From the NCBI RefSeq assembly GCF_016793825.1, contig NZ_JAEULM010000030.1:120491-184490 (forward strand): DNA of 64,000 nt. Reading direction: 5' to 3'. This document shows, piece after piece, positions 1-64,000 of this stretch. This DNA comes from Sphingopyxis sp. Lineage in GTDB: Bacteria; Pseudomonadota; Alphaproteobacteria; Sphingomonadales; Sphingomonadaceae. Position 1 is the stretch's first letter. Each line of letters begins with the position of its first letter. The position numbers were made by a program, and so were the translations under genes. Below the pieces are notes generated by a model. It was not told where the DNA came from. It did not search any database and worked only from the letters and a program-made list of their open reading frames with translations.

Positions 1-507
1 TTCCTGATGAGCCAGGCAGAGAATGTCATCATCGTGCCCGGATATGGCATGGCGGTCGCGCAGGCGCAGCACGCGCTGCGCGAAATGGCGGATCAGCTCA
101 AGAAAGAAGGCGTGAACGTCAAATATGCGATCCATCCGGTCGCGGGCCGTATGCCGGGCCACATGAACGTGCTGCTGGCGGAGGCGAATGTCCCCTATGA
201 CGAGGTGTTCGAGCTGGAGGATATCAACGGCGAATTCGCGCAGGCTGACGTGGCCTTCGTGATCGGTGCGAACGATGTGACCAACCCGGCGGCAAAGACC
301 GACAAGACCTCGCCCATCTATGGGATGCCCGTGCTCGACGTCGAGAAGGCGAAGACCGTGCTGTTCGTGAAGCGCTCGATGGGCGGGGTCGGCTATGCCG
401 GCGTCGACAACGACGTTTTCTACATGGACCAGACGATGATGCTTCTGGGCGATGCGAAGAAGATGGCCGACGACATCGTCAAGGCATTGAGCGGCGGCGG
501 CCACTGA
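1..507 (+). CDS. pntB: NAD(P) transhydrogenase subunit beta, C-terminal part (partial)
   Basis: This is the C-terminal nucleotide-binding domain (dIII) of the membrane-bound, proton-translocating NAD(P)+ transhydrogenase, which passes hydride from NADH to NADP+. The reading frame is open from base 1, so the gene starts outside the window; the ATG at 7 is internal. Visible dIII features are the nucleotide-binding opening [15 protein letters not shown], the [15 protein letters not shown] stretch, [11 protein letters not shown] and the [11 protein letters not shown] loop. The membrane domain must lie upstream. The stop codon is followed at about 65 nt by a strong hairpin, so it is the last gene of its operon. 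Confidence 0.95.
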
Positions 508-572
508 GCGGTTTGTCGCAAACTATCGCGCGCGGGGTTGTCCGCGGGCCACAGTTTTTCTAGCCAAGTTCG

Positions 573-605
573 GGACCGGGTCCGGCGAGACCCGGTCCTG
601 TTGCA
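573..605 (+). terminator. Intrinsic terminator-like hairpin after pntB
   Basis: A perfect 10-bp stem (573-582 with 589-598) closes a 6-nt loop. It is followed only by a weak T-rich stretch (TGTTGCATTTC). It lies between pntB and the racemase gene. Confidence 0.6.
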
Positions 606-620
606 TTTCGGAGGATCAGC

Positions 621-1319
621 TTGCGAAAAATCGGTCTTATCGGCGGTATGAGCTGGGCCTCAACCGAGCTTTACTATCGGCACCTCAACAAGGGCGTGCA
701 GAAACGTATCGGCACGTCCTGCTCGGCGCCCATCCTGCTCGAAAGCCTGAATTACTGCGAGTTGTCGCGTATTTCGACGCCCGAGCAGTGGACTCATGCG
801 AAGGAGGTCCTGATCGCGTCGGCGAAGCGGCTCGAAGACGCGGGGGCGACCGCGCTGATGATTGCGGCGAATTCGATGCACAAGGTCGCCGAGGACGTCG
901 CCGCGGCGATTTCGATTCCGCTGCTGCATATCGTCGACGAGACGGGCGAGAAGATGAAGGCGGACGGGATCAGGTCGGCCGGAGTCATCGGGACGCGCAA
1001 CGTGATGACCGAACCCTGGTTCCGCCAGCGGCTCGTCCGTCATGGCCTGACGCTTGCACCCTATGACGCCTCGCGCGCCGATGCGGTCGACAACATCATC
1101 TATGACCAGTTGATGCAGGGGAAGGTGACCGAGGACGCGCGGCGGACGATGCGTACCTTCATCACCGACATCGCGAAGCAGGATGTGCAGGCGCTTGTGC
1201 TGGCCTGTACCGAACTGGTCATGATCGTCGATCCCGACGCGAACGTGCTGCCGGTCTACGACACGACGCGCATCCATGTCGCGGCGGGGGTCGACTGGAT
1301 TCTGGGCGACGCACCCTGA
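621..1319 (+). CDS. Aspartate/glutamate racemase family protein
   Basis: A 232-residue protein of the cofactor-independent Asp/Glu racemase fold. N-terminal IGLIGGMSW and the C-terminal active-site block VLACTELVMI (Cys196) are clear. In this family two acid/base residues act from opposite faces of the substrate; the first, a Cys or Thr directly before the Asn of the N-T/S-x-H motif, is Ala83 here (AANSMHK). The protein may therefore be a one-sided isomerase, another enzyme, or inactive. The start is TTG at 621, with GGAGG at 610-614 at proper spacing. It stands alone between a terminator and a convergent gene. Confidence 0.85.
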   Translation: MRKIGLIGGMSWASTELYYRHLNKGVQKRIGTSCSAPILLESLNYCELSRISTPEQWTHAKEVLIASAKRLEDAGATALMIAANSMHKVAEDVAAAISIPLLHIVDETGEKMKADGIRSAGVIGTRNVMTEPWFRQRLVRHGLTLAPYDASRADAVDNIIYDQLMQGKVTEDARRTMRTFITDIAKQDVQALVLACTELVMIVDPDANVLPVYDTTRIHVAAGVDWILGDAP

Positions 1320-1361
1320 CGAAAGCCTTGCTCGCCGCAAGACGGCAGGAAAGGAGCTGAA

Positions 1362-1772
1362 CTAGGCCATCCGCGTCCAGGTCACCGTCCGGCAGAACAC
1401 CGCGACGCAGCCTTTCATCGTCAGCGTATTGCCCTTCACGCGCAGATGCGCCGTGTAATAGCGGCCGTCTTCGGGGCTGTAGCCTTCGCCTTTCCAGCCG
1501 TCGCCGTTCGGTGCCAGGTCCCAATAGATCTGAAGCCCGGCAACCTTCCGGCTACGTTTCGCCTTGTCGGGGTTGCGCTCGTCTAGCTGGCCGCCTGCGG
1601 GCTGCTTGATCAGCAGGCGCTCGATACGCCCGCACATCTTGTCGCCGCAGGGCGCCATGACGACGATCCCCTTGCCATCATCGGTTTTCCAGCGTCCGGC
1701 AATCGACGCGGGTGCCGCGGCCGACGCCGGAACGGCGAAGGCGGCTAACGCCATCAAGAATATGCGACCCAA
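1362..1772 (-). CDS. DUF2147-type secreted protein
   Basis: A 136-residue exported protein with an N-terminal signal peptide ending near ASAAAPA. The mature part has the lipocalin-like pattern of DUF2147: GRWKTDDGKGIVVM, a Cys-x4-Cys segment (PCGDKMCGRIERL), then a Trp/Tyr-rich beta region and a Cys pair near the end (CVAVFC). Function in the family is unknown; members are periplasmic. It is convergent with the racemase gene and divergent from the beta-helix gene. Confidence 0.75.
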   Translation of the reverse strand: MGRIFLMALAAFAVPASAAAPASIAGRWKTDDGKGIVVMAPCGDKMCGRIERLLIKQPAGGQLDERNPDKAKRSRKVAGLQIYWDLAPNGDGWKGEGYSPEDGRYYTAHLRVKGNTLTMKGCVAVFCRTVTWTRMA

Positions 1773-1870
1773 AGCGACCTCTCCCTTTATGAGTTACATG
1801 CATGTCAGCAACATCGCTTGGCATCCGTCAAGTCTTGCCGCATGCTCGCCCGCAAACGAGGGAGAGAGAC

Positions 1871-3082
1871 ATGCGATTCCACAGCCTGCGCCGTGCGGCG
1901 GCGCTTTGTATCGCGGCAAGCCTGGTCGCCGGTCCCGCCGCCGCAAAAACGATCAGCGTCGCTGCCGGAACGCCCGACGCCAACGAAAAGCTGCAAGAGG
2001 CCCTGATCCTCGCCGAACCGGGCGACGTCGTCGAACTGGCCGCGGGGACATGGAAGCTGGCGGACGGGCTGTCGCTCGACGTGAACAACGTCACCGTGCG
2101 CGGCGCGGGAACGGGCGAGGGAGGATCGATCCTCGATTTTTCGGGTCAGCAGGGCGCGGGCGAGGGGCTGCTCGTCACCTCCGACGACGTCTATCTCACC
2201 AATTTCGCGGTGATCAACACCCGGGGAGACGGGATCAAGTCGAAGGACGCCGATCGCATCGTCTATCACAAGCTGCGCGTCGAATGGACCGCCGGACCCA
2301 AGGCGACGAACGGCGCGTACGGCATCTATCCGGTCGAAAGCACCGACGTGCTGATCGACAGCGTCTTTGTGCGCGGCGCCTCGGACGCGGGCATTTACGT
2401 CGGCCAATCGAAAAACATCGTCGTGCGCGAATCCATCGCGCAGGAGAATGTCGCCGGGATCGAGATCGAAAACAGCTTCGACGCCGACGTTCACGACAAT
2501 ATCGCGACGCGCAACACCGGCGGCATCCTGGTATTTGACCTGCCCAGCCTTCCGCAACAGGGCGGACACAATGTTCGCGTCTTTGAAAATGCCGTGACCG
2601 ACAACAGCACTCCCAATTTCGCGCCGAAGGGGAATATCGTTGCCGGCGTGCCGACCGGAACCGGCGTGCTGGTAATGGCGAACCGCAATGTCGAGGTTTT
2701 CGACAATGTCTTCGACCAGAACGGTACCGCCAATGTGATGATCGTCGGCTATCGCTATGACTATAAGGATCCGAACTATCAGCCGTTGCCGAAGGCGATT
2801 GTCGTGCGCGGCAATCAGCACGGCAAGGCGGGTTATGCCCCCGCGTTCGAAGGGGGCGACCAGATCGCCGCCGCGCTTGGCGGATCGTTGCCGCCGGTGC
2901 TGTGGGACGGCGCGGGCGACGCGGTGGTGCTCGACGATGTGGGTGTGCTGTCGCTCGGCCTGCCCGACGTGAAGACGCCGCGCAGCGAAGCGAAACCCGA
3001 GCCCGCGAACCTCAAGGGTACGCCGCCCGCGCCGCTGCCCGAAATCAGGCTTCCTGCCAGCATGGAGGCCCGGCTCAAGTGA
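1871..3082 (+). CDS. Parallel beta-helix repeat protein (partner of dihaem cytochrome)
   Basis: A 403-residue secreted protein. The start chosen is ATG 1871, preceded by GGGAGAGAG; it gives a clean signal peptide (to about GPAAA), whereas an in-frame ATG at 1802 would place about 23 extra residues in front of it. The body is a right-handed beta-helix: repeated turns such as NNVTVRGAG, DDVYLTNF, TDVLIDSV, KNIVVRESIA and NVEVFDNVFDQNG. The stop overlaps the next gene by 4 nt, so the two are translationally coupled. From memory, proteins of this type regularly pair with dihaem cytochromes like the next one (TIGR03805/TIGR03806 pair). Substrate and role are unknown. Confidence 0.85.
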   Translation: MRFHSLRRAAALCIAASLVAGPAAAKTISVAAGTPDANEKLQEALILAEPGDVVELAAGTWKLADGLSLDVNNVTVRGAGTGEGGSILDFSGQQGAGEGLLVTSDDVYLTNFAVINTRGDGIKSKDADRIVYHKLRVEWTAGPKATNGAYGIYPVESTDVLIDSVFVRGASDAGIYVGQSKNIVVRESIAQENVAGIEIENSFDADVHDNIATRNTGGILVFDLPSLPQQGGHNVRVFENAVTDNSTPNFAPKGNIVAGVPTGTGVLVMANRNVEVFDNVFDQNGTANVMIVGYRYDYKDPNYQPLPKAIVVRGNQHGKAGYAPAFEGGDQIAAALGGSLPPVLWDGAGDAVVLDDVGVLSLGLPDVKTPRSEAKPEPANLKGTPPAPLPEIRLPASMEARLK

Positions 3083-4116
3083 GACGATTTGCCGCAGCGA
3101 TCGCGGCGGCCCTGCTCTGTGCCAGCGGAGCCTATGCGGTGTCGGGTCCGCTTCCCGATCAGGCGGTGCCCCATCAGGCGGTGATCGACGGCACGGCGAT
3201 GCCGACGAAGCTGTCGGCCTTTGGCCTTTTTCGCGAAGGCACCAGCGAACTGATCCCGGCCCTGCTGCCCTACAGTCTGCGAACGCCCCTGTTCAGCGAT
3301 TATGCCGAAAAGCATCGCGCCGTCTGGATGCCGCCGGGAACCAACGCCCCGATCGGCCGCGACGGTGTTCCGGGTTTCCCGGTGGGGACCGTCATCGTCA
3401 AAAGCTTTGGCTGGCCCGACTGGAACGGCGGCCGCCCGGTCGAAACGCGGCTGTTGATCCGGCGCGCGGGCGGCTGGGTCGCGCTGCCCTATATCTGGGA
3501 TGCGGATGGTCGGGATGCATCGCTCGCGATCGCGGGGCGCCGGGTTCCGGTGACCTTCAGGAGCCCGGACGGAATATCGCACAGCATCAATTATGCGGTG
3601 CCGAACAAGAACCAGTGCAAGGAATGCCACAGCCTGAAGGGCGACATCGTCCCCATTGGACCCAAGGCCAATAATATGGAGTTCGGGACGGCGGGCGGCC
3701 GGTCGGATTCGTCGCGCTTCTTCTCCTATCCTGCGATGCGGATCGCGTCGATGCCCAAGTGGGACGATCCGAAGAGCGGGACGGTGCAGGACCGTGCCCG
3801 CGCCTATCTCGCCGTCAATTGCTCGCATTGCCACAATCCCGAGGGAAGCGCGTCGAACAGCGGCCTGTTCCTGCGCTGGACCGACCCGGTGAACGTGAAC
3901 TACGGCATCGGCAAGCGGCCGACCGCGGCCGGGCGGGGTAGTGGGGGCATGGACTTCGCGATCGCGCCCGGCGACCCGGAGCACAGCTTCCTGATCTATC
4001 GCCTCGAAAGCCTCGACCCGGGAATCGCGATGCCTGAGCTGGGGCGCTCGACGGTTCACAAGGAAGGCGCGGCGCTGCTGCGGCAATGGATTGCCGAGAT
4101 GCCGAAGGACGAGTGA
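3079..4116 (+). CDS. SO2930/HNE_0200-type dihaem c-type cytochrome
   Basis: A 345-residue periplasmic protein. Start GTG 3079 overlaps the previous stop (GTGA) and yields a signal peptide (RRFAAAIAAALLCASGAYA). Two haem-c attachment sites are visible: CKECH at residues 180-184 and CSHCH at 248-252. The N-terminal half lacks haem motifs and carries conserved-looking segments (FREGTSELIPALLPYSLRT, GTVIVKSFGWPD). It is the second gene of a two-gene operon with the beta-helix protein and probably works with it in the envelope. The electron-transfer partner is unknown. Confidence 0.88.
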   Translation: MRRFAAAIAAALLCASGAYAVSGPLPDQAVPHQAVIDGTAMPTKLSAFGLFREGTSELIPALLPYSLRTPLFSDYAEKHRAVWMPPGTNAPIGRDGVPGFPVGTVIVKSFGWPDWNGGRPVETRLLIRRAGGWVALPYIWDADGRDASLAIAGRRVPVTFRSPDGISHSINYAVPNKNQCKECHSLKGDIVPIGPKANNMEFGTAGGRSDSSRFFSYPAMRIASMPKWDDPKSGTVQDRARAYLAVNCSHCHNPEGSASNSGLFLRWTDPVNVNYGIGKRPTAAGRGSGGMDFAIAPGDPEHSFLIYRLESLDPGIAMPELGRSTVHKEGAALLRQWIAEMPKDE

Positions 4117-4160
4117 GAGCAGGCGATCGGGCTTGAATGATATGGACCTAGCCCATATTC

Positions 4161-4236
4161 GTCATCCCGGCGAAGGCCGGGATCTCATCGTCGAGACCTG
4201 ACGCGCCGTCGAGATCCCGGCCTTCGCCGGGATGAC
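4161..4236. repeat. REP-like perfect inverted repeat
   Basis: A perfect 26-bp inverted repeat (arms 4161-4186 and 4211-4236) around a 24-nt spacer. Each arm is itself a small hairpin (CCCGGC-GAAG-GCCGGG). The unit looks like the dispersed extragenic palindromes of GC-rich proteobacteria. It lies just after the dihaem cytochrome and could act as a bidirectional terminator or mRNA stabiliser. A degenerate relative is at 17416-17477. Confidence 0.85.
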
Positions 4237-4264
4237 GCAAAAAGTGGATGGTGCGCCGAACCTT

Positions 4265-4897
4265 ATGACATCTCTCGTCCTCCACGATTATTTCCGCTCC
4301 TCGGCCAGCTACCGCGTTCGCATCGCGCTCAACCTCAAAGGGCTGGCGTATGAGCGGGTCGAGGTCAGCCTGATCGCTGGCGAGCAGAAGAGCGACGACT
4401 ATCTGGCGCAGAATGCCCAGGGTTTCGTGCCGATGCTGGTGGCGGACGGCGAGACGATCATTCAGAGCCTTGCGATCATCGACTGGCTCGACCGCAGCTT
4501 TCCCGAACCGCGGCTGATCCCCGACGAGGCGATGCCGCGCGCGGTCGCGCTGGCGCAGGCACAGGTCGTCGCCAGCGACATCCACCCCCTCAACAATCTT
4601 CGCGTGCTGAAATATCTCAAGAATAGCCTTGGGCTCAACGAGATCACCAAGGACCGCTGGATTCACGAATGGATATTGCAGGGCTTCGACGCGCTTGAGG
4701 CGATGGCCGGCGACGGCACCTACCTTGGCGGCGAGGCACCCGGCATCGCCGATTGTTGCCTGGTGCCGCAGGTTTATAATGCGCGGCGCTTCGAGGTTCC
4801 GCTCGACAGCTACCCACGGCTGCTCGCGATCGATGCCGCATGCATGGAACTGGAGGCGTTTCGGCGCGCGCATCCCGATGCGGTGAAATCGGCGTGA
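4265..4897 (+). CDS. maiA: Maleylacetoacetate isomerase (zeta-class GST)
   Basis: A 210-residue glutathione-S-transferase-fold protein that isomerises maleylacetoacetate to fumarylacetoacetate in tyrosine/homogentisate breakdown. The zeta motif SSASYRVRIALNLKGL is present (SSxS-x-R; the frequent Cys of SSCS is Ala). The N-terminal thioredoxin domain (QGFVPMLVADG, QSLAIIDWLD) is followed by a helical C-domain (GEAPGIADCCLVPQVYNARRF). ATG 4265 is preferred because the upstream ATG at 4232 lies inside the inverted repeat and adds residues atypical of the family. The stop overlaps the next start (GTGA). No other homogentisate-pathway gene is adjacent. Confidence 0.9.
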   Translation: MTSLVLHDYFRSSASYRVRIALNLKGLAYERVEVSLIAGEQKSDDYLAQNAQGFVPMLVADGETIIQSLAIIDWLDRSFPEPRLIPDEAMPRAVALAQAQVVASDIHPLNNLRVLKYLKNSLGLNEITKDRWIHEWILQGFDALEAMAGDGTYLGGEAPGIADCCLVPQVYNARRFEVPLDSYPRLLAIDAACMELEAFRRAHPDAVKSA

Positions 4898-6942
4898 TCC
4901 GGTGGCTGGTCGGGGTATGCGCGCTGGCCTTGCCGGCGGTCGCGATGGCACAGGACGAATATAGTGGCGACACTGACTGGACGACGGCCGATCCCGTCGC
5001 TTTCCACAGTCCATATGAAATCGTGGTGCGCGGTGGCTTGCTTCAACGCAATGACGGCGACCTGGTCCAGGACAGCGCAATCCTGACGGATTTGCTTCCC
5101 GGCCTCGGTGTCCGCGTCGAAAACCGCCTGCGCGACGAAGCGGGCCTCGTCCAGTTCCGCCGCTCCGACGGTCGCAGCGCTCATCCAACCAGTCACGGTG
5201 TCACCCTGCGTGGTCTTGGCGGCAATGCGTCGAGTCGCGCGCTGGTAACGCTCGACGGCGTTCCCCAGGCCGATCCGTTCGGCGGCTGGGTCGCGTGGAG
5301 CGCCTATGACGCGATCAACCTTGGCGGAGCGATCATCGCCCGCGGGGGTGGGAGCGGGGTCGATGGACCGGGCGCGCTTGCCGGAACCGTCGGCCTGTAT
5401 TCGACGATCACCGATGGCGCCGACGCAAGCTTCGCTTATGGTGGCCGACAAAGCTGGGACGTTTCGGGATCGGTTGGCGGCAGGGTCGGCACCGGCGCCG
5501 TTGCGATCGATGGTCGCTATGGCCGCGGTGATGGTTTCATCCCGGTCGCGAAGGGGCAGCGCGGGGCCGTCGATCGCGCCGCACCCTATGAACAGGGCGG
5601 GCTTGGCCTGCGCCTGCGTTTCGACACCGGCGGAAACGGCCGCGTCGAAGCAAGCGTGCGTGGGTTTTCGGACCGGCGCGACCGCGGGACCGACTTTACG
5701 CAAAGCAAGGTCGACGGCGTCGATGCGAGTGTCCGGTTCGTTCACGATCCTTATGGTGAAACCCAATGGCTCGCGCTCGGCTATATCCAGCTTCGCGATT
5801 TCGAAAGCGGTTTTGCCAGCGTGGCGGCCGGCCGGAACAGCGTTGTCCCGGCGCTGTTTCAGCGTGTCCCGGCGACGGGGCTGGGAGCCCGCGTCGAGGT
5901 GCGTCCCGGAGTCGATGGAGCAAACCCGCTGCGCGTGGGCCTCGACTGGCGGCGAACGGTCGGCCGCACCGAGGAGGATTTCTTCTTCACCGGCCTGGTA
6001 CCCGGCCGCCACCGGATCGCCGGAGGCAGCAGCGACACGGTCGGCGCCTTCGCCGAATGGACGTCGGGCGAGACGAACTATGGCTTGCTCTGGACGTTGA
6101 GCGGTCGCATCGATCGCTGGTCGCTGGGTGACGGCTATCGGCTCGAACGCAATATCGGCGGATCGGTGATCACCAATCTTGCCTTTGCGTCCCGCAATGG
6201 CTGGGAAGGCAGCGGACGGGCGGGCGTGCGCTGGGCGTCGGACGCCTTTTCGCTCCGTGCCGCGGCGTATCGCGGCTGGCGCCTGCCGACGCTCAACGAA
6301 CTCTATCGTCCGTTTCGCGTCGGCGCGGAGGTGACGACGGCGAATGAGGCGCTGCAACCCGAGCGGCTATGGGGCGGAGAGATCGGGGCGGACTGGCAGC
6401 CGGACGATACCAGGCTGTCGCTGACGCTGTTCGCCAACCATCTGACGAACGCAATCGCCAATGTCACACTCGCGCCGAACCTGAACCAGCGGCAGAATCT
6501 CGATGCGATCGACAGCAAGGGGATCGAGTTGAGCGCCGAACATCGGTGGGGCTTTGCCACGCTGCGCGCGACCTATGCCTATACCGATGCAAAGGTCGAT
6601 GCTTCGGGTGCGGCGCTGGCGCTCGACGGTCGGCGACCGGCGCAGATCGCAAAGCACGGCGGCAGCGTCTCGCTGCGCAGCAACAACAGCGGACCGCTCG
6701 GCGGCTTCGCGACGATGCGGTATATCGGCAGCCAGAATGAGGATGATCTCGGCCTCCTCAAACTCGACGACGCGCTGACGTTCGATGCCGGCTTGTCGTG
6801 GCGCTTCTCCGATAACTTCAGCATCGAGGCGCGCGGCGAGAATATCACGAACGAGCTGGTCCCGGCGGCCATCTCGTCGGCCGGGATCGTCGAGCGCGCG
6901 ACGCCGCGGACGCTGTGGGTCGGTGCGCGCGTCGCATTCTGA
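4894..6942 (+). CDS. TonB-dependent outer-membrane receptor
   Basis: A 682-residue outer-membrane barrel. Start GTG 4894 overlaps the maiA stop and gives the signal peptide MIRWLVGVCALALPAVAMA. The plug domain is recognisable (ILTDLLPGLGVRVENR, RSDGRSAHPTSHGVTLRGLGGNASSRALVTLDGVPQADPFGG), followed by barrel strands and a C-terminal aromatic residue (LWVGARVAF). A TonB box cannot be assigned with certainty. The substrate is unknown. Coupling to maiA may be only positional. Confidence 0.88.
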   Translation: MIRWLVGVCALALPAVAMAQDEYSGDTDWTTADPVAFHSPYEIVVRGGLLQRNDGDLVQDSAILTDLLPGLGVRVENRLRDEAGLVQFRRSDGRSAHPTSHGVTLRGLGGNASSRALVTLDGVPQADPFGGWVAWSAYDAINLGGAIIARGGGSGVDGPGALAGTVGLYSTITDGADASFAYGGRQSWDVSGSVGGRVGTGAVAIDGRYGRGDGFIPVAKGQRGAVDRAAPYEQGGLGLRLRFDTGGNGRVEASVRGFSDRRDRGTDFTQSKVDGVDASVRFVHDPYGETQWLALGYIQLRDFESGFASVAAGRNSVVPALFQRVPATGLGARVEVRPGVDGANPLRVGLDWRRTVGRTEEDFFFTGLVPGRHRIAGGSSDTVGAFAEWTSGETNYGLLWTLSGRIDRWSLGDGYRLERNIGGSVITNLAFASRNGWEGSGRAGVRWASDAFSLRAAAYRGWRLPTLNELYRPFRVGAEVTTANEALQPERLWGGEIGADWQPDDTRLSLTLFANHLTNAIANVTLAPNLNQRQNLDAIDSKGIELSAEHRWGFATLRATYAYTDAKVDASGAALALDGRRPAQIAKHGGSVSLRSNNSGPLGGFATMRYIGSQNEDDLGLLKLDDALTFDAGLSWRFSDNFSIEARGENITNELVPAAISSAGIVERATPRTLWVGARVAF

Positions 6943-7014
6943 CCTTCACAGCCGGGGGAAAAGCGCGATAGGATGACGTACGCCGGAAACGGTGCGTTGG
7001 GGGAAGATCAAGGA

Positions 7015-7461
7015 ATGGCCGCGAAGAAACTGAATCTCGACAATTTCCTGCCCTATCGCCTGTCGATCGCGTCCAACGTGTTGTCGAGCCGGATCGCCGC
7101 CGAATATCAGAATCGGTTCGGGCTCAAGATCCCCGAATGGCGCCTGATGGCGGTGTTGGGAGAAGGAAGGCCGCTGACTCAGCGCGAACTGGTCGCGGCG
7201 ACGCGGATGGACAAGGTGACGGTCAATCGCGCGGCCAAGGCGCTCGCCGAACGCCGGCTTATCGCCCGCCAGGCGCACGAGGCCGACGGGCGATCGCACC
7301 ACCTCGAACTGACGGAAACCGGGCGGTCGCTGTACGATGCGATCGTTCCCGCCGCCCTCGCCAGCGAGGCGCAGCTCGAATCGAACCTCGCGGATCACGA
7401 ACGCGAAACCTTGCTTGCCATTCTGGCGAAACTGACGTCCGCTGCGGAGGATTATGGTTGA
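7015..7461 (+). CDS. MarR family transcriptional regulator
   Basis: A 148-residue winged-helix regulator. The DNA-binding core is EWRLMAVLGEGRPLTQRELVAATRMDKVTVNRAAKALAERRL with the wing ARQAHEADGRSHHLELT. ATG 7015 is chosen because homologous MarR proteins begin shortly before the KKLNLDNFLPYRLS segment; an in-frame ATG at 6973 would add 14 residues. The end overlaps the PqqD-like start (7454), so it heads a four-gene translationally coupled run and may regulate it. Confidence 0.85.
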   Translation: MAAKKLNLDNFLPYRLSIASNVLSSRIAAEYQNRFGLKIPEWRLMAVLGEGRPLTQRELVAATRMDKVTVNRAAKALAERRLIARQAHEADGRSHHLELTETGRSLYDAIVPAALASEAQLESNLADHERETLLAILAKLTSAAEDYG

Positions 7462-7735
7462 TCGCGTCTATCGCGCGGCGCCTCCCGATGCGCTGCGGAT
7501 CGAGCCTCTGGGCGAACTGACCGCCGTTTTCGACCGCCGCTCGATGCAGACGCATCTTGTCATCTCACCGCTGCCGGAGATTCTGGCGATGATGGGGAAC
7601 GAGGCGGTCAGCGCGTCGTCGCTGGCCGGGCGACTCGCCGCCGATTTCGATCTCGACGGCGAGGGCGACGTTGCGGTCCTTGTCGCCGATCGGCTCGCCG
7701 AACTGGCGGCGCTGGGCCTGGTGGGGGAGGTGTGA
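7454..7735 (+). CDS. PqqD-like small protein of an HprK-related system
   Basis: A 93-residue protein with a PqqD-like winged-helix pattern: VFDRRSMQTHLVISPLPEILAMM, then a helix ending in LGLVGEV. PqqD proteins present peptides to modifying enzymes; relatives like this one sit next to HPr-kinase-related proteins (family TIGR04353, from memory). It overlaps both neighbours by a few bases. No precursor peptide gene is obvious nearby, so the client is unknown. Confidence 0.75.
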   Translation: MVDRVYRAAPPDALRIEPLGELTAVFDRRSMQTHLVISPLPEILAMMGNEAVSASSLAGRLAADFDLDGEGDVAVLVADRLAELAALGLVGEV

Positions 7736-8598
7736 GGCATAGCACCCGAATCGCCGTCGGCCCTGTCCAGTTCCGCATCGGCAGCGATTGGCGGGCGCCG
7801 ATCGCGGCGCTCGAAAAACTATATGCCGCCTATCCAGGCGAGGATGCACGGCCCGCCGATGCCACCGTCCGCCTTTTCGCGGCGCGCCCCTGGCGTCGCT
7901 GGTTGCGGCCCTCGGTTCATATCGGCGGCGACTTCGTCGTTCCCGACGCACTGCCGCTGCCGCTGTCGATGGGCCTGCTCGCGGCCGAGATGGGAATGAA
8001 TTTGCAGGTCGCGCTTGGCTGGCGTCGGCACATGCTGCTGCATGCGAGCGCCGTCGCGAAGGACGGCTGTGCCGTGATCCTGTCGGGGGAATCGGGATCG
8101 GGCAAATCGACGCTCGCGGCGCTGCTCGGCGAGGGCGACTGGCGGCTGATGGGCGATGAATTCACGCTGATCGATCCCGCGACCGGCGACGCGCTGGCCT
8201 TTCCGCGCGCGGTCAGCCTGAAGAATGAGGCGATCGGCGAGATTGCGGCGCGCGTCGATGCGGGGCGGCTTGGGCCGCTGCTCGCGGGAACGCCGAAGGG
8301 GGACATCCGCCACCTGATCCCGCGCGCCGACGCGGTTGCCGCAATGCATGAACCGGTGCGCCCCGCGCTGCTGCTGTTTCCGCGCTTTGGCGGTGAAACG
8401 GCGATCGAACCGATGGGGGAAGGAGAGGCGTTCGTACGGCTTACCGAGGCATCGACCAACTATATCGCGCTGGGCGAACCGGGCTTCGCGGCGCTGACCC
8501 GTCTGGTGAGGGAAACGCCGGCTTTCGGCATTTCCTATCCCGACAGCGCCGCCGGCATGGCGCTGGTTGAGCAGCTTTTCGCCGAGGCCCGCCGGTGA
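7732..8598 (+). CDS. HprK-related kinase A
   Basis: A 288-residue protein related to the C-terminal domain of HPr serine kinase. Walker A is GESGSGKST at residues 119-127, preceded by the typical LLHASAVAKDGCAVILSG. The HprK-type segment DEFTLIDPATGDALAFPRAVSLKNEAI follows. No HPr is encoded nearby, so the substrate is probably not PTS HPr. Start GTG 7732 overlaps the previous stop (GTGA). Confidence 0.82.
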   Translation: MRHSTRIAVGPVQFRIGSDWRAPIAALEKLYAAYPGEDARPADATVRLFAARPWRRWLRPSVHIGGDFVVPDALPLPLSMGLLAAEMGMNLQVALGWRRHMLLHASAVAKDGCAVILSGESGSGKSTLAALLGEGDWRLMGDEFTLIDPATGDALAFPRAVSLKNEAIGEIAARVDAGRLGPLLAGTPKGDIRHLIPRADAVAAMHEPVRPALLLFPRFGGETAIEPMGEGEAFVRLTEASTNYIALGEPGFAALTRLVRETPAFGISYPDSAAGMALVEQLFAEARR

Positions 8599-9605
8599 GC
8601 GCGATGCGCCTCCTCGTCGATTTGCTGGCGGGGCGGCGCGGGGCAGCGACGCTGGCTCCGCGCGAGTGGGACGGCGTGATGTCGGTGGCCCGCGCCGAGG
8701 CGATGCTCGCGACGCTCGCGCACAGGCTGGACGGTGCGGATTTGCCGCCGTCGGTCACCACGCTGTTCGCCGACCAGCGCGCAGCGGCGGCCGTCGCGCG
8801 GACCCAGTCGCTGTGGGAAGCCGAAATGGCGCGGCGCGCGCTGGCGAGCGAGCGGATCGAGTTCGTGCTGCTGAAGGGTGCGGCCTATGCCGCCGCCGGC
8901 CTGTCTTGCGCCGAAGGGCGTCAGATCGGTGACCTCGACATCCTCGTCCTCGGTCACGATATCGGGCGGGCCGAGAATGAATTGCTGGAGGCCGGATGGG
9001 AGTGGGTGAAGCCTGACCCCTATGACGACGCCTATTACCGCGAGCATATGCACGAGCTGCCGCCGCTGATCCACAAGGCGCGCGACCGGATGATCGACGT
9101 GCATCACACGATCCTGCCACGGACGCACCGGGTCACGCCCGATCCGCTGGTCCTGATGGCGGAGGCCGTTCAGACCTCCTCCGGCTTCCGCGTGCTCAGT
9201 CCGCCGGCCATGGTCTGCCACTGCGCCGCCCACGTGCTGGCCGACGGCGACCTTCAGGGCGGCTTGCGCAACCTGTGGGATTTCCATCTGCTGGTGACCG
9301 AATTCACCGGCAGGGATACCGGTTTTCAGGCGCAGCTTTTTAAGCAGGCGGCTTTGCACGGCCTCGTCGATGTCGTGAAGCGCGCGCTTCGGTTGTCGCA
9401 CCGCCTGTATGATACGCCGCTGATGCTGGACCAGCGGACGGTCCCGTCGGACGATCTCTTCATACGCCGCCTGCTTGCGCGGGACGATTGGGGACGCCCA
9501 ACGCAATTTGCGCTGCATCAGGCGTTTTACATTCGCTCGCACTGGCTTCGGATGCCGCCGCTCATGCTATCGCGGCATCTTTGGACCAAGTGGCGAAAGC
9601 GCTAG
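8595..9605 (+). CDS. Nucleotidyltransferase family protein (NTP_transf_5-like)
   Basis: A 336-residue protein with the nucleotidyltransferase-5 signature: FVLLKGAAYAAAGL, then RQIGDLDILV with the metal-binding D-x-D. It continues with DVHHTILPRTHRV and a helical C-terminal half. It is the last gene of the MarR-PqqD-HprK run (start GTG 8595 overlaps by 4 nt). Members of this family commonly accompany HprK-related/PqqD-like genes. The transferred nucleotide and target are unknown. Its stop overlaps the convergent gph stop by 4 nt. Confidence 0.8.
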   Translation: MSAMRLLVDLLAGRRGAATLAPREWDGVMSVARAEAMLATLAHRLDGADLPPSVTTLFADQRAAAAVARTQSLWEAEMARRALASERIEFVLLKGAAYAAAGLSCAEGRQIGDLDILVLGHDIGRAENELLEAGWEWVKPDPYDDAYYREHMHELPPLIHKARDRMIDVHHTILPRTHRVTPDPLVLMAEAVQTSSGFRVLSPPAMVCHCAAHVLADGDLQGGLRNLWDFHLLVTEFTGRDTGFQAQLFKQAALHGLVDVVKRALRLSHRLYDTPLMLDQRTVPSDDLFIRRLLARDDWGRPTQFALHQAFYIRSHWLRMPPLMLSRHLWTKWRKR

Positions 9606-10264
9606 AGCGCCGCGAGTAACGGCACGAGTTCGCCATAATCGTCGATGACATGATCGGCGCCGAACTCTCTGGCGGGGCGGTCGAGAAATCCAAAGCCGAC
9701 GATGACGCTCGGTACCCCGGCGTTTCTGGCCGCCATGACGTCGTAGATGCTGTCGCCGACGAATGCGGCGCGTCCGCCCCCGCTCTGTTCGATCATCGCG
9801 CGGATCGGTTCGGCCGCCGGCTTGCGGATGGCCAGCGTGTCGCCGCCGATGATCGCGGCCATGCGGTCCGCGAGCCCCAGTTCACCCAGCAGCTTTCGGG
9901 CCATGCCCTCGGCCTTGTTGGTGGCCACCGCGGTGCGCACGCCAAGGGCGTCGAGCTGGTCGAGCGTGGCGATCAGGCCCGGAAACGGGCGGCTGTGGAC
10001 GGCGATATGCGCTTCGTAATAGTGCAGCAGGTCAGGATAGAGCCGCTCCACGGTGCCGTCCTCCGCACCGCCGGTCGCGCGAAGCCCCTGTTCGAGCATA
10101 TGTTTCGCGCCGAGCCCGATCATCGGCCGCACCTCGGCTTCGCTGAGCGGCGCGCGGTCGATCAGCGCAAGCGCGTGGTTGACCGCGGCAGCCAGGTCCG
10201 CGGCGGTATCGACGAGGGTGCCGTCGAGGTCGAAACCGACGATACGGAAAGGGAAATCGTTCAT
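9602..10264 (-). CDS. gph: Phosphoglycolate phosphatase (HAD superfamily)
   Basis: A 220-residue HAD hydrolase removing phosphate from 2-phosphoglycolate. Motif I is FDLDGTLVDT, the motif II region is AVATNKA, the motif III Lys is in AIRKPAAEP and motif IV is FVGDSIYDVMAARNAG. The N-terminal cap follows motif I. ATG 10264 is preferred (family proteins start just before motif I); ATG 10276 is possible. It is convergent with the nucleotidyltransferase gene and divergent from glmU. Confidence 0.88.
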   Translation of the reverse strand: MNDFPFRIVGFDLDGTLVDTAADLAAAVNHALALIDRAPLSEAEVRPMIGLGAKHMLEQGLRATGGAEDGTVERLYPDLLHYYEAHIAVHSRPFPGLIATLDQLDALGVRTAVATNKAEGMARKLLGELGLADRMAAIIGGDTLAIRKPAAEPIRAMIEQSGGGRAAFVGDSIYDVMAARNAGVPSVIVGFGFLDRPAREFGADHVIDDYGELVPLLAAL

Positions 10265-10324
10265 ATCGGCCCGCATGGCGTGATGTGCTGGAATCCGCAA
10301 TGATTTGCTGGCATGGCGCGCGGT

Positions 10325-11680
10325 ATGACCCACAAGATCGCCGCCATCGTCCTTGCCGCGGGCAAGGGCACCCGCATGAAGTCCGACCTCCACAAGGTGC
10401 TGCATCCGATCGCCGGGCGGCCGATGCTGCTGCACCTGATGGCGAGCGTCGATGCGCTGAACCCCGCGAAGAAGGTCGTCGTCGTCGGTGACAAGGCCGA
10501 CCAGATCGAAACCGCGCTCGCCGGCAGCGCTGGGCTTGCGGTGCAGGAACCGCAACTCGGTACGGGTCATGCGGTGCAGCAGGCCGAAGGCGCGCTGGCG
10601 GATTTCGATGGCGACGTGCTGATCCTTTATGGCGACGTGCCTTTCGTGCCGACCGCCACGATGCAGGCGATGATCGAACGGCTTGGCGCCCCCGACGCGC
10701 CCGCGGTCGTCGTGCTCGCGTTCGAGCCTGCCGATCCGCTGCAATATGGCCGCGTCATTACGGATGGCGACCGCGTCGTGAAGATGGTCGAGCACAAGGA
10801 TGCGACCGAAGCCGAACGCGCGGTGCGGCTTTGCAATTCGGGGTTGATGGCGGCGAAGGCGCGCGACCTGTTCGCGCTGCTCGCGCGTGTGACCGACGAC
10901 AATGCGGCGAAGGAATATTATCTCGTCGATATCGTCAACATTGCCAACGCCGACGGCCGGTCCTGCGCGGTCGTGAAAACCGATCCCGATGACGTTGCCG
11001 GCATCAACAGCCGTGCCGAACTCGCGCAAGCGGAGGCGCAGTGGCAGGCGTTCAAGCGCGAGGAGGCGATGGCGGGCGGCGCCTCGCTGCGTGCACCCGA
11101 TACCGTCTGGTTTTCGTGGGATACCGAACTCGGCCGCGACGTGACGGTCGAACCGAACGTCTTTTTCGGTCCCGGCGTGACGGTCGCCGACAAGGTGACG
11201 ATCCGCGCCAACTGCCATATCGAAGGTGCGATAATCGGCGAGGGATGCGACGTCGGCCCCTTCGCGCGGCTGCGCCCCGGCACCGTGCTGGGCGAGAAAG
11301 CGAAGATCGGCAATTTCGTCGAAACCAAGAAGGCGGTGCTCGGCAAGGGCGCCAAGGCTAGCCACCTGACCTATCTGGGCGATGTCAGCGTCGGCGCGGG
11401 CGCGAACATCGGCGCGGGGACGATCACCTGCAATTACGATGGCTATTTCAAATACAAGACCGAAATCGGCGAGAATGCCTTCATCGGGTCGAACAGCGCA
11501 CTGGTCGCCCCGGTGAAGATCGGCCGCGATGCGATCGTCGGCGCGGGCAGCACGGTGACCGCGGATGTGATGGACGGCGAGCTTCGCCTCGTTCGCGCCG
11601 AACAGTCTGTGAAGCCCGGCTGGGCCGACCGCTTCCACGACGCGATGCGCAAGAAGAAGGCGGCGGAGAAGAAAGCATGA
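10325..11680 (+). CDS. glmU: Bifunctional GlcNAc-1-P uridyltransferase / GlcN-1-P acetyltransferase
   Basis: A 451-residue enzyme making UDP-GlcNAc for peptidoglycan and LPS. The N-terminal pyrophosphorylase domain has LAAGKGTRMKSDLHKVLHPI, GTGHAVQQAE and ILYGDVPF. The C-terminal left-handed beta-helix has hexapeptide repeats and ITCNYDGYFKYKTEIGENAFIGSNSALVAPV. Length matches the family (about 456). ATG 10325 fits homologue N-termini; ATG 10313 is an in-frame alternative, and neither has a strong ribosome binding site. The stop overlaps the next gene (ATGA). glmS, the first enzyme of the same pathway, lies less than 1 kb downstream. Confidence 0.95.
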   Translation: MTHKIAAIVLAAGKGTRMKSDLHKVLHPIAGRPMLLHLMASVDALNPAKKVVVVGDKADQIETALAGSAGLAVQEPQLGTGHAVQQAEGALADFDGDVLILYGDVPFVPTATMQAMIERLGAPDAPAVVVLAFEPADPLQYGRVITDGDRVVKMVEHKDATEAERAVRLCNSGLMAAKARDLFALLARVTDDNAAKEYYLVDIVNIANADGRSCAVVKTDPDDVAGINSRAELAQAEAQWQAFKREEAMAGGASLRAPDTVWFSWDTELGRDVTVEPNVFFGPGVTVADKVTIRANCHIEGAIIGEGCDVGPFARLRPGTVLGEKAKIGNFVETKKAVLGKGAKASHLTYLGDVSVGAGANIGAGTITCNYDGYFKYKTEIGENAFIGSNSALVAPVKIGRDAIVGAGSTVTADVMDGELRLVRAEQSVKPGWADRFHDAMRKKKAAEKKA

Positions 11681-11991
11681 GCGACCGCTACGACGACAAG
11701 CCCTTCCTGCGCTATGTCGATGCGTGGGTCCTGAACGCGATCGGCCATCTCGACGATGCTACGCGCGCCTATTGCGTCGCGATGGAGCCTACCCTGCGTC
11801 AAAGCCTGGGCCTTGCCGGCAACTGGACCGCGATGGTCGAAAAGCAGATGAAATTCGCGCCCGAATTGCCCGCCCAAATCCGCAAGATCTGGGAAGAGGG
11901 AAAGGTTCGGTTCGAAGCTGGCAATGGGCGCCCCGCCGATCCGGTGCAGTTCGCGATGACGTTCGTCGATCGCAATTTCGGACGCACTTGA
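11677..11991 (+). CDS. Conserved hypothetical protein
   Basis: A 104-residue soluble, mostly helical protein (FLRYVDAWVLNAIGHLDD, VAMEPTLRQSLG, LPAQIRKIWEEGKVRF). I do not recognise a domain. It is translationally coupled to glmU by a 4-nt ATGA overlap, so it is almost certainly expressed with it. The toxin-antitoxin operator starts 2 nt after its stop. Confidence 0.7.
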   Translation: MSDRYDDKPFLRYVDAWVLNAIGHLDDATRAYCVAMEPTLRQSLGLAGNWTAMVEKQMKFAPELPAQIRKIWEEGKVRFEAGNGRPADPVQFAMTFVDRNFGRT

Positions 11992-11993
11992 TT

Positions 11994-12014
11994 TGATATC
12001 ATGATATGATATCA
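11994..12014. promoter_or_regulatory. Double palindromic operator of the toxin-antitoxin pair
   Basis: Two copies of the perfect palindrome TGATATCA (11994-12001 and 12007-12014) are separated by TGATA, centred 13 bp apart. The block ends 7 bp before the antitoxin start. AT-rich palindromes in this position are typical binding sites for ribbon-helix-helix antitoxins. Confidence 0.7.
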
Positions 12015-12021
12015 GAGTCGC

Positions 12022-12246
12022 ATGCGCTTCCTTGCCGACCTTCCCGATACCGACGTCGAATGGCTCGACGCGCTTGCCGTCGAGCAGGGCGTGTCGCGCG
12101 CCGAACTGGTGCGCCGCGCGGTGGCGGCGTATCGTGCCGACGCTTTGGGTGACGCGGTCGACAATGCGTTCGGTATCTGGAAAGAGCGCGACGACATCGG
12201 CGACGGCCTGAAATATCAGCGCCGCCTGCGGGGCAAGCGCGAATGA
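12022..12246 (+). CDS. Ribbon-helix-helix (CopG-type) antitoxin
   Basis: A 74-residue protein. The N-terminal RHH region is MRFLADLPDTDVEWLDALAVEQ followed by GVSRAELVRRAVAAYRA. The charged C-terminal tail (FGIWKERDDIGDGLKYQRRLRG) would wrap the toxin. It overlaps the PIN toxin gene by 4 nt (ATGA). Autoregulation through the TGATATCA palindromes just upstream is likely. Confidence 0.8.
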   Translation: MRFLADLPDTDVEWLDALAVEQGVSRAELVRRAVAAYRADALGDAVDNAFGIWKERDDIGDGLKYQRRLRGKRE

Positions 12247-12611
12247 TCGACGCGCAGTTCGACAGCGACATATTGATCGACGCACTCAACGGCGTCGAGG
12301 CCGCGCGCGGCGAGATTCGCCGTGCGGGGCGCAAGAGCATCAGCCGCGTTAGCTGGACGGAGGTCATGTCGGCCGCCGACCCGCGGACGGTAAAGGCGGT
12401 CGAGGCTTTCCTCGGCTGTTTTCAGGTCGAGGAAATCGGCGACGCGGTCGCGCGCCGCGCCGCCGCGTTGCGCGCCGAGCGCAAGGGCTTGACCCTGGCC
12501 GATGCTTTCGTACTGGCGACCGCGCAGATCAGCGGCCGCATCCTCGTTACACGCAATATCAAGGTGTTTCCGGCATCGATGCCGGGTATTCGCATTCCCT
12601 ATACGCTCTGA
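12243..12611 (+). CDS. PIN-domain toxin (VapC-like ribonuclease)
   Basis: A 122-residue PIN domain. The acidic residues expected for Mg2+ binding are present: Asp7/Asp9 in FDSDILIDAL, Glu40 in SWTEVMS and Asp87 in LTLADAFVLATA, with Asn105 in the VTRNIKVF motif. It should cleave RNA when freed from the antitoxin encoded just upstream. The module sits between glmU and glmS and may have inserted there. Confidence 0.85.
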   Translation: MIDAQFDSDILIDALNGVEAARGEIRRAGRKSISRVSWTEVMSAADPRTVKAVEAFLGCFQVEEIGDAVARRAAALRAERKGLTLADAFVLATAQISGRILVTRNIKVFPASMPGIRIPYTL

Positions 12612-12628
12612 CAGAAAGCCCAGCTCCC

Positions 12629-14452
12629 ATGTGCGGAATTATCGGAATCATCGGTACAGCCCAGGTGGCAGACCGTCTCGTCGACGGGCTTCGACGCATG
12701 GAATATCGCGGCTATGATTCGGCGGGCGTCTGTACGGTCGAAGGCGGGCAGCTCATCCGCCGCCGTGCCGAGGGCAAGCTCAATAATCTGGTCAAGGAAC
12801 TGGCGGGCAACCCCGCGCCCGGCACCGTCGGCATCGCCCACACGCGCTGGGCGACCCACGGCGCGCCGACGACCAGCAATGCGCACCCCCATGCGACGGG
12901 CGAAATCGCGCTCGTCCACAACGGCATCATCGAGAATTTCAAACCGCTGCGCGAAGAGCTGACCGCACGCGGCCGCAAGTTCGAGAGCGAAACCGATACC
13001 GAAGTCGTCGCGCACCTCGTCTCCGAACAGGTCGAGGCCGGCAAGTCGCCCGAGGAAGCCGTCAAGGCGGTGCTGCCTGAGCTTCGCGGCGCCTTCGCGC
13101 TGGCGATCGCCTTTCGCCAGCACCCCGATCTTCTCATCGGTGCGCGGCTCGGTTCACCGCTCGTGGTGGGTTATGGCGAAGGAGAGACCTACCTTGGCTC
13201 GGACGCGCTCGCACTCGCGCCGCTGACGCAGAAGATTTCCTATCTCGACGAGGGCGACTGGGTCGTCATCACCCGCGACGGGGCGCAGATCTATGACGCG
13301 GCGAACAATCCGGTAACGCGCGAAATCACGACGTCGGGCGTCACCGCCGCCGCCGTCGAGAAGGGCAATTACCGCCATTTCATGCAGAAGGAGATTTTCG
13401 AGCAGCCGACCGTCGTCGCGCAGACGCTCTCCTCCTATATCCGCCCGCTCGAACAGACGGTGGCGCTGCCGCAGATGGACTTCGACCTGTCGAAGGTCGA
13501 GCGCATTACCATCGTCGCTTGCGGCACCAGCTTCTACGCCGGAATGGTCGCCAAATACTGGTTCGAGACCTTCGCGCGCGTCCCCGTCGACATCGATGTC
13601 GCGTCGGAATTCCGTTACCGCGACCCGGTGCTCCAGCCGGGCGGGCTCGCGCTGTTCATTTCGCAGTCGGGCGAGACCGCCGACACGCTCGCGGCGCTCC
13701 GTCATTGCAAGGCGAACGGGCAGACGATCGCGGTCGTCGTCAACGTGCCGACCAGCAGCATGGCGCGCGAGGCCGATCTGCTGCTCCCGACTCACGCGGG
13801 GCCGGAGATCGGCGTCGCCTCGACCAAGGCCTTCACCTGCCAGCTCGCGGTGCTCGCGGCGCTGGCCGCGCATCTCGCGCTCCGGAAGGGCAAGCTTGGC
13901 GAGGCCGACGAACGCGAAATCGTCCGGCATCTCATCGAGGCGCCTGCCGCATTGAACGCCGCGCTCGCGTATGACGAGGAGATTGCGAAGATGGCGCATC
14001 TGGTCGCCCCCGCGCGCGACGTGCTCTACCTCGGCCGCGGCCCCGACTATCCGCTGGCTCTGGAAGGCGCGCTGAAGCTCAAGGAAATCTCCTACATCCA
14101 CGCCGAAGGCTATGCCTCGGGCGAGATGAAGCATGGCCCGATCGCGCTGATCGACGAAGCGGTCCCCGTCATCGTCCTCGCGCCCAGCGGACCCTTGTTC
14201 GAAAAGACCGTCAGCAACATGCAGGAAGTGATGGCGCGCGGCGGCAAGGTCGTGCTGATCAGCGATGCCGAGGGTCTGGCCGAAGCCGGCGACGGCTGCA
14301 TGGCGACGATCGAAATGCCCAAGGTCCACCCGCTGATCGCGCCGCTGGTGTACGCGGTGCCGGTGCAGCTCTTGGCCTATCATGCCGCGGTCGCGAAGGG
14401 GACCGACGTCGACCAGCCGCGTAATCTGGCGAAGTCGGTGACGGTGGAGTGA
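12629..14452 (+). CDS. glmS: Glutamine-fructose-6-phosphate aminotransferase (isomerising)
   Basis: A 607-residue enzyme making glucosamine-6-phosphate from fructose-6-phosphate and glutamine. Catalytic Cys is residue 2 (MCGIIGIIG). The glutaminase domain is followed by two SIS domains (IVACGTSFYAGMVAKYW, ISQSGETADTLAALR, LGRGPDYPLALEGALKLKE, YASGEMKHGPIALID) and the canonical C-terminus DQPRNLAKSVTVE. I see no glmS riboswitch: only 17 bp separate it from the toxin gene. The stop overlaps the next start (GTGA). Confidence 0.96.
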   Translation: MCGIIGIIGTAQVADRLVDGLRRMEYRGYDSAGVCTVEGGQLIRRRAEGKLNNLVKELAGNPAPGTVGIAHTRWATHGAPTTSNAHPHATGEIALVHNGIIENFKPLREELTARGRKFESETDTEVVAHLVSEQVEAGKSPEEAVKAVLPELRGAFALAIAFRQHPDLLIGARLGSPLVVGYGEGETYLGSDALALAPLTQKISYLDEGDWVVITRDGAQIYDAANNPVTREITTSGVTAAAVEKGNYRHFMQKEIFEQPTVVAQTLSSYIRPLEQTVALPQMDFDLSKVERITIVACGTSFYAGMVAKYWFETFARVPVDIDVASEFRYRDPVLQPGGLALFISQSGETADTLAALRHCKANGQTIAVVVNVPTSSMAREADLLLPTHAGPEIGVASTKAFTCQLAVLAALAAHLALRKGKLGEADEREIVRHLIEAPAALNAALAYDEEIAKMAHLVAPARDVLYLGRGPDYPLALEGALKLKEISYIHAEGYASGEMKHGPIALIDEAVPVIVLAPSGPLFEKTVSNMQEVMARGGKVVLISDAEGLAEAGDGCMATIEMPKVHPLIAPLVYAVPVQLLAYHAAVAKGTDVDQPRNLAKSVTVE

Positions 14453-14946
14453 CGGGACGGGCTTTCGTTGCGCGTTATTCGCTGTGGCGGATGGCGTTGC
14501 TGGCGCTTGCCGCGGTCGGGTTCGTGTTCGCGGGTTTGCTTCTTGCCGGAACGTTCGGTCCGCCGCTGCGGCCGGGCGCCGAATGGATCGGCTGGATCGG
14601 CGTGGTGTTCTTCGGGGCTTGTCTGCTGGTCATCGTCCGGCGCATGTTCGATGCGGCGGAGATCATCCGCATTTCGGGTAATGGTATCTATTTCAAATCC
14701 TGGTCGGACCAGACCGTTCCCTGGTCGGAGATCACAGATGTCACGATCTGGGAGTATCAGCGCCAGAAAACGATCATCCTTCACCTGCGCCGACCGGATC
14801 GGTTCCCCTCGACCAAGCTGCTCGGCAAGGTTTCCGCCGCCAATCGTGCGCTGACGGGGGGCGATATTCCGATCAGCCTGACCGGTACCGACGGCAAGTT
14901 CGCCGACGCGATGGCCGCCATCGCTTATTATCGGCGCGCCACCTGA
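14449..14946 (+). CDS. Two-helix membrane protein (STM3941-like)
   Basis: A 165-residue protein with two N-terminal transmembrane helices (about 14-34 and 45-63). The cytoplasmic PH-like beta domain follows (IIRISGNGIYFKSWSDQTVPWSEITDVTIWEY, KTIILHLRRPDRFPS). The layout resembles STM3941-family proteins of unknown function; this is a weak resemblance. GTG 14449 overlaps the glmS stop. Confidence 0.65.
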   Translation: MTGRAFVARYSLWRMALLALAAVGFVFAGLLLAGTFGPPLRPGAEWIGWIGVVFFGACLLVIVRRMFDAAEIIRISGNGIYFKSWSDQTVPWSEITDVTIWEYQRQKTIILHLRRPDRFPSTKLLGKVSAANRALTGGDIPISLTGTDGKFADAMAAIAYYRRAT

Positions 14947-15000
14947 TATGGGTACGGCATTCCGACCGATCATTTCCTTCGTCGTTTCCGGGAGAATCCA

Positions 15001-15414
15001 GTGAACTGGGAAACCCACTGCCACTGCGGCGCCGTCTCGGTTCGCCTCACCAAGGCGCCTGAAGACATTGCCGAGTGCAATTGCTCGCTCTGCTTCTCGC
15101 ACGGCATCCTCTGGGCCTATTATTCGCCGCGCGATGTAGCGATCGAGGGTGTGACGCGGACCTATAATCGCGCCGATCGAGCAAACCCCAATTCGGACCT
15201 GCATTTCTGCCCGACCTGCGGCTGCACGACCCACTGGTCGGCCACCGCGGGTCTGATCGAACGGATGGGCGGTACGGTCGATCTGATGGGGGTGAACATG
15301 CGGTTGTTCGCTCCCGACCGGCTCAGCGGATTGAAGCTGAGCTTTCCGGACGGGCGTCATTGGTCGGGCGAGGGGGCGTGGGGCTATGCGCGCGACGCGC
15401 AGATCATGCCCTGA
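15001..15414 (+). CDS. GFA/CENP-V family zinc protein
   Basis: A 137-residue protein of the family named after glutathione-dependent formaldehyde-activating enzyme. Zinc-binding cysteines are clear: CHCG (residues 7-10), CNCSLC (26-31) and FCPTCGC. The start is GTG 15001 with GGGAGA upstream. The real reaction is unknown for most members. It stands alone. Confidence 0.85.
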   Translation: MNWETHCHCGAVSVRLTKAPEDIAECNCSLCFSHGILWAYYSPRDVAIEGVTRTYNRADRANPNSDLHFCPTCGCTTHWSATAGLIERMGGTVDLMGVNMRLFAPDRLSGLKLSFPDGRHWSGEGAWGYARDAQIMP

Positions 15415-15425
15415 AGTTCCGGGGG

Positions 15426-15614
15426 TTATTCCGGCGCATTGGCCTGGGCGAGAATGGACGCGGCGATGTCTTCGATCTTTCCGGCCACCAGCAGCGGCGC
15501 GCCGCCGACCATGCCGACCTGGGTCTGGTCGTTTTCATAGTCGCGAAGCCAGGCGACATTTTCGGCGACGAGCAGATAGTTGCCGCCGCGGGAATTTAAC
15601 TTGATGAAACGCAT
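15426..15614 (-). CDS. Small conserved hypothetical protein (FlbD-like pattern)
   Basis: A 62-residue protein, MRFIKLNSRGGNYLLVAENV at its start, with an AGGAGA ribosome binding site 7 nt upstream, which fixes the start at 15614. The pattern (FIKLNSRGG, YLLVAENVAWL, VGMVGGAPLLVAGKIEDIAASIL) resembles the small FlbD family of flagellar-associated proteins, but no flagellar gene is nearby, so this is only a shape similarity. Confidence 0.7.
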   Translation of the reverse strand: MRFIKLNSRGGNYLLVAENVAWLRDYENDQTQVGMVGGAPLLVAGKIEDIAASILAQANAPE

Positions 15615-15671
15615 GCCGATGTCTCCTGATCGCGAAACTCTAGGCCGGAAATATGAACAAATGGGGTTCGC

Positions 15672-16331
15672 ATGAGTTTTTCGGCGATCATCTTCGACTT
15701 CGATGGCGTCATCGCCGACAGCGAAGTTCGCGCGAACCAGTCGCTCGCAGAAAGTCTGACCGCGGTCGGTATGCCGACGAGTTACGACGAGTGCCTGCGC
15801 GACTATTACGGACATAATTGGCAGGAAACGCAGCGGCGGATCGAAGCGCGCTTCGGCCGTCCGCTTCCCGTCGATTTCCGCCAGACGCACCGTGTCCGTG
15901 CCCGGGCGCGTTTCATGGAAGGATTCGATGCCGTTCCCGGCGCGCCGGCGTTTCTCGATATGCTGGGGGCGACGCCGCGCGCGATCGCCTCGTCAAGCCG
16001 GGCCGAATATATCGACTGGACGCTCGGCCTGTTCGGGCTTCGCCATCACTTCGGCGATCATATCTATAGCGCCGACGGGTGGGACCGCGGCAAGCCGCAT
16101 CCCGACATCTATCTCGCTGCCGCAAAGGGTCTCGGGGTCGATCCGGCCGCGTGTCTCGCGATCGAGGATTCGCCGACGGGCGCACAATCCGCGCTTGCCG
16201 CGGGCATGACGGTCATCGGATTTTGCGGTGCCAGCCACATCCTCGACCGAACGGTTCACGGCGAAATCCTGCGCGGCATCGGCGTCCACCATGTCGCGCT
16301 CGGCTATGACGAGATTTCGCTCGACGCTTGA
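15672..16331 (+). CDS. HAD-IA family hydrolase (beta-phosphoglucomutase-like)
   Basis: A 219-residue HAD phosphatase/phosphomutase. Motif I is IFDFDGVIADSE, motif II is AIASSSRAEYIDW, the motif III Lys is in DRGKPHPDIYL and motif IV is CLAIEDSPTGAQSALAAGM. The alpha-helical cap lies between motifs I and II. The Asp-x-Asp and Glu-Asp patterns fit the phosphoglucomutase-like branch. The substrate cannot be told. Confidence 0.85.
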   Translation: MSFSAIIFDFDGVIADSEVRANQSLAESLTAVGMPTSYDECLRDYYGHNWQETQRRIEARFGRPLPVDFRQTHRVRARARFMEGFDAVPGAPAFLDMLGATPRAIASSSRAEYIDWTLGLFGLRHHFGDHIYSADGWDRGKPHPDIYLAAAKGLGVDPAACLAIEDSPTGAQSALAAGMTVIGFCGASHILDRTVHGEILRGIGVHHVALGYDEISLDA

Positions 16332-16536
16332 ACTTCCACCCTTGCCGCTTTTCGTGACGGGAAGGGCGGGCCTTTCCTATTATACCGCGCCGTGCTTAGC
16401 TGTGCGGGTGGCGATTGGCCGACGATATGCGAATTGCGAGTAAAGTTGCGCAGTTTTCTGCACCTTTTCGCGAATCGTTCCCGACGGCAGCATCGACCTT
16501 CCGGACCATATCGAGGGGGTTCGACAGGAGAGACTG

Positions 16537-17406
16537 ATGTGCAATGACATAACCGAAGCCGACCTCGATCGCGCGGGGCTGGCCGTAAACCGGCGGAGCT
16601 TCGGCACGATCGTCGGCGTGGGTGCGCTGGCTGCGATGCTGCCCGTATCGGCAGGGGCCGCCGGGCCGGTGAAGGGCCGCGATGTCGAGATCAAGACCGC
16701 CGATGGCACCGCCGATGCCTATTTCGTCGCGCCCGCAACGGGACGGCATCCCGGCGTGCTCGTGTGGCCCGATATCCGGGGGCTGCGTCCCGCCTTTCGC
16801 CAGATGGCCGACCGACTGGCCGGTGAGGGTTATGCGGTGCTCACCGTGAACCCCTTCTATCGCTGGCAGGCGTCGCCGGTCGTCGACGCCGCGAACGATT
16901 TCAGCGATCCGGCGATCCGCGACAAATTATTCGGTTACCTGAAGCAATTGAACAAGACGCTGGTGACGACCGACGCGACGGCGCACCTTGGGTTTCTCGA
17001 TGCGCAGAAGGAAGTCGATGCGCGGCGCAAGCTGGGCACCACCGGCTATTGCATGGGCGGGGCGATGACGATCTACACCGCGGCGCTGAAACCCGACCGC
17101 GTCGGGGCGGCGGCCAGCTTTCACGGCGGCGGCGTGGGCAGCGACAAGCCCGACAGCCCGCATCTGCTGATTCCGGGAACGCAGGCGGGCTATCTGTTCG
17201 CCATCGCCGACAACGACGATCAGCAGGATCCCGAAGAGAAGAACCGGCTCAACGCCGTGCTGACGCCGCGCAAGCAGTGGCACGAGGTCGAGGTGTACAA
17301 GGGCGCGATGCACGGTTGGTGTCCGCCCGATGGCCGCGCCTATAATGAGGCCGCCGCCGAAAAGGCATGGGGCCGCATGCTCGAACTGTTCAAGGCCAGC
17401 CTGTAA
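16537..17406 (+). CDS. Dienelactone hydrolase family protein with Tat-type leader
   Basis: A 289-residue alpha/beta hydrolase. A twin-arginine segment NRRSFG (residues 18-23) precedes a hydrophobic stretch, so export by Tat is likely. The nucleophile is Cys172 in GYCMGG, the hallmark of dienelactone hydrolases; the acid is Asp224 or Asp226 (IADNDD) and the base His258 (MHGW). The start is ATG 16537 with AGGAGAG upstream. The 205 bp before it hold no gene that I can see. Confidence 0.85.
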   Translation: MCNDITEADLDRAGLAVNRRSFGTIVGVGALAAMLPVSAGAAGPVKGRDVEIKTADGTADAYFVAPATGRHPGVLVWPDIRGLRPAFRQMADRLAGEGYAVLTVNPFYRWQASPVVDAANDFSDPAIRDKLFGYLKQLNKTLVTTDATAHLGFLDAQKEVDARRKLGTTGYCMGGAMTIYTAALKPDRVGAAASFHGGGVGSDKPDSPHLLIPGTQAGYLFAIADNDDQQDPEEKNRLNAVLTPRKQWHEVEVYKGAMHGWCPPDGRAYNEAAAEKAWGRMLELFKASL

Positions 17407-17415
17407 CCGCCCCTG

Positions 17416-17477
17416 CGTCACGCCGTCGAAGGCCGGGATATGCCCTCTCTGCAAGAGGGAGCCGACCTTCGCCGGAT
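17416..17477. repeat. Degenerate REP-like element
   Basis: Contains CGTCGAAGGCCGGGAT and, inverted, CGACCTTCGCCGGATTGACG, flanking a hairpin CCCTCT-CTGCA-AGAGGG. It is a mutated version of the perfect repeat at 4161-4236 and lies between two genes in the same position type (after a stop codon). Confidence 0.6.
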
Positions 17478-17539
17478 TGACGATTGTTGGGACTCGCTTT
17501 CCTCCCCGGAAACCGTACATTTGCCGTGGGAGAGAAACG

Positions 17540-19063
17540 ATGGACGACATGCTGGTGTACGACTGGATCGCGGAAAATGCGCAGCGCTTTCCGGACAAGG
17601 TCGCGACGATCGATATCCACAGCGGGCGGCGGCACAGCTACGCCGAAATGCATGAGCGTGTGGCGCGGATCGCGGGCCATATGCAGTCGATCGGGGTAGG
17701 CAAAGGCGATCGCGTCGGCCTGCTGTCGATGAACAGCAGCGACATGCTCGACATCATGTTCGCCTGTTGGCGGATCGGTGCGGTGCTGACGATGCTCAAC
17801 TTCCGGCTGACGGCGCATGAGCTGGCTTTCATGGTCAACGACAGCGGGGCTAGCGCGGTGTTTCACGACACCGATCTCGCCGCGGTCATTCCGGCGTTGA
17901 AGGAAAAGACCGAGGTCGCGCACTGGATCGGCATGGACCCGGCCGGGAAGGGCGGCGAACTGGAGGCGGCGATCACCGGGGCAGCGCCGGTCTATCGGCA
18001 GGCATCCCTGCTGGGGTCGGACCTCAGCATGATCATGTACTCGTCGGGGACGACCGGGACGCCCAAGGGCGTGAAGTTCAACCACGCGCAATTCATGTTC
18101 ATCAATGCGGGGTCGGGCGGCATCTCGAATGCGTCGAACCGGATGGTGGGGCTCGTCGCGCTGCCGCTGTTCCATATCGGCGGCCTCGTCGCCTACACGA
18201 CGATCAGCTTTGGTTTTGGCGGCACGGTCGTCGTGGTGCGGGCGTTCGATCCCGGCGCGATGTTGCGCCTGTTCGGCGACCCCGATCTCGGCGTCACCCA
18301 CTTCCTCGGCGTACCGGCGATGTACAACGCCATGCAGGCGCATCCCGACTTCGCGACTACCGATTTCTCGCGAACCCAGACGATGAGCTGCGGGGCCGAG
18401 AGCGTCCCTGAAAGCCTGCTGCGGACCTGGTTCGCCCGCGGCGTGTCGATCCGCGAAGGCTATGGGATGACGGAAACCTGCGCGGCTGCGCTGATGCTCG
18501 AGGCGCGGGACATTCCCGGCAAGATCGGCGCTGCCGGCAAACCGGTGCGCCATTGCCAGGCCAGAATCGTACGCGGCGACGGTACCGACGCGGCGGTCGG
18601 CGAACTGGGTGAAATCTGGATGCGCGGGCTCAACATCACGCCCGGCTACTGGAACCGCCCCGATGCCGACGCGGCAAGTTTCGTCGACGGCTGGTTCCGA
18701 TCGGGCGATGTCGGTCGACAGGATGAGGACGGCTATTTCTATATCGAGGACCGGGTGAAGGACATGTACATCACCGGCGGCGAAAATGTGTATCCGGCCG
18801 AAGTCGAAAACGCGCTGTACGAGATGGCGGCGATTCACGAAGTGGCGGTGATCGGGCTGGCCGATCCCAAATGGGGCGAATGCGGCTGCGCGGTCGTCGT
18901 TCCGCGTCCCGGGGCAAGCGTGACGATCGAAGAGATCCGGGCGCATTGCGGCGACCGGCTGGCGCGTTTCAAGCATCCCGTTCGGCTGGAACTCGTCGAC
19001 GCGCTGCCGCGCAACGCGACGGGCAAAGTGCTGAAGTTCGAGCTGCGCGAGCGGTTCGGCTAG
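17540..19063 (+). CDS. Long-chain acyl-CoA synthetase-type ligase
   Basis: A 507-residue class I adenylate-forming enzyme. The P-loop motif is MYSSGTTGTPKGVKF, the A5 motif GYGMTETCAA, then GELGEIWMRG, RSGDVGRQDEDGYFYIEDRVKDMYITGGENVYPAEVE and the C-terminal catalytic Lys in RNATGKVLKFELR. It activates a carboxylic acid as acyl-CoA; acid chain length is unknown. ATG 17540 follows GGGAGAG. Its stop overlaps the convergent aldo/keto reductase stop (CTAG). Confidence 0.9.
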   Translation: MDDMLVYDWIAENAQRFPDKVATIDIHSGRRHSYAEMHERVARIAGHMQSIGVGKGDRVGLLSMNSSDMLDIMFACWRIGAVLTMLNFRLTAHELAFMVNDSGASAVFHDTDLAAVIPALKEKTEVAHWIGMDPAGKGGELEAAITGAAPVYRQASLLGSDLSMIMYSSGTTGTPKGVKFNHAQFMFINAGSGGISNASNRMVGLVALPLFHIGGLVAYTTISFGFGGTVVVVRAFDPGAMLRLFGDPDLGVTHFLGVPAMYNAMQAHPDFATTDFSRTQTMSCGAESVPESLLRTWFARGVSIREGYGMTETCAAALMLEARDIPGKIGAAGKPVRHCQARIVRGDGTDAAVGELGEIWMRGLNITPGYWNRPDADAASFVDGWFRSGDVGRQDEDGYFYIEDRVKDMYITGGENVYPAEVENALYEMAAIHEVAVIGLADPKWGECGCAVVVPRPGASVTIEEIRAHCGDRLARFKHPVRLELVDALPRNATGKVLKFELRERFG

Positions 19064-20076
19064 CCCATCGGGTAGAGGATGTCCTTGCCTACCTTGTTGA
19101 GCGCTTTCATCACATCGTCGCTCAGCACCAGTTCCTTGGCGGCGAGGATCGGATCGACCTGATCATAGGCGCTGACGCCGACAATCGTCGAGGCGACGAA
19201 GTCGTGCTGTTTCGACCAGGCGGTCGCCATCGTCACCGGATGCAGCCCCGCCTCCTCGGCGATCTGAAGATAGCGTTCGGTCGCGGCGAGGCTCTTGTCG
19301 TTGACGAAGCGGCGTCCCATCGCCGCCTGCCGCCCTTCCATGCCGAGATAGCGAGAGAAGCGTGCGCCGTCGGGCCGGGCGCCGTCCTGATATTTCCCCG
19401 ACAACACGCCGCCGGCGAGCGGCGAATAGGGAATGAGGCTGACGCCTTCATGTCGGCACACTTGCGCCAGCTCATCCTCGAACCGGCGGTTGTTGAGGCT
19501 GAAATTGTTCTGGATCGTATGGTAACGCGCCGCGCCGATCCGTTCGGATGCCGCGATCGATTTCATCAAACCCCAGCTCGTTTCGTTCGAACAGCCAAGG
19601 ATGCGCACCTTGCCTTCGCGGACGAGGTCGTCGAGCACATCCATGATCTCGTCATAAGGCGCATCATGATCGGGCCAGTGCGTCTGATAAAGATCGACAT
19701 AGTCGGTTTGCAGGCGCGTCAGGCTGGCGTCTATCGCGGTGCGGATATGGTGGCGATCGAGCGCGGTCGTGCCGCCACGGCAAGGCGACTTGAACCAGAC
19801 ATGGCTCGGTCCCGACACTTTGGTGGCAAGGATGATCGCGTCGCGGTTCTTCGTCTTCATCCAGCGCCCGACGATCTCTTCGGTGCGGCCGACCCACTTG
19901 ATGTCGGGCGGCACCGGATAGCCTTCCGCCGTATCATAGAAGTCGATGCCTTCGTCGAAGCAGCGGTCGAGAATACGAAGGGCCTCGGTTTCGTCGGTCT
20001 GGCTGCCGAAGGTCATCGTCCCCATGCAGATGTCGGAAACATGGATGGCGCTTTTCCCGAGCCGGCGGCTTTGCAT
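19060..20076 (-). CDS. Aldo/keto reductase
   Basis: A 338-residue TIM-barrel NADPH-dependent reductase. The catalytic tetrad is complete: Asp48 and Tyr53 (FYDTAEGYP), Lys86 (LATKVSGP) and His133 (QTHWPDHD). The nucleotide-binding end shows VGVSAYDQVDPIL. Its Tas-like layout suggests general carbonyl detoxification. Confidence 0.9.
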   Translation of the reverse strand: MQSRRLGKSAIHVSDICMGTMTFGSQTDETEALRILDRCFDEGIDFYDTAEGYPVPPDIKWVGRTEEIVGRWMKTKNRDAIILATKVSGPSHVWFKSPCRGGTTALDRHHIRTAIDASLTRLQTDYVDLYQTHWPDHDAPYDEIMDVLDDLVREGKVRILGCSNETSWGLMKSIAASERIGAARYHTIQNNFSLNNRRFEDELAQVCRHEGVSLIPYSPLAGGVLSGKYQDGARPDGARFSRYLGMEGRQAAMGRRFVNDKSLAATERYLQIAEEAGLHPVTMATAWSKQHDFVASTIVGVSAYDQVDPILAAKELVLSDDVMKALNKVGKDILYPMG

Positions 20077-20149
20077 GACGGTTCTTCTCCCGATCGGACG
20101 ACGATATGTGTGCCGCCTTTAGGTTGCATTCGGCAACCTTGCAATCGGA

Positions 20150-20740
20150 TCAGATGAGCAGGGCGAGCGATCCGACGAGCAGCACCGCCATCGTCCAGTT
20201 GAACAGGCGCAACCGCTGCGGGCTCGACAACCAGCCGCGCAGCGACAATCCCATCACGGCCCACAGGCTGGTCGACGGAAGGTTGATGACGCCAAAGATC
20301 GCGGCGACCAGCAAAACTGCGGCGAAATTGCGATCGGGGGCATAAAGTGCGATCGCGGTCAGCGCCATCGACCATGCCTTCGGGTTGACCCATTGGAATA
20401 GCACCGCCTGAAAAAAGCTCATGGGTTTGCCGCCCGGATTGCCGTCATCGCTCGGCGCGGCAGCATTGGCGATCTTCCACGCCAGCCACAGCATATAGAC
20501 AACGCTGACGACCTTGAGAGCGATGTTGAGGACAGGGAACAGAGTGAATAATTCCATCAGCCCGACGCCGACGAGGACGATCATCAAGGTGAAGCCGATC
20601 CCGACGCCGAGCGCGTGCGGAACCGTCCGGCGCAGGCCGAAGTTCGCGCCCGACGCCATCAGCATCATGTTGTTCGGTCCCGGCGTGATCGATGTGACGA
20701 CAGCAAAGGCGGAGAGCGCGGCAAGAGCGGTTTGTTCCAT
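20150..20740 (-). CDS. LysE/RhtB family amino-acid exporter
   Basis: A 196-residue inner-membrane exporter with about six hydrophobic segments. The family motif SITPGPNNMMLMASGANFGLRR is near the N-terminus, and FQWVNPKAWSMALTA is further on. ATG 20740 fits family N-termini. It is divergent from an Lrp/AsnC regulator 73 bp away, the classic regulator-exporter arrangement. Confidence 0.9.
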   Translation of the reverse strand: MEQTALAALSAFAVVTSITPGPNNMMLMASGANFGLRRTVPHALGVGIGFTLMIVLVGVGLMELFTLFPVLNIALKVVSVVYMLWLAWKIANAAAPSDDGNPGGKPMSFFQAVLFQWVNPKAWSMALTAIALYAPDRNFAAVLLVAAIFGVINLPSTSLWAVMGLSLRGWLSSPQRLRLFNWTMAVLLVGSLALLI

Positions 20741-20813
20741 GTGCGCAATATAATGCTTCCTGGGGTGTAACAGGTTGCAAAGTTGGCCTGTTATGGAATA
20801 GATTGCACAATAT

Positions 20814-21266
20814 ATGACCAAGATTGACGCCATTGGCCGCAAGATATTGCACGAATTGTCCCGCGATGGGCGAATCTCGAACCTCGAGCTTGCCGAGCGT
20901 GTCGGCCTGTCTCCGTCGGCGTGTCTGCGCCGTGTTCAGGAACTGGAGCGCAGCGGCGTGATCAAGGGCTATCGCGCGGTCATCGATCCGGCGAAGCGGG
21001 GGTTGACCTTCGTCGCCTATGTTACCGTTGGCCTGTCTTCGCACACGAAGCAATCGCAGGCCGATTTCGAAGCGGCAATGGCCGTCGCACCCGAAGTTCG
21101 AGAATGCCACAACATTACCGGGACGATCGAATATCTGTTGCGCGTCGAGACCGAGAACCTCGCGTCGTACAAGCACTTCCACACCGAAATACTCGGTGTG
21201 CTGCCCCAGGTTCACTCGATTACGACCTATGTGCTGATGGATTCGCCGAAAGATGAACGCGCCTGA
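20814..21266 (+). CDS. Lrp/AsnC family transcriptional regulator
   Basis: A 150-residue regulator. The N-terminal HTH is RISNLELAERVGLSPSACLRRVQELERSGVI; the C-terminal RAM domain is effector binding (YVTVGLSSHTKQSQADFE, ECHNITGTIEYLLRVE). It probably senses an amino acid and controls the divergent LysE-type exporter. The 73-bp gap is AT-rich with a TTGCAAAGTTGG stretch that may hold the operator. Confidence 0.9.
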   Translation: MTKIDAIGRKILHELSRDGRISNLELAERVGLSPSACLRRVQELERSGVIKGYRAVIDPAKRGLTFVAYVTVGLSSHTKQSQADFEAAMAVAPEVRECHNITGTIEYLLRVETENLASYKHFHTEILGVLPQVHSITTYVLMDSPKDERA

Positions 21267-21349
21267 TCGCGCCGCATTCGTGTGGGGTCTGGGCCATGAA
21301 CACGCCGCAATGACGGCCGCCGCTTGAACCGGCGACCGCAGGGACGCAT

Positions 21350-22345
21350 ATGGGTTTCATGGTGAAACTATCTTTCCTTGACCTCGTACCCGTCACCGAC
21401 ACCGGCACGATCGGACAATCGCTCGCCAATGCAGCCGATCTGGCGCGTCATGCCGAAGCTCTCGGCTATGAGCGTTATTGGGTGGCCGAGCATCATGGCA
21501 TGGCCGGAATCGCGAGCGCGGCGACCGCGGTCGTGCTGGCCCACATCGGGCAGGCGACATCCACCATTCGTATCGGCGCCGGGGGCATCATGCTGCCCAA
21601 CCATGCACCGATGGTGATCGCGGAGCAGTTTGGCACGCTCGAGGCGCTCTTCCCCGGCCGCATTGATCTGGGGCTCGGCCGCGCGCCGGGATCGGATGGC
21701 GTCGTGGCGCGCGCGCTGCGCCGAAATCTGGCGAGCGACGAGCGGCAGTTCCCGCAGGACGTCGTCGAACTGCGTGCGTTCCTGGCCGGCGACGATCGGC
21801 TTGGTATTCGGGCGGTGCCGGGTGAGGGGACGAACGTGCCGCTCTGGATCCTGGGATCGAGCCTGTTCGGCGCGCAGCTCGCCGCGATGCTCGGACTTCC
21901 TTATGCGTTCGCCAGTCACTTCGCGCCCGACGCGCTGGACGAAGCGCTCGACGTCTATCGCCGGCAGTTCAAGCCGTCGGAACAGTTGGCCGAACCCTAT
22001 GCCGCTGCGGCCTTCAACGTCTTTGCGGCCGATACGCGCGAGGAGGCCGAGTTGCTGGCGTCTTCGCAGCAGCAGGCGTTCGTGGCGCTGCGCACCGGCA
22101 ATCCCGGCAAGATGAAGCCGCCGCTGGCGGGCTATAAAGACAGCCTGCCGCCGAACGCGCGCGCGATCCTCGATCATGTGCTGCAATGTTCGGCCGTCGG
22201 CACGGTCGATGATATTGCGGTCGGACTGAAGGGGTTTCAGGCGCGTACGGGCGTCGACGAGATCATCGTCGCTTCGTCGATGTACGATGCCGCCGCCCGC
22301 AAGCATTCGGTCGCACTCGCAATGCAGGCGGCAAAATCGCTCTGA
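21350..22345 (+). CDS. LLM class flavin-dependent oxidoreductase
   Basis: A 331-residue luciferase-like TIM barrel. The characteristic segments are [62 protein letters not shown] and [28 protein letters not shown]. It is a group of FMN-dependent monooxygenases of unknown substrate. ATG 21350 has AGGGAC upstream; ATG 21359 is an alternative. Confidence 0.9.
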
Positions 22346-22390
22346 TCCGCCGTGTTGACGCGGCTCCGGGGGCGGCAGTATAGGGACCGC

Positions 22391-22430
22391 GCGACCAAGG
22401 GCGGCCCGCGCTGGGTCGCCTTTTTACTTT
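22391..22430 (+). terminator. Terminator or leader hairpin before argD
   Basis: Stem GCGACC (22391-22396) with GGTCGC (22414-22419), directly followed by CTTTTTACTTTTT. It ends the flavin oxidoreductase transcript, or acts as an attenuator in the argD leader, since argD starts 26 nt later. Confidence 0.6.
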
Positions 22431-22455
22431 TTGTCCTTTTGGAAAGGTGCCCGAT

Positions 22456-23643
22456 ATGTCGATCACGCCACTGATGCCCGTTTACCCCCGGTGCGGTGTG
22501 CGTCCGGTGCGCGGCGAGGGTGCCTATCTGATCGGCGAGCGAGGCGAGCGATATCTGGACTTCGCGAGCGGCATCGCGGTCAACCTGCTGGGTCACGGAC
22601 ACCCGCATCTGACCAAGGCCATTCAGGATCAGGCCGCGACGTTGATGCATGTGTCGAACCTGTATGGCAGTCCGCAGGGCGAAGCGCTGGCGCAGCGGCT
22701 CGTCGACAACAGCTTTGCCGACACGGTTTTCTTCACCAATTCGGGTGCCGAGGCGGTGGAGTGCGCGATCAAGACCGCGCGCGCCTATCATTCGAGTGGC
22801 GGGAACCCCCAGAAGCATAATCTGATCACGTTCAATAATGCGTTCCACGGCCGCACCCTGGGGACGATTTCGGCAACCAATCAGGAGAAGCTGCGCAAGG
22901 GTTTCGATCCGTTGCTTCCCGGTTTCGACTATGCGCCGTTCGACGATCTGAACGCCGCGCTGGATCTGGTCGACGACAATACCGCCGGCTTCCTTGTCGA
23001 ACCGGTGCAGGGCGAGGGCGGTATCCGTCCCGCATCGCAGCCTTTCCTGCAGGGTCTTCGCGACATCTGCAACGAGCGCGATCTTGTTCTGGTCTTTGAC
23101 GAGGTCCAGTGCGGCGTCGCGCGGACCGGCTCGCTCTATGCCTATGAACAATATGGGGTGGAGCCCGACATTCTGGCCAGCGCCAAGGGCATCGGTGGCG
23201 GATTCCCCATGGGTGCCTGCCTTGCGACGGAAAAGGCCGCGCGCGGCATGGTGATCGGCACGCACGGGTCGACCTATGGCGGCAATCCGCTGGCGATGGC
23301 GGCCGGTCAGGCCGTGCTGGATGTGGTGCTTGAAGATGGCTTCATGGATCAGGTCAAGGCGACGGGCGAGCGGCTTCGCGGCGCGCTGGAGCAGCTTATC
23401 CCGAACCATGATCATTTGTTTGAGGGCACCCGCGGGATGGGCCTGATGCTCGGTATCAAGCTGAAGTCCGACAGCCGCGCTTTCGTGGCGCATCTGCGCG
23501 ACAATCATGGTCTTCTGACGGTGGCGGCGGGCGACAATGTCGTACGCATTCTGCCGCCGCTCAATATCGAGCAGACCCATATCGACGAGTGCATCGAGAG
23601 ATTGTCGGCCGGAGCGGCGAGCTATACGCCGCCCGAAACCTGA
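22456..23643 (+). CDS. argD: Acetylornithine/succinyldiaminopimelate aminotransferase
   Basis: A 395-residue PLP-dependent class III aminotransferase of arginine (and lysine) synthesis. Visible are [48 protein letters not shown] and the PLP-Lys region [20 protein letters not shown] 22456 has GGAAAGG upstream at good spacing; the GTG at 22447 is part of that site. The stop overlaps argF by 1 nt (TGATG). Confidence 0.95.
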
Positions 23644-24566
23644 TGCGGCATTTCCTGAACCTGTCCGACGCGGGCGGGGATGCGGTCGCGGCGATGCTTG
23701 CCGACGCGATCGATCGAAAGGCTGCGCGGGTCGGCTGGCCGAAAGCCAGGCCCGACGCCGACAAGCCGCTGGCCGATCATGTGCTGGCCATGGTGTTCGA
23801 GAAGAACTCGACACGCACCCGCGCGTCGTTCGACATCGCGATCCGCCAGCTTGGCGGCGTGCCGATGATTCTCGACGCCGGAACGACGCAGCTCGGCCGC
23901 GGGGAGACGATTGCGGACACGGCGCGTGTCCTGTCGCGATACGCGGACGCGATCATGATCCGGACCGATCATCACGAAAAGGCCGAAGAGCTCGCGGAAT
24001 ATGCCGGCGTACCGGTGATCAACGGGCTGACCGACCTGTCGCATCCGTGCCAGATCGTCGCCGATCTGCTGACGATCGTGGAGAGCGGAAAGGCGTTGCC
24101 GGGGCTGGAACTTGCATGGCTGGGCGACGGCAACAACGTGCTTGCGTCGTTGATCGAGGCGGCTGGCCTCTTCGGTTTCAATATCCGCGCGGGCGTTCCG
24201 CAAGGCTATGAACCCGATGCCCGCTTTGTCGAGGCTGCCCGAGCGAAGGGTGCGCGCATCGACATCCTTCGCGATGCGCGCGAAGCGGTTGCCGGTGCAG
24301 ACCTGGTCGTCACCGACACATGGGTGTCGATGGGACAGGACCATGCGCACAACAAGCTCGCCGCCATGGCACCCTATCAGGTTGATGAGCGGTTGATGGG
24401 CGGCGCGAAGAGCGATGCGCTGTTCCTGCACTGCCTGCCCGCGCACCGCGGGGAGGAAGTTGTCGATGCCGTCATCGACGGCGCGCGGTCGCGCGTCTGG
24501 GACGAAGCCGAAAACCGCATTCATGCCCAGAAATCGGTGCTGCTGTGGGCGCTTGGCAAATTATGA
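23643..24566 (+). CDS. argF: Ornithine carbamoyltransferase
   Basis: A 307-residue enzyme making citrulline from ornithine and carbamoyl phosphate. The carbamoyl-phosphate loop is [12 protein letters not shown], and [12 protein letters not shown] and the ornithine-binding [13 protein letters not shown] are intact. ATG 23643 overlaps the argD stop; the in-frame upstream ATG at 23589 lies within argD. The stop overlaps hslO (ATGA). Confidence 0.95.
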
Positions 24567-25477
24567 GCGACCCGAAGGAAACCTGGTTCGACCAGAACCT
24601 GTTGTTCACGATCGCCGAACGTCACGTCCGGGGGCGCATGGTTCGTCTGGGGCCGGCGTTGAACAGGATCATCGCCGCGCATAATTATCCACCCGTTGCC
24701 GAAAAGCTGTTGGCGGAAGCTCTGGTTCTGACCGTCCTGCTCGGTTCGACGCTGAAGGACGAACAGGGGCAGTTGACGCTGCAGGCCCAGACCGGCGGCG
24801 GACCGGTGGAACTGCTCGTCTGCGATTATCGCGGCGGCGAATTGCGCGGCTACCTGAAGTTCGATGCCGAGCGGCTGGTTGAGGTGGGCCCCGATCCCAC
24901 GCTGTTTGCACTGTTCGGCGAGGGCTTTCTTGCGATCACCTTCGATCAGACCGCAACCAGCGAGCGGTATCAGGGAATCGTCCCGCTGGAAGGCACGTCG
25001 ATCGGCGACGCAGCCGAACATTATTTCGAACAGTCCGAACAGATACCGAGCCTCATCCGCCTGTCGGCGCGGCATGATGCCGAGGCCGGCTGCGTTGCGG
25101 GTGGAATGCTGCTTCAGCACCTGCCCGAGGGTGAGGTCGGGCGCGACCGCCTGCATGTTCGCCACGATCATCCGGAATGGGAACATGCGCGGACGATCGC
25201 GACGACCCTGCGGGACGATGAGCTCACCGATCCGGCGACGTCGCTGGAGACGCTGGCCTGGCGCCTGTTCCATGAGGATGAAGTCCGCGCCGAGCCGGGT
25301 GTGATGCTGTCGCGAGGCTGTCGGTGCAGCGTCGATTATTTTGCCGGGGTCCTGTCGAAGTTTCCGGAAAGCGAGCGGCGGGAGATGGCCGACGATGCGG
25401 GCCTCGTGCAGGTCGATTGCGCCTTTTGTTCGCGGATTTTTCCGATCCCGCTTGCCGAAATCGCGGCGCACGGCTGA
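24563..25477 (+). CDS. hslO: Redox-regulated chaperone Hsp33
   Basis: A 304-residue holdase activated by oxidation. The C-terminal zinc centre is complete: CRC, 29 residues, then CAFC ([23 protein letters not shown]). ATG 24563 overlaps the argF stop by 4 nt. The argD-argF-hslO order is common in alphaproteobacteria. Confidence 0.93.
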
Positions 25478-25625
25478 GCGCAGGGGCGCCGATTACCGGC
25501 CGTTTTCGCCGACGAAGCGAGCCTCATGCGCGCCGAACAGTTGAAATCGCCCCGCCGGGTTGCTAGCTAACAAGGAATGGGGTCGCTTTTTTGCCCGGGC
25601 GCGGGGCAGCCAGATGGAAGGTGAA

Positions 25626-26033
25626 ATGGCGATCTTTTCTCCCCTTATGCGATGCTCTTTGCTCGCGCTCGGTCTGGCCGGCGCGGGGGCCGTGCCGGCG
25701 CAAACGCCGTCGCTTGCGATGCTCGATCGTCTTGAAAAGGGAAGCTGGCAGCTTCGCGAACGTGGCAAGGATGCCGTGCTGCAGACCGTCTGCCTCGGCG
25801 ATGCGCGCCGCATGATCCAGATCCAGCATCCGCGTGCCAATTGCTCGCGCTATATCATCGAGGACACGCCGGGTTCGGTGACGGTCCACTATACCTGTCC
25901 CGGCGCCGGCCATGGCCGTACGACGATCCGCAGCGAGACAAATCGCCTGGTTCAGATCGATACGCAGGGCATCGCCGAGGGGCGTCCCTTTTCGCAGGCG
26001 ATCGAAGCCCGGCGCGCGGGCGCCTGCTCCTAA
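25626..26033 (+). CDS. Secreted protein, DUF3617-like
   Basis: A 135-residue exported protein: signal peptide MAIFSPLMRCSLLALGLAGAGAVPAQ, then a four-cysteine pattern (VCLGD, NCSRY, YTCPG, GACS) in a short beta-rich domain with the DUF3617-like order (GSWQLRERG, GHGRTTIRSE, RLVQIDTQGI). The function is unknown. The start at 25626 has AAGG close upstream; ATG 25614 would add four residues. Confidence 0.65.
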   Translation: MAIFSPLMRCSLLALGLAGAGAVPAQTPSLAMLDRLEKGSWQLRERGKDAVLQTVCLGDARRMIQIQHPRANCSRYIIEDTPGSVTVHYTCPGAGHGRTTIRSETNRLVQIDTQGIAEGRPFSQAIEARRAGACS

Positions 26034-26114
26034 TTCTTTGTTTACCACGCTCTGTTAGACGGGGATCACGACGCACCGATGTGTGTCCCTCCCTAACGGC
26101 TTTCATGCCGAACT

Positions 26115-26150
26115 GGGCCGTGCAGCAACCGCCGCACGGCCCGTTTCTTT
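26115..26150 (+). terminator. Intrinsic terminator upstream of queC
   Basis: Perfect 9-bp GC stem GGGCCGTGC (26115-26123) with GCACGGCCC (26134-26142), then GTTTCTTT. It ends the DUF3617-like transcript. I compared the spacer with the preQ1 riboswitch pattern and saw no match. Confidence 0.75.
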
Positions 26151-26201
26151 GGAGGCGGGGCGGCCCTTGCGCGTCCGCTGGCACAGGACTATCTGGCGCC
26201 G

Positions 26202-26885
26202 ATGCAGCAAGTTTCCGGAAAAACGGTGATCGTCCTCCTGTCGGGCGGGCTCGACTCGATGGTCTGTGCAGGCCTCGCGCGGGAAGCGGGTGCGCGGATT
26301 GTCGCGCTGACCATCGACTATAACCAGCGCCACCGCGTCGAACTGGAATCGGCGGCGCGCATCGCCGATTATGCCGGAGCCGCGGAGCATATCGTCCTGC
26401 CGCTCGATCTTCGCCGGTTCGGCGGGTCTGCGCTGACGGCCGACATCGACGTTCCCAAGGATGGCGTGGGGAACGATGTCCCGGTCACCTATGTACCCGC
26501 GCGAAACCTGATCTTCCTGTCGCTGACGCTCGGGCTGGCCGAAGCGCGGCAGGCGCAGGATATCGTGATCGGGGTCAACGCCCTCGACTATTCGGGGTAT
26601 CCCGACTGCCGTCCCGAGTTCATCGCGGGTTTCGAGAAGCTCGCGCGCCTCGCGACGCGCGACGGCGACAAGGGGGTCGATTTCCGCATCCATGCGCCGT
26701 TGCAGCACATGACGAAGGCCGATATCGCGGCAGAGGCATCGCGGCTGGGCATGGACGCGGGGATGAGCTGGTCGTGCTATGACCCGACCCCGGACGGACT
26801 GCATTGCGGCTATTGCGATAGCTGCCGTCTGCGCAGCAAGGGCTTTGCGGATGCCGGGCTCGCCGATCCGACGCGCTACGCCTGA
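26202..26885 (+). CDS. queC: 7-cyano-7-deazaguanine synthase
   Basis: A 227-residue ATP-dependent enzyme converting 7-carboxy-7-deazaguanine to preQ0 for queuosine. The PP-loop is LLSGGLDSMVCAGLA. The zinc site is a Cys in MSWSCYDP plus HCGYCDSCRLR. It is followed 3 nt later by queE, the preceding step. Confidence 0.95.
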   Translation: MQQVSGKTVIVLLSGGLDSMVCAGLAREAGARIVALTIDYNQRHRVELESAARIADYAGAAEHIVLPLDLRRFGGSALTADIDVPKDGVGNDVPVTYVPARNLIFLSLTLGLAEARQAQDIVIGVNALDYSGYPDCRPEFIAGFEKLARLATRDGDKGVDFRIHAPLQHMTKADIAAEASRLGMDAGMSWSCYDPTPDGLHCGYCDSCRLRSKGFADAGLADPTRYA

Positions 26886-26888
26886 TCC

Positions 26889-27521
26889 ATGGCCTACGCT
26901 GTCAAAGAGATTTTCCTGACGTTGCAAGGGGAGGGTGCGCAAGCCGGCCGCCGTGCCGTCTTCTGCCGCTTTGCGGGGTGCAATCTCTGGACAGGACGCG
27001 AGCAGGACCGTGCGAAGGCGATCTGCAAATTCTGCGACACCGATTTTGTCGGCACCAACGGCACGCTTGGCGGAAAATATGCCGACGCGGCGGCGCTGGC
27101 AAAGACGATTGCGGGGAATTGGGGCGAGGGGTCAGACGATCGTTATGTCGTCCTCACCGGGGGCGAGCCGATGCTGCAGGTCGATGACGCATTGATCGAT
27201 GCGCTGCATGCCGAGCGCTTCACGATCGCGATTGAAACCAATGGTACGCACGCTGTCCCGCGCGCCATCGACTGGATCTGTGTGAGCCCGAAGGCGGGCA
27301 GCGAGCTGGTGCAGACGAGCGGCGACGAATTGAAGCTCGTCTGGCCGCAACCGGGTAGCAATGTGCAGGAGCTTGTCGCGCTGGATTTTACGCACCGGCT
27401 GATCCAGCCGCTGGACGATCCGCATGCCGCCGCCAACGTGCAGGCGTGCATCGATCTGGTGATGGCGGATCCGCGCTGGCGCCTGTCGCTTCAGACGCAC
27501 AAGAGCCTTGGGCTGCGTTAG
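26889..27521 (+). CDS. queE: 7-carboxy-7-deazaguanine synthase (radical SAM)
   Basis: A 210-residue radical SAM enzyme making CDG from 6-carboxytetrahydropterin. The Fe-S cysteines follow the proteobacterial CX14CX2C spacing (AGCNLWTG ... AICKFCDTDF) instead of CX3CX2C. Also visible are FLTLQGEGAQAGRRAVFCRF and VVLTGGEPMLQ. It is in an operon with queC. Confidence 0.95.
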   Translation: MAYAVKEIFLTLQGEGAQAGRRAVFCRFAGCNLWTGREQDRAKAICKFCDTDFVGTNGTLGGKYADAAALAKTIAGNWGEGSDDRYVVLTGGEPMLQVDDALIDALHAERFTIAIETNGTHAVPRAIDWICVSPKAGSELVQTSGDELKLVWPQPGSNVQELVALDFTHRLIQPLDDPHAAANVQACIDLVMADPRWRLSLQTHKSLGLR

Positions 27522-27531
27522 GGGCGGCGCG

Positions 27532-27870
27532 TCAGTCGCTCTTTTTGGCGGTGCCGTCGGGCGTAACCGCTTTTTGACCGCCCGGAGCGGGAACCGCTTC
27601 GGGATTGTCCGACTTGAGCTCGCCAGCATTTTCGTCAGCGGTTTCATCGGTTGGTTTCGCCGCGTCGGCCTTTTTGGTGCCGTCATCGGGGATGCTGTTA
27701 TCGACCGCGGTGCCGTCGCCGGCGCTGTCGTCGAGAATGATCATCGAGTCGCTGATCGATCCCGGCTGCACTTCGACGGCGTCGAGCTTGGCGGTCGATT
27801 TCCCGGCGGGCTCGCTATTGCAGGCAGCGAGCAGGAAAAGGGGCAGGGCGATGAAGATGGTCCGCGTCAT
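27532..27870 (-). CDS. Small lipoprotein, hypothetical
   Basis: A 112-residue protein with a lipobox (MTRTIFIALPLFLLAAC, Cys17), then a low-complexity acidic region rich in Asp, Lys, Thr and Pro with no domain. It ends about 11 nt from the queE stop (convergent). The start of lipB's C-terminal neighbourhood lies upstream on the same strand, so it may be cotranscribed with lipB. Confidence 0.65.
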   Translation of the reverse strand: MTRTIFIALPLFLLAACNSEPAGKSTAKLDAVEVQPGSISDSMIILDDSAGDGTAVDNSIPDDGTKKADAAKPTDETADENAGELKSDNPEAVPAPGGQKAVTPDGTAKKSD

Positions 27871-27880
27871 GGCGCCGTTC

Positions 27881-28534
27881 CTAATCGCTCGTCCGGAGCT
27901 TGTCGAGAAAGGCAGCGCTAGCATCCGCCAGCGCCCGATCGACATCAGCCAACGTGGCGGGATTGTTCAGCGCGGCAAGACTGGTGACCGGAAACTCGGC
28001 GATCCCACAGGGCACAATGCCGTTGAAGTGCGCGAGGTCCGGATTCAGGTTGAGCGAAAAGCCGTGTAGCGTGACCCAGCGCTTTACCCGGACGCCGATC
28101 GCCCCGATCTTCGCTTCGCGCCCCTGCGGGTCGTCGGTCCAGATGCCGATCCGTCCCTCGGCCCGCCGTGCCTCGACGCCGAGCAGCGCGAGCGCGTCGA
28201 TGACCCAGCTTTCGAGAGCGGCCACATAGGCCCGCACGTCGCGTCCGCGTCGTGCCAGATCAAGCTGGACATACCCCACACGCTGTCCGGGACCATGATA
28301 GGTATAGCGTCCGCCGCGCCCGGCATCGAAGACAGGAAATCGCGCGTCGAGCAATTCGGCGGGATCCGCACTGGTTCCCGCCGTATAAAGGGGCGGATGT
28401 TCGAGTAGCCAGATGCGTTCCTTGCCCGTGCCTGCATGAATCGCGGCGGCCCGCGCCTCCATGTCGATCAGCGCATCGGCATAATCGGCAAGACCTGGCG
28501 ATACGATCCATTCGGGTGCGGGAAGGGCGGACAT
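27881..28534 (-). CDS. lipB: Octanoyl-ACP:protein N-octanoyltransferase
   Basis: A 217-residue enzyme that attaches octanoate to lipoyl domains. It shows [22 protein letters not shown], the catalytic Lys in [17 protein letters not shown] and the catalytic Cys in NGIVPCGI. Start ATG 28534 fits the family length; the reading frame extends further upstream without family similarity. Confidence 0.94.
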
Positions 28535-28665
28535 GGCGCGGTTCCTGCCGTGTTGCTGCGCGGGAAGCAAGGGCGGGATTTGCGGTCGGCATGAAGGCTG
28601 GACATTGCGGACGAAGACCGTCAGTTTCATCCGAAATCGGGCACAAGATAAATCACGGGGTATCA

Positions 28666-29409
28666 ATGGCAAAATTCGACATGGGTGCGGCCTGGGACGA
28701 CGCGGTGACACTGGTGCGGGCGCACCTGCCGCTGACGAGCGTCCTGGCCGGATTGTTCCTGTTTCTTCCGGGGATGGCGATGGCCATTCTGGGGCCGGAG
28801 CCGCTCGCGCCGGCTGGCAACGCGACTCCCGATCAACTCGGCGCGATGCTTGTCGAGGAAATGCGTCAGCAGATACCGTGGCTGCTTGCGGTCATGGTCG
28901 CATCGACGCTGGGTTCGGTGGCGATTCTCCGCCTCTGGCTTGCCCGGTCGGGTACCAGCGTGGGCGAGGCGTTGGGTTTCGCGTTCACCATGCTCCCGAC
29001 CCTGATCGTGATCTTTGTCGTCCAGTCGGTGATGTTCGGTATCGCGATGCTCCTGCTGATCATTCCGGCGCTCTATCTGGTTGGTCGGTTTGCCGCGGTC
29101 TACCCGTTGCTGGTCGACCAGAATCTGAAGAACCCGGTTTCCTCGCTGATGGGAAGTTGGCAGCTGACGCGGGGCAACGGATGGCGGATCGCGCTTTTCG
29201 TCATCCTGTTCGTGATTGCCATGCTGGTGATTTCGATGATCGTCGGCGGCGTTACCAGCGTGTTCGGTGCGCGCGGGTCGTTCGGTTATCTGATTGGCAG
29301 CATAATAAACTCGGCGGTATCGGCAGGTTTTGGCTTGCTCAACACGGCTGTGATCGCGTCCGTTTACCGGCAGCTCGCCGTGCGCGGCGCGGGCGAGGTC
29401 TTCGCGTGA
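28666..29409 (+). CDS. Integral membrane protein (GPDPase membrane-domain-like), paralogue 1
   Basis: A 247-residue membrane protein with about five to six helices. The pattern [45 protein letters not shown] resembles the membrane domain of glycerophosphodiester phosphodiesterases and related unknown proteins. It ends in RGAGEVFA, nearly the same as the next gene's GGADVFA, so the two are tandem paralogues. ATG 28666 has CACGGGG upstream. Confidence 0.7.
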
Positions 29410-29496
29410 CGAACGATCGTCAAGGCGATGGGGCATAACAACAGGTGCGAATGGGGTCGGCGGTAACGGAGTAAAAGCAACAACGGGGGAAGTGAT

Positions 29497-30372
29497 ATGG
29501 TCAAGATGAGTATCGGAGCCGCCTTCTCGGAAACCTTCGCGTTTCTGAAGGCGAACTGGGTGCAGATGCTGATGTGGCTTGGCGGCGCGGTGGTCGTGGC
29601 CTGCCTGCTCGGCTGGCTGCTTTTGCGTAACGCGATGATGACGATGATGATGGCGCAAGGCGATCCGTCGGCCGCTTTCGGAGCGCTGGGATCGTTCATG
29701 CTCTTCGGGCTCGTTGCCGGGACCATCGTCTTTGCGGCAAGCCTGTTGATCTGGCGAACCGGGCTTGTGGGCGGCGAGCCGGCGAGCGATATCGGCTGGG
29801 GCCTGGGGGCAGGCGCGGCCTATATGCTCGGGATGTTCGTCGTCTACATTGCGACCGTCATCATGATGTACATTGTCCTGCTGATCGTCGGCCTGCTGGC
29901 TTTTGCCGTGTTCGGGGCGAGCGGGATGTCGATCGAGAGTCTGGCGACGGGTGGAGCCTCGGCAGGACTCATCCTGTTCGGCATCATCATCTATGCCGCG
30001 ATCATCATCTTCTTCCTGTGGTTCTTCGGTCGCCTGACGGTTGCCGGCCCGTTGATGGCGGTGAACCGGTCGTCGAATCCCTTTTCGGCCTTTGCCGAGT
30101 CGTGGCGGCTGACGAGCGCGTCGCAGTGGACGATCGTGGGTTTCAATGTCCTGATGGGGATATTGTTCCTCGTCTTCTTCTTCATCGTATCGCTGGTGCT
30201 GGGCAGCGTAGCGAGTGCGATGATGACACCCGATGCGGGATTCGGCGCAATGATCGGCGCGCTCTTTCTCGCGCTGGTCATCTATGTTCCGACGATCCTG
30301 GTGTCGGTTTCGATGCCCGCAGCGGTTTATCGCTGCATCGGAACGAGCGGGGGCGCAGACGTTTTCGCCTGA
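29497..30372 (+). CDS. Integral membrane protein, paralogue 2
   Basis: A 291-residue protein with six or so transmembrane helices and a Met-rich segment (NAMMTMMMAQG). It shares with the previous gene the segment AVNRSSNPFSAFAESWRLTSASQWTI (compare [26 protein letters not shown]) and the C-terminus. Function unknown. It is followed by a strong terminator. Confidence 0.7.
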   Translation: MVKMSIGAAFSETFAFLKANWVQMLMWLGGAVVVACLLGWLLLRNAMMTMMMAQGDPSAAFGALGSFMLFGLVAGTIVFAASLLIWRTGLVGGEPASDIGWGLGAGAAYMLGMFVVYIATVIMMYIVLLIVGLLAFAVFGASGMSIESLATGGASAGLILFGIIIYAAIIIFFLWFFGRLTVAGPLMAVNRSSNPFSAFAESWRLTSASQWTIVGFNVLMGILFLVFFFIVSLVLGSVASAMMTPDAGFGAMIGALFLALVIYVPTILVSVSMPAAVYRCIGTSGGADVFA

Positions 30373-30393
30373 TCGACGGCTGTCGATTGCAAG

Positions 30394-30424
30394 AGGGCGC
30401 TCCGGTGACGGGGCGCCCTTTTTG
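30394..30424 (+). terminator. Intrinsic terminator
   Basis: Stem GGGCGC (30395-30400) with GCGCCC (30413-30418), extended by three more pairs, then TTTTT. It ends the membrane-protein transcript and abuts the hemF stop codon. Confidence 0.85.
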
Positions 30425-30426
30425 TA

Positions 30427-31287
30427 TCAGCTCCATTTCGCCAGCGGCGGCAGGCTCATCAGGATCGCATCGATATTGCCGCCGGTCTTGAGCCCGAAGA
30501 GCGTCCCGCGATCGTAGACGAGGTTGAATTCGGCATAACGCCCCCGCCAGATCAATTGCTCGTCGCGTTCAGCCTCCGTGAAGGGCTGCGCCATCCGCCG
30601 GCGTACGATCTGCGGGAATATGTCCAGAAAGGCCTCACCCACCGCCTGGGTGAAACCGAAGCTGCGGTCGAACTCGGCATCGTCGCCGCATTCGAGATGG
30701 TCGTAGAATATGCCGCCTACCCCGCGATGGACGCCGCGATGCGGAATATAGAAATATTCGTCCGCCCATTTGGCGTAGCGTTCATAGACGTCGGGGCCGT
30801 AGGGGGCGCATGCGGCACGGAAACGCGCATGGAAGGCGTCGGTATCTTCGCGGTAGGGAATCGGCGGGTTGAGGTCCGCGCCGCCGCCGAACCAGCGTTT
30901 TGTCGTCGCAAGAAAGCGCGTGTTCATATGCACCGCCGGAACATGCGGGTTCGCCATATGCGCGACCAGGCTGATTCCGGTTGCGAAGAAGGCCGGGTCT
31001 TCGCCGGCTCCGTGGATCGACTTCGCGAAGTCCGGTGCAAATTCCCCGCCGACGGTCGAGACATTGACGCCGACCTTTTCAAAGACCTCGCCGGTCATCA
31101 CGCCGCGAACGCCGCCGCCGCCCTGACCGACGGCGAGTCCCTCGGCCTCCCGGTCCCATGGCGTATAGCCGAAGCGCGCGTCGCTGCCGGCTTCGCGCTC
31201 AATGGCCTCGAATTCGGCGCAGATGCGGTCGCGCAGCGACTCGAACCAGGTGCGTGCCGCCTGCTGCTGAGTGTCGAGCGGGATCAT
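30427..31287 (-). CDS. hemF: Oxygen-dependent coproporphyrinogen-III oxidase
   Basis: A 286-residue enzyme of haem synthesis. It shows KVGVNVSTVGGEFAPDF, NPHVPAVHMNTRF, WFGGGADLNPPIPYREDT, HRGVGGIFYDHL and the end RGRYAEFNLVYDRGTLFGLKTGGNIDAILMSLPP. ATG 31287 overlaps the trmL stop by 4 nt, so they form an operon. Confidence 0.95.
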   Translation of the reverse strand: MIPLDTQQQAARTWFESLRDRICAEFEAIEREAGSDARFGYTPWDREAEGLAVGQGGGGVRGVMTGEVFEKVGVNVSTVGGEFAPDFAKSIHGAGEDPAFFATGISLVAHMANPHVPAVHMNTRFLATTKRWFGGGADLNPPIPYREDTDAFHARFRAACAPYGPDVYERYAKWADEYFYIPHRGVHRGVGGIFYDHLECGDDAEFDRSFGFTQAVGEAFLDIFPQIVRRRMAQPFTEAERDEQLIWRGRYAEFNLVYDRGTLFGLKTGGNIDAILMSLPPLAKWS

Positions 31288-31742
31288 GCGGGATAGCCTT
31301 TCGTTTGGCGGAGCGCCTCCGCGAGCGCGATGCCAGCCGCCACCGCGACATTCAAGGATCGAAAGCCGGATTGCATCGGAATCGCGACCCGCGCCGAGAC
31401 CGTTTCGTGGACGTGGTGCGGCACGCCGGAACCTTCCGACCCGAAGAGGAGAATATCGTCCGGATCGAACGTAAAATTGGGAAGGGGAGTCGCGCCCGCG
31501 GTCGTGAGCAGCACGGTTCGCCGTTCGCCGGTCTGCGACCATTGCCTGAAGGCGCCCCATTCGGCATGCCTTTGCACGTTGGCGCGCACGGCATAATCCA
31601 TCCCCGCCCGCTTGAGCGCCGCATTCCCAAAAGGAAAGCCGCAGGGTTCGATGATATGCGCCGGTACGCCGAAGCAGGCAGCCGTCCGCAGGATGGTGCC
31701 GACATTGCCGGCGATGTCGGGCTGAAACAGGGCGATTTCCAT
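31284..31742 (-). CDS. trmL: tRNA (cytidine(34)-2'-O)-methyltransferase
   Basis: A 152-residue SPOUT methyltransferase acting on the wobble base of tRNA-Leu. It shows IALFQPDIAGNVGTILRTAACF, DILLFGSEGSGVPHHVH and the knot IPMQSGFRSLNVAVAAGIALAEALRQ. ATG 31742 matches family N-termini. Confidence 0.92.
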   Translation of the reverse strand: MEIALFQPDIAGNVGTILRTAACFGVPAHIIEPCGFPFGNAALKRAGMDYAVRANVQRHAEWGAFRQWSQTGERRTVLLTTAGATPLPNFTFDPDDILLFGSEGSGVPHHVHETVSARVAIPMQSGFRSLNVAVAAGIALAEALRQTKGYPA

Positions 31743-31827
31743 GCCGCTGCCATAAAGGGGCAAGCGTCGGGAATCGAGAGGTTTGGCCGCAGCATCCCGA
31801 TCAAGTGACCGAAGCGGAAATTGCCTG

Positions 31828-31856
31828 TTGGCAAGGCCGGACTGTCCGGCTATCAG
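31828..31856 (+). promoter_or_regulatory. Possible promoter of petABC
   Basis: TTGGCA (31828-31833), 17 bp, then TATCAG (31851-31856). It lies in the 225-bp gap between divergent trmL and petA. The rest of the gap is GC-rich with no gene. Confidence 0.35.
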
Positions 31857-31967
31857 GCCGGCAATTCCCGGAGGGGCCGCCGGGCTGCGCCGTTTTGCGC
31901 GCGCGCATCAGGGGCGGGCCATCCTTCTTCGGGGACTTTGTCAGTTCACCCATGCAAGGGCAATCGA

Positions 31968-32525
31968 ATGGCCAGTGAAACCGATACTACCGCCGGCATC
32001 GAAGATGGCGTGCGGCGCCGGGACTTCATCAACATCGCAGCAGTCAGTTTTGCAGGTGTCGGTGCGGCCGCGGTGGTGCTCCCCCTGGTCAACCAGATGA
32101 ACCCCTCCGCCGACGTGCTCGCGCAATCGACCACCGAAATCGACATTTCGGCGATCCAGCCGGGGCAGGCGATCAAGACCAGCTGGCGCAAGCAGCCGGT
32201 TTTCGTCCGCAACCTCGTGCCGGCCGAAATCGCCGCCGCGAAGAAGGTTCCCCTGAGCGACCTTCGCGACCCGCAGACGATCGACGAGCGCACCAAGCCC
32301 GGCAAGGAAAACTGGCTGATCACGCTTGGTGTCTGCACCCACCTTGGCTGTGTGCCGCTTGGCGCGGCCGAGGGTGAAAATCGCGGTGACTTCGGCGGTT
32401 ATTTCTGCCCGTGTCACGGTTCGCACTACGACACTGCGGCGCGTATCCGTAAGGGCCCGGCACCCAAGAATCTGGTCGTGCCCCCCTATGAATTCAACAG
32501 CGACACTGTCGTGACGATCGGCTGA
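31968..32525 (+). CDS. petA: Ubiquinol-cytochrome c reductase iron-sulfur subunit (Rieske)
   Basis: A 185-residue subunit of the bc1 complex. A Tat-type N-terminus ([10 protein letters not shown]) leads into the membrane anchor. The [2Fe-2S] ligands are Cys123/His125 (CTHLGC) and Cys147/His150 (CPCHGSHYD), with Cys128-Cys149 as the disulfide. ATG 31968 has CAAGGG upstream; the longer upstream frame is not conserved-looking. First gene of petABC. Confidence 0.96.
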
Positions 32526-32538
32526 GGAGCGAGATAAG

Positions 32539-33819
32539 ATGAGCTTTCCCTGGGCCAAGAACTACGAACCGCAGCAGCCGCTGATGAAGTGGCTGGACGA
32601 GAAGCTGCCGCTTCCGCGCCTCGTCTACAACGCGATCGGTGCCGGCTATCCGGTTCCGCGCAACCTCAATTATTTCTGGAACTTCGGCGTCCTCGCGGGC
32701 GTCGCGCTGGTGATCCAGATCGTCACCGGTATCGTATTGGCGATGCATTATGCCGCCAATGCGGGTGTCGCCTTCAACTCGGTCGAGCATATCATGCGCG
32801 ACGTGAATGCCGGCTGGTTCATCCGCTACGCGCACATGAACGGCGCGAGCATGTTCTTCATCGTCGTCTATCTGCATATTTTCCGCGGCCTTTACTACGG
32901 TTCGTACAAGGCGCCGCGCGAGATGGTGTGGCTGCTCGGCGTGGTGATTTTCCTCCTCATGATGGCGACTGCCTTCATGGGATATGTTCTTCCGTGGGGG
33001 CAGATGAGCTTCTGGGGCGCGCAGGTGATCACGGGCTTCTTCTCGGCCATTCCAGCCGTCGGTGACCCGATCCGCGTCTGGCTGCTTGGCGGCTTTGCGC
33101 CGGATAATGCCGCGCTGAACCGCTTCTTCTCGCTGCATTACCTGCTGCCGTTCGTCATCGCGGGCGTCATCATCCTGCACATCTGGGCGCTGCATATCCC
33201 GGGTTCGTCGAACCCGACCGGCATCGAGGTGAAGGACGAACAGGACACCGTCCCGTTCCACCCCTATTACACCGCGAAGGACGGCTTCGGCGTCGGCGTC
33301 TTCCTGCTGCTGTTCGTTACGCTGACCTTCTTCAGCCCGAACCTGCTCGGCCACGCCGACAACTATATCGCGGCGAACCCGCTTTCGACGCCGGCGCACA
33401 TCGTGCCCGAATGGTATTTCTGGCCGTTCTACGCGATCCTGCGCGCCTTCACCTTCAACTTCCTGTGGATCGATGCGAAGCTGTGGGGCGTGCTCGCCAT
33501 GTTCGCGGCGATCGCGCTGCTGTTCTTCCTGCCCTGGCTTGACAGCTCGCCGGTGAAGTCATCCAACTATCGCCCGCTCAACCGGATTTTCTTCTGGGTC
33601 CTGGTTGCGGACGTGTTCATTCTGGGCTGGTGCGGAAAGAGCCCGGCCGAGCAGCCTTATGTTCTGCTCAGCCAGCTTGGTGCGGCTTATTATTTCGCGC
33701 ACTTCCTGATCATCCTGCCGATCATCTCGCGGATCGAGCGGCCGTTGCCGATGCCGAATTCGATCACCGAGGCGGTCCTCGCAAAGCATGCCGACGCCCC
33801 GTCGGCAGCCACGGCCTGA
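32539..33819 (+). CDS. petB: Cytochrome b subunit of the bc1 complex
   Basis: A 426-residue polytopic subunit. The Qo-site PEWY motif is in [14 protein letters not shown]; haem-binding histidines are in the helices containing [17 protein letters not shown] and the [16 protein letters not shown] regions. It lies 13 bp after petA with a GAGGAGCGAG ribosome binding site. Confidence 0.97.
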
Positions 33820-33850
33820 GCGCCGGACTTTAATAGGAGCTGATAAAGCC

Positions 33851-34660
33851 ATGGTTCGTCCGCTCGGTTTCCTCGTCGGCCTGGGTTTCATTGCCGCGCT
33901 GGTGTTCGCGATCCTCACGACGCCGCTCACCAATGAGCCCAATGCTTCGCACGAGTTCCACAAACATCCGAAGCATCTGAAGCTGGCCAGCGATGGCTTG
34001 ATGCCGCACTGGGACAAGGCCCAGTTGCAGCGCGGTCTTCAGGTGTACAAGGAAGTCTGCTCGGCCTGTCATAGCCTGCACCTCGTCGCGTTCCGCGATA
34101 TCGGGGATCTCGGCTATACCGAAGGTCAGGTGAAGACCTTCGCGAAGGGCTTCCAGGTGCCGTCGGTCAACCCCGACACGGGCGAACCGGCGACGCGCGA
34201 CGGCCTGCCGTCGGATTACTTCCCCGGCCCCTATGCCAACGAAGTTGCGGCGCGTGCAGCGAACAACAATGCGTTGCCGCCTGACCTGTCGTTGATCACC
34301 AAGGCGCGCGAAGGCGGCAAGGACTATGTCTATTCGCTGCTGACCGGTTTCCAGAATCCGCCGGCGAACCTGCCGAAGGAATTGCGTCCGGGCACCGGCC
34401 TCCACTTCAACCCCTATTTCGCGAACCTGAACCTCGCGATGGCGCCGCCGCTGACCAAGGGTCAGGTGACGTTCGCCGACGGTTCGCCGAATACGGTCGA
34501 GGCGATGGCCAAGGATGTCAGCGCGTTCCTGGTCTGGACTGCCGAACCCAAGCTGGTGAAGCGCGTCCAGGTGGGCTGGGCAGCCCTCATCTTCCTGCTC
34601 ATCTTCACCGGCCTGACCTATATGTCGTACCGCAACATCTGGGCCGACAAGAAGCATTGA
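33851..34660 (+). CDS. petC: Cytochrome c1
   Basis: A 269-residue subunit with a single haem c (CSACH at residues 70-74), the axial Met region LNLAMAPPL and a C-terminal membrane anchor (AALIFLLIFTGLTYMSYRNIW). An N-terminal hydrophobic segment (PLGFLVGLGFIAALVFAIL) is the signal. The start chosen is ATG 33851; the open frame upstream runs back into petB. Confidence 0.96.
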   Translation: MVRPLGFLVGLGFIAALVFAILTTPLTNEPNASHEFHKHPKHLKLASDGLMPHWDKAQLQRGLQVYKEVCSACHSLHLVAFRDIGDLGYTEGQVKTFAKGFQVPSVNPDTGEPATRDGLPSDYFPGPYANEVAARAANNNALPPDLSLITKAREGGKDYVYSLLTGFQNPPANLPKELRPGTGLHFNPYFANLNLAMAPPLTKGQVTFADGSPNTVEAMAKDVSAFLVWTAEPKLVKRVQVGWAALIFLLIFTGLTYMSYRNIWADKKH

Positions 34661-34686
34661 GGTCATAAGGGAGGGCGACCACGACG

Positions 34687-35241
34687 ATGATCGCCCTCCC
34701 GCCTCAGCCGGACCTCGACCTTGCGTCGCTCGTCCGCACCATCCCGGACTTTCCCAAGCCCGGTGTTCAGTTCCGCGACATTACGACGTTGATCGGCGAC
34801 GCAGTCGGCTTTGCCGAGAGCGTCCGCCGCCTGAGCGCGCGCGCCGCGGCCCATCGTCCCGACTACATCGTTGCAGTCGAAGCGCGCGGGTTCCTGTTCG
34901 GTGCTGCGATGGCGACGGCCATGGGGCTGGGGGTCGTCCCTGTGCGCAAGGCGGGAAAGCTGCCGGGCGTCACCATCGGCGTGGATTATGAACTCGAATA
35001 TGGCGTCGACCGGCTCGAACTGCACGAGGGTGCGGTTTTGCCGGGGCACCGCGTCGTATTGGTCGACGACCTGCTGGCAACAGGCGGCACGATCCTCGCG
35101 ACGGCAGCGCTGATGCGCAGTGTCGGAGTCGAAGTCGCGGCGGCGATGTTTGTCATCGACCTGCCTGATCTGGGCGGCGCGCAGCGACTGGGGGCATCAG
35201 GGATTGCTTGCGAGACGCTGATCGCGTTCGATGGCGATTGA
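34687..35241 (+). CDS. apt: Adenine phosphoribosyltransferase
   Basis: A 184-residue purine salvage enzyme. The PRPP loop is VVLVDDLLATGGTILA, and RDITTLIGD, VAVEARGFLFGAAMA and RKAGKLPG are typical. It lies 26 bp after petC and may be read with the bc1 genes. Its end overlaps the next gene by 11 nt. Confidence 0.94.
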   Translation: MIALPPQPDLDLASLVRTIPDFPKPGVQFRDITTLIGDAVGFAESVRRLSARAAAHRPDYIVAVEARGFLFGAAMATAMGLGVVPVRKAGKLPGVTIGVDYELEYGVDRLELHEGAVLPGHRVVLVDDLLATGGTILATAALMRSVGVEVAAAMFVIDLPDLGGAQRLGASGIACETLIAFDGD

Positions 35242-35803
35242 TAGCGAGGACCGGGCGAACGCCATGGTGCGCGCGCTCCTCGAGGCCGACGAACACCGCA
35301 TGGCGGCCCTATCGGCCGTCGCCGATCTGGCGCTTCCCGATGGATGGATCGGCGCCGGATTTGTGCGCGACGCCGTTTGGGATCATCTGCACGGTCGTTC
35401 GGGCGCTCCTCCGGCAGGCGACACGGATGTGTTGTGGTTCGATCCCAAAGCGGCGGATGAAGCTGTCGATCGGGCCTTCGAAGAGGAGCTGGGAGCAGTG
35501 CTGCCGTGCTTCGACTGGTCGGTAAAGAACCAGGCGCGGATGCATGTACGCAATGGCGATGCGCCCTATGTTTCTGTGGCCGATGCGATGACGCACTGGC
35601 CCGAAACGGCGACTGCGGTCGCGGCGAGGCTGGTTGCGGGGGGCGTCGAAATCAGCGCGCCTCTAGGCCTCGACGATCTGTTTGCCATGCGATTGCGGCC
35701 GACGCTTTCCTTCGCAGGAAGAGCAGATCCGATTTTCCGGCAAAGGCTCTCGTCGAAACGCTGGCTCGAACGCTACCCGATGCTGACGATCGCTCAGCCC
35801 TGA
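35231..35803 (+). CDS. DUF925-type nucleotidyltransferase family protein
   Basis: A 190-residue protein of a small nucleotidyltransferase-like family. Typical pieces are GWIGAGFVRDAVWDHLHG, DTDVLWFDP (Asp-x-Asp-like), FDWSVKNQARMH and SVADAMTHWPETATAVA. The reaction is unknown. It is coupled to apt by an 11-nt overlap. Confidence 0.8.
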   Translation: MAIDSEDRANAMVRALLEADEHRMAALSAVADLALPDGWIGAGFVRDAVWDHLHGRSGAPPAGDTDVLWFDPKAADEAVDRAFEEELGAVLPCFDWSVKNQARMHVRNGDAPYVSVADAMTHWPETATAVAARLVAGGVEISAPLGLDDLFAMRLRPTLSFAGRADPIFRQRLSSKRWLERYPMLTIAQP

Positions 35804-35818
35804 CGGCGGCAAAGAAAA

Positions 35819-35856
35819 GGCCCGCGTCCGAAGACGCGAGCCGATCGCCCTTTTTA
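35819..35856. terminator. Bidirectional terminator between convergent genes
   Basis: Stem CGCGTC (35823-35828) with GACGCG (35833-35838), loop CGAA, flanked by an A-rich stretch on the left and CCCTTTTT on the right. It would serve both the apt operon and eipA. Confidence 0.7.
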
Positions 35857-35869
35857 TGCGCGCCGGGTC

Positions 35870-36637
35870 TTAGAATGGCACCCAGTTCTGCTTTTTGCGG
35901 AACTTCATATAGCCGACATTCGCGCCGAGCCGCGCGCCGACGCCGACGCGGATCGGGATGAGGACGACATCGCCGCGACGAAGATAGGAGGCGTTGAAGC
36001 CGCCGATCAGATAGGCGGCGCCTTCGCCCGCAGGATAGCGTTTATAGAGGTCGTTGGTGTCGAACAGGTTGTAGACGAGGACGAAGGTGTTGCCCGCATT
36101 GGCGCCCGCGTCGAAACCGACCGAGGGGCCCGTCCAGTACGCCGGCATCTCGCCCTCCACTTTATGGAACAGGGTTCCCGAGCCATAGCGGACGCCGAGA
36201 ACAAGCGCGCCGCCAGCCTCGCGGCCGACGATATAGGCATTGGGCTCGCCCTGCTTCTTGAGGATGTCTTCTATCAGACCCGCAAGACCCTGCGCCCCCT
36301 TGCCGAAAACGCCCTCGGCCGCGCCGATCAGGTCGTCCTTCTTGTAGGTCGTTCCCGGCGGCGCAGTGTTGACCACCGTATCGGTCGTGCTCGTGGTCGT
36401 GCCGGCGTCCGGAGTCGCCGAATATTGCTGGTCGCCGGTGGCGAGGTCGCTGTCGAGTGACGGGTCGCTTGCGGCTGGCGATGCGGCTGGGGGTGCGGGG
36501 CGCGGATTGTCGAGGTCGGAATCGATAGCCGTGTTCGGATCCACCGAGGTCATCTGTGCGTTTACCGCGACGGGCGAGAGCATCAGCCCCATGGATGTAA
36601 CGGCGGTGGCGGCAAGATAGGTGAGCGTCTTACGCAT
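35870..36637 (-). CDS. DUF1134 envelope protein (EipA-type)
   Basis: A 255-residue periplasmic protein. After a signal peptide comes a long Pro/Ala/Ser/Thr/Asp-rich linker (about 30-100), then the DUF1134 domain (LIGAAEGVFGKGAQGLAGLIEDILKKQGEPNAYIVGREAGGA, GPSVGFDAGANAGNTFVLVYNL, YLRRGDVVLIPIRVGVGARLGANVGYMKFR). Family members such as Brucella EipA support cell-envelope integrity. ATG 36637 gives the clean signal peptide. Confidence 0.88.
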   Translation of the reverse strand: MRKTLTYLAATAVTSMGLMLSPVAVNAQMTSVDPNTAIDSDLDNPRPAPPAASPAASDPSLDSDLATGDQQYSATPDAGTTTSTTDTVVNTAPPGTTYKKDDLIGAAEGVFGKGAQGLAGLIEDILKKQGEPNAYIVGREAGGALVLGVRYGSGTLFHKVEGEMPAYWTGPSVGFDAGANAGNTFVLVYNLFDTNDLYKRYPAGEGAAYLIGGFNASYLRRGDVVLIPIRVGVGARLGANVGYMKFRKKQNWVPF

Positions 36638-36730
36638 ATTTCCCCCAAATCGGTTGGCGCATGGTGCGCCACGCGAGTTTACCATGACTCGTACAGTGAA
36701 TCGCGAGCAATGAATGGGCGATGACTTGAG

Positions 36731-36761
36731 TCGATTTTGCGCCAGACCGAATCGATTTTGC
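36731..36761. repeat. Short direct repeat upstream of eipA
   Basis: TCGATTTTGC occurs at 36731-36740 and 36752-36761, exactly 21 bp apart (two helical turns). It lies in the 240-bp gap between eipA and tRNA-Ser; a regulator site is possible. I see nothing else in this gap. Confidence 0.4.
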
Positions 36762-36877
36762 CGCGAGCCGTGACGTGGAACGTCAAAATAGGGCAATGTT
36801 TGGCGTTGCGGGGCGCGAAACGCATGGCTATAGCGACCCGCCTAAGGCCAGCCTGCCGCTAGCGCGGTAGACCATGC

Positions 36878-36970
36878 GGAGACGTGGGTGAGTGGCTGAA
36901 ACCAACGGTTTGCTAAACCGTCGTACTGGTAAATCCGGTACCGAGGGTTCGAATCCCTCCGTCTCCGCCA
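36878..36970 (+). tRNA. tRNA-Ser(GCT)
   Basis: A complete class II tRNA with encoded CCA. The acceptor stem GGAGACG pairs with CGTCTCC; anticodon GCT is at 36912-36914 in loop TTGCTAA; there is a long variable arm (TACTGGTAAATCCGGTA) and T-loop TTCGAAT. It reads AGC/AGU. The 350 bp that follow, up to the Hsp70-like gene, hold no gene that I can support. Confidence 0.97.
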
Positions 36971-37323
36971 CTTCTCTTCGGCCGTGTTAACTTCAGGCTG
37001 AAACGCGGCGAACTGCTTCGCATCGGCGCGATTGCCCGCTGAGCGATCAGGGAGCTTTTGGCGTTGCCTGCGGGGCGTGTTGCCGACATTGGCGAAGCCT
37101 CCTGCCGGAGGATCCGGGCTCCGATTGCCACACATATTTCGGGCGCGCCTCGGACTCGCGGTTCCCCATCGATCGCGCTGCTCTGTTGGAGCTGTGAAAG
37201 TTCGTGTTTCCGTTGACCTGATGGCCGTTTGCCGCTGTGAGGCACGCAGCCGCAACCTGTCGCCCATCGTTGCAGCGGTCGTGCCGCGCCGGCGCTGAAC
37301 GACCGGGCAACAAAGGATGGACG

Positions 37324-38625
37324 ATGCAAAGCAAGTCGACAGGTGGCGCCCTTGGGCTGGATTTCGGTACGACCAACACCGTGGTTGCGCTGGCGGACGG
37401 TGCGGGCGCGACCGAGCTTGTCGAATTCGGCAGCGAGGACCCGCACAGTTCGGTGTTCCGGTCGGCGCTGTGTTTCTGGGAGGAGGAGCGGGCCTGGCAG
37501 GGCATCGCGCATGAGGCGGGTCCGTGGGCGATCGAGGAGTATCTCCAGTCGCCGCTCGACAGCCGGTTTGTCCAATCGTTCAAGAGCGTCGCGGCGAGCC
37601 CGCTGTTCGAGCGCGCGATGATCTTCAACAGGATCTTTCGATTCGAGGATCTTGGCCGGCTTTTCCTGCAGAAGCTCGTGGTTCACGCTGGCGGGCGTCT
37701 GGACGAAAGACCGCGCCGGATCATCGTCGGCAGGCCGGTCGAGTATGCGGGCGCCCGCGCCGACCCCGTGCTGGCGCGCCAACGCTATGACCTTATGCTC
37801 CAGGCGTTTGGTGCCGAGCTTCATTATGTCTTCGAACCGTTGGGTGCGGCCCATAGTTATGCCTCGCGGCTGTCGCGGCCCGCGACGATCCTCGTTGCGG
37901 ACTTCGGGGGCGGGACGACCGACTTCTCGGTTGTTCGCATCGCCGAGCCGGGCGCAGTGCGGCGCTGCATCCCGCTCGCGTCGGCGGGAATTGCGATTGC
38001 CGGCGACCAGTTCGACTATCGCATCGTCGACCGGCTTGTCCTGCCGTTGCTGGGCAAGGGTAGCCATTATCGCTCGTTCGAAAAGATCCTCGAAATTCCG
38101 GGCGGCTATTTCGCCGATTTTGGAAACTGGTCTCGCCTCGCGCTGATGCGGAACCGTCGAACGCTCGACGAGCTTCGGCGATTGCAGCGGGACGCGGAGC
38201 GACCCGAACTCATCGGGCGGATGATCGCGCTGATCGAGCATGAGCAGGGTTTTCCACTCTATGACGCCGTTGGTCGGCTGAAACGGGCGCTTTCGAACAG
38301 CGATGCGGCCCAATTTTCGTTCAGCGGCGGGGGTGTGGAAATCCGGGCGGACGTCCTGCGCCGCGATTTCGAACATTGGATATCGGAAGATCTTGGCCGT
38401 ATCGAGGCCGCAATGGACCGGGCGCTGGAAAAGGCGGGGGTGGAGGCTCGCGGTATCGACCGCGTCTTCCTGACCGGAGGGTCGTCGTTGATCCCGGCGA
38501 TCCGCGCCGTCTTCGACCGCCGTTTCGGTTCCGAACGGATCGCCACTGGCGATGAACTGACATCGATCGCGCACGGTCTTGCCCTGATCGGTGAGGAGGA
38601 AAATCCCGGCGAGTGGGCAAGCTGA
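37324..38625 (+). CDS. yegD: Hsp70 family protein, YegD-like
   Basis: A 433-residue actin/Hsp70-fold ATPase that lacks a substrate-binding domain, like E. coli YegD (about 450 residues). Phosphate motifs are LGLDFGTTNTVVALADG and ILVADFGGGTTDFSVVRI; the adenosine motif is RVFLTGGSSLIPAIRAVF. The client is unknown. ATG 37324 has AAAGGA upstream. Confidence 0.88.
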   Translation: MQSKSTGGALGLDFGTTNTVVALADGAGATELVEFGSEDPHSSVFRSALCFWEEERAWQGIAHEAGPWAIEEYLQSPLDSRFVQSFKSVAASPLFERAMIFNRIFRFEDLGRLFLQKLVVHAGGRLDERPRRIIVGRPVEYAGARADPVLARQRYDLMLQAFGAELHYVFEPLGAAHSYASRLSRPATILVADFGGGTTDFSVVRIAEPGAVRRCIPLASAGIAIAGDQFDYRIVDRLVLPLLGKGSHYRSFEKILEIPGGYFADFGNWSRLALMRNRRTLDELRRLQRDAERPELIGRMIALIEHEQGFPLYDAVGRLKRALSNSDAAQFSFSGGGVEIRADVLRRDFEHWISEDLGRIEAAMDRALEKAGVEARGIDRVFLTGGSSLIPAIRAVFDRRFGSERIATGDELTSIAHGLALIGEEENPGEWAS

Positions 38626-38680
38626 TCGCTATGGCGGATCAAGAGAAGGATTAGCCCGTCGGGAAAAGGCGAAAAAGGCT

Positions 38681-38716
38681 ACAATAATTATTGTAATTGC
38701 GAATCGTTCTCGATAA
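38681..38716. promoter_or_regulatory. AT-rich palindrome plus Fur-box-like site
   Basis: A perfect 14-bp palindrome ACAATAATTATTGT (38681-38694) is followed by TTGCGAATCGTTCTCGATAA (38697-38716). The latter shares the core AATCGTTC-x-CG with two sites upstream of the siderophore receptor at 44988-45036. Such sites in front of iron genes suggest control by Fur. Confidence 0.6.
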
Positions 38717-38747
38717 TGGCGAGCTTCCTTCAGGCAGACTCCTCCCA

Positions 38748-39389
38748 ATGCATGCACCCCAAAATCAGCGACCGGCGAGCAAGAAGAGCCGCAAGGCCTT
38801 CTGGCTGAAGCAGCTGCATATGTGGCATTGGATGAGTTCGGCGATCAGCCTGATCGGGCTCGTCCTGTTCGCGATCACCGGCTTCACGCTCAATCACGCC
38901 GCCGATATCGAAGGCTCGCCCGTCGTGACCGAGAAAGCGGTGCAAATGCCGCCGACGATTCTCGGACAACTCGGCGCCGATCCCGCGGGCGGGAAGGGTG
39001 CGCTGCCCAAACCCGTCGCGACGTGGGTCGAAGGTCATTTTCCGGTCAAGGCGTCGGGTGAGGCCGAATGGTCCGCCGATGAAGTGTATCTGCCGGCGCC
39101 GCGCCCGGGCGGAGATGCCTGGGTCGCGATCGATCGCGCAACGGGCGAGGTGACAAGCGAAGTCACCGACCGTGGGTGGATCTCCTATCTCAACGATCTC
39201 CACAAGGGCCGCAATTCGGGGCAGGAATGGAGCCTGTTCATCGATATCTTCGCCTTTGCGTGCATGGTCTTCGCGATCACGGGCCTTTTCCTGCTGTGGC
39301 TGCATTCGGCAAAGCGCAAGAGCACGTGGCCGCTCGTTGGCGCGGGCCTTGTCCTTCCGGCGGCCGTCGCGATCATTTTCATCCACTAA
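38748..39389 (+). CDS. PepSY-associated membrane protein
   Basis: A 213-residue inner-membrane protein: an N-terminal helix with a His-rich start (LKQLHMWHWMSSAISLIGLVLFAITGFTLNHA), a periplasmic PepSY-like part (VYLPAPRPGGDAWVAIDRATGEV, SYLNDLHKGRNSG) and two C-terminal helices. It heads an iron-linked operon with DUF2271, DUF4198 and ApbE and may act in periplasmic flavin-based ferric reduction (inference from context). Confidence 0.8.
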   Translation: MHAPQNQRPASKKSRKAFWLKQLHMWHWMSSAISLIGLVLFAITGFTLNHAADIEGSPVVTEKAVQMPPTILGQLGADPAGGKGALPKPVATWVEGHFPVKASGEAEWSADEVYLPAPRPGGDAWVAIDRATGEVTSEVTDRGWISYLNDLHKGRNSGQEWSLFIDIFAFACMVFAITGLFLLWLHSAKRKSTWPLVGAGLVLPAAVAIIFIH

Positions 39390-39400
39390 GGAGAGCTTTC

Positions 39401-39928
39401 ATGCAGTCCCCATCGCGAACGATCCTGATTGGCGGAACATTGGCGGCGGCGTTGACGGCGCCGGTCGTCGCGGCGGCGGCACCGGCCACGATGGACGTCA
39501 CGATCACGATCCCGCAACTGAAGGTCGCCGAATATCACCGCCCTTATGTGGCGATCTGGGTCGAAAAGGCCGGCGCGCCCGCCAAGACTGTCGCGGTCTG
39601 GTACGACCATGACATGAAGAACAACGAGGGCAACAAGTGGCTGCGCGACGTGCGTCAGTGGTGGCGTGCCTCGGGCCGCACGATGACCTTCCCCGCGAAT
39701 GGCATCACGGGCGCGACGCGCGCGCCCGGCGCGCAGAAAATATCGTTCACCCGGGCGCAGCTCGGCGCGACCGCTGCCGGCGAATATACACTTGTTATCG
39801 AAGCGGCGCGCGAGGTTGGCGGCCGCGAACTTCTCCGCATTCCGTTCACTTGGCCGGCGAAAGCCGGTGCCGGCGGCCGCGCCGCGGGCAAAGCCGAATT
39901 GGGCGCCGTCTCGGTCGCTTTCCGTTGA
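39401..39928 (+). CDS. DUF2271 periplasmic protein
   Basis: A 175-residue exported protein (signal peptide to about APVVAAAAPA). The mature domain has VTITIPQLKVAEYHRPYVAIWVE, VAVWYDHDMKNNEGNKWLRDVRQWWRASGR and GEYTLVIEAAREVGGRELLRIPF, typical of DUF2271. These proteins accompany PepSY and FMN-transferase genes. The ribosome binding site AAGGAGAG precedes ATG 39401. Confidence 0.85.
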   Translation: MQSPSRTILIGGTLAAALTAPVVAAAAPATMDVTITIPQLKVAEYHRPYVAIWVEKAGAPAKTVAVWYDHDMKNNEGNKWLRDVRQWWRASGRTMTFPANGITGATRAPGAQKISFTRAQLGATAAGEYTLVIEAAREVGGRELLRIPFTWPAKAGAGGRAAGKAELGAVSVAFR

Positions 39929-39948
39929 TCTTTCGAAAGGACAGGCAA

Positions 39949-40779
39949 ATGAAGAAGCAGATTCTCCGACTGGCCGCGACGGTCGCGTTGGCGGCAATGG
40001 CCGTTGTTCCGGCGAGTGCACATCGGCAGTGGATGATGCCGTCGTCCACGGTGCTTTCGGGCGATGATGTCTGGGTAACGGTCGACGCCGCGGTTTCGAA
40101 CGACCTGTTCTATTTCGAACATCAGCCGCTGCGGCTCGACGCGGTCAAGGCGTGGGCGCCCGACGGCACCGAAGTGGCGATCGAGAACAAGTCCACGGGG
40201 CGCTATCGCAGCACGTTCGACGTTCACCTGACGCAGAAGGGGACCTATCGCATCGCGTCGGTCGCCGACATGCTGATGGGCAGCTATGACCTCAATGGCA
40301 AGACCGAGCGTCTGCCGCGCGGGACGACCGCCGACAATCTCGCCGAGAGGGTTCCTGCGGGCGCGACCAACGTGAAGACCGCTGAAGCCAACAATCGCAA
40401 CGAGATTTTCGTGACCGTCGGCGAGCCGACGACAACATTGTTCAAGCCGACGGGCAAGGGCATCGAGCTGGTTCCCGTGACCCATCCGAATGACCTGATC
40501 GCCGGAGAGGCGGCGACATTCCAGTTCCTGCTGGACGGAAAGCCCGCGGCGGATTTGCCGGTGACAGTCATTCCCGGCGGAATCCGGTATCGCGACCAGC
40601 TTGGCCAGATCGATCTCAAGACCGGTGCCGACGGCAAGGTGTCGGTGACCTGGCCCGAAGCCGGCATGTACTGGCTGAACGTCACGACGCCGCAGGCCGG
40701 CGAGGGCGCGGAAGGGACGCCGCCGCCGATCGCGCGCCGCGCGAGCTATGTCACGACGCTTGAGGTGCTGGCACCCTGA
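39949..40779 (+). CDS. DUF4198 periplasmic protein
   Basis: A 276-residue exported protein with signal peptide to ASA and mature start HRQWMMPSSTVLSGDDVWVTVDAAVSNDLFYF. Family features are TFDVHLTQKGTYRIAS, LIAGEAATFQFLLDGKPAADLPVTV and AGMYWLNVTT. DUF4198 proteins are linked to metal or siderophore uptake. The start is ATG 39949. Confidence 0.85.
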   Translation: MKKQILRLAATVALAAMAVVPASAHRQWMMPSSTVLSGDDVWVTVDAAVSNDLFYFEHQPLRLDAVKAWAPDGTEVAIENKSTGRYRSTFDVHLTQKGTYRIASVADMLMGSYDLNGKTERLPRGTTADNLAERVPAGATNVKTAEANNRNEIFVTVGEPTTTLFKPTGKGIELVPVTHPNDLIAGEAATFQFLLDGKPAADLPVTVIPGGIRYRDQLGQIDLKTGADGKVSVTWPEAGMYWLNVTTPQAGEGAEGTPPPIARRASYVTTLEVLAP

Positions 40780-40805
40780 ACGACCGGGTTCTGATTCCGC
40801 GTGCG

Positions 40806-41735
40806 TTGACGCCGGCCGCCTTTGCGCCGCGCGTCGCGGACGGGGGCGTCGAAAGCTTCGCGGGCGAGACGATGGGCACCAACTGGTCGCTCCACGTCCT
40901 GTCCCCGCCGTCCGATGTCGTGGCGGGGCTTCAGGCCGCGTTCGACCGCGTCGTCGCGCAGATGAGCCAATGGGCGCCGGACTCCGATCTGTCGCGTTTC
41001 AATCGGGCGCCGGCCGGGCAATGGCAGGCGGTGCAGCCCGAACTGGCCCATGTCATGACGGCCGCGACCAGGATTGCGGAGGCTAGCGATGGTGCCTTCG
41101 ATATCGGCCTTGGCAAACTTACCGAGCTTTGGGGATTCGGCAGCAACGGGCTGGTGACTCGTCCGCCGGACAGCGTCAGCCCGGACGACCGCACGATCGA
41201 ATTCGATGCCGGGACGTCGCGCGTCCGCCGCGGCGCGCACGCGGCGCTCGATCTGTCGGGGATCGCCAAGGGCTATGGCGTCGATCTCGCGGCCGAATGG
41301 CTGCTTGACCAGGGTGTCCGGCATTTCCTGATTGAAGTCGGTGGCGAACTGCGCGGAGAGGGAATTCGCCCCGACGGCCAACCCTGGTGGGTCGATGTCG
41401 AGATGCCGCCCACATCCTCCCGTCCCGCCTGGCGCATCGCGCTGCATGATCTGTCGGTTGCGACTTCGGGCAACTACCGGCGCAATTTCGAAGCGGATGG
41501 CCAGCAGTTTTCGCACAGCTTCGACCCGCGCACTGCGCGCCCGATCATCAACGGCGTGTCATCGGTGACCGTCGTGCATCGCAGTTGCATGATGGCGGAT
41601 GGTTGGGCGACCGCCTTGACAGTAGTCGGGCCGGACAGGGCGATGGAGCTGGCCGACGCGGAGGGGCTGGCGGCGACCATGGTCGTGGGCGACCGCGAAT
41701 TCTGTTCGCGCGAGTGGCGCGCGATGCTGGATTAG
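40806..41735 (+). CDS. apbE: FAD:protein FMN transferase
   Basis: A 309-residue enzyme that attaches FMN covalently to Thr of target proteins. Motifs are GETMGTNWSLHV, LDLSGIAKGYGVD, FLIEVGGELRGEG, SHSFDPRTARPI and MMADGWATAL. The N-terminus is uncertain: TTG 40806 is the first usable start, but the frame is open back to a CTG at 40776 that overlaps the previous stop as CTGA, and the residues between (DRVLIPRALTP) look coding. It is fourth in the iron operon and may flavinylate the PepSY partner. Confidence 0.88.
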   Translation: MTPAAFAPRVADGGVESFAGETMGTNWSLHVLSPPSDVVAGLQAAFDRVVAQMSQWAPDSDLSRFNRAPAGQWQAVQPELAHVMTAATRIAEASDGAFDIGLGKLTELWGFGSNGLVTRPPDSVSPDDRTIEFDAGTSRVRRGAHAALDLSGIAKGYGVDLAAEWLLDQGVRHFLIEVGGELRGEGIRPDGQPWWVDVEMPPTSSRPAWRIALHDLSVATSGNYRRNFEADGQQFSHSFDPRTARPIINGVSSVTVVHRSCMMADGWATALTVVGPDRAMELADAEGLAATMVVGDREFCSREWRAMLD

Positions 41736-42415
41736 CTGTCGGCCCAGCGCCGCAACAAATTGTGGTACACTCCGGTCAGACGCACCACCGTCGCATCGCC
41801 CTGACCGAGCGCCATCGCCGCACCTTGCACGCCCATGTCGAGATCGAAGAGCAGGTTTCGCTGGCCCTGATCGCGGACCATCGACTGGATCCACATGAAG
41901 CTCGCCACGCGTGCGCCCGATGTGACGAGTTCAACGCGGTGGACGGTGGTCGAAGGATACAGAACCATGTGCCCCGCCGGCAGTTTGAGTCCCGGCGCTT
42001 CGGTAAACCCCTCGACCACCAGGCCGCCGCCTTCATAACTGTCGGGGTCGGCAAGAAAGAGCGTAGCGGACAGATCGCTGCGCATCCGGAAATCGCTGCC
42101 GCGCCGCATCCGGATCGCATTGTCGATATGGTCGCCGAAATTTTCGCCGCCGGAATAGCGGTTGAAATAGGGGGGATAGATTTTGAGCGGCAGCGCCGCC
42201 GCGATGAACAGCGGGGCGCGGCCAAGCGCGTCGAGAACAAACCGCCCCGCCTCTGCTGCGGCTTCGCCGAATTCGGGCAATTGCTGGTTGTGCTTGGCGA
42301 GCGCCGCCTGGGGCCCCGACGTTTCATTACCGTCGACCCAGTCGGCGGCATCGAGCAGCGCGCGGAGCCTGGCGACGCCTGCCGCGTCGAGAATATCTGG
42401 AATGATGCGGATCAT
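41732..42415 (-). CDS. Fe(II)/2-oxoglutarate-dependent oxygenase, PiuC/PKHD type
   Basis: A 227-residue jelly-roll oxygenase. Iron ligands are His96 and Asp98 (FGDHIDNA) and a distal His (TTVHRVELV); the 2-oxoglutarate Arg region is SGARVASFMWIQSMVRD. Members are typically encoded next to siderophore receptors, as here. It is convergent with apbE by a 4-nt stop overlap. Confidence 0.88.
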   Translation of the reverse strand: MIRIIPDILDAAGVARLRALLDAADWVDGNETSGPQAALAKHNQQLPEFGEAAAEAGRFVLDALGRAPLFIAAALPLKIYPPYFNRYSGGENFGDHIDNAIRMRRGSDFRMRSDLSATLFLADPDSYEGGGLVVEGFTEAPGLKLPAGHMVLYPSTTVHRVELVTSGARVASFMWIQSMVRDQGQRNLLFDLDMGVQGAAMALGQGDATVVRLTGVYHNLLRRWADS

Positions 42416-42472
42416 GCGCCGCTTCTAGGCTGAAAAGGGCGGGAACGGCAATCGCCGCGCCCGCCCGCTTGA

Positions 42473-44950
42473 TCAGAAATTATAGAAGAGACTGAACACT
42501 GCCGAGCGCGCGTCGCCGGGCGTTGCCCAGCCGCCGCTGACCGCGCCCCCGCCAACGACACCCGTGCCGGATATCGTCGCCGCGCCGACATTGTTGCGGA
42601 CGCCCGTGTAATAGTCCTCGTTCGTCAGGTTCGAGACATTAAGCTGCGCGACGAAGCCGTTCTTGAAGTCATAGGACACAAAGGCACGGTGGATCAGATA
42701 GTCATCGACCATGAACTGCGTGCGCTGAGCGAGGTTGCGCTGGTTGGTCGCGAACTTGCCCTGATAGGTGATGCCGTAACCGATCTGGAGCCCGAACGGG
42801 AAGACATAGGTCGTGAACAGGCTTCCCGAATGCTTCGGCGTCTGGATGAGCTGGTCGCCGCGCTGCGGATCGGGGGTAGCGGCATTGTTGCCGCAACCGG
42901 TCGCTCCCGGCGTCGCAAGGCAGAAGTCCGAAACGCTCTGTCGCACTTCGCTGTCGAGATAGGTGTAGTTGGCAAACACCGCCCATTCCGGGGTGATATT
43001 TCCGGTCACACCGAGCGCGACGCCGTCGACGCGCGATTCGCCGTCAAGAACCTGCAGCGAATTGGGCTGTGCGGGATCGTTCGACGGGGTCCGGAAGTTG
43101 CTGCGCTCGTTGCGGAACAGTGCTGCGGTAAGCAAAAGCTTCTTGTTCGCCAGTTCGGCCTTGGCGCCGATTTCGTAGGTCCGGGCCTTTTCCGGCGCGA
43201 CGGCGCAGGGATCGGCTGCACCGGTCGCGGCGAGCGTGCCGCAGCCCAGGCGCACCGTCGCCGACGAGGGCGTCTTGGCATTGCCATAGGCGCTGTACAG
43301 GCTGACGTTTTCGATCGGATGGAAGACCGCGCCAACGCGGTACGAGAAGAGGCTCTCGTCGCTGACCTGCGTCGGCAACTGCAGCGCCGTGAGCGGAGTC
43401 GTACCCGGCGGATAGGTTCCGAGCGGGATGTTGCGGAATTCCGCGCGGTTCTTTTCGTACCGCACGCCGGCGTTCAGTTCGAACATCGAGCCAAGTTCCA
43501 GCGTGTCGAACGCATAGATCGCGGCGTTGTGGCTATGCCCCTTCGATCGGGCGGTGACCGTGAAATTGATCGGGCCGGTGTAGACCGTGTCCGGGTTCGC
43601 AAGATTGATCTGCGGCAGCGGGATCGCCTGACCCAAGGTGTTGCGCGCAAGGCTGGCGGTCGTGATGCTGTAGTCTTCCCAGCTCAGCGAGCCGCCGACC
43701 ACGAGTGTGTTGTGGACGCCGCCGGCGGTGCCGCTCTCGACGGTCAGGTCCGTCTGGTTATGGACAAGGTTGTTCACCTGGTCGCGGACCAGTCCGCGCG
43801 GGCCGTTGGGCTGGAAAAAGCCGGGCGCCACCGTGACGACGAGCGGGTTCGCGCTGGTACGGAATACCCCGGCGGAATCCACGACGTTGGTCAACGAGAC
43901 AGTACAGGCGTTACCCGTCGTCGCGTTTGCCGACGATCCGACCGGTTGTCGGTTGTTGGCGAGGCAGAAGGTGCCTTGCGGCGCACTCGTCTGGCTGTAC
44001 TGGCCGACGCGCTGCCAGCGGGTCAGGTTACGGATCGAGATATTGTCGTTGAAGGCGTGGCGGAACGTTGCGGTCAGGCGGTCGACCTTGGTCTTCTGCT
44101 TGTCCAGATTGACGATACCGAAATAGTCGCTGTCGTTGACTCCGGGCAGCGGCCCGTCGTTGAGCGTGCTGAGGAAGAAGGGGACGCCATAGATCGGCGT
44201 GTTGTTATCGTCCTGATGGATATAGGCCAGCGTCAGGCTGGTGTCGCTGTCGACGCCGATCGTGATCGACGGCGCGACGCCCCAGCGCTGGTAAGATTCA
44301 ACGTCGCGGCCCGGAACGTCGTTCTCATGATACATCGCGTTCAGGCGGACGGCGATCAGCTCGTTCACGCGCCAGTTGCTATCAACGGATGCGCGATAGT
44401 AATTGTCGGTCCCGACCGCGGCCTGCACCGTCGTCGCGTTGCGCGCGAACGGGATCTTGCTGACGAGATTGATCGTGCCGCCGACGCTGCCCGATCCGTT
44501 GAAGACGGAATTTGCGCCGTTGTAGACTTCGATCTGCTGCAAATTGAACGGGTCGGTCCGGCTGTACTGCGCGCTGTCGCGGACGCCGTCGACGGTGAGG
44601 TCGTTGTTCGCCGAATAGCCGCGCAGGTTGATCGAGTCGCCATAGCCGCCGCCGCCTTCGCCGGCGCCGAAGGTGATGCCCGGGATCGTCGACAGCGCGT
44701 CGCGCAGCGTCAGGAGATTCTGCTGGCGCAATTGTTCCTGCGACACGACGGTGACCGTCTGGGGCGTATCGACGATGGGTGCCGTGGACTTCGGCGATTC
44801 CACCTCGGTCGCGAGGCTGCCGGTCACGATAATGTCGTTACGGCTGCCAGGTGCGTCCTGGGCGGCGTCGGCTTCGGCTGCGAGCGCGGGCGCGCTGATC
44901 AGGCTGCCCACGCAGGAGAGTGCGAGGAACGATGCGGAAGAAGTTTTCAC
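42473..44950 (-). CDS. TonB-dependent siderophore receptor (Fiu-like)
   Basis: An 825-residue outer-membrane receptor. The start is GTG 44950, with AAGGGGG 8 nt upstream and signal peptide to APALA; an in-frame ATG at 45010 would spoil the signal. The plug shows VVSQEQLRQQNLLTLRDALSTIPGITFGAGEGGG, NLRGYSANNDLTVDGVRDSAQYSRTDPFNLQQIEVYNGANSVFNGSGSVGGTINLVSK, and the barrel ends in SLFYNF. It resembles catecholate siderophore receptors. Two Fur-box-like sites lie just upstream. Confidence 0.93.
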   Translation of the reverse strand: MKTSSASFLALSCVGSLISAPALAAEADAAQDAPGSRNDIIVTGSLATEVESPKSTAPIVDTPQTVTVVSQEQLRQQNLLTLRDALSTIPGITFGAGEGGGGYGDSINLRGYSANNDLTVDGVRDSAQYSRTDPFNLQQIEVYNGANSVFNGSGSVGGTINLVSKIPFARNATTVQAAVGTDNYYRASVDSNWRVNELIAVRLNAMYHENDVPGRDVESYQRWGVAPSITIGVDSDTSLTLAYIHQDDNNTPIYGVPFFLSTLNDGPLPGVNDSDYFGIVNLDKQKTKVDRLTATFRHAFNDNISIRNLTRWQRVGQYSQTSAPQGTFCLANNRQPVGSSANATTGNACTVSLTNVVDSAGVFRTSANPLVVTVAPGFFQPNGPRGLVRDQVNNLVHNQTDLTVESGTAGGVHNTLVVGGSLSWEDYSITTASLARNTLGQAIPLPQINLANPDTVYTGPINFTVTARSKGHSHNAAIYAFDTLELGSMFELNAGVRYEKNRAEFRNIPLGTYPPGTTPLTALQLPTQVSDESLFSYRVGAVFHPIENVSLYSAYGNAKTPSSATVRLGCGTLAATGAADPCAVAPEKARTYEIGAKAELANKKLLLTAALFRNERSNFRTPSNDPAQPNSLQVLDGESRVDGVALGVTGNITPEWAVFANYTYLDSEVRQSVSDFCLATPGATGCGNNAATPDPQRGDQLIQTPKHSGSLFTTYVFPFGLQIGYGITYQGKFATNQRNLAQRTQFMVDDYLIHRAFVSYDFKNGFVAQLNVSNLTNEDYYTGVRNNVGAATISGTGVVGGGAVSGGWATPGDARSAVFSLFYNF

Positions 44951-44987
44951 GGATAACCCCCTTTTGGTTTGGTTGTCCGCGCCGCTA

Positions 44988-45036
44988 TTGAGAGTCGTTC
45001 GCAGTGTCAACAGATATTGATAATCGTTCGCGTTTA
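44988..45036 (-). promoter_or_regulatory. Two Fur-box-like sites upstream of the siderophore receptor
   Basis: TTGAGAGTCGTTCGCAGTGT (44988-45007) and TTGATAATCGTTCGCGTTTA (45017-45036) start 29 bp apart and share TTGA-x-A-x-TCGTTCGC. A third relative is at 38697-38716 before the PepSY operon. The shared motif implies one iron-responsive regulator for the whole island. Confidence 0.65.
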
Positions 45037-45081
45037 TGTCGCAAATTGTGGCAATCGAGCATCTGAAAGGGTGTGGGCGCC

Positions 45082-45807
45082 TTAGCGCTTACTTTCGAGC
45101 CACCAACGCTGCCGCCAGCCATAGGAGCTCGCGACCGGCTCACCCGCGCTGTTCGTCGCGGGCCTGAAGCGGAACCGCTCTTCGATCAGGCGACACGTCG
45201 TCGCGTCCAGCGAAGCATCGCCGCTCGACCGCGTAACGCGGCACCTGGTAACTCGCCCGGTCGGCTCGATCGTGAAGCGCACCTCCACCTCGCCACCGAC
45301 GTTCGCGCGGCTTGCCGTCTTTGGATAATCGCGGTCGCGGATCACGCCGCTCTGCCATATGGCTTTGCTGCCACCTCCCGTTCCAGAGCCCGAACCGCCA
45401 GCGCCCGTTCCGTCGCCGCGCCCCCCGGCGCCTGAACCGGGGCCGGGCGTGGGCGTGGCACCGGCGGAAGCATCCGCGCCCGATCCTGGCGTTGATGCAG
45501 CGACAACCTCCTGCGGCTTTGGTGGTGGCAGCCTGGGAGGCGGCGCGACGACAGGTGCAGCCTTCGCATATTCGTTCGCGGCTGAGGCCTTGCCGCTCGG
45601 TCTCTCCCGCGGTGTCCGATCAGGCACCGTCTTTTCGTTCGACGGCGGCGCGGGGAGGGCGATAGCACTGATCGCCTCGCTAGCTGTGCGTAGCACGGGG
45701 AGGTCGAATCCGCTCGCCAGGCCCAACCCAATGCCGACCGCGACAAATAGCGCACCGCCGCTGGCGAGCAGCCGCTGTCGAGCCGGAATCTGTCCCGTAT
45801 AGACCAT
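45082..45807 (-). CDS. tonB: TonB family energy transducer
   Basis: A 241-residue protein: one N-terminal membrane anchor (LLASGGALFVAVGIGLGLASG), a Pro/Gly-rich spacer (APPPRLPPPKPQ, long Gly-Ser-Gly stretch) and the C-terminal TonB domain (DYPKTASRANVGGEVEVRFTIEPTGRVTRCRVTRSSG, CRLIEERFRFRPA). It passes energy from ExbBD to outer-membrane receptors, probably the one beside it. Confidence 0.88.
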   Translation of the reverse strand: MVYTGQIPARQRLLASGGALFVAVGIGLGLASGFDLPVLRTASEAISAIALPAPPSNEKTVPDRTPRERPSGKASAANEYAKAAPVVAPPPRLPPPKPQEVVAASTPGSGADASAGATPTPGPGSGAGGRGDGTGAGGSGSGTGGGSKAIWQSGVIRDRDYPKTASRANVGGEVEVRFTIEPTGRVTRCRVTRSSGDASLDATTCRLIEERFRFRPATNSAGEPVASSYGWRQRWWLESKR

Positions 45808-45852
45808 CGCGCCTTCCCGGGCGCGCGTTCGCCGCGCGCGTTCGCCGCCGGT

Positions 45853-46719
45853 CTAGAGGAACGCCTCTAGCGTGGACATGAACCGCTCGAACTGGTCATG
45901 ATGCAACCAGTGGCCGGCGTTTTCGAATTCGATGACCTTTGCGGTCCTGAAATGATCGAGGCGCCCGTCTTTCTCAGGATTCGAGGCCCAGCTGTCGGCG
46001 CCATAAAGCAGGAGCGTCGGACAGGTGATGGCCGACCAGAGCGATTCGATATCATTCTGTGGTAAATCGACGATTGGCCAGACATTCAGATAATTGTCGA
46101 ATTTCCAGCTCCAGCTCCCGTCTTCGTTGCGGTTGATGCCGTGGATGGTCAGATGCCGGGCCTGCTCGGGCGTCAGATAGGCATTTTCGGCTGCCATTCG
46201 TGCCAGCGCATCGTCGAGCGTCGCATAGCGGCGCGGTTGTCGCCCGGCGGCCTGACGCTTGTCGTCGATCCATTTGCGAAACCGGTCGGCAAAGGGTTTC
46301 GCTGCACGCTCGGCCATGATCTTCGGCGAAGGGCCCAGCCCCTCGATCGCGACCAGTTTCTTCACATTGGCGGGATAGAGCCCGGTATAGCGAAGCGCGA
46401 TGTTGCCGCCCATCGAATGCGCCACGATCGTCACCGGCGCGAGGTCGAGCTGATGGATCAACTGCGCGAGATCATAGACGAACGCGCCCATTTCATAATT
46501 GCCATCGGGCGCCCATGCGCTGTCGCCATGTCCGCGAAGGTCGGGAGCGATGATATGGTAGCGATCGGCCAGCCGATCGGCCACCCAGTCCCAGCTGCGG
46601 CAATGGTCGCGTCCGCCGTGGACCAGCAATAGGGGCGGTGCATCGCGATTGCCCCAGTCGGCGTAGTGCAGCTTCAACCGTTGCGAGATGAAGCTGTTGG
46701 AGGTGGGGCCACTTGCCAT
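45853..46719 (-). CDS. Alpha/beta hydrolase
   Basis: A 288-residue alpha/beta-fold hydrolase. The nucleophile is in AHSMGGNIALRY, the oxyanion region LLVHGGRDHCRSWDWVA, the acid in LLYGADSWASN and the His in ENAGHWLHHDQFERF. ATG 46719 has AAGGAG 7 nt upstream. It is divergent from the SDR gene. The substrate is unknown. Confidence 0.9.
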   Translation of the reverse strand: MASGPTSNSFISQRLKLHYADWGNRDAPPLLLVHGGRDHCRSWDWVADRLADRYHIIAPDLRGHGDSAWAPDGNYEMGAFVYDLAQLIHQLDLAPVTIVAHSMGGNIALRYTGLYPANVKKLVAIEGLGPSPKIMAERAAKPFADRFRKWIDDKRQAAGRQPRRYATLDDALARMAAENAYLTPEQARHLTIHGINRNEDGSWSWKFDNYLNVWPIVDLPQNDIESLWSAITCPTLLLYGADSWASNPEKDGRLDHFRTAKVIEFENAGHWLHHDQFERFMSTLEAFL

Positions 46720-46816
46720 CTTCGGCTCCTTGCTGTCTGGTCCAGTTTCAAAAGGCGACTGAATGGGATCCGTCAACCCCACAGCGGTTCCATCAAGGGA
46801 AAGGAACACCAAACGC

Positions 46817-47608
46817 ATGACGACATTTCGGGACAATCTGCTTGCGGGCAAGACGGCATTTGTCGCAGGCGGAACGAGCGGGATCAATCTTGGGATTGCG
46901 AAACGCTTTGCCGAACTCGGGGCCAGGGTGGCGGTCGCGGGGCGCGATCCCGACAAGGCGCAGCGCGCGGCGGACGAGATCGGACACGCGGCGATCGGGC
47001 TGTCCGCCGATGTTCGTGACTATGCGGCGATTCGTGGCGCCATGGAAACGGTAGCCGGCAAGCTCGGCCCGATGGATATCGTCATCTCCGGCGCTGCGGG
47101 CAATTTTCTGGCGCCCGTGCTCGGCATGTCGGCGAATGCTTTTCGGACCGTGGTCGATATCGATCTCAATGGCACCTTCAACGTATTTCGCGGCTGTCAT
47201 GACTTGCTGAACCGCCCCGGCGCCTCGCTGATCGCGATTACCGCGGGGCAGGCGATCAACGCTTCGGCCCTTCAGGCGCATGCCTGCGCCGCAAAGGCGG
47301 GAATCAACCAGCTCATTCGCGTTCTCGCCCTCGAATGGGGGCCGGACGTTCGGGTAAACGGCATCTCGCCAGGACCGATTGCGGATACCGAGGGCATGAA
47401 ACGCCTCGCTCCCGGCGCCGAGGCTCGGCAGGCACACTACGACCGGATCGCGATGAAGCGCTGGGGGAACGTCGCCGAGGTCGCCGAATCGGCAGTCTTT
47501 CTTTGTTCGCCCGCCGCCGGCTATATCACCGGCACGATCCTGGATTGCGACGGTGGCAGTCAGATCGGCGACGCCTCGCGCGGCGACCTGGCCCGCGGCA
47601 TGGCCTGA
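46817..47608 (+). CDS. SDR oxidoreductase, 2,4-dienoyl-CoA reductase-like
   Basis: A 263-residue Rossmann protein with cofactor motif FVAGGTSGINLGIA and VISGAAGNFLAP. The usual YxxxK is replaced by a Tyr-less segment (LQAHACAAKAGINQLIRVLALEWG), and APGPI is present as SPGPIADTEGMKRL; both match the peroxisomal-type 2,4-dienoyl-CoA reductases. It probably removes double bases of unsaturated fatty acyl-CoA (double-bond reduction). ATG 46817 is preferred over ATG 46763. Confidence 0.88.
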   Translation: MTTFRDNLLAGKTAFVAGGTSGINLGIAKRFAELGARVAVAGRDPDKAQRAADEIGHAAIGLSADVRDYAAIRGAMETVAGKLGPMDIVISGAAGNFLAPVLGMSANAFRTVVDIDLNGTFNVFRGCHDLLNRPGASLIAITAGQAINASALQAHACAAKAGINQLIRVLALEWGPDVRVNGISPGPIADTEGMKRLAPGAEARQAHYDRIAMKRWGNVAEVAESAVFLCSPAAGYITGTILDCDGGSQIGDASRGDLARGMA

Positions 47609-47655
47609 TCCGTTTGGCAAAGAAATGCCGCCAGCCTGTTCGGGCCGGCGGCGTG

Positions 47656-47811
47656 TCACCATTGACGCTGCGTCCAGCAACCCATGCAGTCGGTCGCTTC
47701 GGGCGCGAGCGGCTCGCCGCAGCGGGCGCAATTGCCTTCCGGTGTACGTGTTGCGCCGAAGGAGACGAACCGGCGAATGGTTCGCCAGATGAAAATGAGC
47801 GTCTTCCGCAT
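47656..47811 (-). CDS. Small zinc-ribbon protein
   Basis: A 51-residue protein: basic N-terminal helix (MRKTLIFIWRTIRRFVSFGA) and a zinc ribbon CARCGEPL-CMGC. Too small for most gene callers. An upstream in-frame ATG at 47838 is possible. The four cysteines in correct spacing make it credible. Function unknown. Confidence 0.6.
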   Translation of the reverse strand: MRKTLIFIWRTIRRFVSFGATRTPEGNCARCGEPLAPEATDCMGCWTQRQW

Positions 47812-47906
47812 GTATGGCTGACACCAAATGCTCGCCATCGTGGGAGATGATCGGTCCGAAGTGGACGCGATTGTGAGCTGTGTGGGATGCCATCGGCGAC
47901 AGACGC

Positions 47907-47945
47907 AAAAAACCCCGCTGTCTCGCGGAGAAAGCGGGGTTTTTT
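47907..47945. terminator. Strong bidirectional terminator
   Basis: A6 (47907-47912), stem CCCCGCT (47913-47919) with AGCGGGG (47933-47939), then T6 (47940-47945). It follows the 3' end of tRNA-Val on the minus strand. Confidence 0.9.
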
Positions 47946-47947
47946 AA

Positions 47948-48022
47948 TGGTGGGCGTGGCAAGGATTGAACTTGCGACCCCTGCGATGTCAACACAGTGC
48001 TCTACCACTGAGCTACACGCCC
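47948..48022 (-). tRNA. tRNA-Val(GAC)
   Basis: A 75-nt tRNA with encoded CCA. Acceptor GGGCGTG pairs with CACGCCC; the D-arm is AGCTCAGTGGTAGAGC; anticodon GAC (plus strand gtc at 47988-47990) is in loop TTGACAT; T-loop TTCAATC. It reads GUC/GUU. Confidence 0.97.
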
Positions 48023-48093
48023 ATCCCTTGGGGTGACGCGCCCCCTAAATGGCTCCGCGCGGCTTGGCAAGCCCTTCGCGCGGAGATGCGGCG

Positions 48094-48471
48094 TTATTGT
48101 TGGCTCGACCGGTCCGCGCGACCGAACATATTGTCGACTTCGCGCACCAGATCCTTGAGGTGGAAGGGCTTGGACAACAGCTTCGCCTGCGGCACATTTT
48201 CCTCGGCGCGAAGGGAAACGGCCGCAAAACCGGTGATGAACATCACCTGCGTCTGCGGAGCGACCTTGGCGGTGTGCTGCGCAAGTTCGATGCCATCCAT
48301 CTCGGGCATCACGATGTCGGAAAGCAGGAGGTCGAACGTCCCCGAGTCGATATAGGGGACCGCCGCGGTGCCGCGATCGACCGCGGTCACATGATAGCCG
48401 GCGCTGGTCAGTGCCCGCGCCAGATACTCGCGCATCACGTCATCATCTTCCGCGAGCAAAATGCGAATCAT
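48094..48471 (-). CDS. cpdR: Cell-cycle response regulator CpdR
   Basis: A 125-residue single-domain receiver. Acidic pocket AEDDD (residues 8-12), phospho-Asp52 in LLLSDIVMPEMDG, Thr in FITGFAA and Lys in LLSKPF. No output domain. In alphaproteobacteria CpdR is controlled by the CckA-ChpT phosphorelay and primes ClpXP for substrate delivery. ATG 48471 gives the canonical MIRILLAEDD. Confidence 0.9.
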   Translation of the reverse strand: MIRILLAEDDDVMREYLARALTSAGYHVTAVDRGTAAVPYIDSGTFDLLLSDIVMPEMDGIELAQHTAKVAPQTQVMFITGFAAVSLRAEENVPQAKLLSKPFHLKDLVREVDNMFGRADRSSQQ

Positions 48472-48612
48472 GTCGAAATACGCCCCCCTGGTCCCTCGTG
48501 ACGCCGGTTCCGTCGGCATCACTGAATATGGTAAAGTCGCCGTATAGCGTCAGAGATTTAACAAATTCCCGCGCCGCTGGATTCATCGCGCCTTTTTTGC
48601 CACGTTGCGGCG

Positions 48613-49488
48613 ATGTCGCGTCGCACCATCTCGCCAGCCGCTGTTGCTGTCAACCGGCCCGTGAGGCGAAGTCCCGTCGTTGTATCCGTGCCGCATGCGG
48701 GTCGCGTTTATCCGCCCGAGATATTGGCTGCCGCTCGCGTGGCGCGCGCGGATCTCGAGCGCCTTGAAGATGGATGGTGCGATCTGATTGCCGCCGGTGC
48801 CGATAAGGCGGGCGCCACGGTCGTCGCGGCGCTTTGGGCTCGCGCCGTTGCCGACTGCAACCGCGGGGAAGGGCAGATGGCACCCGGCGAAGTCGCGCCG
48901 GCACTGAGGTCGCAGTTTTCGGCGCCGGGGCGCAAGGAACGTGCAGGACTCGGCGTCGTGCCCACCCGGCTGGCCGACTGCGGACCGCTCTGGAAGCGGC
49001 CAATCGACCGGGCCGCACTCCATTGGCGGCTCGAATCGCTGCATCGTCCCTATCACACCGCTCTCGCTGAGGAACTGGCGGCCGCGCGTGAAGGCTTTGG
49101 TTATGCGATACTGATCGATCTTCACAGTATGCCGCCAATTCCGCCAGGGCAGAAGGGGCATGGCGCGCGCGTAGTGATCGGGGATCGTTTCGGAACCACC
49201 GCGGGCGATGGCCTTGTCGAAATGGTGGCAGAGGCTGCGGCGCGTCTTGGCGAGCCCATATCGCGAAATCAACCGTATGCCGGCGGCCATATCGTTCGTA
49301 CGCATGGCAAGCCTGCCGATGCGGTTCACGCGGTACAGATCGAAATCGACCGCACGCTCTACCTCAACCCGGACCGGTCGCCCGATGTCGAGCGTCTTGC
49401 GCGATTGAGCGGCTGGTTTGCGGACCTTATCGCCGATGCCGTGGCGTTTCGCGATCGCCCCGAAACCCTGCCGCTCGCAGCCGAATAA
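48613..49488 (+). CDS. N-formylglutamate amidohydrolase family protein
   Basis: A 291-residue zinc hydrolase-like protein: VVSVPHAGRVYPPEIL, ADCNRGEGQ, RPYHTALAEEL, AILIDLHSMPP, RNQPYAGGHIVRTHGKP and VQIEIDRTLYL. The family includes HutG-type deformylases of histidine breakdown, but no hut gene is nearby. It is the last chromosomal gene before the prophage. Confidence 0.88.
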   Translation: MSRRTISPAAVAVNRPVRRSPVVVSVPHAGRVYPPEILAAARVARADLERLEDGWCDLIAAGADKAGATVVAALWARAVADCNRGEGQMAPGEVAPALRSQFSAPGRKERAGLGVVPTRLADCGPLWKRPIDRAALHWRLESLHRPYHTALAEELAAAREGFGYAILIDLHSMPPIPPGQKGHGARVVIGDRFGTTAGDGLVEMVAEAAARLGEPISRNQPYAGGHIVRTHGKPADAVHAVQIEIDRTLYLNPDRSPDVERLARLSGWFADLIADAVAFRDRPETLPLAAE

Positions 49489-49518
49489 AAAACCACCTCG
49501 TACCGGAGTACGAGGTGG
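49487..49518 (-). terminator. Terminator facing the prophage
   Basis: Perfect 11-bp stem CCACCTCGTAC (49493-49503) with GTACGAGGTGG (49508-49518), loop CGGA. The T-run (as A6 at 49487-49492) is on the left, so it works for leftward transcripts, that is, transcription coming out of the prophage side. Confidence 0.8.
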
Positions 49519-49655
49519 CCAGGGTCCAGGGAGGACGCGCCCACGTCCTGCGACGGGGCACTGGCCGTGATGGAAAGGGGGAAAACCACGACGGCGTACG
49601 GACAATCTAGGCATTGTCGGCCGGCGTTACAAGGTCTGATAATTGCAAAAGATAC

Positions 49656-49700
49656 TGGTCGGGGAGAGAGGATTCGAACCTCCGGCCCCTGCCTCCCGAA
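49656..49700 (-). other. Attachment-site scar: 3' fragment of tRNA-Pro(CGG)
   Basis: Read on the minus strand this is a tRNA from the anticodon loop (TTCGGGA, anticodon CGG) through the 3' anticodon stem GGCAG, T-arm GGAGG-TTCGAAT-CCTCT, acceptor strand CTCCCCG, then ACCA. The 5' half (acceptor CGGGGAG, D-arm, 5' anticodon stem) is missing on the right, where phage DNA starts. This is what remains of the host tRNA when a phage restores the full gene at its far end. About 150 bp between the terminator (49518) and this point hold no gene that I can see. Confidence 0.85.
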
Positions 49701-49841
49701 AACGATGATCGTCGCCATACTGGCGCGAATCCGTCACTCAATTTCGGTTTTGCGCCCCTCCGATCGCATATGTTCGCGATTCGTCTCACTTCAAGGTTCA
49801 AACCGAACTTAGGAGCACTGTTCCACGGTCGGGTCGCTCTG

Positions 49842-49919
49842 ATGCACATCGACCCCGGCGACTTCACCCCCGAAGCCCTGAAGGCGTTCGCGCACCCCGC
49901 CCCCACAGGTGCAGCATGA
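49842..49919 (+). CDS. Possible small leader ORF
   Basis: A 25-codon frame starting at ATG 49842, ending in an ATGA overlap with the next gene. It has no good ribosome binding site. The frame is open further back through the tRNA fragment, which is not coding. It may be only a coupling leader. Confidence 0.25.
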   Translation: MHIDPGDFTPEALKAFAHPAPTGAA

Positions 49920-50242
49920 CCACCAATGACCGCACGGGGGCGACGCCGGGGCCTTGGATCGCGACAGAGCGCTGTGGATACCATGAAATCCTAGCCCCTG
50001 ACGATGGCTGCGAGTGGTACGGGCGCCCAAATATGCACGCCGTTGCGTACTGCGACACGGAAATTGACGAAGGTGAACAGGAGGCCAACGCCCGCCTGAT
50101 AGCGGCGGCACCTGCTTTGCTTAGCCAACTGCAATACGCGGTAAAACTGCTCGGCGCATTCCCGGCGTTGGGTGGCACAGCCCAAGTCCAGTCGATGCGC
50201 GCCGCCATCGCCCAAGCCACCGGAGGCCACCATGATCTATGA
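49916..50242 (+). CDS. Phage early protein (NARLIAAAP type)
   Basis: A 108-residue protein. TPGPWIATERCGYHEI near the start and EQEANARLIAAAPALLSQLQYAVKLL later match a pattern common in phage early proteins of unknown role. It overlaps the next gene by 11 nt. Confidence 0.75.
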   Translation: MTTNDRTGATPGPWIATERCGYHEILAPDDGCEWYGRPNMHAVAYCDTEIDEGEQEANARLIAAAPALLSQLQYAVKLLGAFPALGGTAQVQSMRAAIAQATGGHHDL

Positions 50243-50411
50243 TCGCGTCTGGCGCTGGCGGGTCAACCTTCCCGAACGTCATGGCCAGCTTTGCCGGATC
50301 GTCGCGCGCGGCAAGATGAATAGCTGCCAGATCGAATTCGAGGACGGCGAGCGCCACATCGTTTCGCGCAATGCAATCCGTAAGATCGCCGGAGGCCACC
50401 ATGAGCGGTGA
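50232..50411 (+). CDS. Small phage protein, SH3-like
   Basis: A 59-residue basic protein, RVNLPERHGQLCRIVARGKMNSCQIEFEDGERHIVSRNAIRKI; its alternating beta pattern suggests an SH3-like fold (inference). GGAGG 6 nt before ATG 50232. The same GCCGGAGGCCACCATGA-like block precedes the next gene. Confidence 0.65.
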   Translation: MIYDRVWRWRVNLPERHGQLCRIVARGKMNSCQIEFEDGERHIVSRNAIRKIAGGHHER

Positions 50412-50592
50412 GCGGGGCGACCTTAAAGCACTGGTAGAGAGAATAGAGGGGGCGCGTTTGGGGGTAGCCGAGAGCTACCAACCGTGTCTCGATCCCAATG
50501 TTGTCGTCGTGGATCGACGTGCGCTCGACAAGCTTCTTGCCGCCACAACAAGTCTCCGTGCCCGTATCTTAAAAGGATCTGATGATGAGTGA
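50401..50592 (+). CDS. Small phage protein, hypothetical
   Basis: A 63-residue protein with helical ends (DLKALVERIEGARLGVAESY, RRALDKLLAATTSLRARIL). ATG 50401 has GGAGG upstream in the same context as the preceding gene. The pattern ALVERIE resembles other phage early proteins. No function known. Confidence 0.65.
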   Translation: MSGERGDLKALVERIEGARLGVAESYQPCLDPNVVVVDRRALDKLLAATTSLRARILKGSDDE

Positions 50593-51040
50593 TCGTGATG
50601 CGCGGGCGTTGCCTGCGGCCCGCGCCGCTACGGCTTCGCCGCCGAGTCCTTCGGTCTCGGGCATAGCTGGCATCGCCAACGCGGAAGATGCGTTGCGATG
50701 CCTGATCCGCTTTCTTGAAGCCGACAGCGGCTCATCGAATGCCGTGCTGCGCGCCGCTGAGATTGCGAGCGCGGCCCTTCCGCCAGAACCCGATGAGCCT
50801 CTCGAGAGTGTCGTTTTCTGGGCCACCGACTTTGGCATCTACGGTCGCGTGTCGATTACGCTTCCCGTGAACAATGGCGGAGACGAACAATTTGACGCCG
50901 ATTTTGAGGACGCGATGGCTTTCGTGAAAGCCGTTGTTGGACGTCGGAAACTCGCCCGACGAAGGAACCCACCCATGACCACTGAACCAACCAAGGAGAT
51001 GATCGCGCTGGCGAGGGAGTGCGCGGAACGCCATGGCTGA
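50582..51040 (+). CDS. Phage hypothetical protein
   Basis: A 152-residue protein: an Ala/Ser-rich N-terminus, a helix-strand middle (EDALRCLIRFLEADSG) and a short acidic-to-basic C-terminal region. It overlaps the previous gene by 11 nt and the next by 8. AAAAGGA precedes the ATGATG start. No recognised domain. Confidence 0.65.
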   Translation: MMSDRDARALPAARAATASPPSPSVSGIAGIANAEDALRCLIRFLEADSGSSNAVLRAAEIASAALPPEPDEPLESVVFWATDFGIYGRVSITLPVNNGGDEQFDADFEDAMAFVKAVVGRRKLARRRNPPMTTEPTKEMIALARECAERHG

Positions 51041-51395
51041 CCTGATCGAACTGCCGCAGCGCTGCACCTGCGCCGAAGTTCTTGGCGAAGACCCGAACTG
51101 TGACCTGCACGGTGTCGCGACCGAGTGGGCGCTTGAAAACATCCTGCCTCGCGATTGGCAGGAGATGGTTTTGGAGCAAGCCGCAGAACTGGAGAAGCTG
51201 GCTCCGCTCGCAATATCCCTGCAAGCGACTGCGGAAGCGGCGGCGCATAGCGCCAGCGAACTCACCGCGCTTAGGGAGCGGGTGGCGGAGTTGGAGGGTG
51301 CCTTGTACGATATCGCGCACTGCCACGAAACTCCCGGTGCAATGCGCGAAAAGGCCCGCGCCCTCCTCGCCCAACAAGGAACGGGACATGCGTGA
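51033..51395 (+). CDS. Phage hypothetical protein with Cys motif and coiled coil
   Basis: A 120-residue protein. An N-terminal CTC-x9-C-x-LH motif (RCTCAEVLGEDPNCDLHG) may bind zinc; residues 50-100 form a likely coiled coil (ELEKLAPLAISLQATAEAA, ELTALRERVAELEGAL). Such chimeric small proteins are common in phage early regions. Confidence 0.65.
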   Translation: MADLIELPQRCTCAEVLGEDPNCDLHGVATEWALENILPRDWQEMVLEQAAELEKLAPLAISLQATAEAAAHSASELTALRERVAELEGALYDIAHCHETPGAMREKARALLAQQGTGHA

Positions 51396-51555
51396 TCCGG
51401 TATTCACGACGCGGGAGGAATTGGAGGCTTGGGAGGAAACGCTGTGTTCACGATCCTACCTCGACAACCCCCGACATGGGCACATCCCGTTCGTGATCCA
51501 GCGCGTCCGAGCCGCCCACGCCCATCTACTCAACCAGGAGAGCGATAATGGATAA
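51388..51555 (+). CDS. Small phage protein, hypothetical
   Basis: A 55-residue protein, MRDPVFTTREELEAWEETLC at the start, then IPFVIQRVRAAHAHLLNQ. ATG 51388 follows GGAACGGGAC and overlaps the previous gene by 8 nt. No function known. Confidence 0.6.
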   Translation: MRDPVFTTREELEAWEETLCSRSYLDNPRHGHIPFVIQRVRAAHAHLLNQESDNG

Positions 51556-51802
51556 GCCTGACGAGCTGGCGGCACCGCAATATGCGGGGTTTGCGCCGTG
51601 CCCCACTTGCAGGCAATACAGCCATAGCCTTGGTGACGACGCGCTGGCGAAAGCTTACATGCACTTCGAGATGATGACTGCGCATCCGGTACGCGGTCAC
51701 CCGATGGGGCATGTTTACGACGACACGACCCGCGATGCCGCGCAAGTGCTCATGGCTGCCGCCCGCGCCGCCCTCTCTGCCGCAGGAGGTGGGGATGAGT
51801 GA
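51548..51802 (+). CDS. Small phage protein with CxxC
   Basis: An 84-residue protein with FAPCPTCRQY near the N-terminus and helical DDTTRDAAQVLMAAARAAL at the end. Overlaps both neighbours by 8 nt. AGGAGAG precedes ATG 51548. No function known. Confidence 0.62.
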   Translation: MDKPDELAAPQYAGFAPCPTCRQYSHSLGDDALAKAYMHFEMMTAHPVRGHPMGHVYDDTTRDAAQVLMAAARAALSAAGGGDE

Positions 51803-52229
51803 TCCTGATACGCTGGTCGATCGCCTGCTTGGCTTCACCTATGATTGGAACGGCTCTGAGATGGCAGACGAGGCGCCCGCGCTGACTGAGGTTAATTGCG
51901 GCTTGCTTCGCGAGGCAGCGCTGCGGATTCGCCAGCTTGAGGGGGTTGGCGGGCAACCGGGATCCCCCAGTCCAAACCCGCCGTCAGCATCATATCAGGC
52001 GCGCGATCCGGTAGCAATGGAGCGAGCGCGACCGAAGTTGCGTTCAGGCGGCTATGTTGGCTTCCCCCGCGACGGGGAACGTGTCTGCGAGACTTGCGAA
52101 GGGACGGGCCACAATCTCGAACGCCAGCGCGACCGATGGGCTGGCTGCGACGTCTGCGAGGGAACTGGCGTCCTGCCTATCACCGATCCGACCAGCAAAT
52201 GGGCGGGAAACCAGATCGGCGAACTCTGA
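51795..52229 (+). CDS. Phage protein with DnaJ-type zinc motif
   Basis: A 144-residue protein. The C-terminal part carries two CxxCxGxG motifs (VCETCEGTG and GCDVCEGTG), as in the DnaJ zinc-finger domain, which suggests binding to unfolded protein or RNA. AGGAGG precedes ATG 51795. Confidence 0.68.
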   Translation: MSDPDTLVDRLLGFTYDWNGSEMADEAPALTEVNCGLLREAALRIRQLEGVGGQPGSPSPNPPSASYQARDPVAMERARPKLRSGGYVGFPRDGERVCETCEGTGHNLERQRDRWAGCDVCEGTGVLPITDPTSKWAGNQIGEL

Positions 52230-52230
52230 C

Positions 52231-52410
52231 GTGAAAGACCGCCTCGTCGCACTCGCACGCGCCGGCGGCTCGCTTCCTTGGGGTAGGTCGGATCCGGCCC
52301 TCCTCGAAAAGCGCCTGATCCGAAAGTACCGCGGGTCATTCGGAGAGGAATACGCCGATCTGACGGGGCGGGGGATGGCCGAGGCGCAGAGGATATTGCG
52401 CAAGGGGTAA
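52231..52410 (+). CDS. Small basic phage protein
   Basis: A 59-residue basic protein from GTG 52231 (KDRLVALARAGGSLPWGRSD, LEKRLIRKYRGSFGEEYADL). No clear ribosome binding site, so it may depend on coupling to the previous gene, which ends 1 nt before. Function unknown. Confidence 0.5.
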   Translation: MKDRLVALARAGGSLPWGRSDPALLEKRLIRKYRGSFGEEYADLTGRGMAEAQRILRKG

Positions 52411-52440
52411 GTGCCGGTCTTTCCCGACTGCCAGGCCGCC

Positions 52441-52545
52441 CTTACCGAAGGGCATAACGTCGCAAGCGACGGCGGGACTTGAATCCGCGCTCTACCAAGT
52501 CTCGGCCAACGAGCCGGAATTGAACCGGCGTTCTCGAAATCAGTA
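52441..52545 (-). other. tRNA-remnant-like hairpin block
   Basis: Read leftward it contains two T-arm-like hairpins: GCCGG-TTCAATT-CCGGC (plus 52513-52529) and GCGGA-TTCAAGT-CCCGC (plus 52472-52488; one mismatch). Between them is ACTTGGTAGAGC, a D-arm-like sequence joined directly to the second T-arm. A CGTCGC-TT-GCGACG hairpin follows (52458-52471). No complete tRNA with an anticodon arm can be folded. The 400 bp from 52411 to 52811 hold no gene. Confidence 0.45.
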
Positions 52546-52721
52546 GCGCCAATGATCGGGAAGCGCAATTCGCGCGCTCGCTTCAGTCAATCTCCAACTA
52601 CAAACTGTAGCATGCTCGAAAACATGGGGCCGGTGTCAAAAAGGCGGTTCCTCAGCGCATCCTCTTTATCATTCTACGAGGTAGGACCCGCAGTTTTCTG
52701 CCGTTTTCCCGCATTTTTTTC

Positions 52722-52749
52722 TTGCAATTTGTTTCGGCGCGCATAGATT
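52722..52749 (+). promoter_or_regulatory. Likely promoter of the hammerhead-containing operon
   Basis: TTGCAA (52722-52727), 16 bp, TAGATT (52744-52749), after a T-rich tract. It lies in the only large gap upstream of the run of genes from 52812 to 56653. Confidence 0.5.
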
Positions 52750-52811
52750 GCCCCTTGTCGCAAGCGCGACCGACTAGCCCCCGTAAGGGGCCTTGTATGA
52801 AAGGACGCATT

Positions 52812-53012
52812 ATGACCCGCGTGGAATATATCACCGTGACCCTTGACCGCGTCGACGCGCAGGGCCGGCCCTTCCAATCCCTTATCCATATCGGCCCCGA
52901 TGGGTGGAGCCAGTCAGGCGACGACCTGGGCGACACCCGCGACATCGCAGAAGCTATCTTTGAGGCGTGCGCCGACGAGCTGGACGCCGAGAGCGAGGAT
53001 TGCACAGCATGA
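52812..53012 (+). CDS. Small phage protein, hypothetical
   Basis: A 66-residue acidic protein with a beta-rich start (TRVEYITVTLDRVDAQGRPF) and helical end (DIAEAIFEACADELDAE). AAAGGA 6 nt before ATG 52812 favours this start over ATG 52797. First gene of the hammerhead operon. Confidence 0.65.
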   Translation: MTRVEYITVTLDRVDAQGRPFQSLIHIGPDGWSQSGDDLGDTRDIAEAIFEACADELDAESEDCTA

Positions 53013-53188
53013 GCCGCTACCTCATCGGTGCCCTGTTCGGCGCTTCGCTCATCCTCTCGCTGCAGGCCTCGTTCTCGCCCCCCATGCCAACCCTAATCGG
53101 CCACGAGTGCGAGGGCTCGGGCGGCGACCTGTGGGCCATGGATGCTCGCGACTTCCCCCGCTGTGACATGATTGAGGAGAACCGCTAA
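53009..53188 (+). CDS. Small membrane or secreted phage protein
   Basis: A 59-residue protein with one hydrophobic segment (YLIGALFGASLILSLQASF) and two cysteines in the C-terminal part. ATGA overlap with the previous gene; TAATG overlap with the next. Could be membrane-anchored. Confidence 0.6.
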   Translation: MSRYLIGALFGASLILSLQASFSPPMPTLIGHECEGSGGDLWAMDARDFPRCDMIEENR

Positions 53189-53412
53189 TGTCCGCTCAGC
53201 TTGAGGCCATGCTGCAAGAGAGCGCAACGCAGGCCGATCTAGCCCGCATGGCCGCTGGCCTGAGCAAGGGCGCCACGCGCCGCCGCTTCAAGGCCTATGC
53301 CGCTCAGCATCACCGCAACGCCGTTGCCATATCCGATGCGCTCTATGGGCCTGTTCCCGCCGAAATACTGGCCATGTCTGACGAGGAGCTAATCGCCACG
53401 CTTACCGCATAG
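53188..53412 (+). CDS. Small helical phage protein
   Basis: A 74-residue helical protein (QLEAMLQESATQADLARMAAGL, MSDEELIATLTA). Its stop codon G is already the first base of stem II of hammerhead A, so ribosome passage and ribozyme folding would compete at this point. Confidence 0.62.
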   Translation: MSAQLEAMLQESATQADLARMAAGLSKGATRRRFKAYAAQHHRNAVAISDALYGPVPAEILAMSDEELIATLTA

Positions 53413-53473
53413 CCGAAACGCCCCCTAGCGGGGCGTCGTGCGCCAGCTCGCCCGCGGCGCGCCTGATGATGGC
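53412..53473 (+). ncRNA. Type II hammerhead ribozyme, copy A
   Basis: Order: stem II 3' strand GCC (53412-53414), GAAA (53415-53418), stem III (53419-53424 with 53430-53435, closed by A53418-T53436), GTC with cleavage after C53437, stem I GTGCGCC (53438-53444) with GGCGCGC (53456-53462), CTGATGA (53463-53469), stem II 5' strand GGC (53471-53473, one bulged T). All core bases are present. Stem II is inverted (GGC/GCC) relative to the other copies, a compensated change. The next gene starts 23 nt later. Confidence 0.88.
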
Positions 53474-53495
53474 AGGGCCTTTGAAAGACTGAACG

Positions 53496-53963
53496 ATGAC
53501 CAATCTTACCGAAACCGCTCGCCTGTTCGCTAATGCCTTTGAGAGCCGCACGCGCGACAATGGCGACGCGTTCCTTGCTCTAAAGGATGGCTCCCCCGAT
53601 TGGATGACCGACGCGCTCTATAACGCGCATGGGGGGATGCTTCCCGACGATCATTGCTATCGGATGGCGAGCGAAGTGGCCGACGCTTTCGCCGAAACAC
53701 TGGAATATGACGCCGACGCCGATCTTGATGACTGGCGGCACGAATCCATTGACGCGATGGTTAGCGTTTATGACGCCGACCGATTCGCGTGGCTGGCGTC
53801 CAATCTGGCGCGCGCCGAATATTGCGATGAGGCGCGGGGGGAGGGGATGGTTTCCGATGACGCCAGCCTTTCCGACCGTATCGCCGCCGGATGGTATCGC
53901 GAGGCCGAAAGCATCTTCGAAGCAATCCGCGCGGCGATCGAAGAGAACGCCGACGACGAATAA
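53496..53963 (+). CDS. Phage hypothetical protein
   Basis: A 155-residue acidic, helical protein (ETARLFANAFESRTRDNGDAF, RMASEVADAFAETLEYDADADLDDW, WYREAESIFEAIRAAIEENAD). It is flanked by hammerheads A and B, so its coding region would be released as a 565-nt RNA (53438-54002). Confidence 0.65.
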   Translation: MTNLTETARLFANAFESRTRDNGDAFLALKDGSPDWMTDALYNAHGGMLPDDHCYRMASEVADAFAETLEYDADADLDDWRHESIDAMVSVYDADRFAWLASNLARAEYCDEARGEGMVSDDASLSDRIAAGWYREAESIFEAIRAAIEENADDE

Positions 53964-53973
53964 CCCCCTTTCC

Positions 53974-54035
53974 GGCGAAACCGGCGCCAACGCGCGCCGG
54001 TCGCAAGGGCATAGCCGCCCCTTGCCTGATGAGCC
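53974..54035 (+). ncRNA. Type II hammerhead ribozyme, copy B
   Basis: Stem II 3' strand GGC (53974-53976), GAAA (53977-53980), stem III CCGGCGC (53981-53987) with GCGCCGG (53994-54000) closed by A53980-T54001, GTC with cleavage after C54002, stem I GCAAGGG (54003-54009) with CCCTTGC (54019-54025), CTGATGA (54026-54032), stem II 5' strand GCC (54033-54035). Every core base matches the hammerhead consensus. TAGGAGG follows 6 nt later. Confidence 0.93.
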
Positions 54036-54057
54036 TGGCTTAGGAGGAATGAACGTC

Positions 54058-54513
54058 ATGGCCAACCGCCTGAAAGCATATGTCCGCCGCACTATCCTTG
54101 ATTCCGCCAAGGAGGGAGCGTGGCCGAAAAGGCGCCGCACCGAGGAAAGCACCCGCATTGCGTTCATGGATGCGATGCGCGGGACCGACACCGGATGGTG
54201 GTCGGACCTCATCTATACCGCCGACATGCTCGAAATGTCCCACCGCTACCGCAACGACATTGCGGCCGCGCTTTCCGAGTATCGGGACGCGAGCGGCGAA
54301 TCCTACACCTATCGCGAGCGCTACAGCGGCGACGGCCCGGATCGCACGGCTGAAGATATCCTCTCGGCCCTGATGCGCCGCAAGGCGTGGACCTATGCCG
54401 AATATCAGGACGCCGAAGCCCCGAGCGCGCCCGTATCGGCTCTCATCGGCTTACGCTTCGCGGTCGAATGGTACGCCGGGGAACTCGCCCGCGAATATTG
54501 CCCCGATCTCTAA
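54058..54513 (+). CDS. Phage hypothetical protein
   Basis: A 151-residue charged protein (MANRLKAYVRRTILDSAKEG, ESTRIAFMDAMRGTDTGWWSDLIYTADMLEM, FAVEWYAGELAREYCPDL). ATG 54058 is chosen over ATG 54049 because AGGAGG sits 10 nt upstream, the same spacing as in the other hammerhead-preceded genes. The coding region would be released as a 548-nt RNA (54003-54550). Confidence 0.65.
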   Translation: MANRLKAYVRRTILDSAKEGAWPKRRRTEESTRIAFMDAMRGTDTGWWSDLIYTADMLEMSHRYRNDIAAALSEYRDASGESYTYRERYSGDGPDRTAEDILSALMRRKAWTYAEYQDAEAPSAPVSALIGLRFAVEWYAGELAREYCPDL

Positions 54514-54521
54514 CCCCCACC

Positions 54522-54583
54522 GGCGAAACCGGCGCCACCGCGCGCCGGTCGCAGGGAACTGGCCGCTCCCTGCCTGATGAGCC
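54522..54583 (+). ncRNA. Type II hammerhead ribozyme, copy C
   Basis: Stem II 3' strand GGC (54522-54524), GAAA (54525-54528), stem III CCGGCGC (54529-54535) with GCGCCGG (54542-54548) closed by A54528-T54549, cleavage after C54550, stem I GCAGGGA (54551-54557) with TCCCTGC (54567-54573), CTGATGA (54574-54580), stem II GCC (54581-54583). Stem I differs from copy B on both strands with pairing kept (compensatory), which supports function. Confidence 0.93.
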
Positions 54584-54604
54584 TGGCCTAGGAGGATTGA
54601 ACCG

Positions 54605-54958
54605 ATGAAATATTTTGTCCGCAATATCGCGACGGCGACGATTACCGAGCTTTGGGTCGCGGAGGCCAATTCGCCCGAGGATGCAATCGAAACGGTTGTT
54701 GCCGGTCACGGGCAGTTCGTCGAACATCTTACCATAGATGACGAGACTAACCGCGCCGAGTTCGAGGCCGATTTGGTCGAGGATTACACGGCCGCCGATC
54801 CGGTTGCAGTCGCGCGCATGGAGACCGCAGCGCCCGCCATGTTCGCTGCCCTGCAAAAGGCAGCCGACGCCCTCACGCCGCCGCGCGGCGCCGAAGAGGC
54901 GGACGCATTGGCTGCGATCGTGGAGGCGATGGGCAAAGCTTCGCGGGGGGAGGCCTGA
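54605..54958 (+). CDS. Phage hypothetical protein
   Basis: A 117-residue acidic protein: an N-terminal beta-alpha unit (MKYFVRNIATATITELWVAE, SPEDAIETVVAGHGQFVEHL) and a C-terminal helix (METAAPAMFAALQKAADAL) with the ETAAPAMFAAL pattern reminiscent of NARLIAAAPALL-type phage proteins. The start has TAGGAGG upstream. Confidence 0.65.
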   Translation: MKYFVRNIATATITELWVAEANSPEDAIETVVAGHGQFVEHLTIDDETNRAEFEADLVEDYTAADPVAVARMETAAPAMFAALQKAADALTPPRGAEEADALAAIVEAMGKASRGEA

Positions 54959-54961
54959 CCG

Positions 54962-55153
54962 ATGGCAAAGCAATTCCATTGCCTCGCCCGCTGGCGTGAC
55001 GAATCGCGCCGGATCATTGACGGCACGACGCTTTGCGAGGCGCACGAGATTATCGTAGCGCCCGACAAGGCCAGCGCCGTTCGGATCATGGCCGACCATG
55101 TGCGCACGGCGAAAGGTTTCGAGCCGCTGCGGATCGAGGCGCGCGCGGCGTAA
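54962..55153 (+). CDS. Small phage protein, hypothetical
   Basis: A 63-residue protein (QFHCLARWRDESRRIIDGTTL, EIIVAPDKASAVRIMADHVRTA). Same alpha/beta flavour as the preceding gene's N-terminus, so the two may be distant relatives. Its stop codon is directly followed by hammerhead D. Confidence 0.62.
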   Translation: MAKQFHCLARWRDESRRIIDGTTLCEAHEIIVAPDKASAVRIMADHVRTAKGFEPLRIEARAA

Positions 55154-55224
55154 GGCGAAACCCTCCCCATCGGTGAAATCGGGGAGGGTCCGGCGCGACT
55201 GATGCAACGTGCCGCTGATGAGCC
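55154..55224 (+). ncRNA. Type II hammerhead ribozyme, copy D
   Basis: Stem II 3' strand GGC (55154-55156), GAAA (55157-55160), stem III CCCTCCCC (55161-55168) with GGGGAGGG (55181-55188) closed by A55160-T55189, cleavage after C55190, stem I CGGCGCG (55191-55197) with CGTGCCG (55208-55214; one G-U pair), CTGATGA (55215-55221), stem II GCC (55222-55224). Stems I and III are unrelated in sequence to copies B and C, yet fully paired. Confidence 0.92.
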
Positions 55225-55245
55225 TGCATCTTGAAGGAACGGACC

Positions 55246-55584
55246 ATGACCACCGACCGAGCACGCCGCGAGCGGATCGCGCGCGCCTATCTTGCCATGC
55301 GCCGCGAGCGCGATTTGCTTATGGGCGCTCTTGCATCTGCCAGCGATTACGCACGGCGCCTGCAATCGCAGCTCGACATTATGACCGATCAGCAGGCCAA
55401 CGCGCGGCGCGCGGCCACTGCGTATATGAAAGAGGGGGAAGCGGCCGACAAGCGCGAGCGAATCGCGCTGGCAAAGCGCCGCCGCGCCGTCCTGACCGCT
55501 CGCGAGTTTCAGCGGCGGCTGTACGCTGAATACAATTTCGTGGACCAGCTGCGCGCCCGCCAACGGGTGAAGGTGGCCGCGTGA
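55246..55584 (+). CDS. Coiled-coil phage protein
   Basis: A 112-residue, highly charged, Arg/Ala-rich helical protein (RARRERIARAYLAMRRERDLL, RRLQSQLDIMTDQQANARRAATAYM, RARQRVKVAA) predicted to be mostly coiled coil. AAGGAA precedes ATG 55246. It overlaps the ligase gene by 4 nt (GTGA). Confidence 0.65.
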   Translation: MTTDRARRERIARAYLAMRRERDLLMGALASASDYARRLQSQLDIMTDQQANARRAATAYMKEGEAADKRERIALAKRRRAVLTAREFQRRLYAEYNFVDQLRARQRVKVAA

Positions 55585-56291
55585 CCCACCATCGCGTTCT
55601 TTCGAGACCGGCCACCCCCATCGGCGCAATAGAAATCAAAAATCGACCTGCCAGCCTCTGCCAGCTCGCCGGCAGATGGTCGGGCAATGTACCCATCGGC
55701 GGAATATCGGGTGAACTGAAGGCTGACGGGTTCCGCGGCCTCTGGTTCGCGGGGCTGGACGGTCAGGCGAGGCTCTGGACGCGCAACGGGCAGGCCATCG
55801 GGGGAATTGAACATCTCGCGCACCGATTGGCGCTGATGGAGCGCGTCGCAGGCGAGCCGATGATGTTCGACGGCGAATATGTCGTGGACGGCACGCTGGC
55901 AGCGACCAAGCGCTGGTGCGAGGCAGGATGGAAGCTCGGCGGCAATGCCGGGACGCTCCACCTGTTCGATGCCATGCCCCTGTCAGATTGGCAGCGTGGG
56001 CGATGCGACATGCGCCAGATCGAACGCAAGGCGCGGCTCGTCGCCATAGCAGGTGAGGCCGCGTCCAGCCCGATCGCATGGGAATGGGCGCCGGGTAGCC
56101 GTGGAGCCTCACCGGGCACCGTGGAAATTCTGGACGACATATGGCTAGAGACGGCAGACGATGTTCGCGACGAGGCGAATCGGGTATGGGCGAGGGGTCT
56201 AGAGGGCCTCATGCTGAAAGACCCCGAAGCGCCCTATGTGCGCGGTCGCGTGTCGTGGTGGGAAAAAGTGAAACGGCCTGGCGCGGCCTGA
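55581..56291 (+). CDS. Compact ATP-dependent DNA ligase-like protein (no OB fold)
   Basis: A 236-residue adenylation domain. Motif I is ELKADGFR with AMP-Lys47, motif III MMFDGE (Glu99), motif IIIa TLHLFDAMPL, motif IV EGLMLKD (Glu208) and motif V WWEKVKR (Lys229, Lys231). The protein ends five residues after motif V, so the OB-fold domain with motif VI found in normal ligases is missing. It may seal nicks with a partner, or make other phosphodiester bonds. Start GTG 55581 overlaps the previous stop. First recognisable enzyme of the early region, downstream of hammerhead D. Confidence 0.8.
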   Translation: MTHHRVLSRPATPIGAIEIKNRPASLCQLAGRWSGNVPIGGISGELKADGFRGLWFAGLDGQARLWTRNGQAIGGIEHLAHRLALMERVAGEPMMFDGEYVVDGTLAATKRWCEAGWKLGGNAGTLHLFDAMPLSDWQRGRCDMRQIERKARLVAIAGEAASSPIAWEWAPGSRGASPGTVEILDDIWLETADDVRDEANRVWARGLEGLMLKDPEAPYVRGRVSWWEKVKRPGAA

Positions 56292-56304
56292 TGCGCCTAG
56301 AAGG
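56265..56304 (+). other. Possible decayed fifth hammerhead
   Basis: The end of the ligase gene reads GTGAAAC-GGCC-x6-GGCC-TGATG-x-GCCT before AGAAGGA. The order GAAA, hairpin, TGATG, GCC and ribosome binding site matches the 3' part of the complete copies, but one helix and the GTC triplet are missing. It cannot cleave. Confidence 0.3.
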
Positions 56305-56314
56305 AATGAACGAC

Positions 56315-56653
56315 ATGACCGACGAAATCATCGCTATCCGCATCGGCCAGAAGGCAGGGCCGAAGATCAAAGCCACCGGGAGAATTTTGGATGAGCTGGA
56401 CATGCCAGCAAGCGCCCGCGACCGCTGGTACGGCGGCATCCTCTACGAGACCGTGGGCGGCGCCTATATCGCGGACAGCATCAACTTCAGCGACATCATC
56501 GGCGAGGACAATTTGCACAATGCGCTCATCCTCTACGCCGACATGCCTGAGCTTGAACGGCAGATCGCGGTGATGGAGCATTTCAACTGGACCCCGCAGG
56601 CGCGCGCCATGGCGAAGCGGTTGGGGTGGAAGCTGGTCGTGGAGGTCGATTGA
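56315..56653 (+). CDS. Phage hypothetical protein
   Basis: A 112-residue protein (TDEIIAIRIGQKAGPKIKATG, RWYGGILYETVGGAYIADSINFSDIIGEDNLHNALILYADMPELE). ATG 56315 lies 10 nt after AGAAGGA, the same spacing as its hammerhead-preceded neighbours; ATG 56306 and 56291 are alternatives. No known domain. Confidence 0.62.
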   Translation: MTDEIIAIRIGQKAGPKIKATGRILDELDMPASARDRWYGGILYETVGGAYIADSINFSDIIGEDNLHNALILYADMPELERQIAVMEHFNWTPQARAMAKRLGWKLVVEVD

Positions 56654-56794
56654 CCCCCTTCGTGGAAATATCGGATCAAGTACCCGTATCGGGGGAATTT
56701 GGGATCAGGACTAACAGCAACTAATCAATGCGCCCCGACTGTGCGCTGATGCTTGTGAATTAGGGAATGGGAGATTTGCGATGGGGAGGGCCGA

Positions 56795-56983
56795 ATGTCA
56801 CATGAAAAGCTGATCGGATGGCCGGTTATCGGTCCTGGGGAAGGGTTTCAGCGCAAAGTGATCGAGGTGAGCGGTGATCGAGCCCGTTGCCAGAGGTTTG
56901 CCCCGTATACTGACGATGTGAAATGGTTCGCTATCGCCGATCTCAAACATGAAGATGGCCGCCCGCTTCGGGCCACCTTCTGA
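56795..56983 (+). CDS. Small phage protein, hypothetical
   Basis: A 62-residue protein, SHEKLIGWPVIGPGEGFQRK, with a short beta-rich body (RCQRFAPYTDDVKWFAIADL). GGGGAGGG precedes the start. The 141 bp before it hold no gene that I can support. Confidence 0.55.
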   Translation: MSHEKLIGWPVIGPGEGFQRKVIEVSGDRARCQRFAPYTDDVKWFAIADLKHEDGRPLRATF

Positions 56984-57139
56984 AACGCAAAAAGCGGCGC
57001 AGGCCGAAGCCCACGCCGCTTCCTCGCGCACAGCCTGTCCCCCGACGCCGGCACGATGCTCATGTATCAATTTCGGACAAAATTTAGCTTTGGACGACTC
57101 GCGACCCCGTGCTCTATCTCCGCTGGGGGAGGAATCGGC

Positions 57140-57667
57140 ATGCGTTTTGCGGTTCTGATAGCGATCTTCGCAGCGACATTTTTCACACCGGCCCATGCCG
57201 GGACATTCCTGATTTCAGGAAGCGCACCGGGACTGATCTATGGAACAGAACGGTGTGAAACGCTTTCCTTCTGCGATGTGACAGAAGCCTTTACACAGAA
57301 TTTCTCGTTCACCGTCGATGGGGATGAAACACTGCCCATCGGGTCGGTTTACTCCTTCACCTATGGCTCCGGGCCGTCGGGCCTTTACAATGGATCGTTC
57401 AGTTCGCTCACCGGGGACGCTTATAAAGCGCTGAACCTTTCCTATGAAATCTACATCAGCGGATGCCCTTTGGGACAGCGGGATTGCTTCCGGCTCGCCT
57501 CGACCAGGGATTTTTCCGTCACGCGACTCTCCCCGGCTCCTGTGCCGGAACCGGCAACATGGGCCATGTTTTTGCTCGGGTTGTTCGCGATCGGCACCGC
57601 AGTGCGACGCGGCAAAACATCAACTCATCCTCAAGGTGTAGTCATAGCGCGCCCGAAAGGCACCTGA
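57140..57667 (+). CDS. PEP-CTERM sorting-domain protein
   Basis: A 175-residue exported protein: signal peptide MRFAVLIAIFAATFFTPAHA, a short beta-rich mature part with two Cys pairs, and the C-terminal sorting signal VPEPATWAMFLLGLFAIGTAVRRGK. Such tails are processed by exosortase/archaeosortase-type transpeptidases of the host. GGGGAGGAA precedes ATG 57140. It lies in the prophage but looks like a host-envelope gene (a moron). The C-terminus overlaps the convergent propeller gene by 48 nt. Confidence 0.85.
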   Translation: MRFAVLIAIFAATFFTPAHAGTFLISGSAPGLIYGTERCETLSFCDVTEAFTQNFSFTVDGDETLPIGSVYSFTYGSGPSGLYNGSFSSLTGDAYKALNLSYEIYISGCPLGQRDCFRLASTRDFSVTRLSPAPVPEPATWAMFLLGLFAIGTAVRRGKTSTHPQGVVIARPKGT

Positions 57668-59893
57668 TCCCCCAAATCCGATGTAGCAAAGGCCGAACAC
57701 CTGCATGTCGGCGCCAAGGACCGTTCCGTTGTCGAGGTCGCCGCCGGGATAACGGCCGATCGTCTGCCACGTTGCTGCGGTCGGATTGCTCGGATTGAAA
57801 TCGATGCACCGATGGAGACCACGCACGCCGGACAAGCCCCCCCAGGCATAGATCGCCGGATAGCCGGCACCGGGCGCGGCCTTGCCGAATGCGAAGTCCA
57901 GCGGCTCGTTCATATCGCCGGTCCAATCGACCCACGTCGCGCCCTGGTCGGCGCTGAACGAAATGCCGAAGTTAGCGTGCGTATCGTCAGCGTCAACGTC
58001 GCCGGGGCAATAGAAGAGGTGTGGCGACTTGCCGGGTGGCATCCGCAGTTTGCAGTTGTAGGCGTCAATTGTATAATCGATTCCGATTCCTGCGCCGCTG
58101 CTCGTGATCAGCCCACTACGAATGCGCGTCCAGTTTTCGCCGCCGTCGGTGGATTTCCAGAAACCGCGAAATTGTTGGCTTGCCGCGTCATGAGCCTGAT
58201 TGCCGACGTGGTAGAGATAGAAGGTGCCGGCGTTCTGCTTGTCGGCGATCAGTTGAAGCCGCTGATAGCTGTACTGGTTATGCCAGCGCATCCCCGTACT
58301 CGGGGGGACTTCGCCGCCAAACTTGCAATAGGCCCACGTCGCCCCGCCGTCCTTGGTAAAGCTGGGGATGTTGTTGCCGGTGGGAAGCCAGACGACGTTG
58401 CCCGGTGCCCCGACCGCCACATTGCCGCCAAACCCTTGGCCGCCCGTCGCTGGCTGTCCGCCTGTTGGCAGCACATTCGCGGGCACGTTCGTGAAAGGCG
58501 TCCAGCTCGCCCCGCCGTTCGACGAGTAATTGCCGCGCCCGTTCTTCGAACTGACGACCGCCAGCCAGTTTTCATCGCCCGCCGCGTGATCGATGCCGCC
58601 GCCGTGATCCAGCGCCTCGACGTTCGTCACCCCAGCGTTGGCGGGATACTGGTTCCACTGGCTGCGCTCGCGCGTGAGGACGTTCCTGTCCTGCGACAGA
58701 TAATGGATGCGGCCATTGAGCGGTGGAACGAGTATCTGCATCGACACGAGGTTTTCGATGCCGACGCTGTCTTCCAGAAAGGTAGGGATCGCGCCATCGA
58801 GCGGCGGGTTGTTGCACTTCCAGCAGCCGATGCCCTCGGCGAGAAAGATGGCGTTGGAATCGGTGTCCCAGACGACGGCGCCATTCGACATGTAATTTTC
58901 GTTCGTCGTCTGGTGCCAGGGGATGTTGACGGCCTGCCGCCCGACGCTTGGGCACAGACCGGAGAAGCTGGCGCCGCTGTTGCTCGAAGCGCGATAGGCG
59001 CTGGACCCGATCATGCTGATGAACTTCGTTCCGTCGGGCGAGATGGCGAGATGCTTGGTGTCCGTGACGCCGGCCACGTCTGCCCAGCCGCCTCCCGGCG
59101 TCCATTTGCGCAACTGCGCCTGGTTCGACTGTGACGTTCCCCCGGTCCACAGCGCGCCGTTGCGGGCGAGCATGTGCCCGATATCGGTGGGGGAGCCGGA
59201 AATCAGCGTGAAAGTGCCGCTGACGCCGGTCGTCGAGCGATAGATGCCATTGCCGTATGACCAGACATAGACGTGGTTCGTCCTGCCGCTCGTCGTGCCG
59301 CTTTCAGGATCGAAGGTCACGGCCATGCCGCGATCCTTGTCGTTGACCACCTGAAGCGGCGCGGGGATGTCGGGATGGCTGACCCATGTGTCGCCGCCGT
59401 CGAGCGTGTATTTGAACCCGCCTGCGGCGCTCACATCGGGAGGGCCGAAGCCGACGACAAGATGATTGGCCGGATCGACGTTCATCCGTTCGTTACAGGT
59501 GCGCGAACCGCTGTTGGCGCCGTAATTGTTATAGACGGGAAGCGTTGTCCGCACCCAGCTCGCGCCGCGATCGGGCGAGCGGTACACATAGCCGACCTGG
59601 CAGATGTACACATAGTTCGTGTTCGACGGCGCGACGCAAACGTCATAGCAGCCGGCGCCGCGGTCGTAGCTATACTTCATCAGGCTTTCAGAGATGTTGA
59701 TCTCTGCCTGAAGCAAGAGGCGCCATTCGGTATCGTTCGGCCCGCGGATATAGCCGCCGCAGGTATCTGTGCGGCAAACCAGAACCTTTTGATTGCCGGT
59801 GCCCGCGATGCGCAGGCCGGTGACATATCCGCCGCCGCCAAGGCGCACGCGCTCATATTTCGATCCGCCGAGGATTGTGCCGCCGTTCCTCAT
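57620..59893 (-). CDS. GH74-like beta-propeller protein (tail-associated)
   Basis: A 757-residue protein. The N-terminus (YERVRLGGGGYVTGLRIAG, VCRTDTCGGYIRG) matches the start of GH74 xyloglucanases (GGGxVTG, RTDxGGxY). At least five Asp-box/BNR motifs follow (SPDRGASW, SSNGGASW, TKDGGATW, STDGGENW, SADQGATW), fitting a two-propeller glycanase. In a prophage tail region it probably binds or cuts a surface polysaccharide. Whether the catalytic Asp pair is present cannot be judged by eye. It is the last leftward late gene; ATG 59893 overlaps the upstream gene by 4 nt. Confidence 0.8.
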   Translation of the reverse strand: MRNGGTILGGSKYERVRLGGGGYVTGLRIAGTGNQKVLVCRTDTCGGYIRGPNDTEWRLLLQAEINISESLMKYSYDRGAGCYDVCVAPSNTNYVYICQVGYVYRSPDRGASWVRTTLPVYNNYGANSGSRTCNERMNVDPANHLVVGFGPPDVSAAGGFKYTLDGGDTWVSHPDIPAPLQVVNDKDRGMAVTFDPESGTTSGRTNHVYVWSYGNGIYRSTTGVSGTFTLISGSPTDIGHMLARNGALWTGGTSQSNQAQLRKWTPGGGWADVAGVTDTKHLAISPDGTKFISMIGSSAYRASSNSGASFSGLCPSVGRQAVNIPWHQTTNENYMSNGAVVWDTDSNAIFLAEGIGCWKCNNPPLDGAIPTFLEDSVGIENLVSMQILVPPLNGRIHYLSQDRNVLTRERSQWNQYPANAGVTNVEALDHGGGIDHAAGDENWLAVVSSKNGRGNYSSNGGASWTPFTNVPANVLPTGGQPATGGQGFGGNVAVGAPGNVVWLPTGNNIPSFTKDGGATWAYCKFGGEVPPSTGMRWHNQYSYQRLQLIADKQNAGTFYLYHVGNQAHDAASQQFRGFWKSTDGGENWTRIRSGLITSSGAGIGIDYTIDAYNCKLRMPPGKSPHLFYCPGDVDADDTHANFGISFSADQGATWVDWTGDMNEPLDFAFGKAAPGAGYPAIYAWGGLSGVRGLHRCIDFNPSNPTAATWQTIGRYPGGDLDNGTVLGADMQVFGLCYIGFGGSGAFRARYDYTLRMS

Positions 59894-61296
59894 GGGGTTC
59901 CCCACTTCGTCTTGAGATAGTTGAAGATTTGCGCGCGCTCGCCGCCTGTCCGCGGTGCGTTGCAAACTATGGTCTCGCAAGCCCGGCCCGAACATTCGGC
60001 GAGTCCCGCCCTGTTGAAGAATTGGAGCGAAACAGGAGCGCCGCCAAAGCCGGTGTAGATCCCCGGCGCGTCCTGCTTCGCCTCACCATCGAGGCTGATG
60101 CTAAGCGTCGCATTATCGGTCGCCCACACCTCAAGGATGTGGACCCCGGTGCTTGGCGCGCCCGCTGTGCGGTTGAATCCGGTGAACCCCATCCCCGTGT
60201 TGGTGACACGAAGGAGGATGCCGGAGCCGCCACCGCCGTCGCCGATCGATAGGAGCGGATTGCTGTCGCTATAGTCCCCGATGCACAAGATTTGTGTGCC
60301 GATGTAGGCACTGGGGTCATGATACCAAACGTGGAAAAGGTGGAAGTTCTCGGGGAAGACGATGCCATTCGCGGCAGGCACCCACAGCTTGCGCGTCCCA
60401 TCGAAATAGATCGTGTTGAGGCCGTTGACGTCCTTGCTCGCGTCGCCCGTCACCGGCGCGTTGCCGGCGTCAGTCGTCAGGTGATGCGTGCCGATCAGAT
60501 CGCGCAGCGACAGCGAAGCGCCGGTTCCGGTTACACCCGTCGTTTCGTTGCTGGCATCATACCAGTGTACAGCCGTCGGATCGTCGGTCGGGTTGGTGAA
60601 CGATGATGCGGTCGTCGAAGTGAAGGTGTCGCTGACGCCGCCAATCGTGACAACTGTGTTGGTGACGGTCGCAGGCGAAGCGCTCGCCGTGTGCCGCGCT
60701 TTGACTTTGTCACCTGGGAAAAGAGTGCCAGCGCTCGTCGTGAATGAGCCATAGCCCGCGCCTGTATCGATCGCATAAGATCCACCGGACACCGTGATTT
60801 CCACCGGCACGTTAAACCCGGTCGGCGTCACCTCTGCGGAGGTTTGCGTGCTGCCCGCCGTCACGTTGTTCACATCGGTGAAGCTGAACGCAGCGGGTGT
60901 TGCGTCCTCTGCTTCGCCATGAATGACGACACTCGAGTTCGGGGAAGGGTCGTTGCCGCTGCGCTCGACGTGCGCGCGGAAATAATGCGTCCCACTTGTG
61001 ATGTCTGACAGGCCAGCAAACGACGCCGCGTGCGCTGAGGCTTCGCCGCTATCGATGGTATTGGAGGCTGTACCGACAATGCTGCTGAAGCGGACATCGC
61101 CGGCCCATTCGAGGACGAGAGTATCTCCGACGAGCACAGTTTCATCGAGACTGCAATCAAGCTCGGGCGGATAAGTCGTTGGTCCGACCGCAAGCGCGAG
61201 CGTTGGAGCCGTGATCTCCACGCTTGGTGCCGTTGGGGCGGTGATCCGCCTCGATGTTGATCCCGGACTTCCGATCCGGCCAGGACGGACCAACAT
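59890..61296 (-). CDS. Tail protein with Ig-like and LamG-like domains
   Basis: A 468-residue protein. After a Pro/Thr-rich start comes a beta domain (about 30-130), then an Ig-like module (FSFTDVNNVTAGSTQTSAEVT ... TIGGVSDTFTSTT) and a LamG/concanavalin-like domain (VHWYDASNETTGVTGTGASLSLRDLIG, INTIYFDG-like, LEVWATDNATLSISLDG). The C-terminus (APRTGGERAQIFNYLKTKWGT) is typical of phage LamG proteins. Probably a receptor-binding or decoration protein. Confidence 0.72.
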   Translation of the reverse strand: MLVRPGRIGSPGSTSRRITAPTAPSVEITAPTLALAVGPTTYPPELDCSLDETVLVGDTLVLEWAGDVRFSSIVGTASNTIDSGEASAHAASFAGLSDITSGTHYFRAHVERSGNDPSPNSSVVIHGEAEDATPAAFSFTDVNNVTAGSTQTSAEVTPTGFNVPVEITVSGGSYAIDTGAGYGSFTTSAGTLFPGDKVKARHTASASPATVTNTVVTIGGVSDTFTSTTASSFTNPTDDPTAVHWYDASNETTGVTGTGASLSLRDLIGTHHLTTDAGNAPVTGDASKDVNGLNTIYFDGTRKLWVPAANGIVFPENFHLFHVWYHDPSAYIGTQILCIGDYSDSNPLLSIGDGGGGSGILLRVTNTGMGFTGFNRTAGAPSTGVHILEVWATDNATLSISLDGEAKQDAPGIYTGFGGAPVSLQFFNRAGLAECSGRACETIVCNAPRTGGERAQIFNYLKTKWGTP

Positions 61297-61297
61297 C

Positions 61298-61897
61298 TTA
61301 CGCCACCGGGATGATGTTGAGATTGCCGCCGGCGCTGTCCTGGATCGCCGCGATCTTGTGGCCCGAGGTAATCCGAAGATGGAACTTCTCGCCCGCCTCG
61401 ATCGGAATATCGTTTGCCGTGGCTGTCGGACTGGACGCTGCCTTAACATAGCAACGAGCCGTGCCGCAGTTGTGGAGCAAGACTTCGGTGGCCGTTATGG
61501 CCGCGCTCTGTGCGCTGGTTCCGTTGTAAGCGAGCCGGGTGGCGGCGGCTCCATACGCGCGCGTCCCGATGGTGGCGATAGCTGCTATCGCGCTGTCCTG
61601 CTTTGCCTCGGTCGCAGGCGCGGCCAGCAGTTTGGCAAGGATCGACGCCAATGCACCTTCGATCCCATCGACATGACCGATGATCGTCGCTTGGTTGGCC
61701 TCTGTCGCCGGGGCGGCAATCAGCTTCGCCAGAATGGCCGCGAGGGTCGTCTGGCTCGCCACCGCGTCGAGCGCAGCCTTGTCCTCCGTGGACAGCGCGA
61801 CGGGCCGCGAGTTGGCTGCGCTTGCTCGGCCGTTGGCGTTCGGCTTCTCGACGGCAACGGTCGATCCGCCGGCGTCTTTGACGTTCATGGTAGCCAT
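61298..61897 (-). CDS. Phage structural protein with APATEAKQ repeats
   Basis: A 199-residue protein with two copies of a helical repeat (AAILAKLIAAPATEANQATI and ASILAKLLAAPATEAKQDSA), followed by a beta domain (LHNCGTARCYVKAASS, IPIEAGEKFHLRITSG). This repeat is common in tail and virion-associated phage proteins. GGAGG is within the end of the upstream gene. Confidence 0.72.
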   Translation of the reverse strand: MATMNVKDAGGSTVAVEKPNANGRASAANSRPVALSTEDKAALDAVASQTTLAAILAKLIAAPATEANQATIIGHVDGIEGALASILAKLLAAPATEAKQDSAIAAIATIGTRAYGAAATRLAYNGTSAQSAAITATEVLLHNCGTARCYVKAASSPTATANDIPIEAGEKFHLRITSGHKIAAIQDSAGGNLNIIPVA

Positions 61898-62052
61898 TAA
61901 AAGTCCTCCATAATCAGGGCCAAGAGCCCGCTCTGGACGTCACTGCTGAAGTCCAAGGTGCCCTCGAATGTCGGGGCGGGTGTGGGTGGTTTGGTGAGCT
62001 GGAACGCGAGCCGGAAGCCGAGCCCAAAGCCGATCGCCAGCCGGCGGATCAC
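61897..62052 (-). CDS. Very small phage protein with duplicated C-terminal tail
   Basis: A 51-residue protein from GTG 62052 (overlap GTGA with the upstream stop) to TAA overlapping the next ATG. N-terminal IRRLAIGFGLGFRLAFQL may be a membrane or amphipathic helix; the C-terminus TLDFSSDVQSGLLALIMEDF matches the end of the tail protein at 62342. Its last codons form the ribosome binding site of the next gene. Too short for most gene callers. Confidence 0.72.
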   Translation of the reverse strand: MIRRLAIGFGLGFRLAFQLTKPPTPAPTFEGTLDFSSDVQSGLLALIMEDF

Positions 62053-62342
62053 GGCGCGATCACGGAGATGCGCTCGCCTTCCTTGACGTAGCGGGGTTCG
62101 GGGATGCCGGCCTTCAGCGTCTCGCCTTGTGTGGCGACCGCGACCGATGAAGAACCGATTCGGATGACGCAGTCAGCTTCGGGCATCAGCCTGACCACGG
62201 TGTAGGCGCTAAAGTCCGTCGTGTGCGCTTCCGCGCCGATCACCAAATCTTCGCGGTTGCCGTCCTGACCGCCGAGAATACCGAAGCTTGTCAGGTGGCC
62301 GCCGGCGGCAATTGCGTATCTCGTGATTTGTAAATTCGCCAT
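62049..62342 (-). CDS. Phage virion-associated protein, hypothetical
   Basis: A 97-residue beta-rich protein (MANLQITRYAIAAGGHLTSF, ADCVIRIGSSSVAVATQGETLKAGIPEPRYVKEGERISVI). ATG 62342 overlaps the previous stop by 1 nt; TTG 62345 is an alternative. GGAGG in the previous gene's last codons serves it. Confidence 0.68.
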   Translation of the reverse strand: MANLQITRYAIAAGGHLTSFGILGGQDGNREDLVIGAEAHTTDFSAYTVVRLMPEADCVIRIGSSSVAVATQGETLKAGIPEPRYVKEGERISVIAP

Positions 62343-63232
62343 CAAACATCCTCCAAAATCAGAGTGAGCAAGCCGCTCATGTCGGCATCGCTGAAATCCA
62401 TATCGCCGCCGTCAGAGGGCACGACGATCGCGGTCGTCACGCTCGCCGGGATCATCGAAAGCATGGAAAATTCCATCGCGTAGGTGCCGGGCTTGCGGCT
62501 GTTCTGCGCGAAGGGTGGCTGCGAGAAGCGGCCCAAGAAGTACTCTTCCTGACGCTGGGCGGTCTCTTCCGGGTTGAAGAGCAGGAAGACCGGCCCGCGC
62601 TTGCCCTGCATCATGATCTTGCGGAAATTGGCCGCGAACTCTGCCTCGCTGACCCACGACAGCTTGAAATTCTTGGTACGCAGGCCGAAACCGTCGGTCT
62701 CCATCGCCACCCCCCAGCGGGCGAAGTCGATCGACCCTAGGTCGTCGATGCTTTCCTCGAAGCCGCGGTCGTAGAACCGGCTGGTCTGGACCTCTTTGCC
62801 GAGGATCAGGCTCATTGCCTCGAAATCTCCGGTGTGGCCGGTGATATCGATGCGCCACCACGTCGCTTCGATCGCATCGAAGCGCAGATGGGTGTGATAC
62901 AGTCCGTTCTCGCGCGTCACCGCAGGCCAAATGAAATCGACCGCGCCGCTGTCATAGGGCGCAGAGCCGTCAACCTGAGCCTGCGAGGTGCCCAGCCGCA
63001 GCCGGATTTTGGTGCCGGGCAAGGCGTTGGCATCGAGCACTGCGGCAAAGCTGATCGTCTCGGCCGCTGTCTTCTGACCGCGAGCCCAGGCGTTGCTTGC
63101 GCCATTCGTGCGCCAGACAAGGCCGGGGCTGTCATGCTCGTTCAGATGGATCGCAGGCGCTTCGGCCCGCTCGTTTCCCGTCGCGATCGTGCCAAGGTCG
63201 ATCGGCAGCACAAAGATTGGCTTCTCGATCAT
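62342..63232 (-). CDS. Phage tail protein, hypothetical
   Basis: A 296-residue protein with two beta domains: a jelly-roll-like first half (KIRLRLGTSQAQVDGS, ATWWRIDITGHTGDFEAMSLILGKEVQTSRFYDRGFEES) and a second half (WVSEAEFAANFRKIMMQGKRGPVFLLFNPEE, FSMLSMIPA). The layout is that of tail tip or baseplate-hub-associated proteins. The C-terminal tail DMDFSDADMSGLLTLILEDV is repeated in the small gene at 61897. Confidence 0.7.
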   Translation of the reverse strand: MIEKPIFVLPIDLGTIATGNERAEAPAIHLNEHDSPGLVWRTNGASNAWARGQKTAAETISFAAVLDANALPGTKIRLRLGTSQAQVDGSAPYDSGAVDFIWPAVTRENGLYHTHLRFDAIEATWWRIDITGHTGDFEAMSLILGKEVQTSRFYDRGFEESIDDLGSIDFARWGVAMETDGFGLRTKNFKLSWVSEAEFAANFRKIMMQGKRGPVFLLFNPEETAQRQEEYFLGRFSQPPFAQNSRKPGTYAMEFSMLSMIPASVTTAIVVPSDGGDMDFSDADMSGLLTLILEDV

Positions 63233-63235
63233 TCC

Positions 63236-63619
63236 CTAACCCCACATGCCGAGCGTCACGATATCGCGCCGCAGATCCAGATTGATGTCGGTAACCAGCG
63301 CCGGCTTGTTGGTGGCGCGCTCGGGATCAATGACGGTCCCGGTTGGCGTGGACTGCGAATAATCGAGCCCTATCCCGAATTTCAGCGCGTTGGGCAGTCC
63401 GGCCTGATAGCGGCCGCGCTCTTCCTTCAGCAGCGCCAGCCGTTCGTCAGCCATCGCCTGCGCGTCGTCCATGTCATCGAACTGCGTTTCTATGGGCGCG
63501 TCAGCGACTGTCTCGCGCGCAAGGTCGCCGTAGGCCGCCTCGACCGTGGCATCGACGGCCGTCAGCGCGAGACGGTACGGTTGGGTGATGAAGCCGATCC
63601 GCTCGGGGGTTGCGGGCAT
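63236..63619 (-). CDS. Phage hypothetical protein
   Basis: A 127-residue protein (RIGFITQPYRLALTAVDATVEAAYGDLARETVADAPIETQFDD, ADERLALLKEERGRYQ, TSKPALVTDINLDLR-like end). The helical/beta pattern is common in tail-assembly or head-tail proteins, but I do not recognise a family. Confidence 0.6.
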   Translation of the reverse strand: MPATPERIGFITQPYRLALTAVDATVEAAYGDLARETVADAPIETQFDDMDDAQAMADERLALLKEERGRYQAGLPNALKFGIGLDYSQSTPTGTVIDPERATNKPALVTDINLDLRRDIVTLGMWG

Positions 63620-63622
63620 GGA

Positions 63623-63949
63623 TCAACAGGCCGACGTTGCAGCGTTCAGCGCCGCTGAGTAACTCATGCGCCGCAGCCCCTGCGCGGCGAACGTCTCGGC
63701 CTTCTGCTTCAGCGACAGCGCGTCCCACGCCGCGGCGTCGATCCGATCGCGCAGTGGCGTGACGGGCTCGGGACGGTCGGCGGCGCATTTCTGGATGACA
63801 GGGACCGAAACCGTGGCGACGCGGTCCCTGACGACGGTCGGCGTCGAGGTGCATCCGGTGAGCAGCGCTGCGGCCAACGCGAACAAGAGGACGAAAAAGA
63901 TGGCGTGGTCCGGCCCACGATCAGCTTGAGCCTTTGGCGGATGCGGCAT
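63623..63949 (-). CDS. Spanin-like phage lipoprotein
   Basis: A 108-residue protein with a signal and lipobox (FFVLLFALAAALLTGC) and short mature part with VIQKCAADRPEP. Rz1-like outer-membrane spanins have this form and lie near lysis genes. The 15 residues before the hydrophobic core are longer than usual, and no alternative start is available. Overlaps the next gene upstream by 1 nt (TGATG). Confidence 0.6.
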   Translation of the reverse strand: MPHPPKAQADRGPDHAIFFVLLFALAAALLTGCTSTPTVVRDRVATVSVPVIQKCAADRPEPVTPLRDRIDAAAWDALSLKQKAETFAAQGLRRMSYSAALNAATSAC

Positions 63950-64000
63950 CAGAACTGCTCCTCATAAAGCTGGTTGAGCGCTGCGTCCGCCGCGCGGATC
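63949..64000 (-). CDS. C-terminal end of an upstream phage gene (partial)
   Basis: An open frame from the window edge ending IRAADAALNQLYEEQF and a stop that overlaps the spanin-like start. Only 16 codons are visible; identity unknown. Confidence 0.45.
   Translation of the reverse strand, partial: IRAADAALNQLYEEQF

Follow-up and report, generated by a model that had tools for sequence, protein, structure and literature searches.

Results

Genes and probable prophage setting of the array

The sequence analysed here is a 64,000-nt stretch of a Sphingopyxis sp. contig (NZ_JAEULM010000030.1), referred to below as the window, whose numbering we use throughout. Genes on the + strand span approximately 49.9-56.7 kb, with a gap before 52.7 kb. 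Near the left end of this region, on the - strand, lies a tRNA-Pro 3' fragment (49652-49700), of which nucleotides 49652-49687 match the annotated tRNA-Pro attachment site of Paracoccus phage vB_PyeM_Pyei1 (94.4%); by this match the fragment is likely to be the left attachment site of a prophage. No integrase was found among the proteins scanned, although some genes belong to phage families, and the contig ends with the window, so that the right end of a prophage would lie outside the sequence. From 57.6 kb the opposite strand carries genes that include those for a BNR-repeat protein (just under Pfam's cut-off) and for a member of a phage family of unknown function. Sigma-70-like promoters numbered 0 in segment 52400-57700, versus 1.6 expected in shuffles, a count that says little in this bacterial group.

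Within the + strand run, four hammerhead motifs, designated HH1 to HH4, set apart gene A, gene B, the pair C1-C2, and gene D with a ligase gene; all of these genes are on the + strand. The gene before HH1 (53188-53412, 74 aa) has no family that we could find, and its stop codon overlaps HH1. Gene A (53496-53963, 155 aa), between HH1 and HH2, resembles an ocr-like anti-restriction family only weakly (E 0.016) and has no clear Shine-Dalgarno sequence. Gene B (54058-54513, 151 aa), between HH2 and HH3, matched DUF7222 with E 4.7e-5, below Pfam's cut-off; a further in-frame ATG is present at 54049, and AGGAGG at 54042-54047. Genes C1 (54605-54958) and C2 (54962-55153) are located between HH3 and HH4, with AGGAGG at 54590-54595. 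HH4 is followed by gene D (55246-55584), also without a family found, and by an ATP-dependent DNA ligase-like gene (55581-56291) that overlaps it. There is no ribozyme inside either of these close or overlapping gene pairs.

Neither gene A nor gene B had a match in phages. Gene A had no relative in the viral contigs and gene B none in the genome contigs; among 296 genomes of the same order, gene A was matched only in its own genome, and gene B in its own and one other (E 9.8e-4). Structure models of the two proteins had a mean pLDDT of 43-44. The array shares proteins with other hammerhead loci only via the ligase.

Four type II hammerhead motifs

Direct reading of the + strand bore out an earlier note on this DNA, which had placed type II hammerheads at four sites. 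Read 5' to 3', each segment contains the 3' strand of stem II, GAAA, the hairpin of stem III, UC, the hairpin of stem I, CUGAUGA and the 5' strand of stem II. The cuts that the note predicted, after 53437, 54002, 54550 and 55190, are exact on the sequence. All four copies lie inside 1.8 kb on the + strand, each between a stop codon and the following gene start, and the hammerhead is nearly the entire intergenic stretch. In each of them a strong stem III hairpin is closed by A15.1-U16.1 and stem I has 7 bp; stems I and III are closed and stem II is open, with standard pairs.

The first base of HH1 (53412-53478) is the final base of the upstream stop codon. The first strand of its stem II (53412-53414/53471-53473) is followed by GAAA (53415-53418), and the predicted cut precedes stem I (53438-53444/53456-53462) and CUGAUGA (53463-53469). 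HH2 (53974-54040) has stem II at 53974-53976/54033-54035, stem I at 54003-54009/54019-54025 and CUGAUGA at 54026-54032; in HH3 (54522-54588) the latter element is at 54574-54580. HH4 (55154-55230) is directly 3' of a stop codon and has CUGAUGA at 55215-55221.

The core bases C3 U G A N G A9, G12 A A A15.1 and U16.1 H17 are present in 4 of 4 copies. To this extent the earlier claim of a complete core with every invariant base in all four was correct, but HH1 does not have the textbook core: A9 and stem II are separated by an additional U (53470), which the earlier note does not mention, and its stem II pairs only past this nucleotide. On the sequence, the identification of HH1 to HH4 as four type II hammerhead motifs, putatively self-cleaving, is supported.

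We searched segment 49500-57500 (8001 bases) by E-value against 4227 Rfam families. Hammerhead_II (RF02276) matched at four sites only: 55153-55235 (HH4; 36.1 bits, E 1.5e-4), 53411-53481 (HH1; 34.7 bits, E 3.4e-4), 53974-54034 (HH2; 31.9 bits, E 1.9e-3) and 54521-54592 (HH3; 29.9 bits, E 6.4e-3). At Rfam's curated thresholds the whole window yielded two tRNAs only, and no copy reached the hammerhead cut-off. Thus, the search that the earlier note had named as a check succeeded in matching all four sites with significant E-values, but with every score (29.9-36.1 bits) under the curated 37 bits. It should be noted that this cut-off is a threshold and not a structural feature. In the whole genome, HH1 to HH4 were the top four matches to the model, the fifth having 20.7 bits. 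A strict descriptor matched 3 copies in the window, HH2, HH3 and HH4, and missed HH1 because of the extra U; two runs of 50 shuffled windows gave 1 match with stems I+III of at least 10 pairs and 1 match of any kind.

Loop I can pair with bases just 3' of stem II in 4 of 4 copies, with at least 4 Watson-Crick pairs in each. The candidate pseudoknots, which would provide the tertiary contact of stems I and II, are GCCC/GGGC in HH1 (53450-53453/53475-53478), AGCC in loop I with GGCU at 54037-54040 in HH2, GGCC in loop I with GGCC at 54585-54588 in HH3, and GAUGCA/UGCAUC in HH4 (55201-55206/55225-55230). HH2 and HH3 are near-duplicates (90% identical) that differ at 9 of 76 positions. When these were placed by hand on the fold, 6 of the 9 differences made up three compensatory pairs, in which, from HH2 to HH3, one A-U of stem I becomes G-C, one G-C of stem I becomes A-U and one A-U of the pseudoknot becomes G-C; the remaining three are in loops. 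The fold, and not merely the sequence, has therefore been kept within the array.

Related loci in phages and bacteria

A pattern search for canonical copies yielded at least 120 stretches of viral contigs and 80 stretches of genome contigs. The 206 loci listed hold, by our descriptors, 302 canonical copies and 56 copies in which a single additional nucleotide separates A9 from stem II (the +1 form), counts that are neither complete nor fully independent, some loci being duplicates (both L029 and L133 represent phage Hank144). Among the loci listed, 61 of 156 locus-strands hold at least 2 copies and 28 of 156 at least 4; the largest array has ten, and copies on both strands were seen at only one locus. 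Streptomyces phages R4 and Hank144 have nine hammerheads each in one stretch. In the Alphaproteobacteria, 4 of 385 genomes, the Sphingopyxis genome included, gave an RF02276 match at E <= 1e-3. There was no convincing match to this model among 59 relatives; one of them (L009, 27.1 bits) was dropped because the match, judged by eye, sits inside an apparent coding gene.

The arrays appeared to be of a single type. Descriptors for types I and III, used without a positive control, gave 1 and 2 candidates, respectively, at the same loci, and one of the type III candidates (L015) proved to be made of two adjacent type II copies. At 13 array loci Rfam reported 66 Hammerhead_II and zero members of other hammerhead families at its cut-offs. 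Since the loci were picked by the type II pattern, type purity is informative only about the other members of an array.

The census also bears on the extra U of HH1, which we read initially as decay. We dropped that reading, as the same +1 form recurs elsewhere: the 56 copies fall in 30 of the 206 loci listed and comprise 52 distinct sequences, with U as the extra base in 48, A in 7 and C in 1. Insertions of +2 or +3 at this place were absent from the 206 loci listed, and a Markov shuffle of each locus gave none. Canonical copies are also present on 28 of the 30 locus-strands bearing +1 copies. In R4, 6 of 9 copies are of the +1 form and 9 of 9 pass Rfam's cut-off; the Rfam model therefore at least tolerates it. 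From these sequence comparisons, HH1 is probably active.

De la Pena and Flores reportedly described, in 2001, an extra core nucleotide of mild effect in the (+) hammerhead of Chrysanthemum chlorotic mottle viroid. That nucleotide lies between A9 and helix II, as in HH1; however, it is an A, versus U in HH1 and in 48 of the 56 +1 copies, and the viroid ribozyme differs from HH1 in permutation and in biology. An extra A is mentioned in a figure legend for a viroid hammerhead with a core insertion. Perreault et al. 2011 (PMC3088659) list core insertions A6a, U13a and 2a/2b, and the +1 form was not found in the main text of that paper.

Pseudoknot potential was counted in the viral-contig copies, 202 of 220 being unique. 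Of these 202, 39% could form at least 4 Watson-Crick pairs, versus 16% (maximum 21%) when partners were dealt anew. With G-U pairs allowed, the excess was clear for canonical copies (77% versus 56%), and there was none for +1 copies (80% versus 76%).

Positions relative to genes were compiled for 306 canonical copies, with R4 and L133 left out. A gene start is found within 110 nt 3' of stem II for 292 of the 303 copies with enough sequence, the distance from the end of stem II to the start codon having quartiles of 22, 26 and 30 nt. A Shine-Dalgarno-like site accompanies 209 of 303 copies versus 231 of 918 random positions, the choice of start favouring such sites in both sets. On the other side, a stop codon was found for 267 of 286 copies, at a median of 6 nt before G12; it falls within -3 to 15 nt for 64% of the 286, as compared with 8% of 1530 random positions. 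In the window, stop codons are 2-13 nt before G12 and 21-22 nt separate the end of stem II from the start codon; the pseudoknots of HH2 and HH3 end one base before AGGAGG. As the upstream stop is as close to the hammerhead as is the next start, position alone cannot separate a role in the leader of the downstream gene from a role at the 3' end of the upstream one.

Copies in one array are up to 98% identical, whereas identity is at background level both between the genes that they lead (approximately 0.25) and in the 40 nt upstream (0.60). These comparisons suggest that the ribozyme, and not the gene, may be the unit that multiplies. Within arrays, the leaders 3' of the ribozyme were no more similar when the ribozymes were more alike (0.54, 0.51, 0.54).

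The weak ocr-like match of gene A and the OCR-like genes in R4 and Hank144 had raised the idea of a special link to anti-restriction, as had the ardA cases near hammerheads in Perreault et al. 2011 (PMC3088659). By Pfam, there were 2 ArdA and 1 ArdC among 150 led proteins and 1 ArdA among 150 neighbouring genes that are not led. With 3 of 150 versus 1 of 150 there is no clear excess, and the idea was dropped. The led set consisted of 150 of 187 cluster representatives from 267 proteins (minimum 40 aa), mostly short ones being left out; the control was a random draw of 150 of 595 clusters (minimum 60 aa). Gene calling was crude. The Pfam families of the control were the best 25 of 28, and the PHROGs were the best 25 of 93 and the best 25 of 94.

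Discussion

We propose that pseudoknotted type II hammerheads punctuate this run of probable prophage genes. As self-cleaving leaders, they would place every accessory gene on a separate mRNA whose 5' end is defined, a reading to which we assign a probability of roughly 0.6. Conversion of one transcript to gene-sized mRNAs, as suggested in the earlier note, is the most likely role. Each hammerhead would fold while the polycistronic RNA is being made and cut after C17, and cuts at the four sites would release fragments of 565, 548 and 640 nt. On the upstream side of each cut, the new 3' end would consist of the stem III hairpin and a 2',3'-cyclic phosphate; the fragment on the downstream side would start with a 5'-OH and the stem I hairpin, approximately 55 nt ahead of its start codon. 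The main gainer would be the downstream gene, which would acquire a short, fixed leader that lacks both upstream sequence and a 5' phosphate. From the fold, type II alone of the three classical permutations keeps a closed hairpin on both new ends, and for this reason it suits a leader role. Such leaders would be the natural counterpart of the ribozyme insulators of synthetic biology.

Several observations count for this leader role: the Rfam scores and their rank in the genome, the possible pseudoknots in 4 of 4 copies, the compensatory changes between HH2 and HH3, the spacing to starts and stops, and the confinement of arrays to a single strand. To these may be added that, in Perreault et al. 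2011, like arrays were cleaved in E. coli as well as in vitro. Counting against it are the core insertion of HH1, the lack of a clear Shine-Dalgarno sequence for gene A, scores under Rfam's cut-off, a stop spacing as tight as the start spacing, and a leader similarity that does not track ribozyme similarity.

The tight stop spacing could instead mean that the ribozymes serve the upstream gene, whose mRNA would be left with the stem III hairpin and the cyclic phosphate at its 3' end, a shield against exonucleases in place of a terminator. The median of 6 nt from stop to G12 and the proportion of stops within -3 to 15 nt (64% of 286 versus 8% at random) are as this predicts, and stem III is a strong hairpin in 4 of 4 copies. 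However, the equally tight spacing to the start codon would be left unexplained, and, with 11 of 303 copies lacking a led gene versus 19 of 286 lacking an upstream gene end, neither side is clearly dispensable. Beside the leader role, the positions also allow a benefit to the upstream gene. On balance, we consider it unlikely that the upstream gene is the main beneficiary.

A less probable alternative is that the repeats act mainly as DNA, either as homologous linkers at gene boundaries for the swapping of cassettes or as self-spreading elements. The near-identity of copies in one array (up to 98%) beside unlike genes (approximately 0.25) and upstream segments (0.60) would fit this, as would the fact that, the ligase excepted, the genes of the array are not common to other loci. 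Yet the compensatory changes preserve fold rather than sequence, and both core and strand are conserved. A role as DNA can stand as a second role beside cleavage.

We regard as improbable, more so than a DNA role, that gene-length pieces lying between two type II hammerheads, with ribozyme halves at their ends, become circular mRNAs, either by religation where stem II fits or by joining of the ends by host RtcB. The end chemistry and the fold permit it, and the possibility was raised by Perreault et al. 2011 (PMC3088659), who could not detect spliced or circular products. Neighbouring copies had a fitting stem II in 101 of 151 cases versus 520 of 758 for all ordered same-array pairs, neighbours included, a test that covers religation and not RtcB joining; as the fit is not enriched, religation was dropped as a main reading. 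Finally, chance resemblance or decayed, inactive motifs, to which the Rfam scores under threshold and the one copy with a core insertion might point, would be a very improbable explanation, given 1 descriptor match in 50 shuffled windows versus 3 in the window, the compensatory changes in HH2 and HH3, and the recurrence of the insertion form in other phages.

The earlier note had considered a series of hammerheads after consecutive genes unusual, which it is not. Perreault et al. 2011 (PMC3088659) described prophages in which individual genes or small groups of genes often have multiple hammerheads around them, proposed that these cut long phage transcripts to gene-length mRNAs, and reported that three arrays cleaved in vitro and one in E. 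coli; our census contains many more. Their clusters, from Agrobacterium tumefaciens (a triple), Azorhizobium caulinodans and Clostridium scindens, resemble the Sphingopyxis array in being close series that flank prophage genes, in the pseudoknot between loop I and downstream bases that is common in type II, and in the processing proposed. They differ from it in host and genes, and are of types I, II or III according to the figure legend, whereas the Sphingopyxis array has four copies, all type II, one of them +1. HH1 to HH4 form such a cluster in a probable prophage, with several close hammerheads in the same orientation flanking genes. The arrangement has thus been known since 2011, and the Sphingopyxis array is a good new example of it. 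The arrays of R4 and Hank144 likewise place type II copies between consecutive same-strand genes and mix canonical and +1 forms; unlike the present one, they have nine copies each in a stretch of 12-13 kb, among unrelated genes, and 9 of 9 in R4 are over Rfam's cut-off. A literature search at the level of listings, which covered a minority of subscription journals, turned up neither hammerhead arrays of Streptomyces phages nor a recurrent +1 form; a single paper mentions a hammerhead together with a Streptomyces phage, and its subject is aminoglycosides.

More tentatively, and with less confidence than we place in the leader role itself, we suggest that type-pure arrays of pseudoknotted type II hammerheads may constitute a widespread phage system of gene insulation. 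Within a genome, the self-cutting leader module would multiply independently of the genes. It would abut the preceding stop and reach almost to the ribosome-binding site of the next gene; accessory genes could thus be exchanged in any order and still be on their own mRNAs. With the stop so near, a ribosome terminating there would sit on stem II, and cleavage could be held back until the upstream gene had been translated. The +1 core, with an extra U or A, would be a regular second form of the module.

The purpose of phage hammerheads has been a question since 2011, and a 2023 paper still calls the reason for them unknown. The present array offers a clean alphaproteobacterial case, and the census a marked positional habit of stop codon, hammerhead and start codon. 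For hammerhead catalysis, the recurrent +1 core raises a concrete question of structure. The purpose of the ribozymes is directly testable in two named Streptomyces phages, R4 and Hank144, each of which has nine of them in one stretch. If the leader role holds, phages would have evolved the ribozyme insulator independently, and some phage operons would be sets of separate mRNAs.

Results and Discussion

In the structure line of RF02276, the Rfam Hammerhead_II covariance model, the C that precedes GAAA has no partner, and the G and C to the 3' side of CUGAUGA are matched with the two nucleotides preceding that C. The stem II pairing of the model looks to be one position off the canonical stem II register, and this shift may reduce the scores obtained for true hammerhead copies.

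At 3898-3999, 6855-6947 and 9227-9310 of the census stretch from Streptomyces phage R4 (L132), 3 tiny annotated genes, 75.1, 67.1 and 60.1, fall on hammerheads; they probably are not real genes. Also, gene 72, which is OCR-like, is annotated as starting at 5240, before the hammerhead at 5260-5317, and the real start is therefore probably located to the 3' side of this element. Two viral contigs (L015 and L079) carry 2 hammerheads in direct tandem within a single intergenic gap, at a spacing of 66-67 nt.

Upstream of the array operon, in the gap preceding it, we observed a weak Rfam match to a tmRNA 3' end (window 52512-52544, - strand; 17.8 bits against a cut-off of 47, E 4.9e-4), which is perhaps the relic of an attachment site or of a tRNA-like end.

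Among the families listed, integrase, terminase, primase, holin and endolysin were present in the set of neighbouring genes that have no hammerhead leader, and a tail protein and GemA were found among the led genes; the led genes listed look, for the most part, to be accessory. One report describes an early block of phage infection by aminoglycosides, which are Streptomyces products, and cites these compounds as binders of a hammerhead ribozyme (PMC9239200). Conceivably, the hammerhead arrays of Streptomyces phages are involved in the aminoglycoside block of infection.
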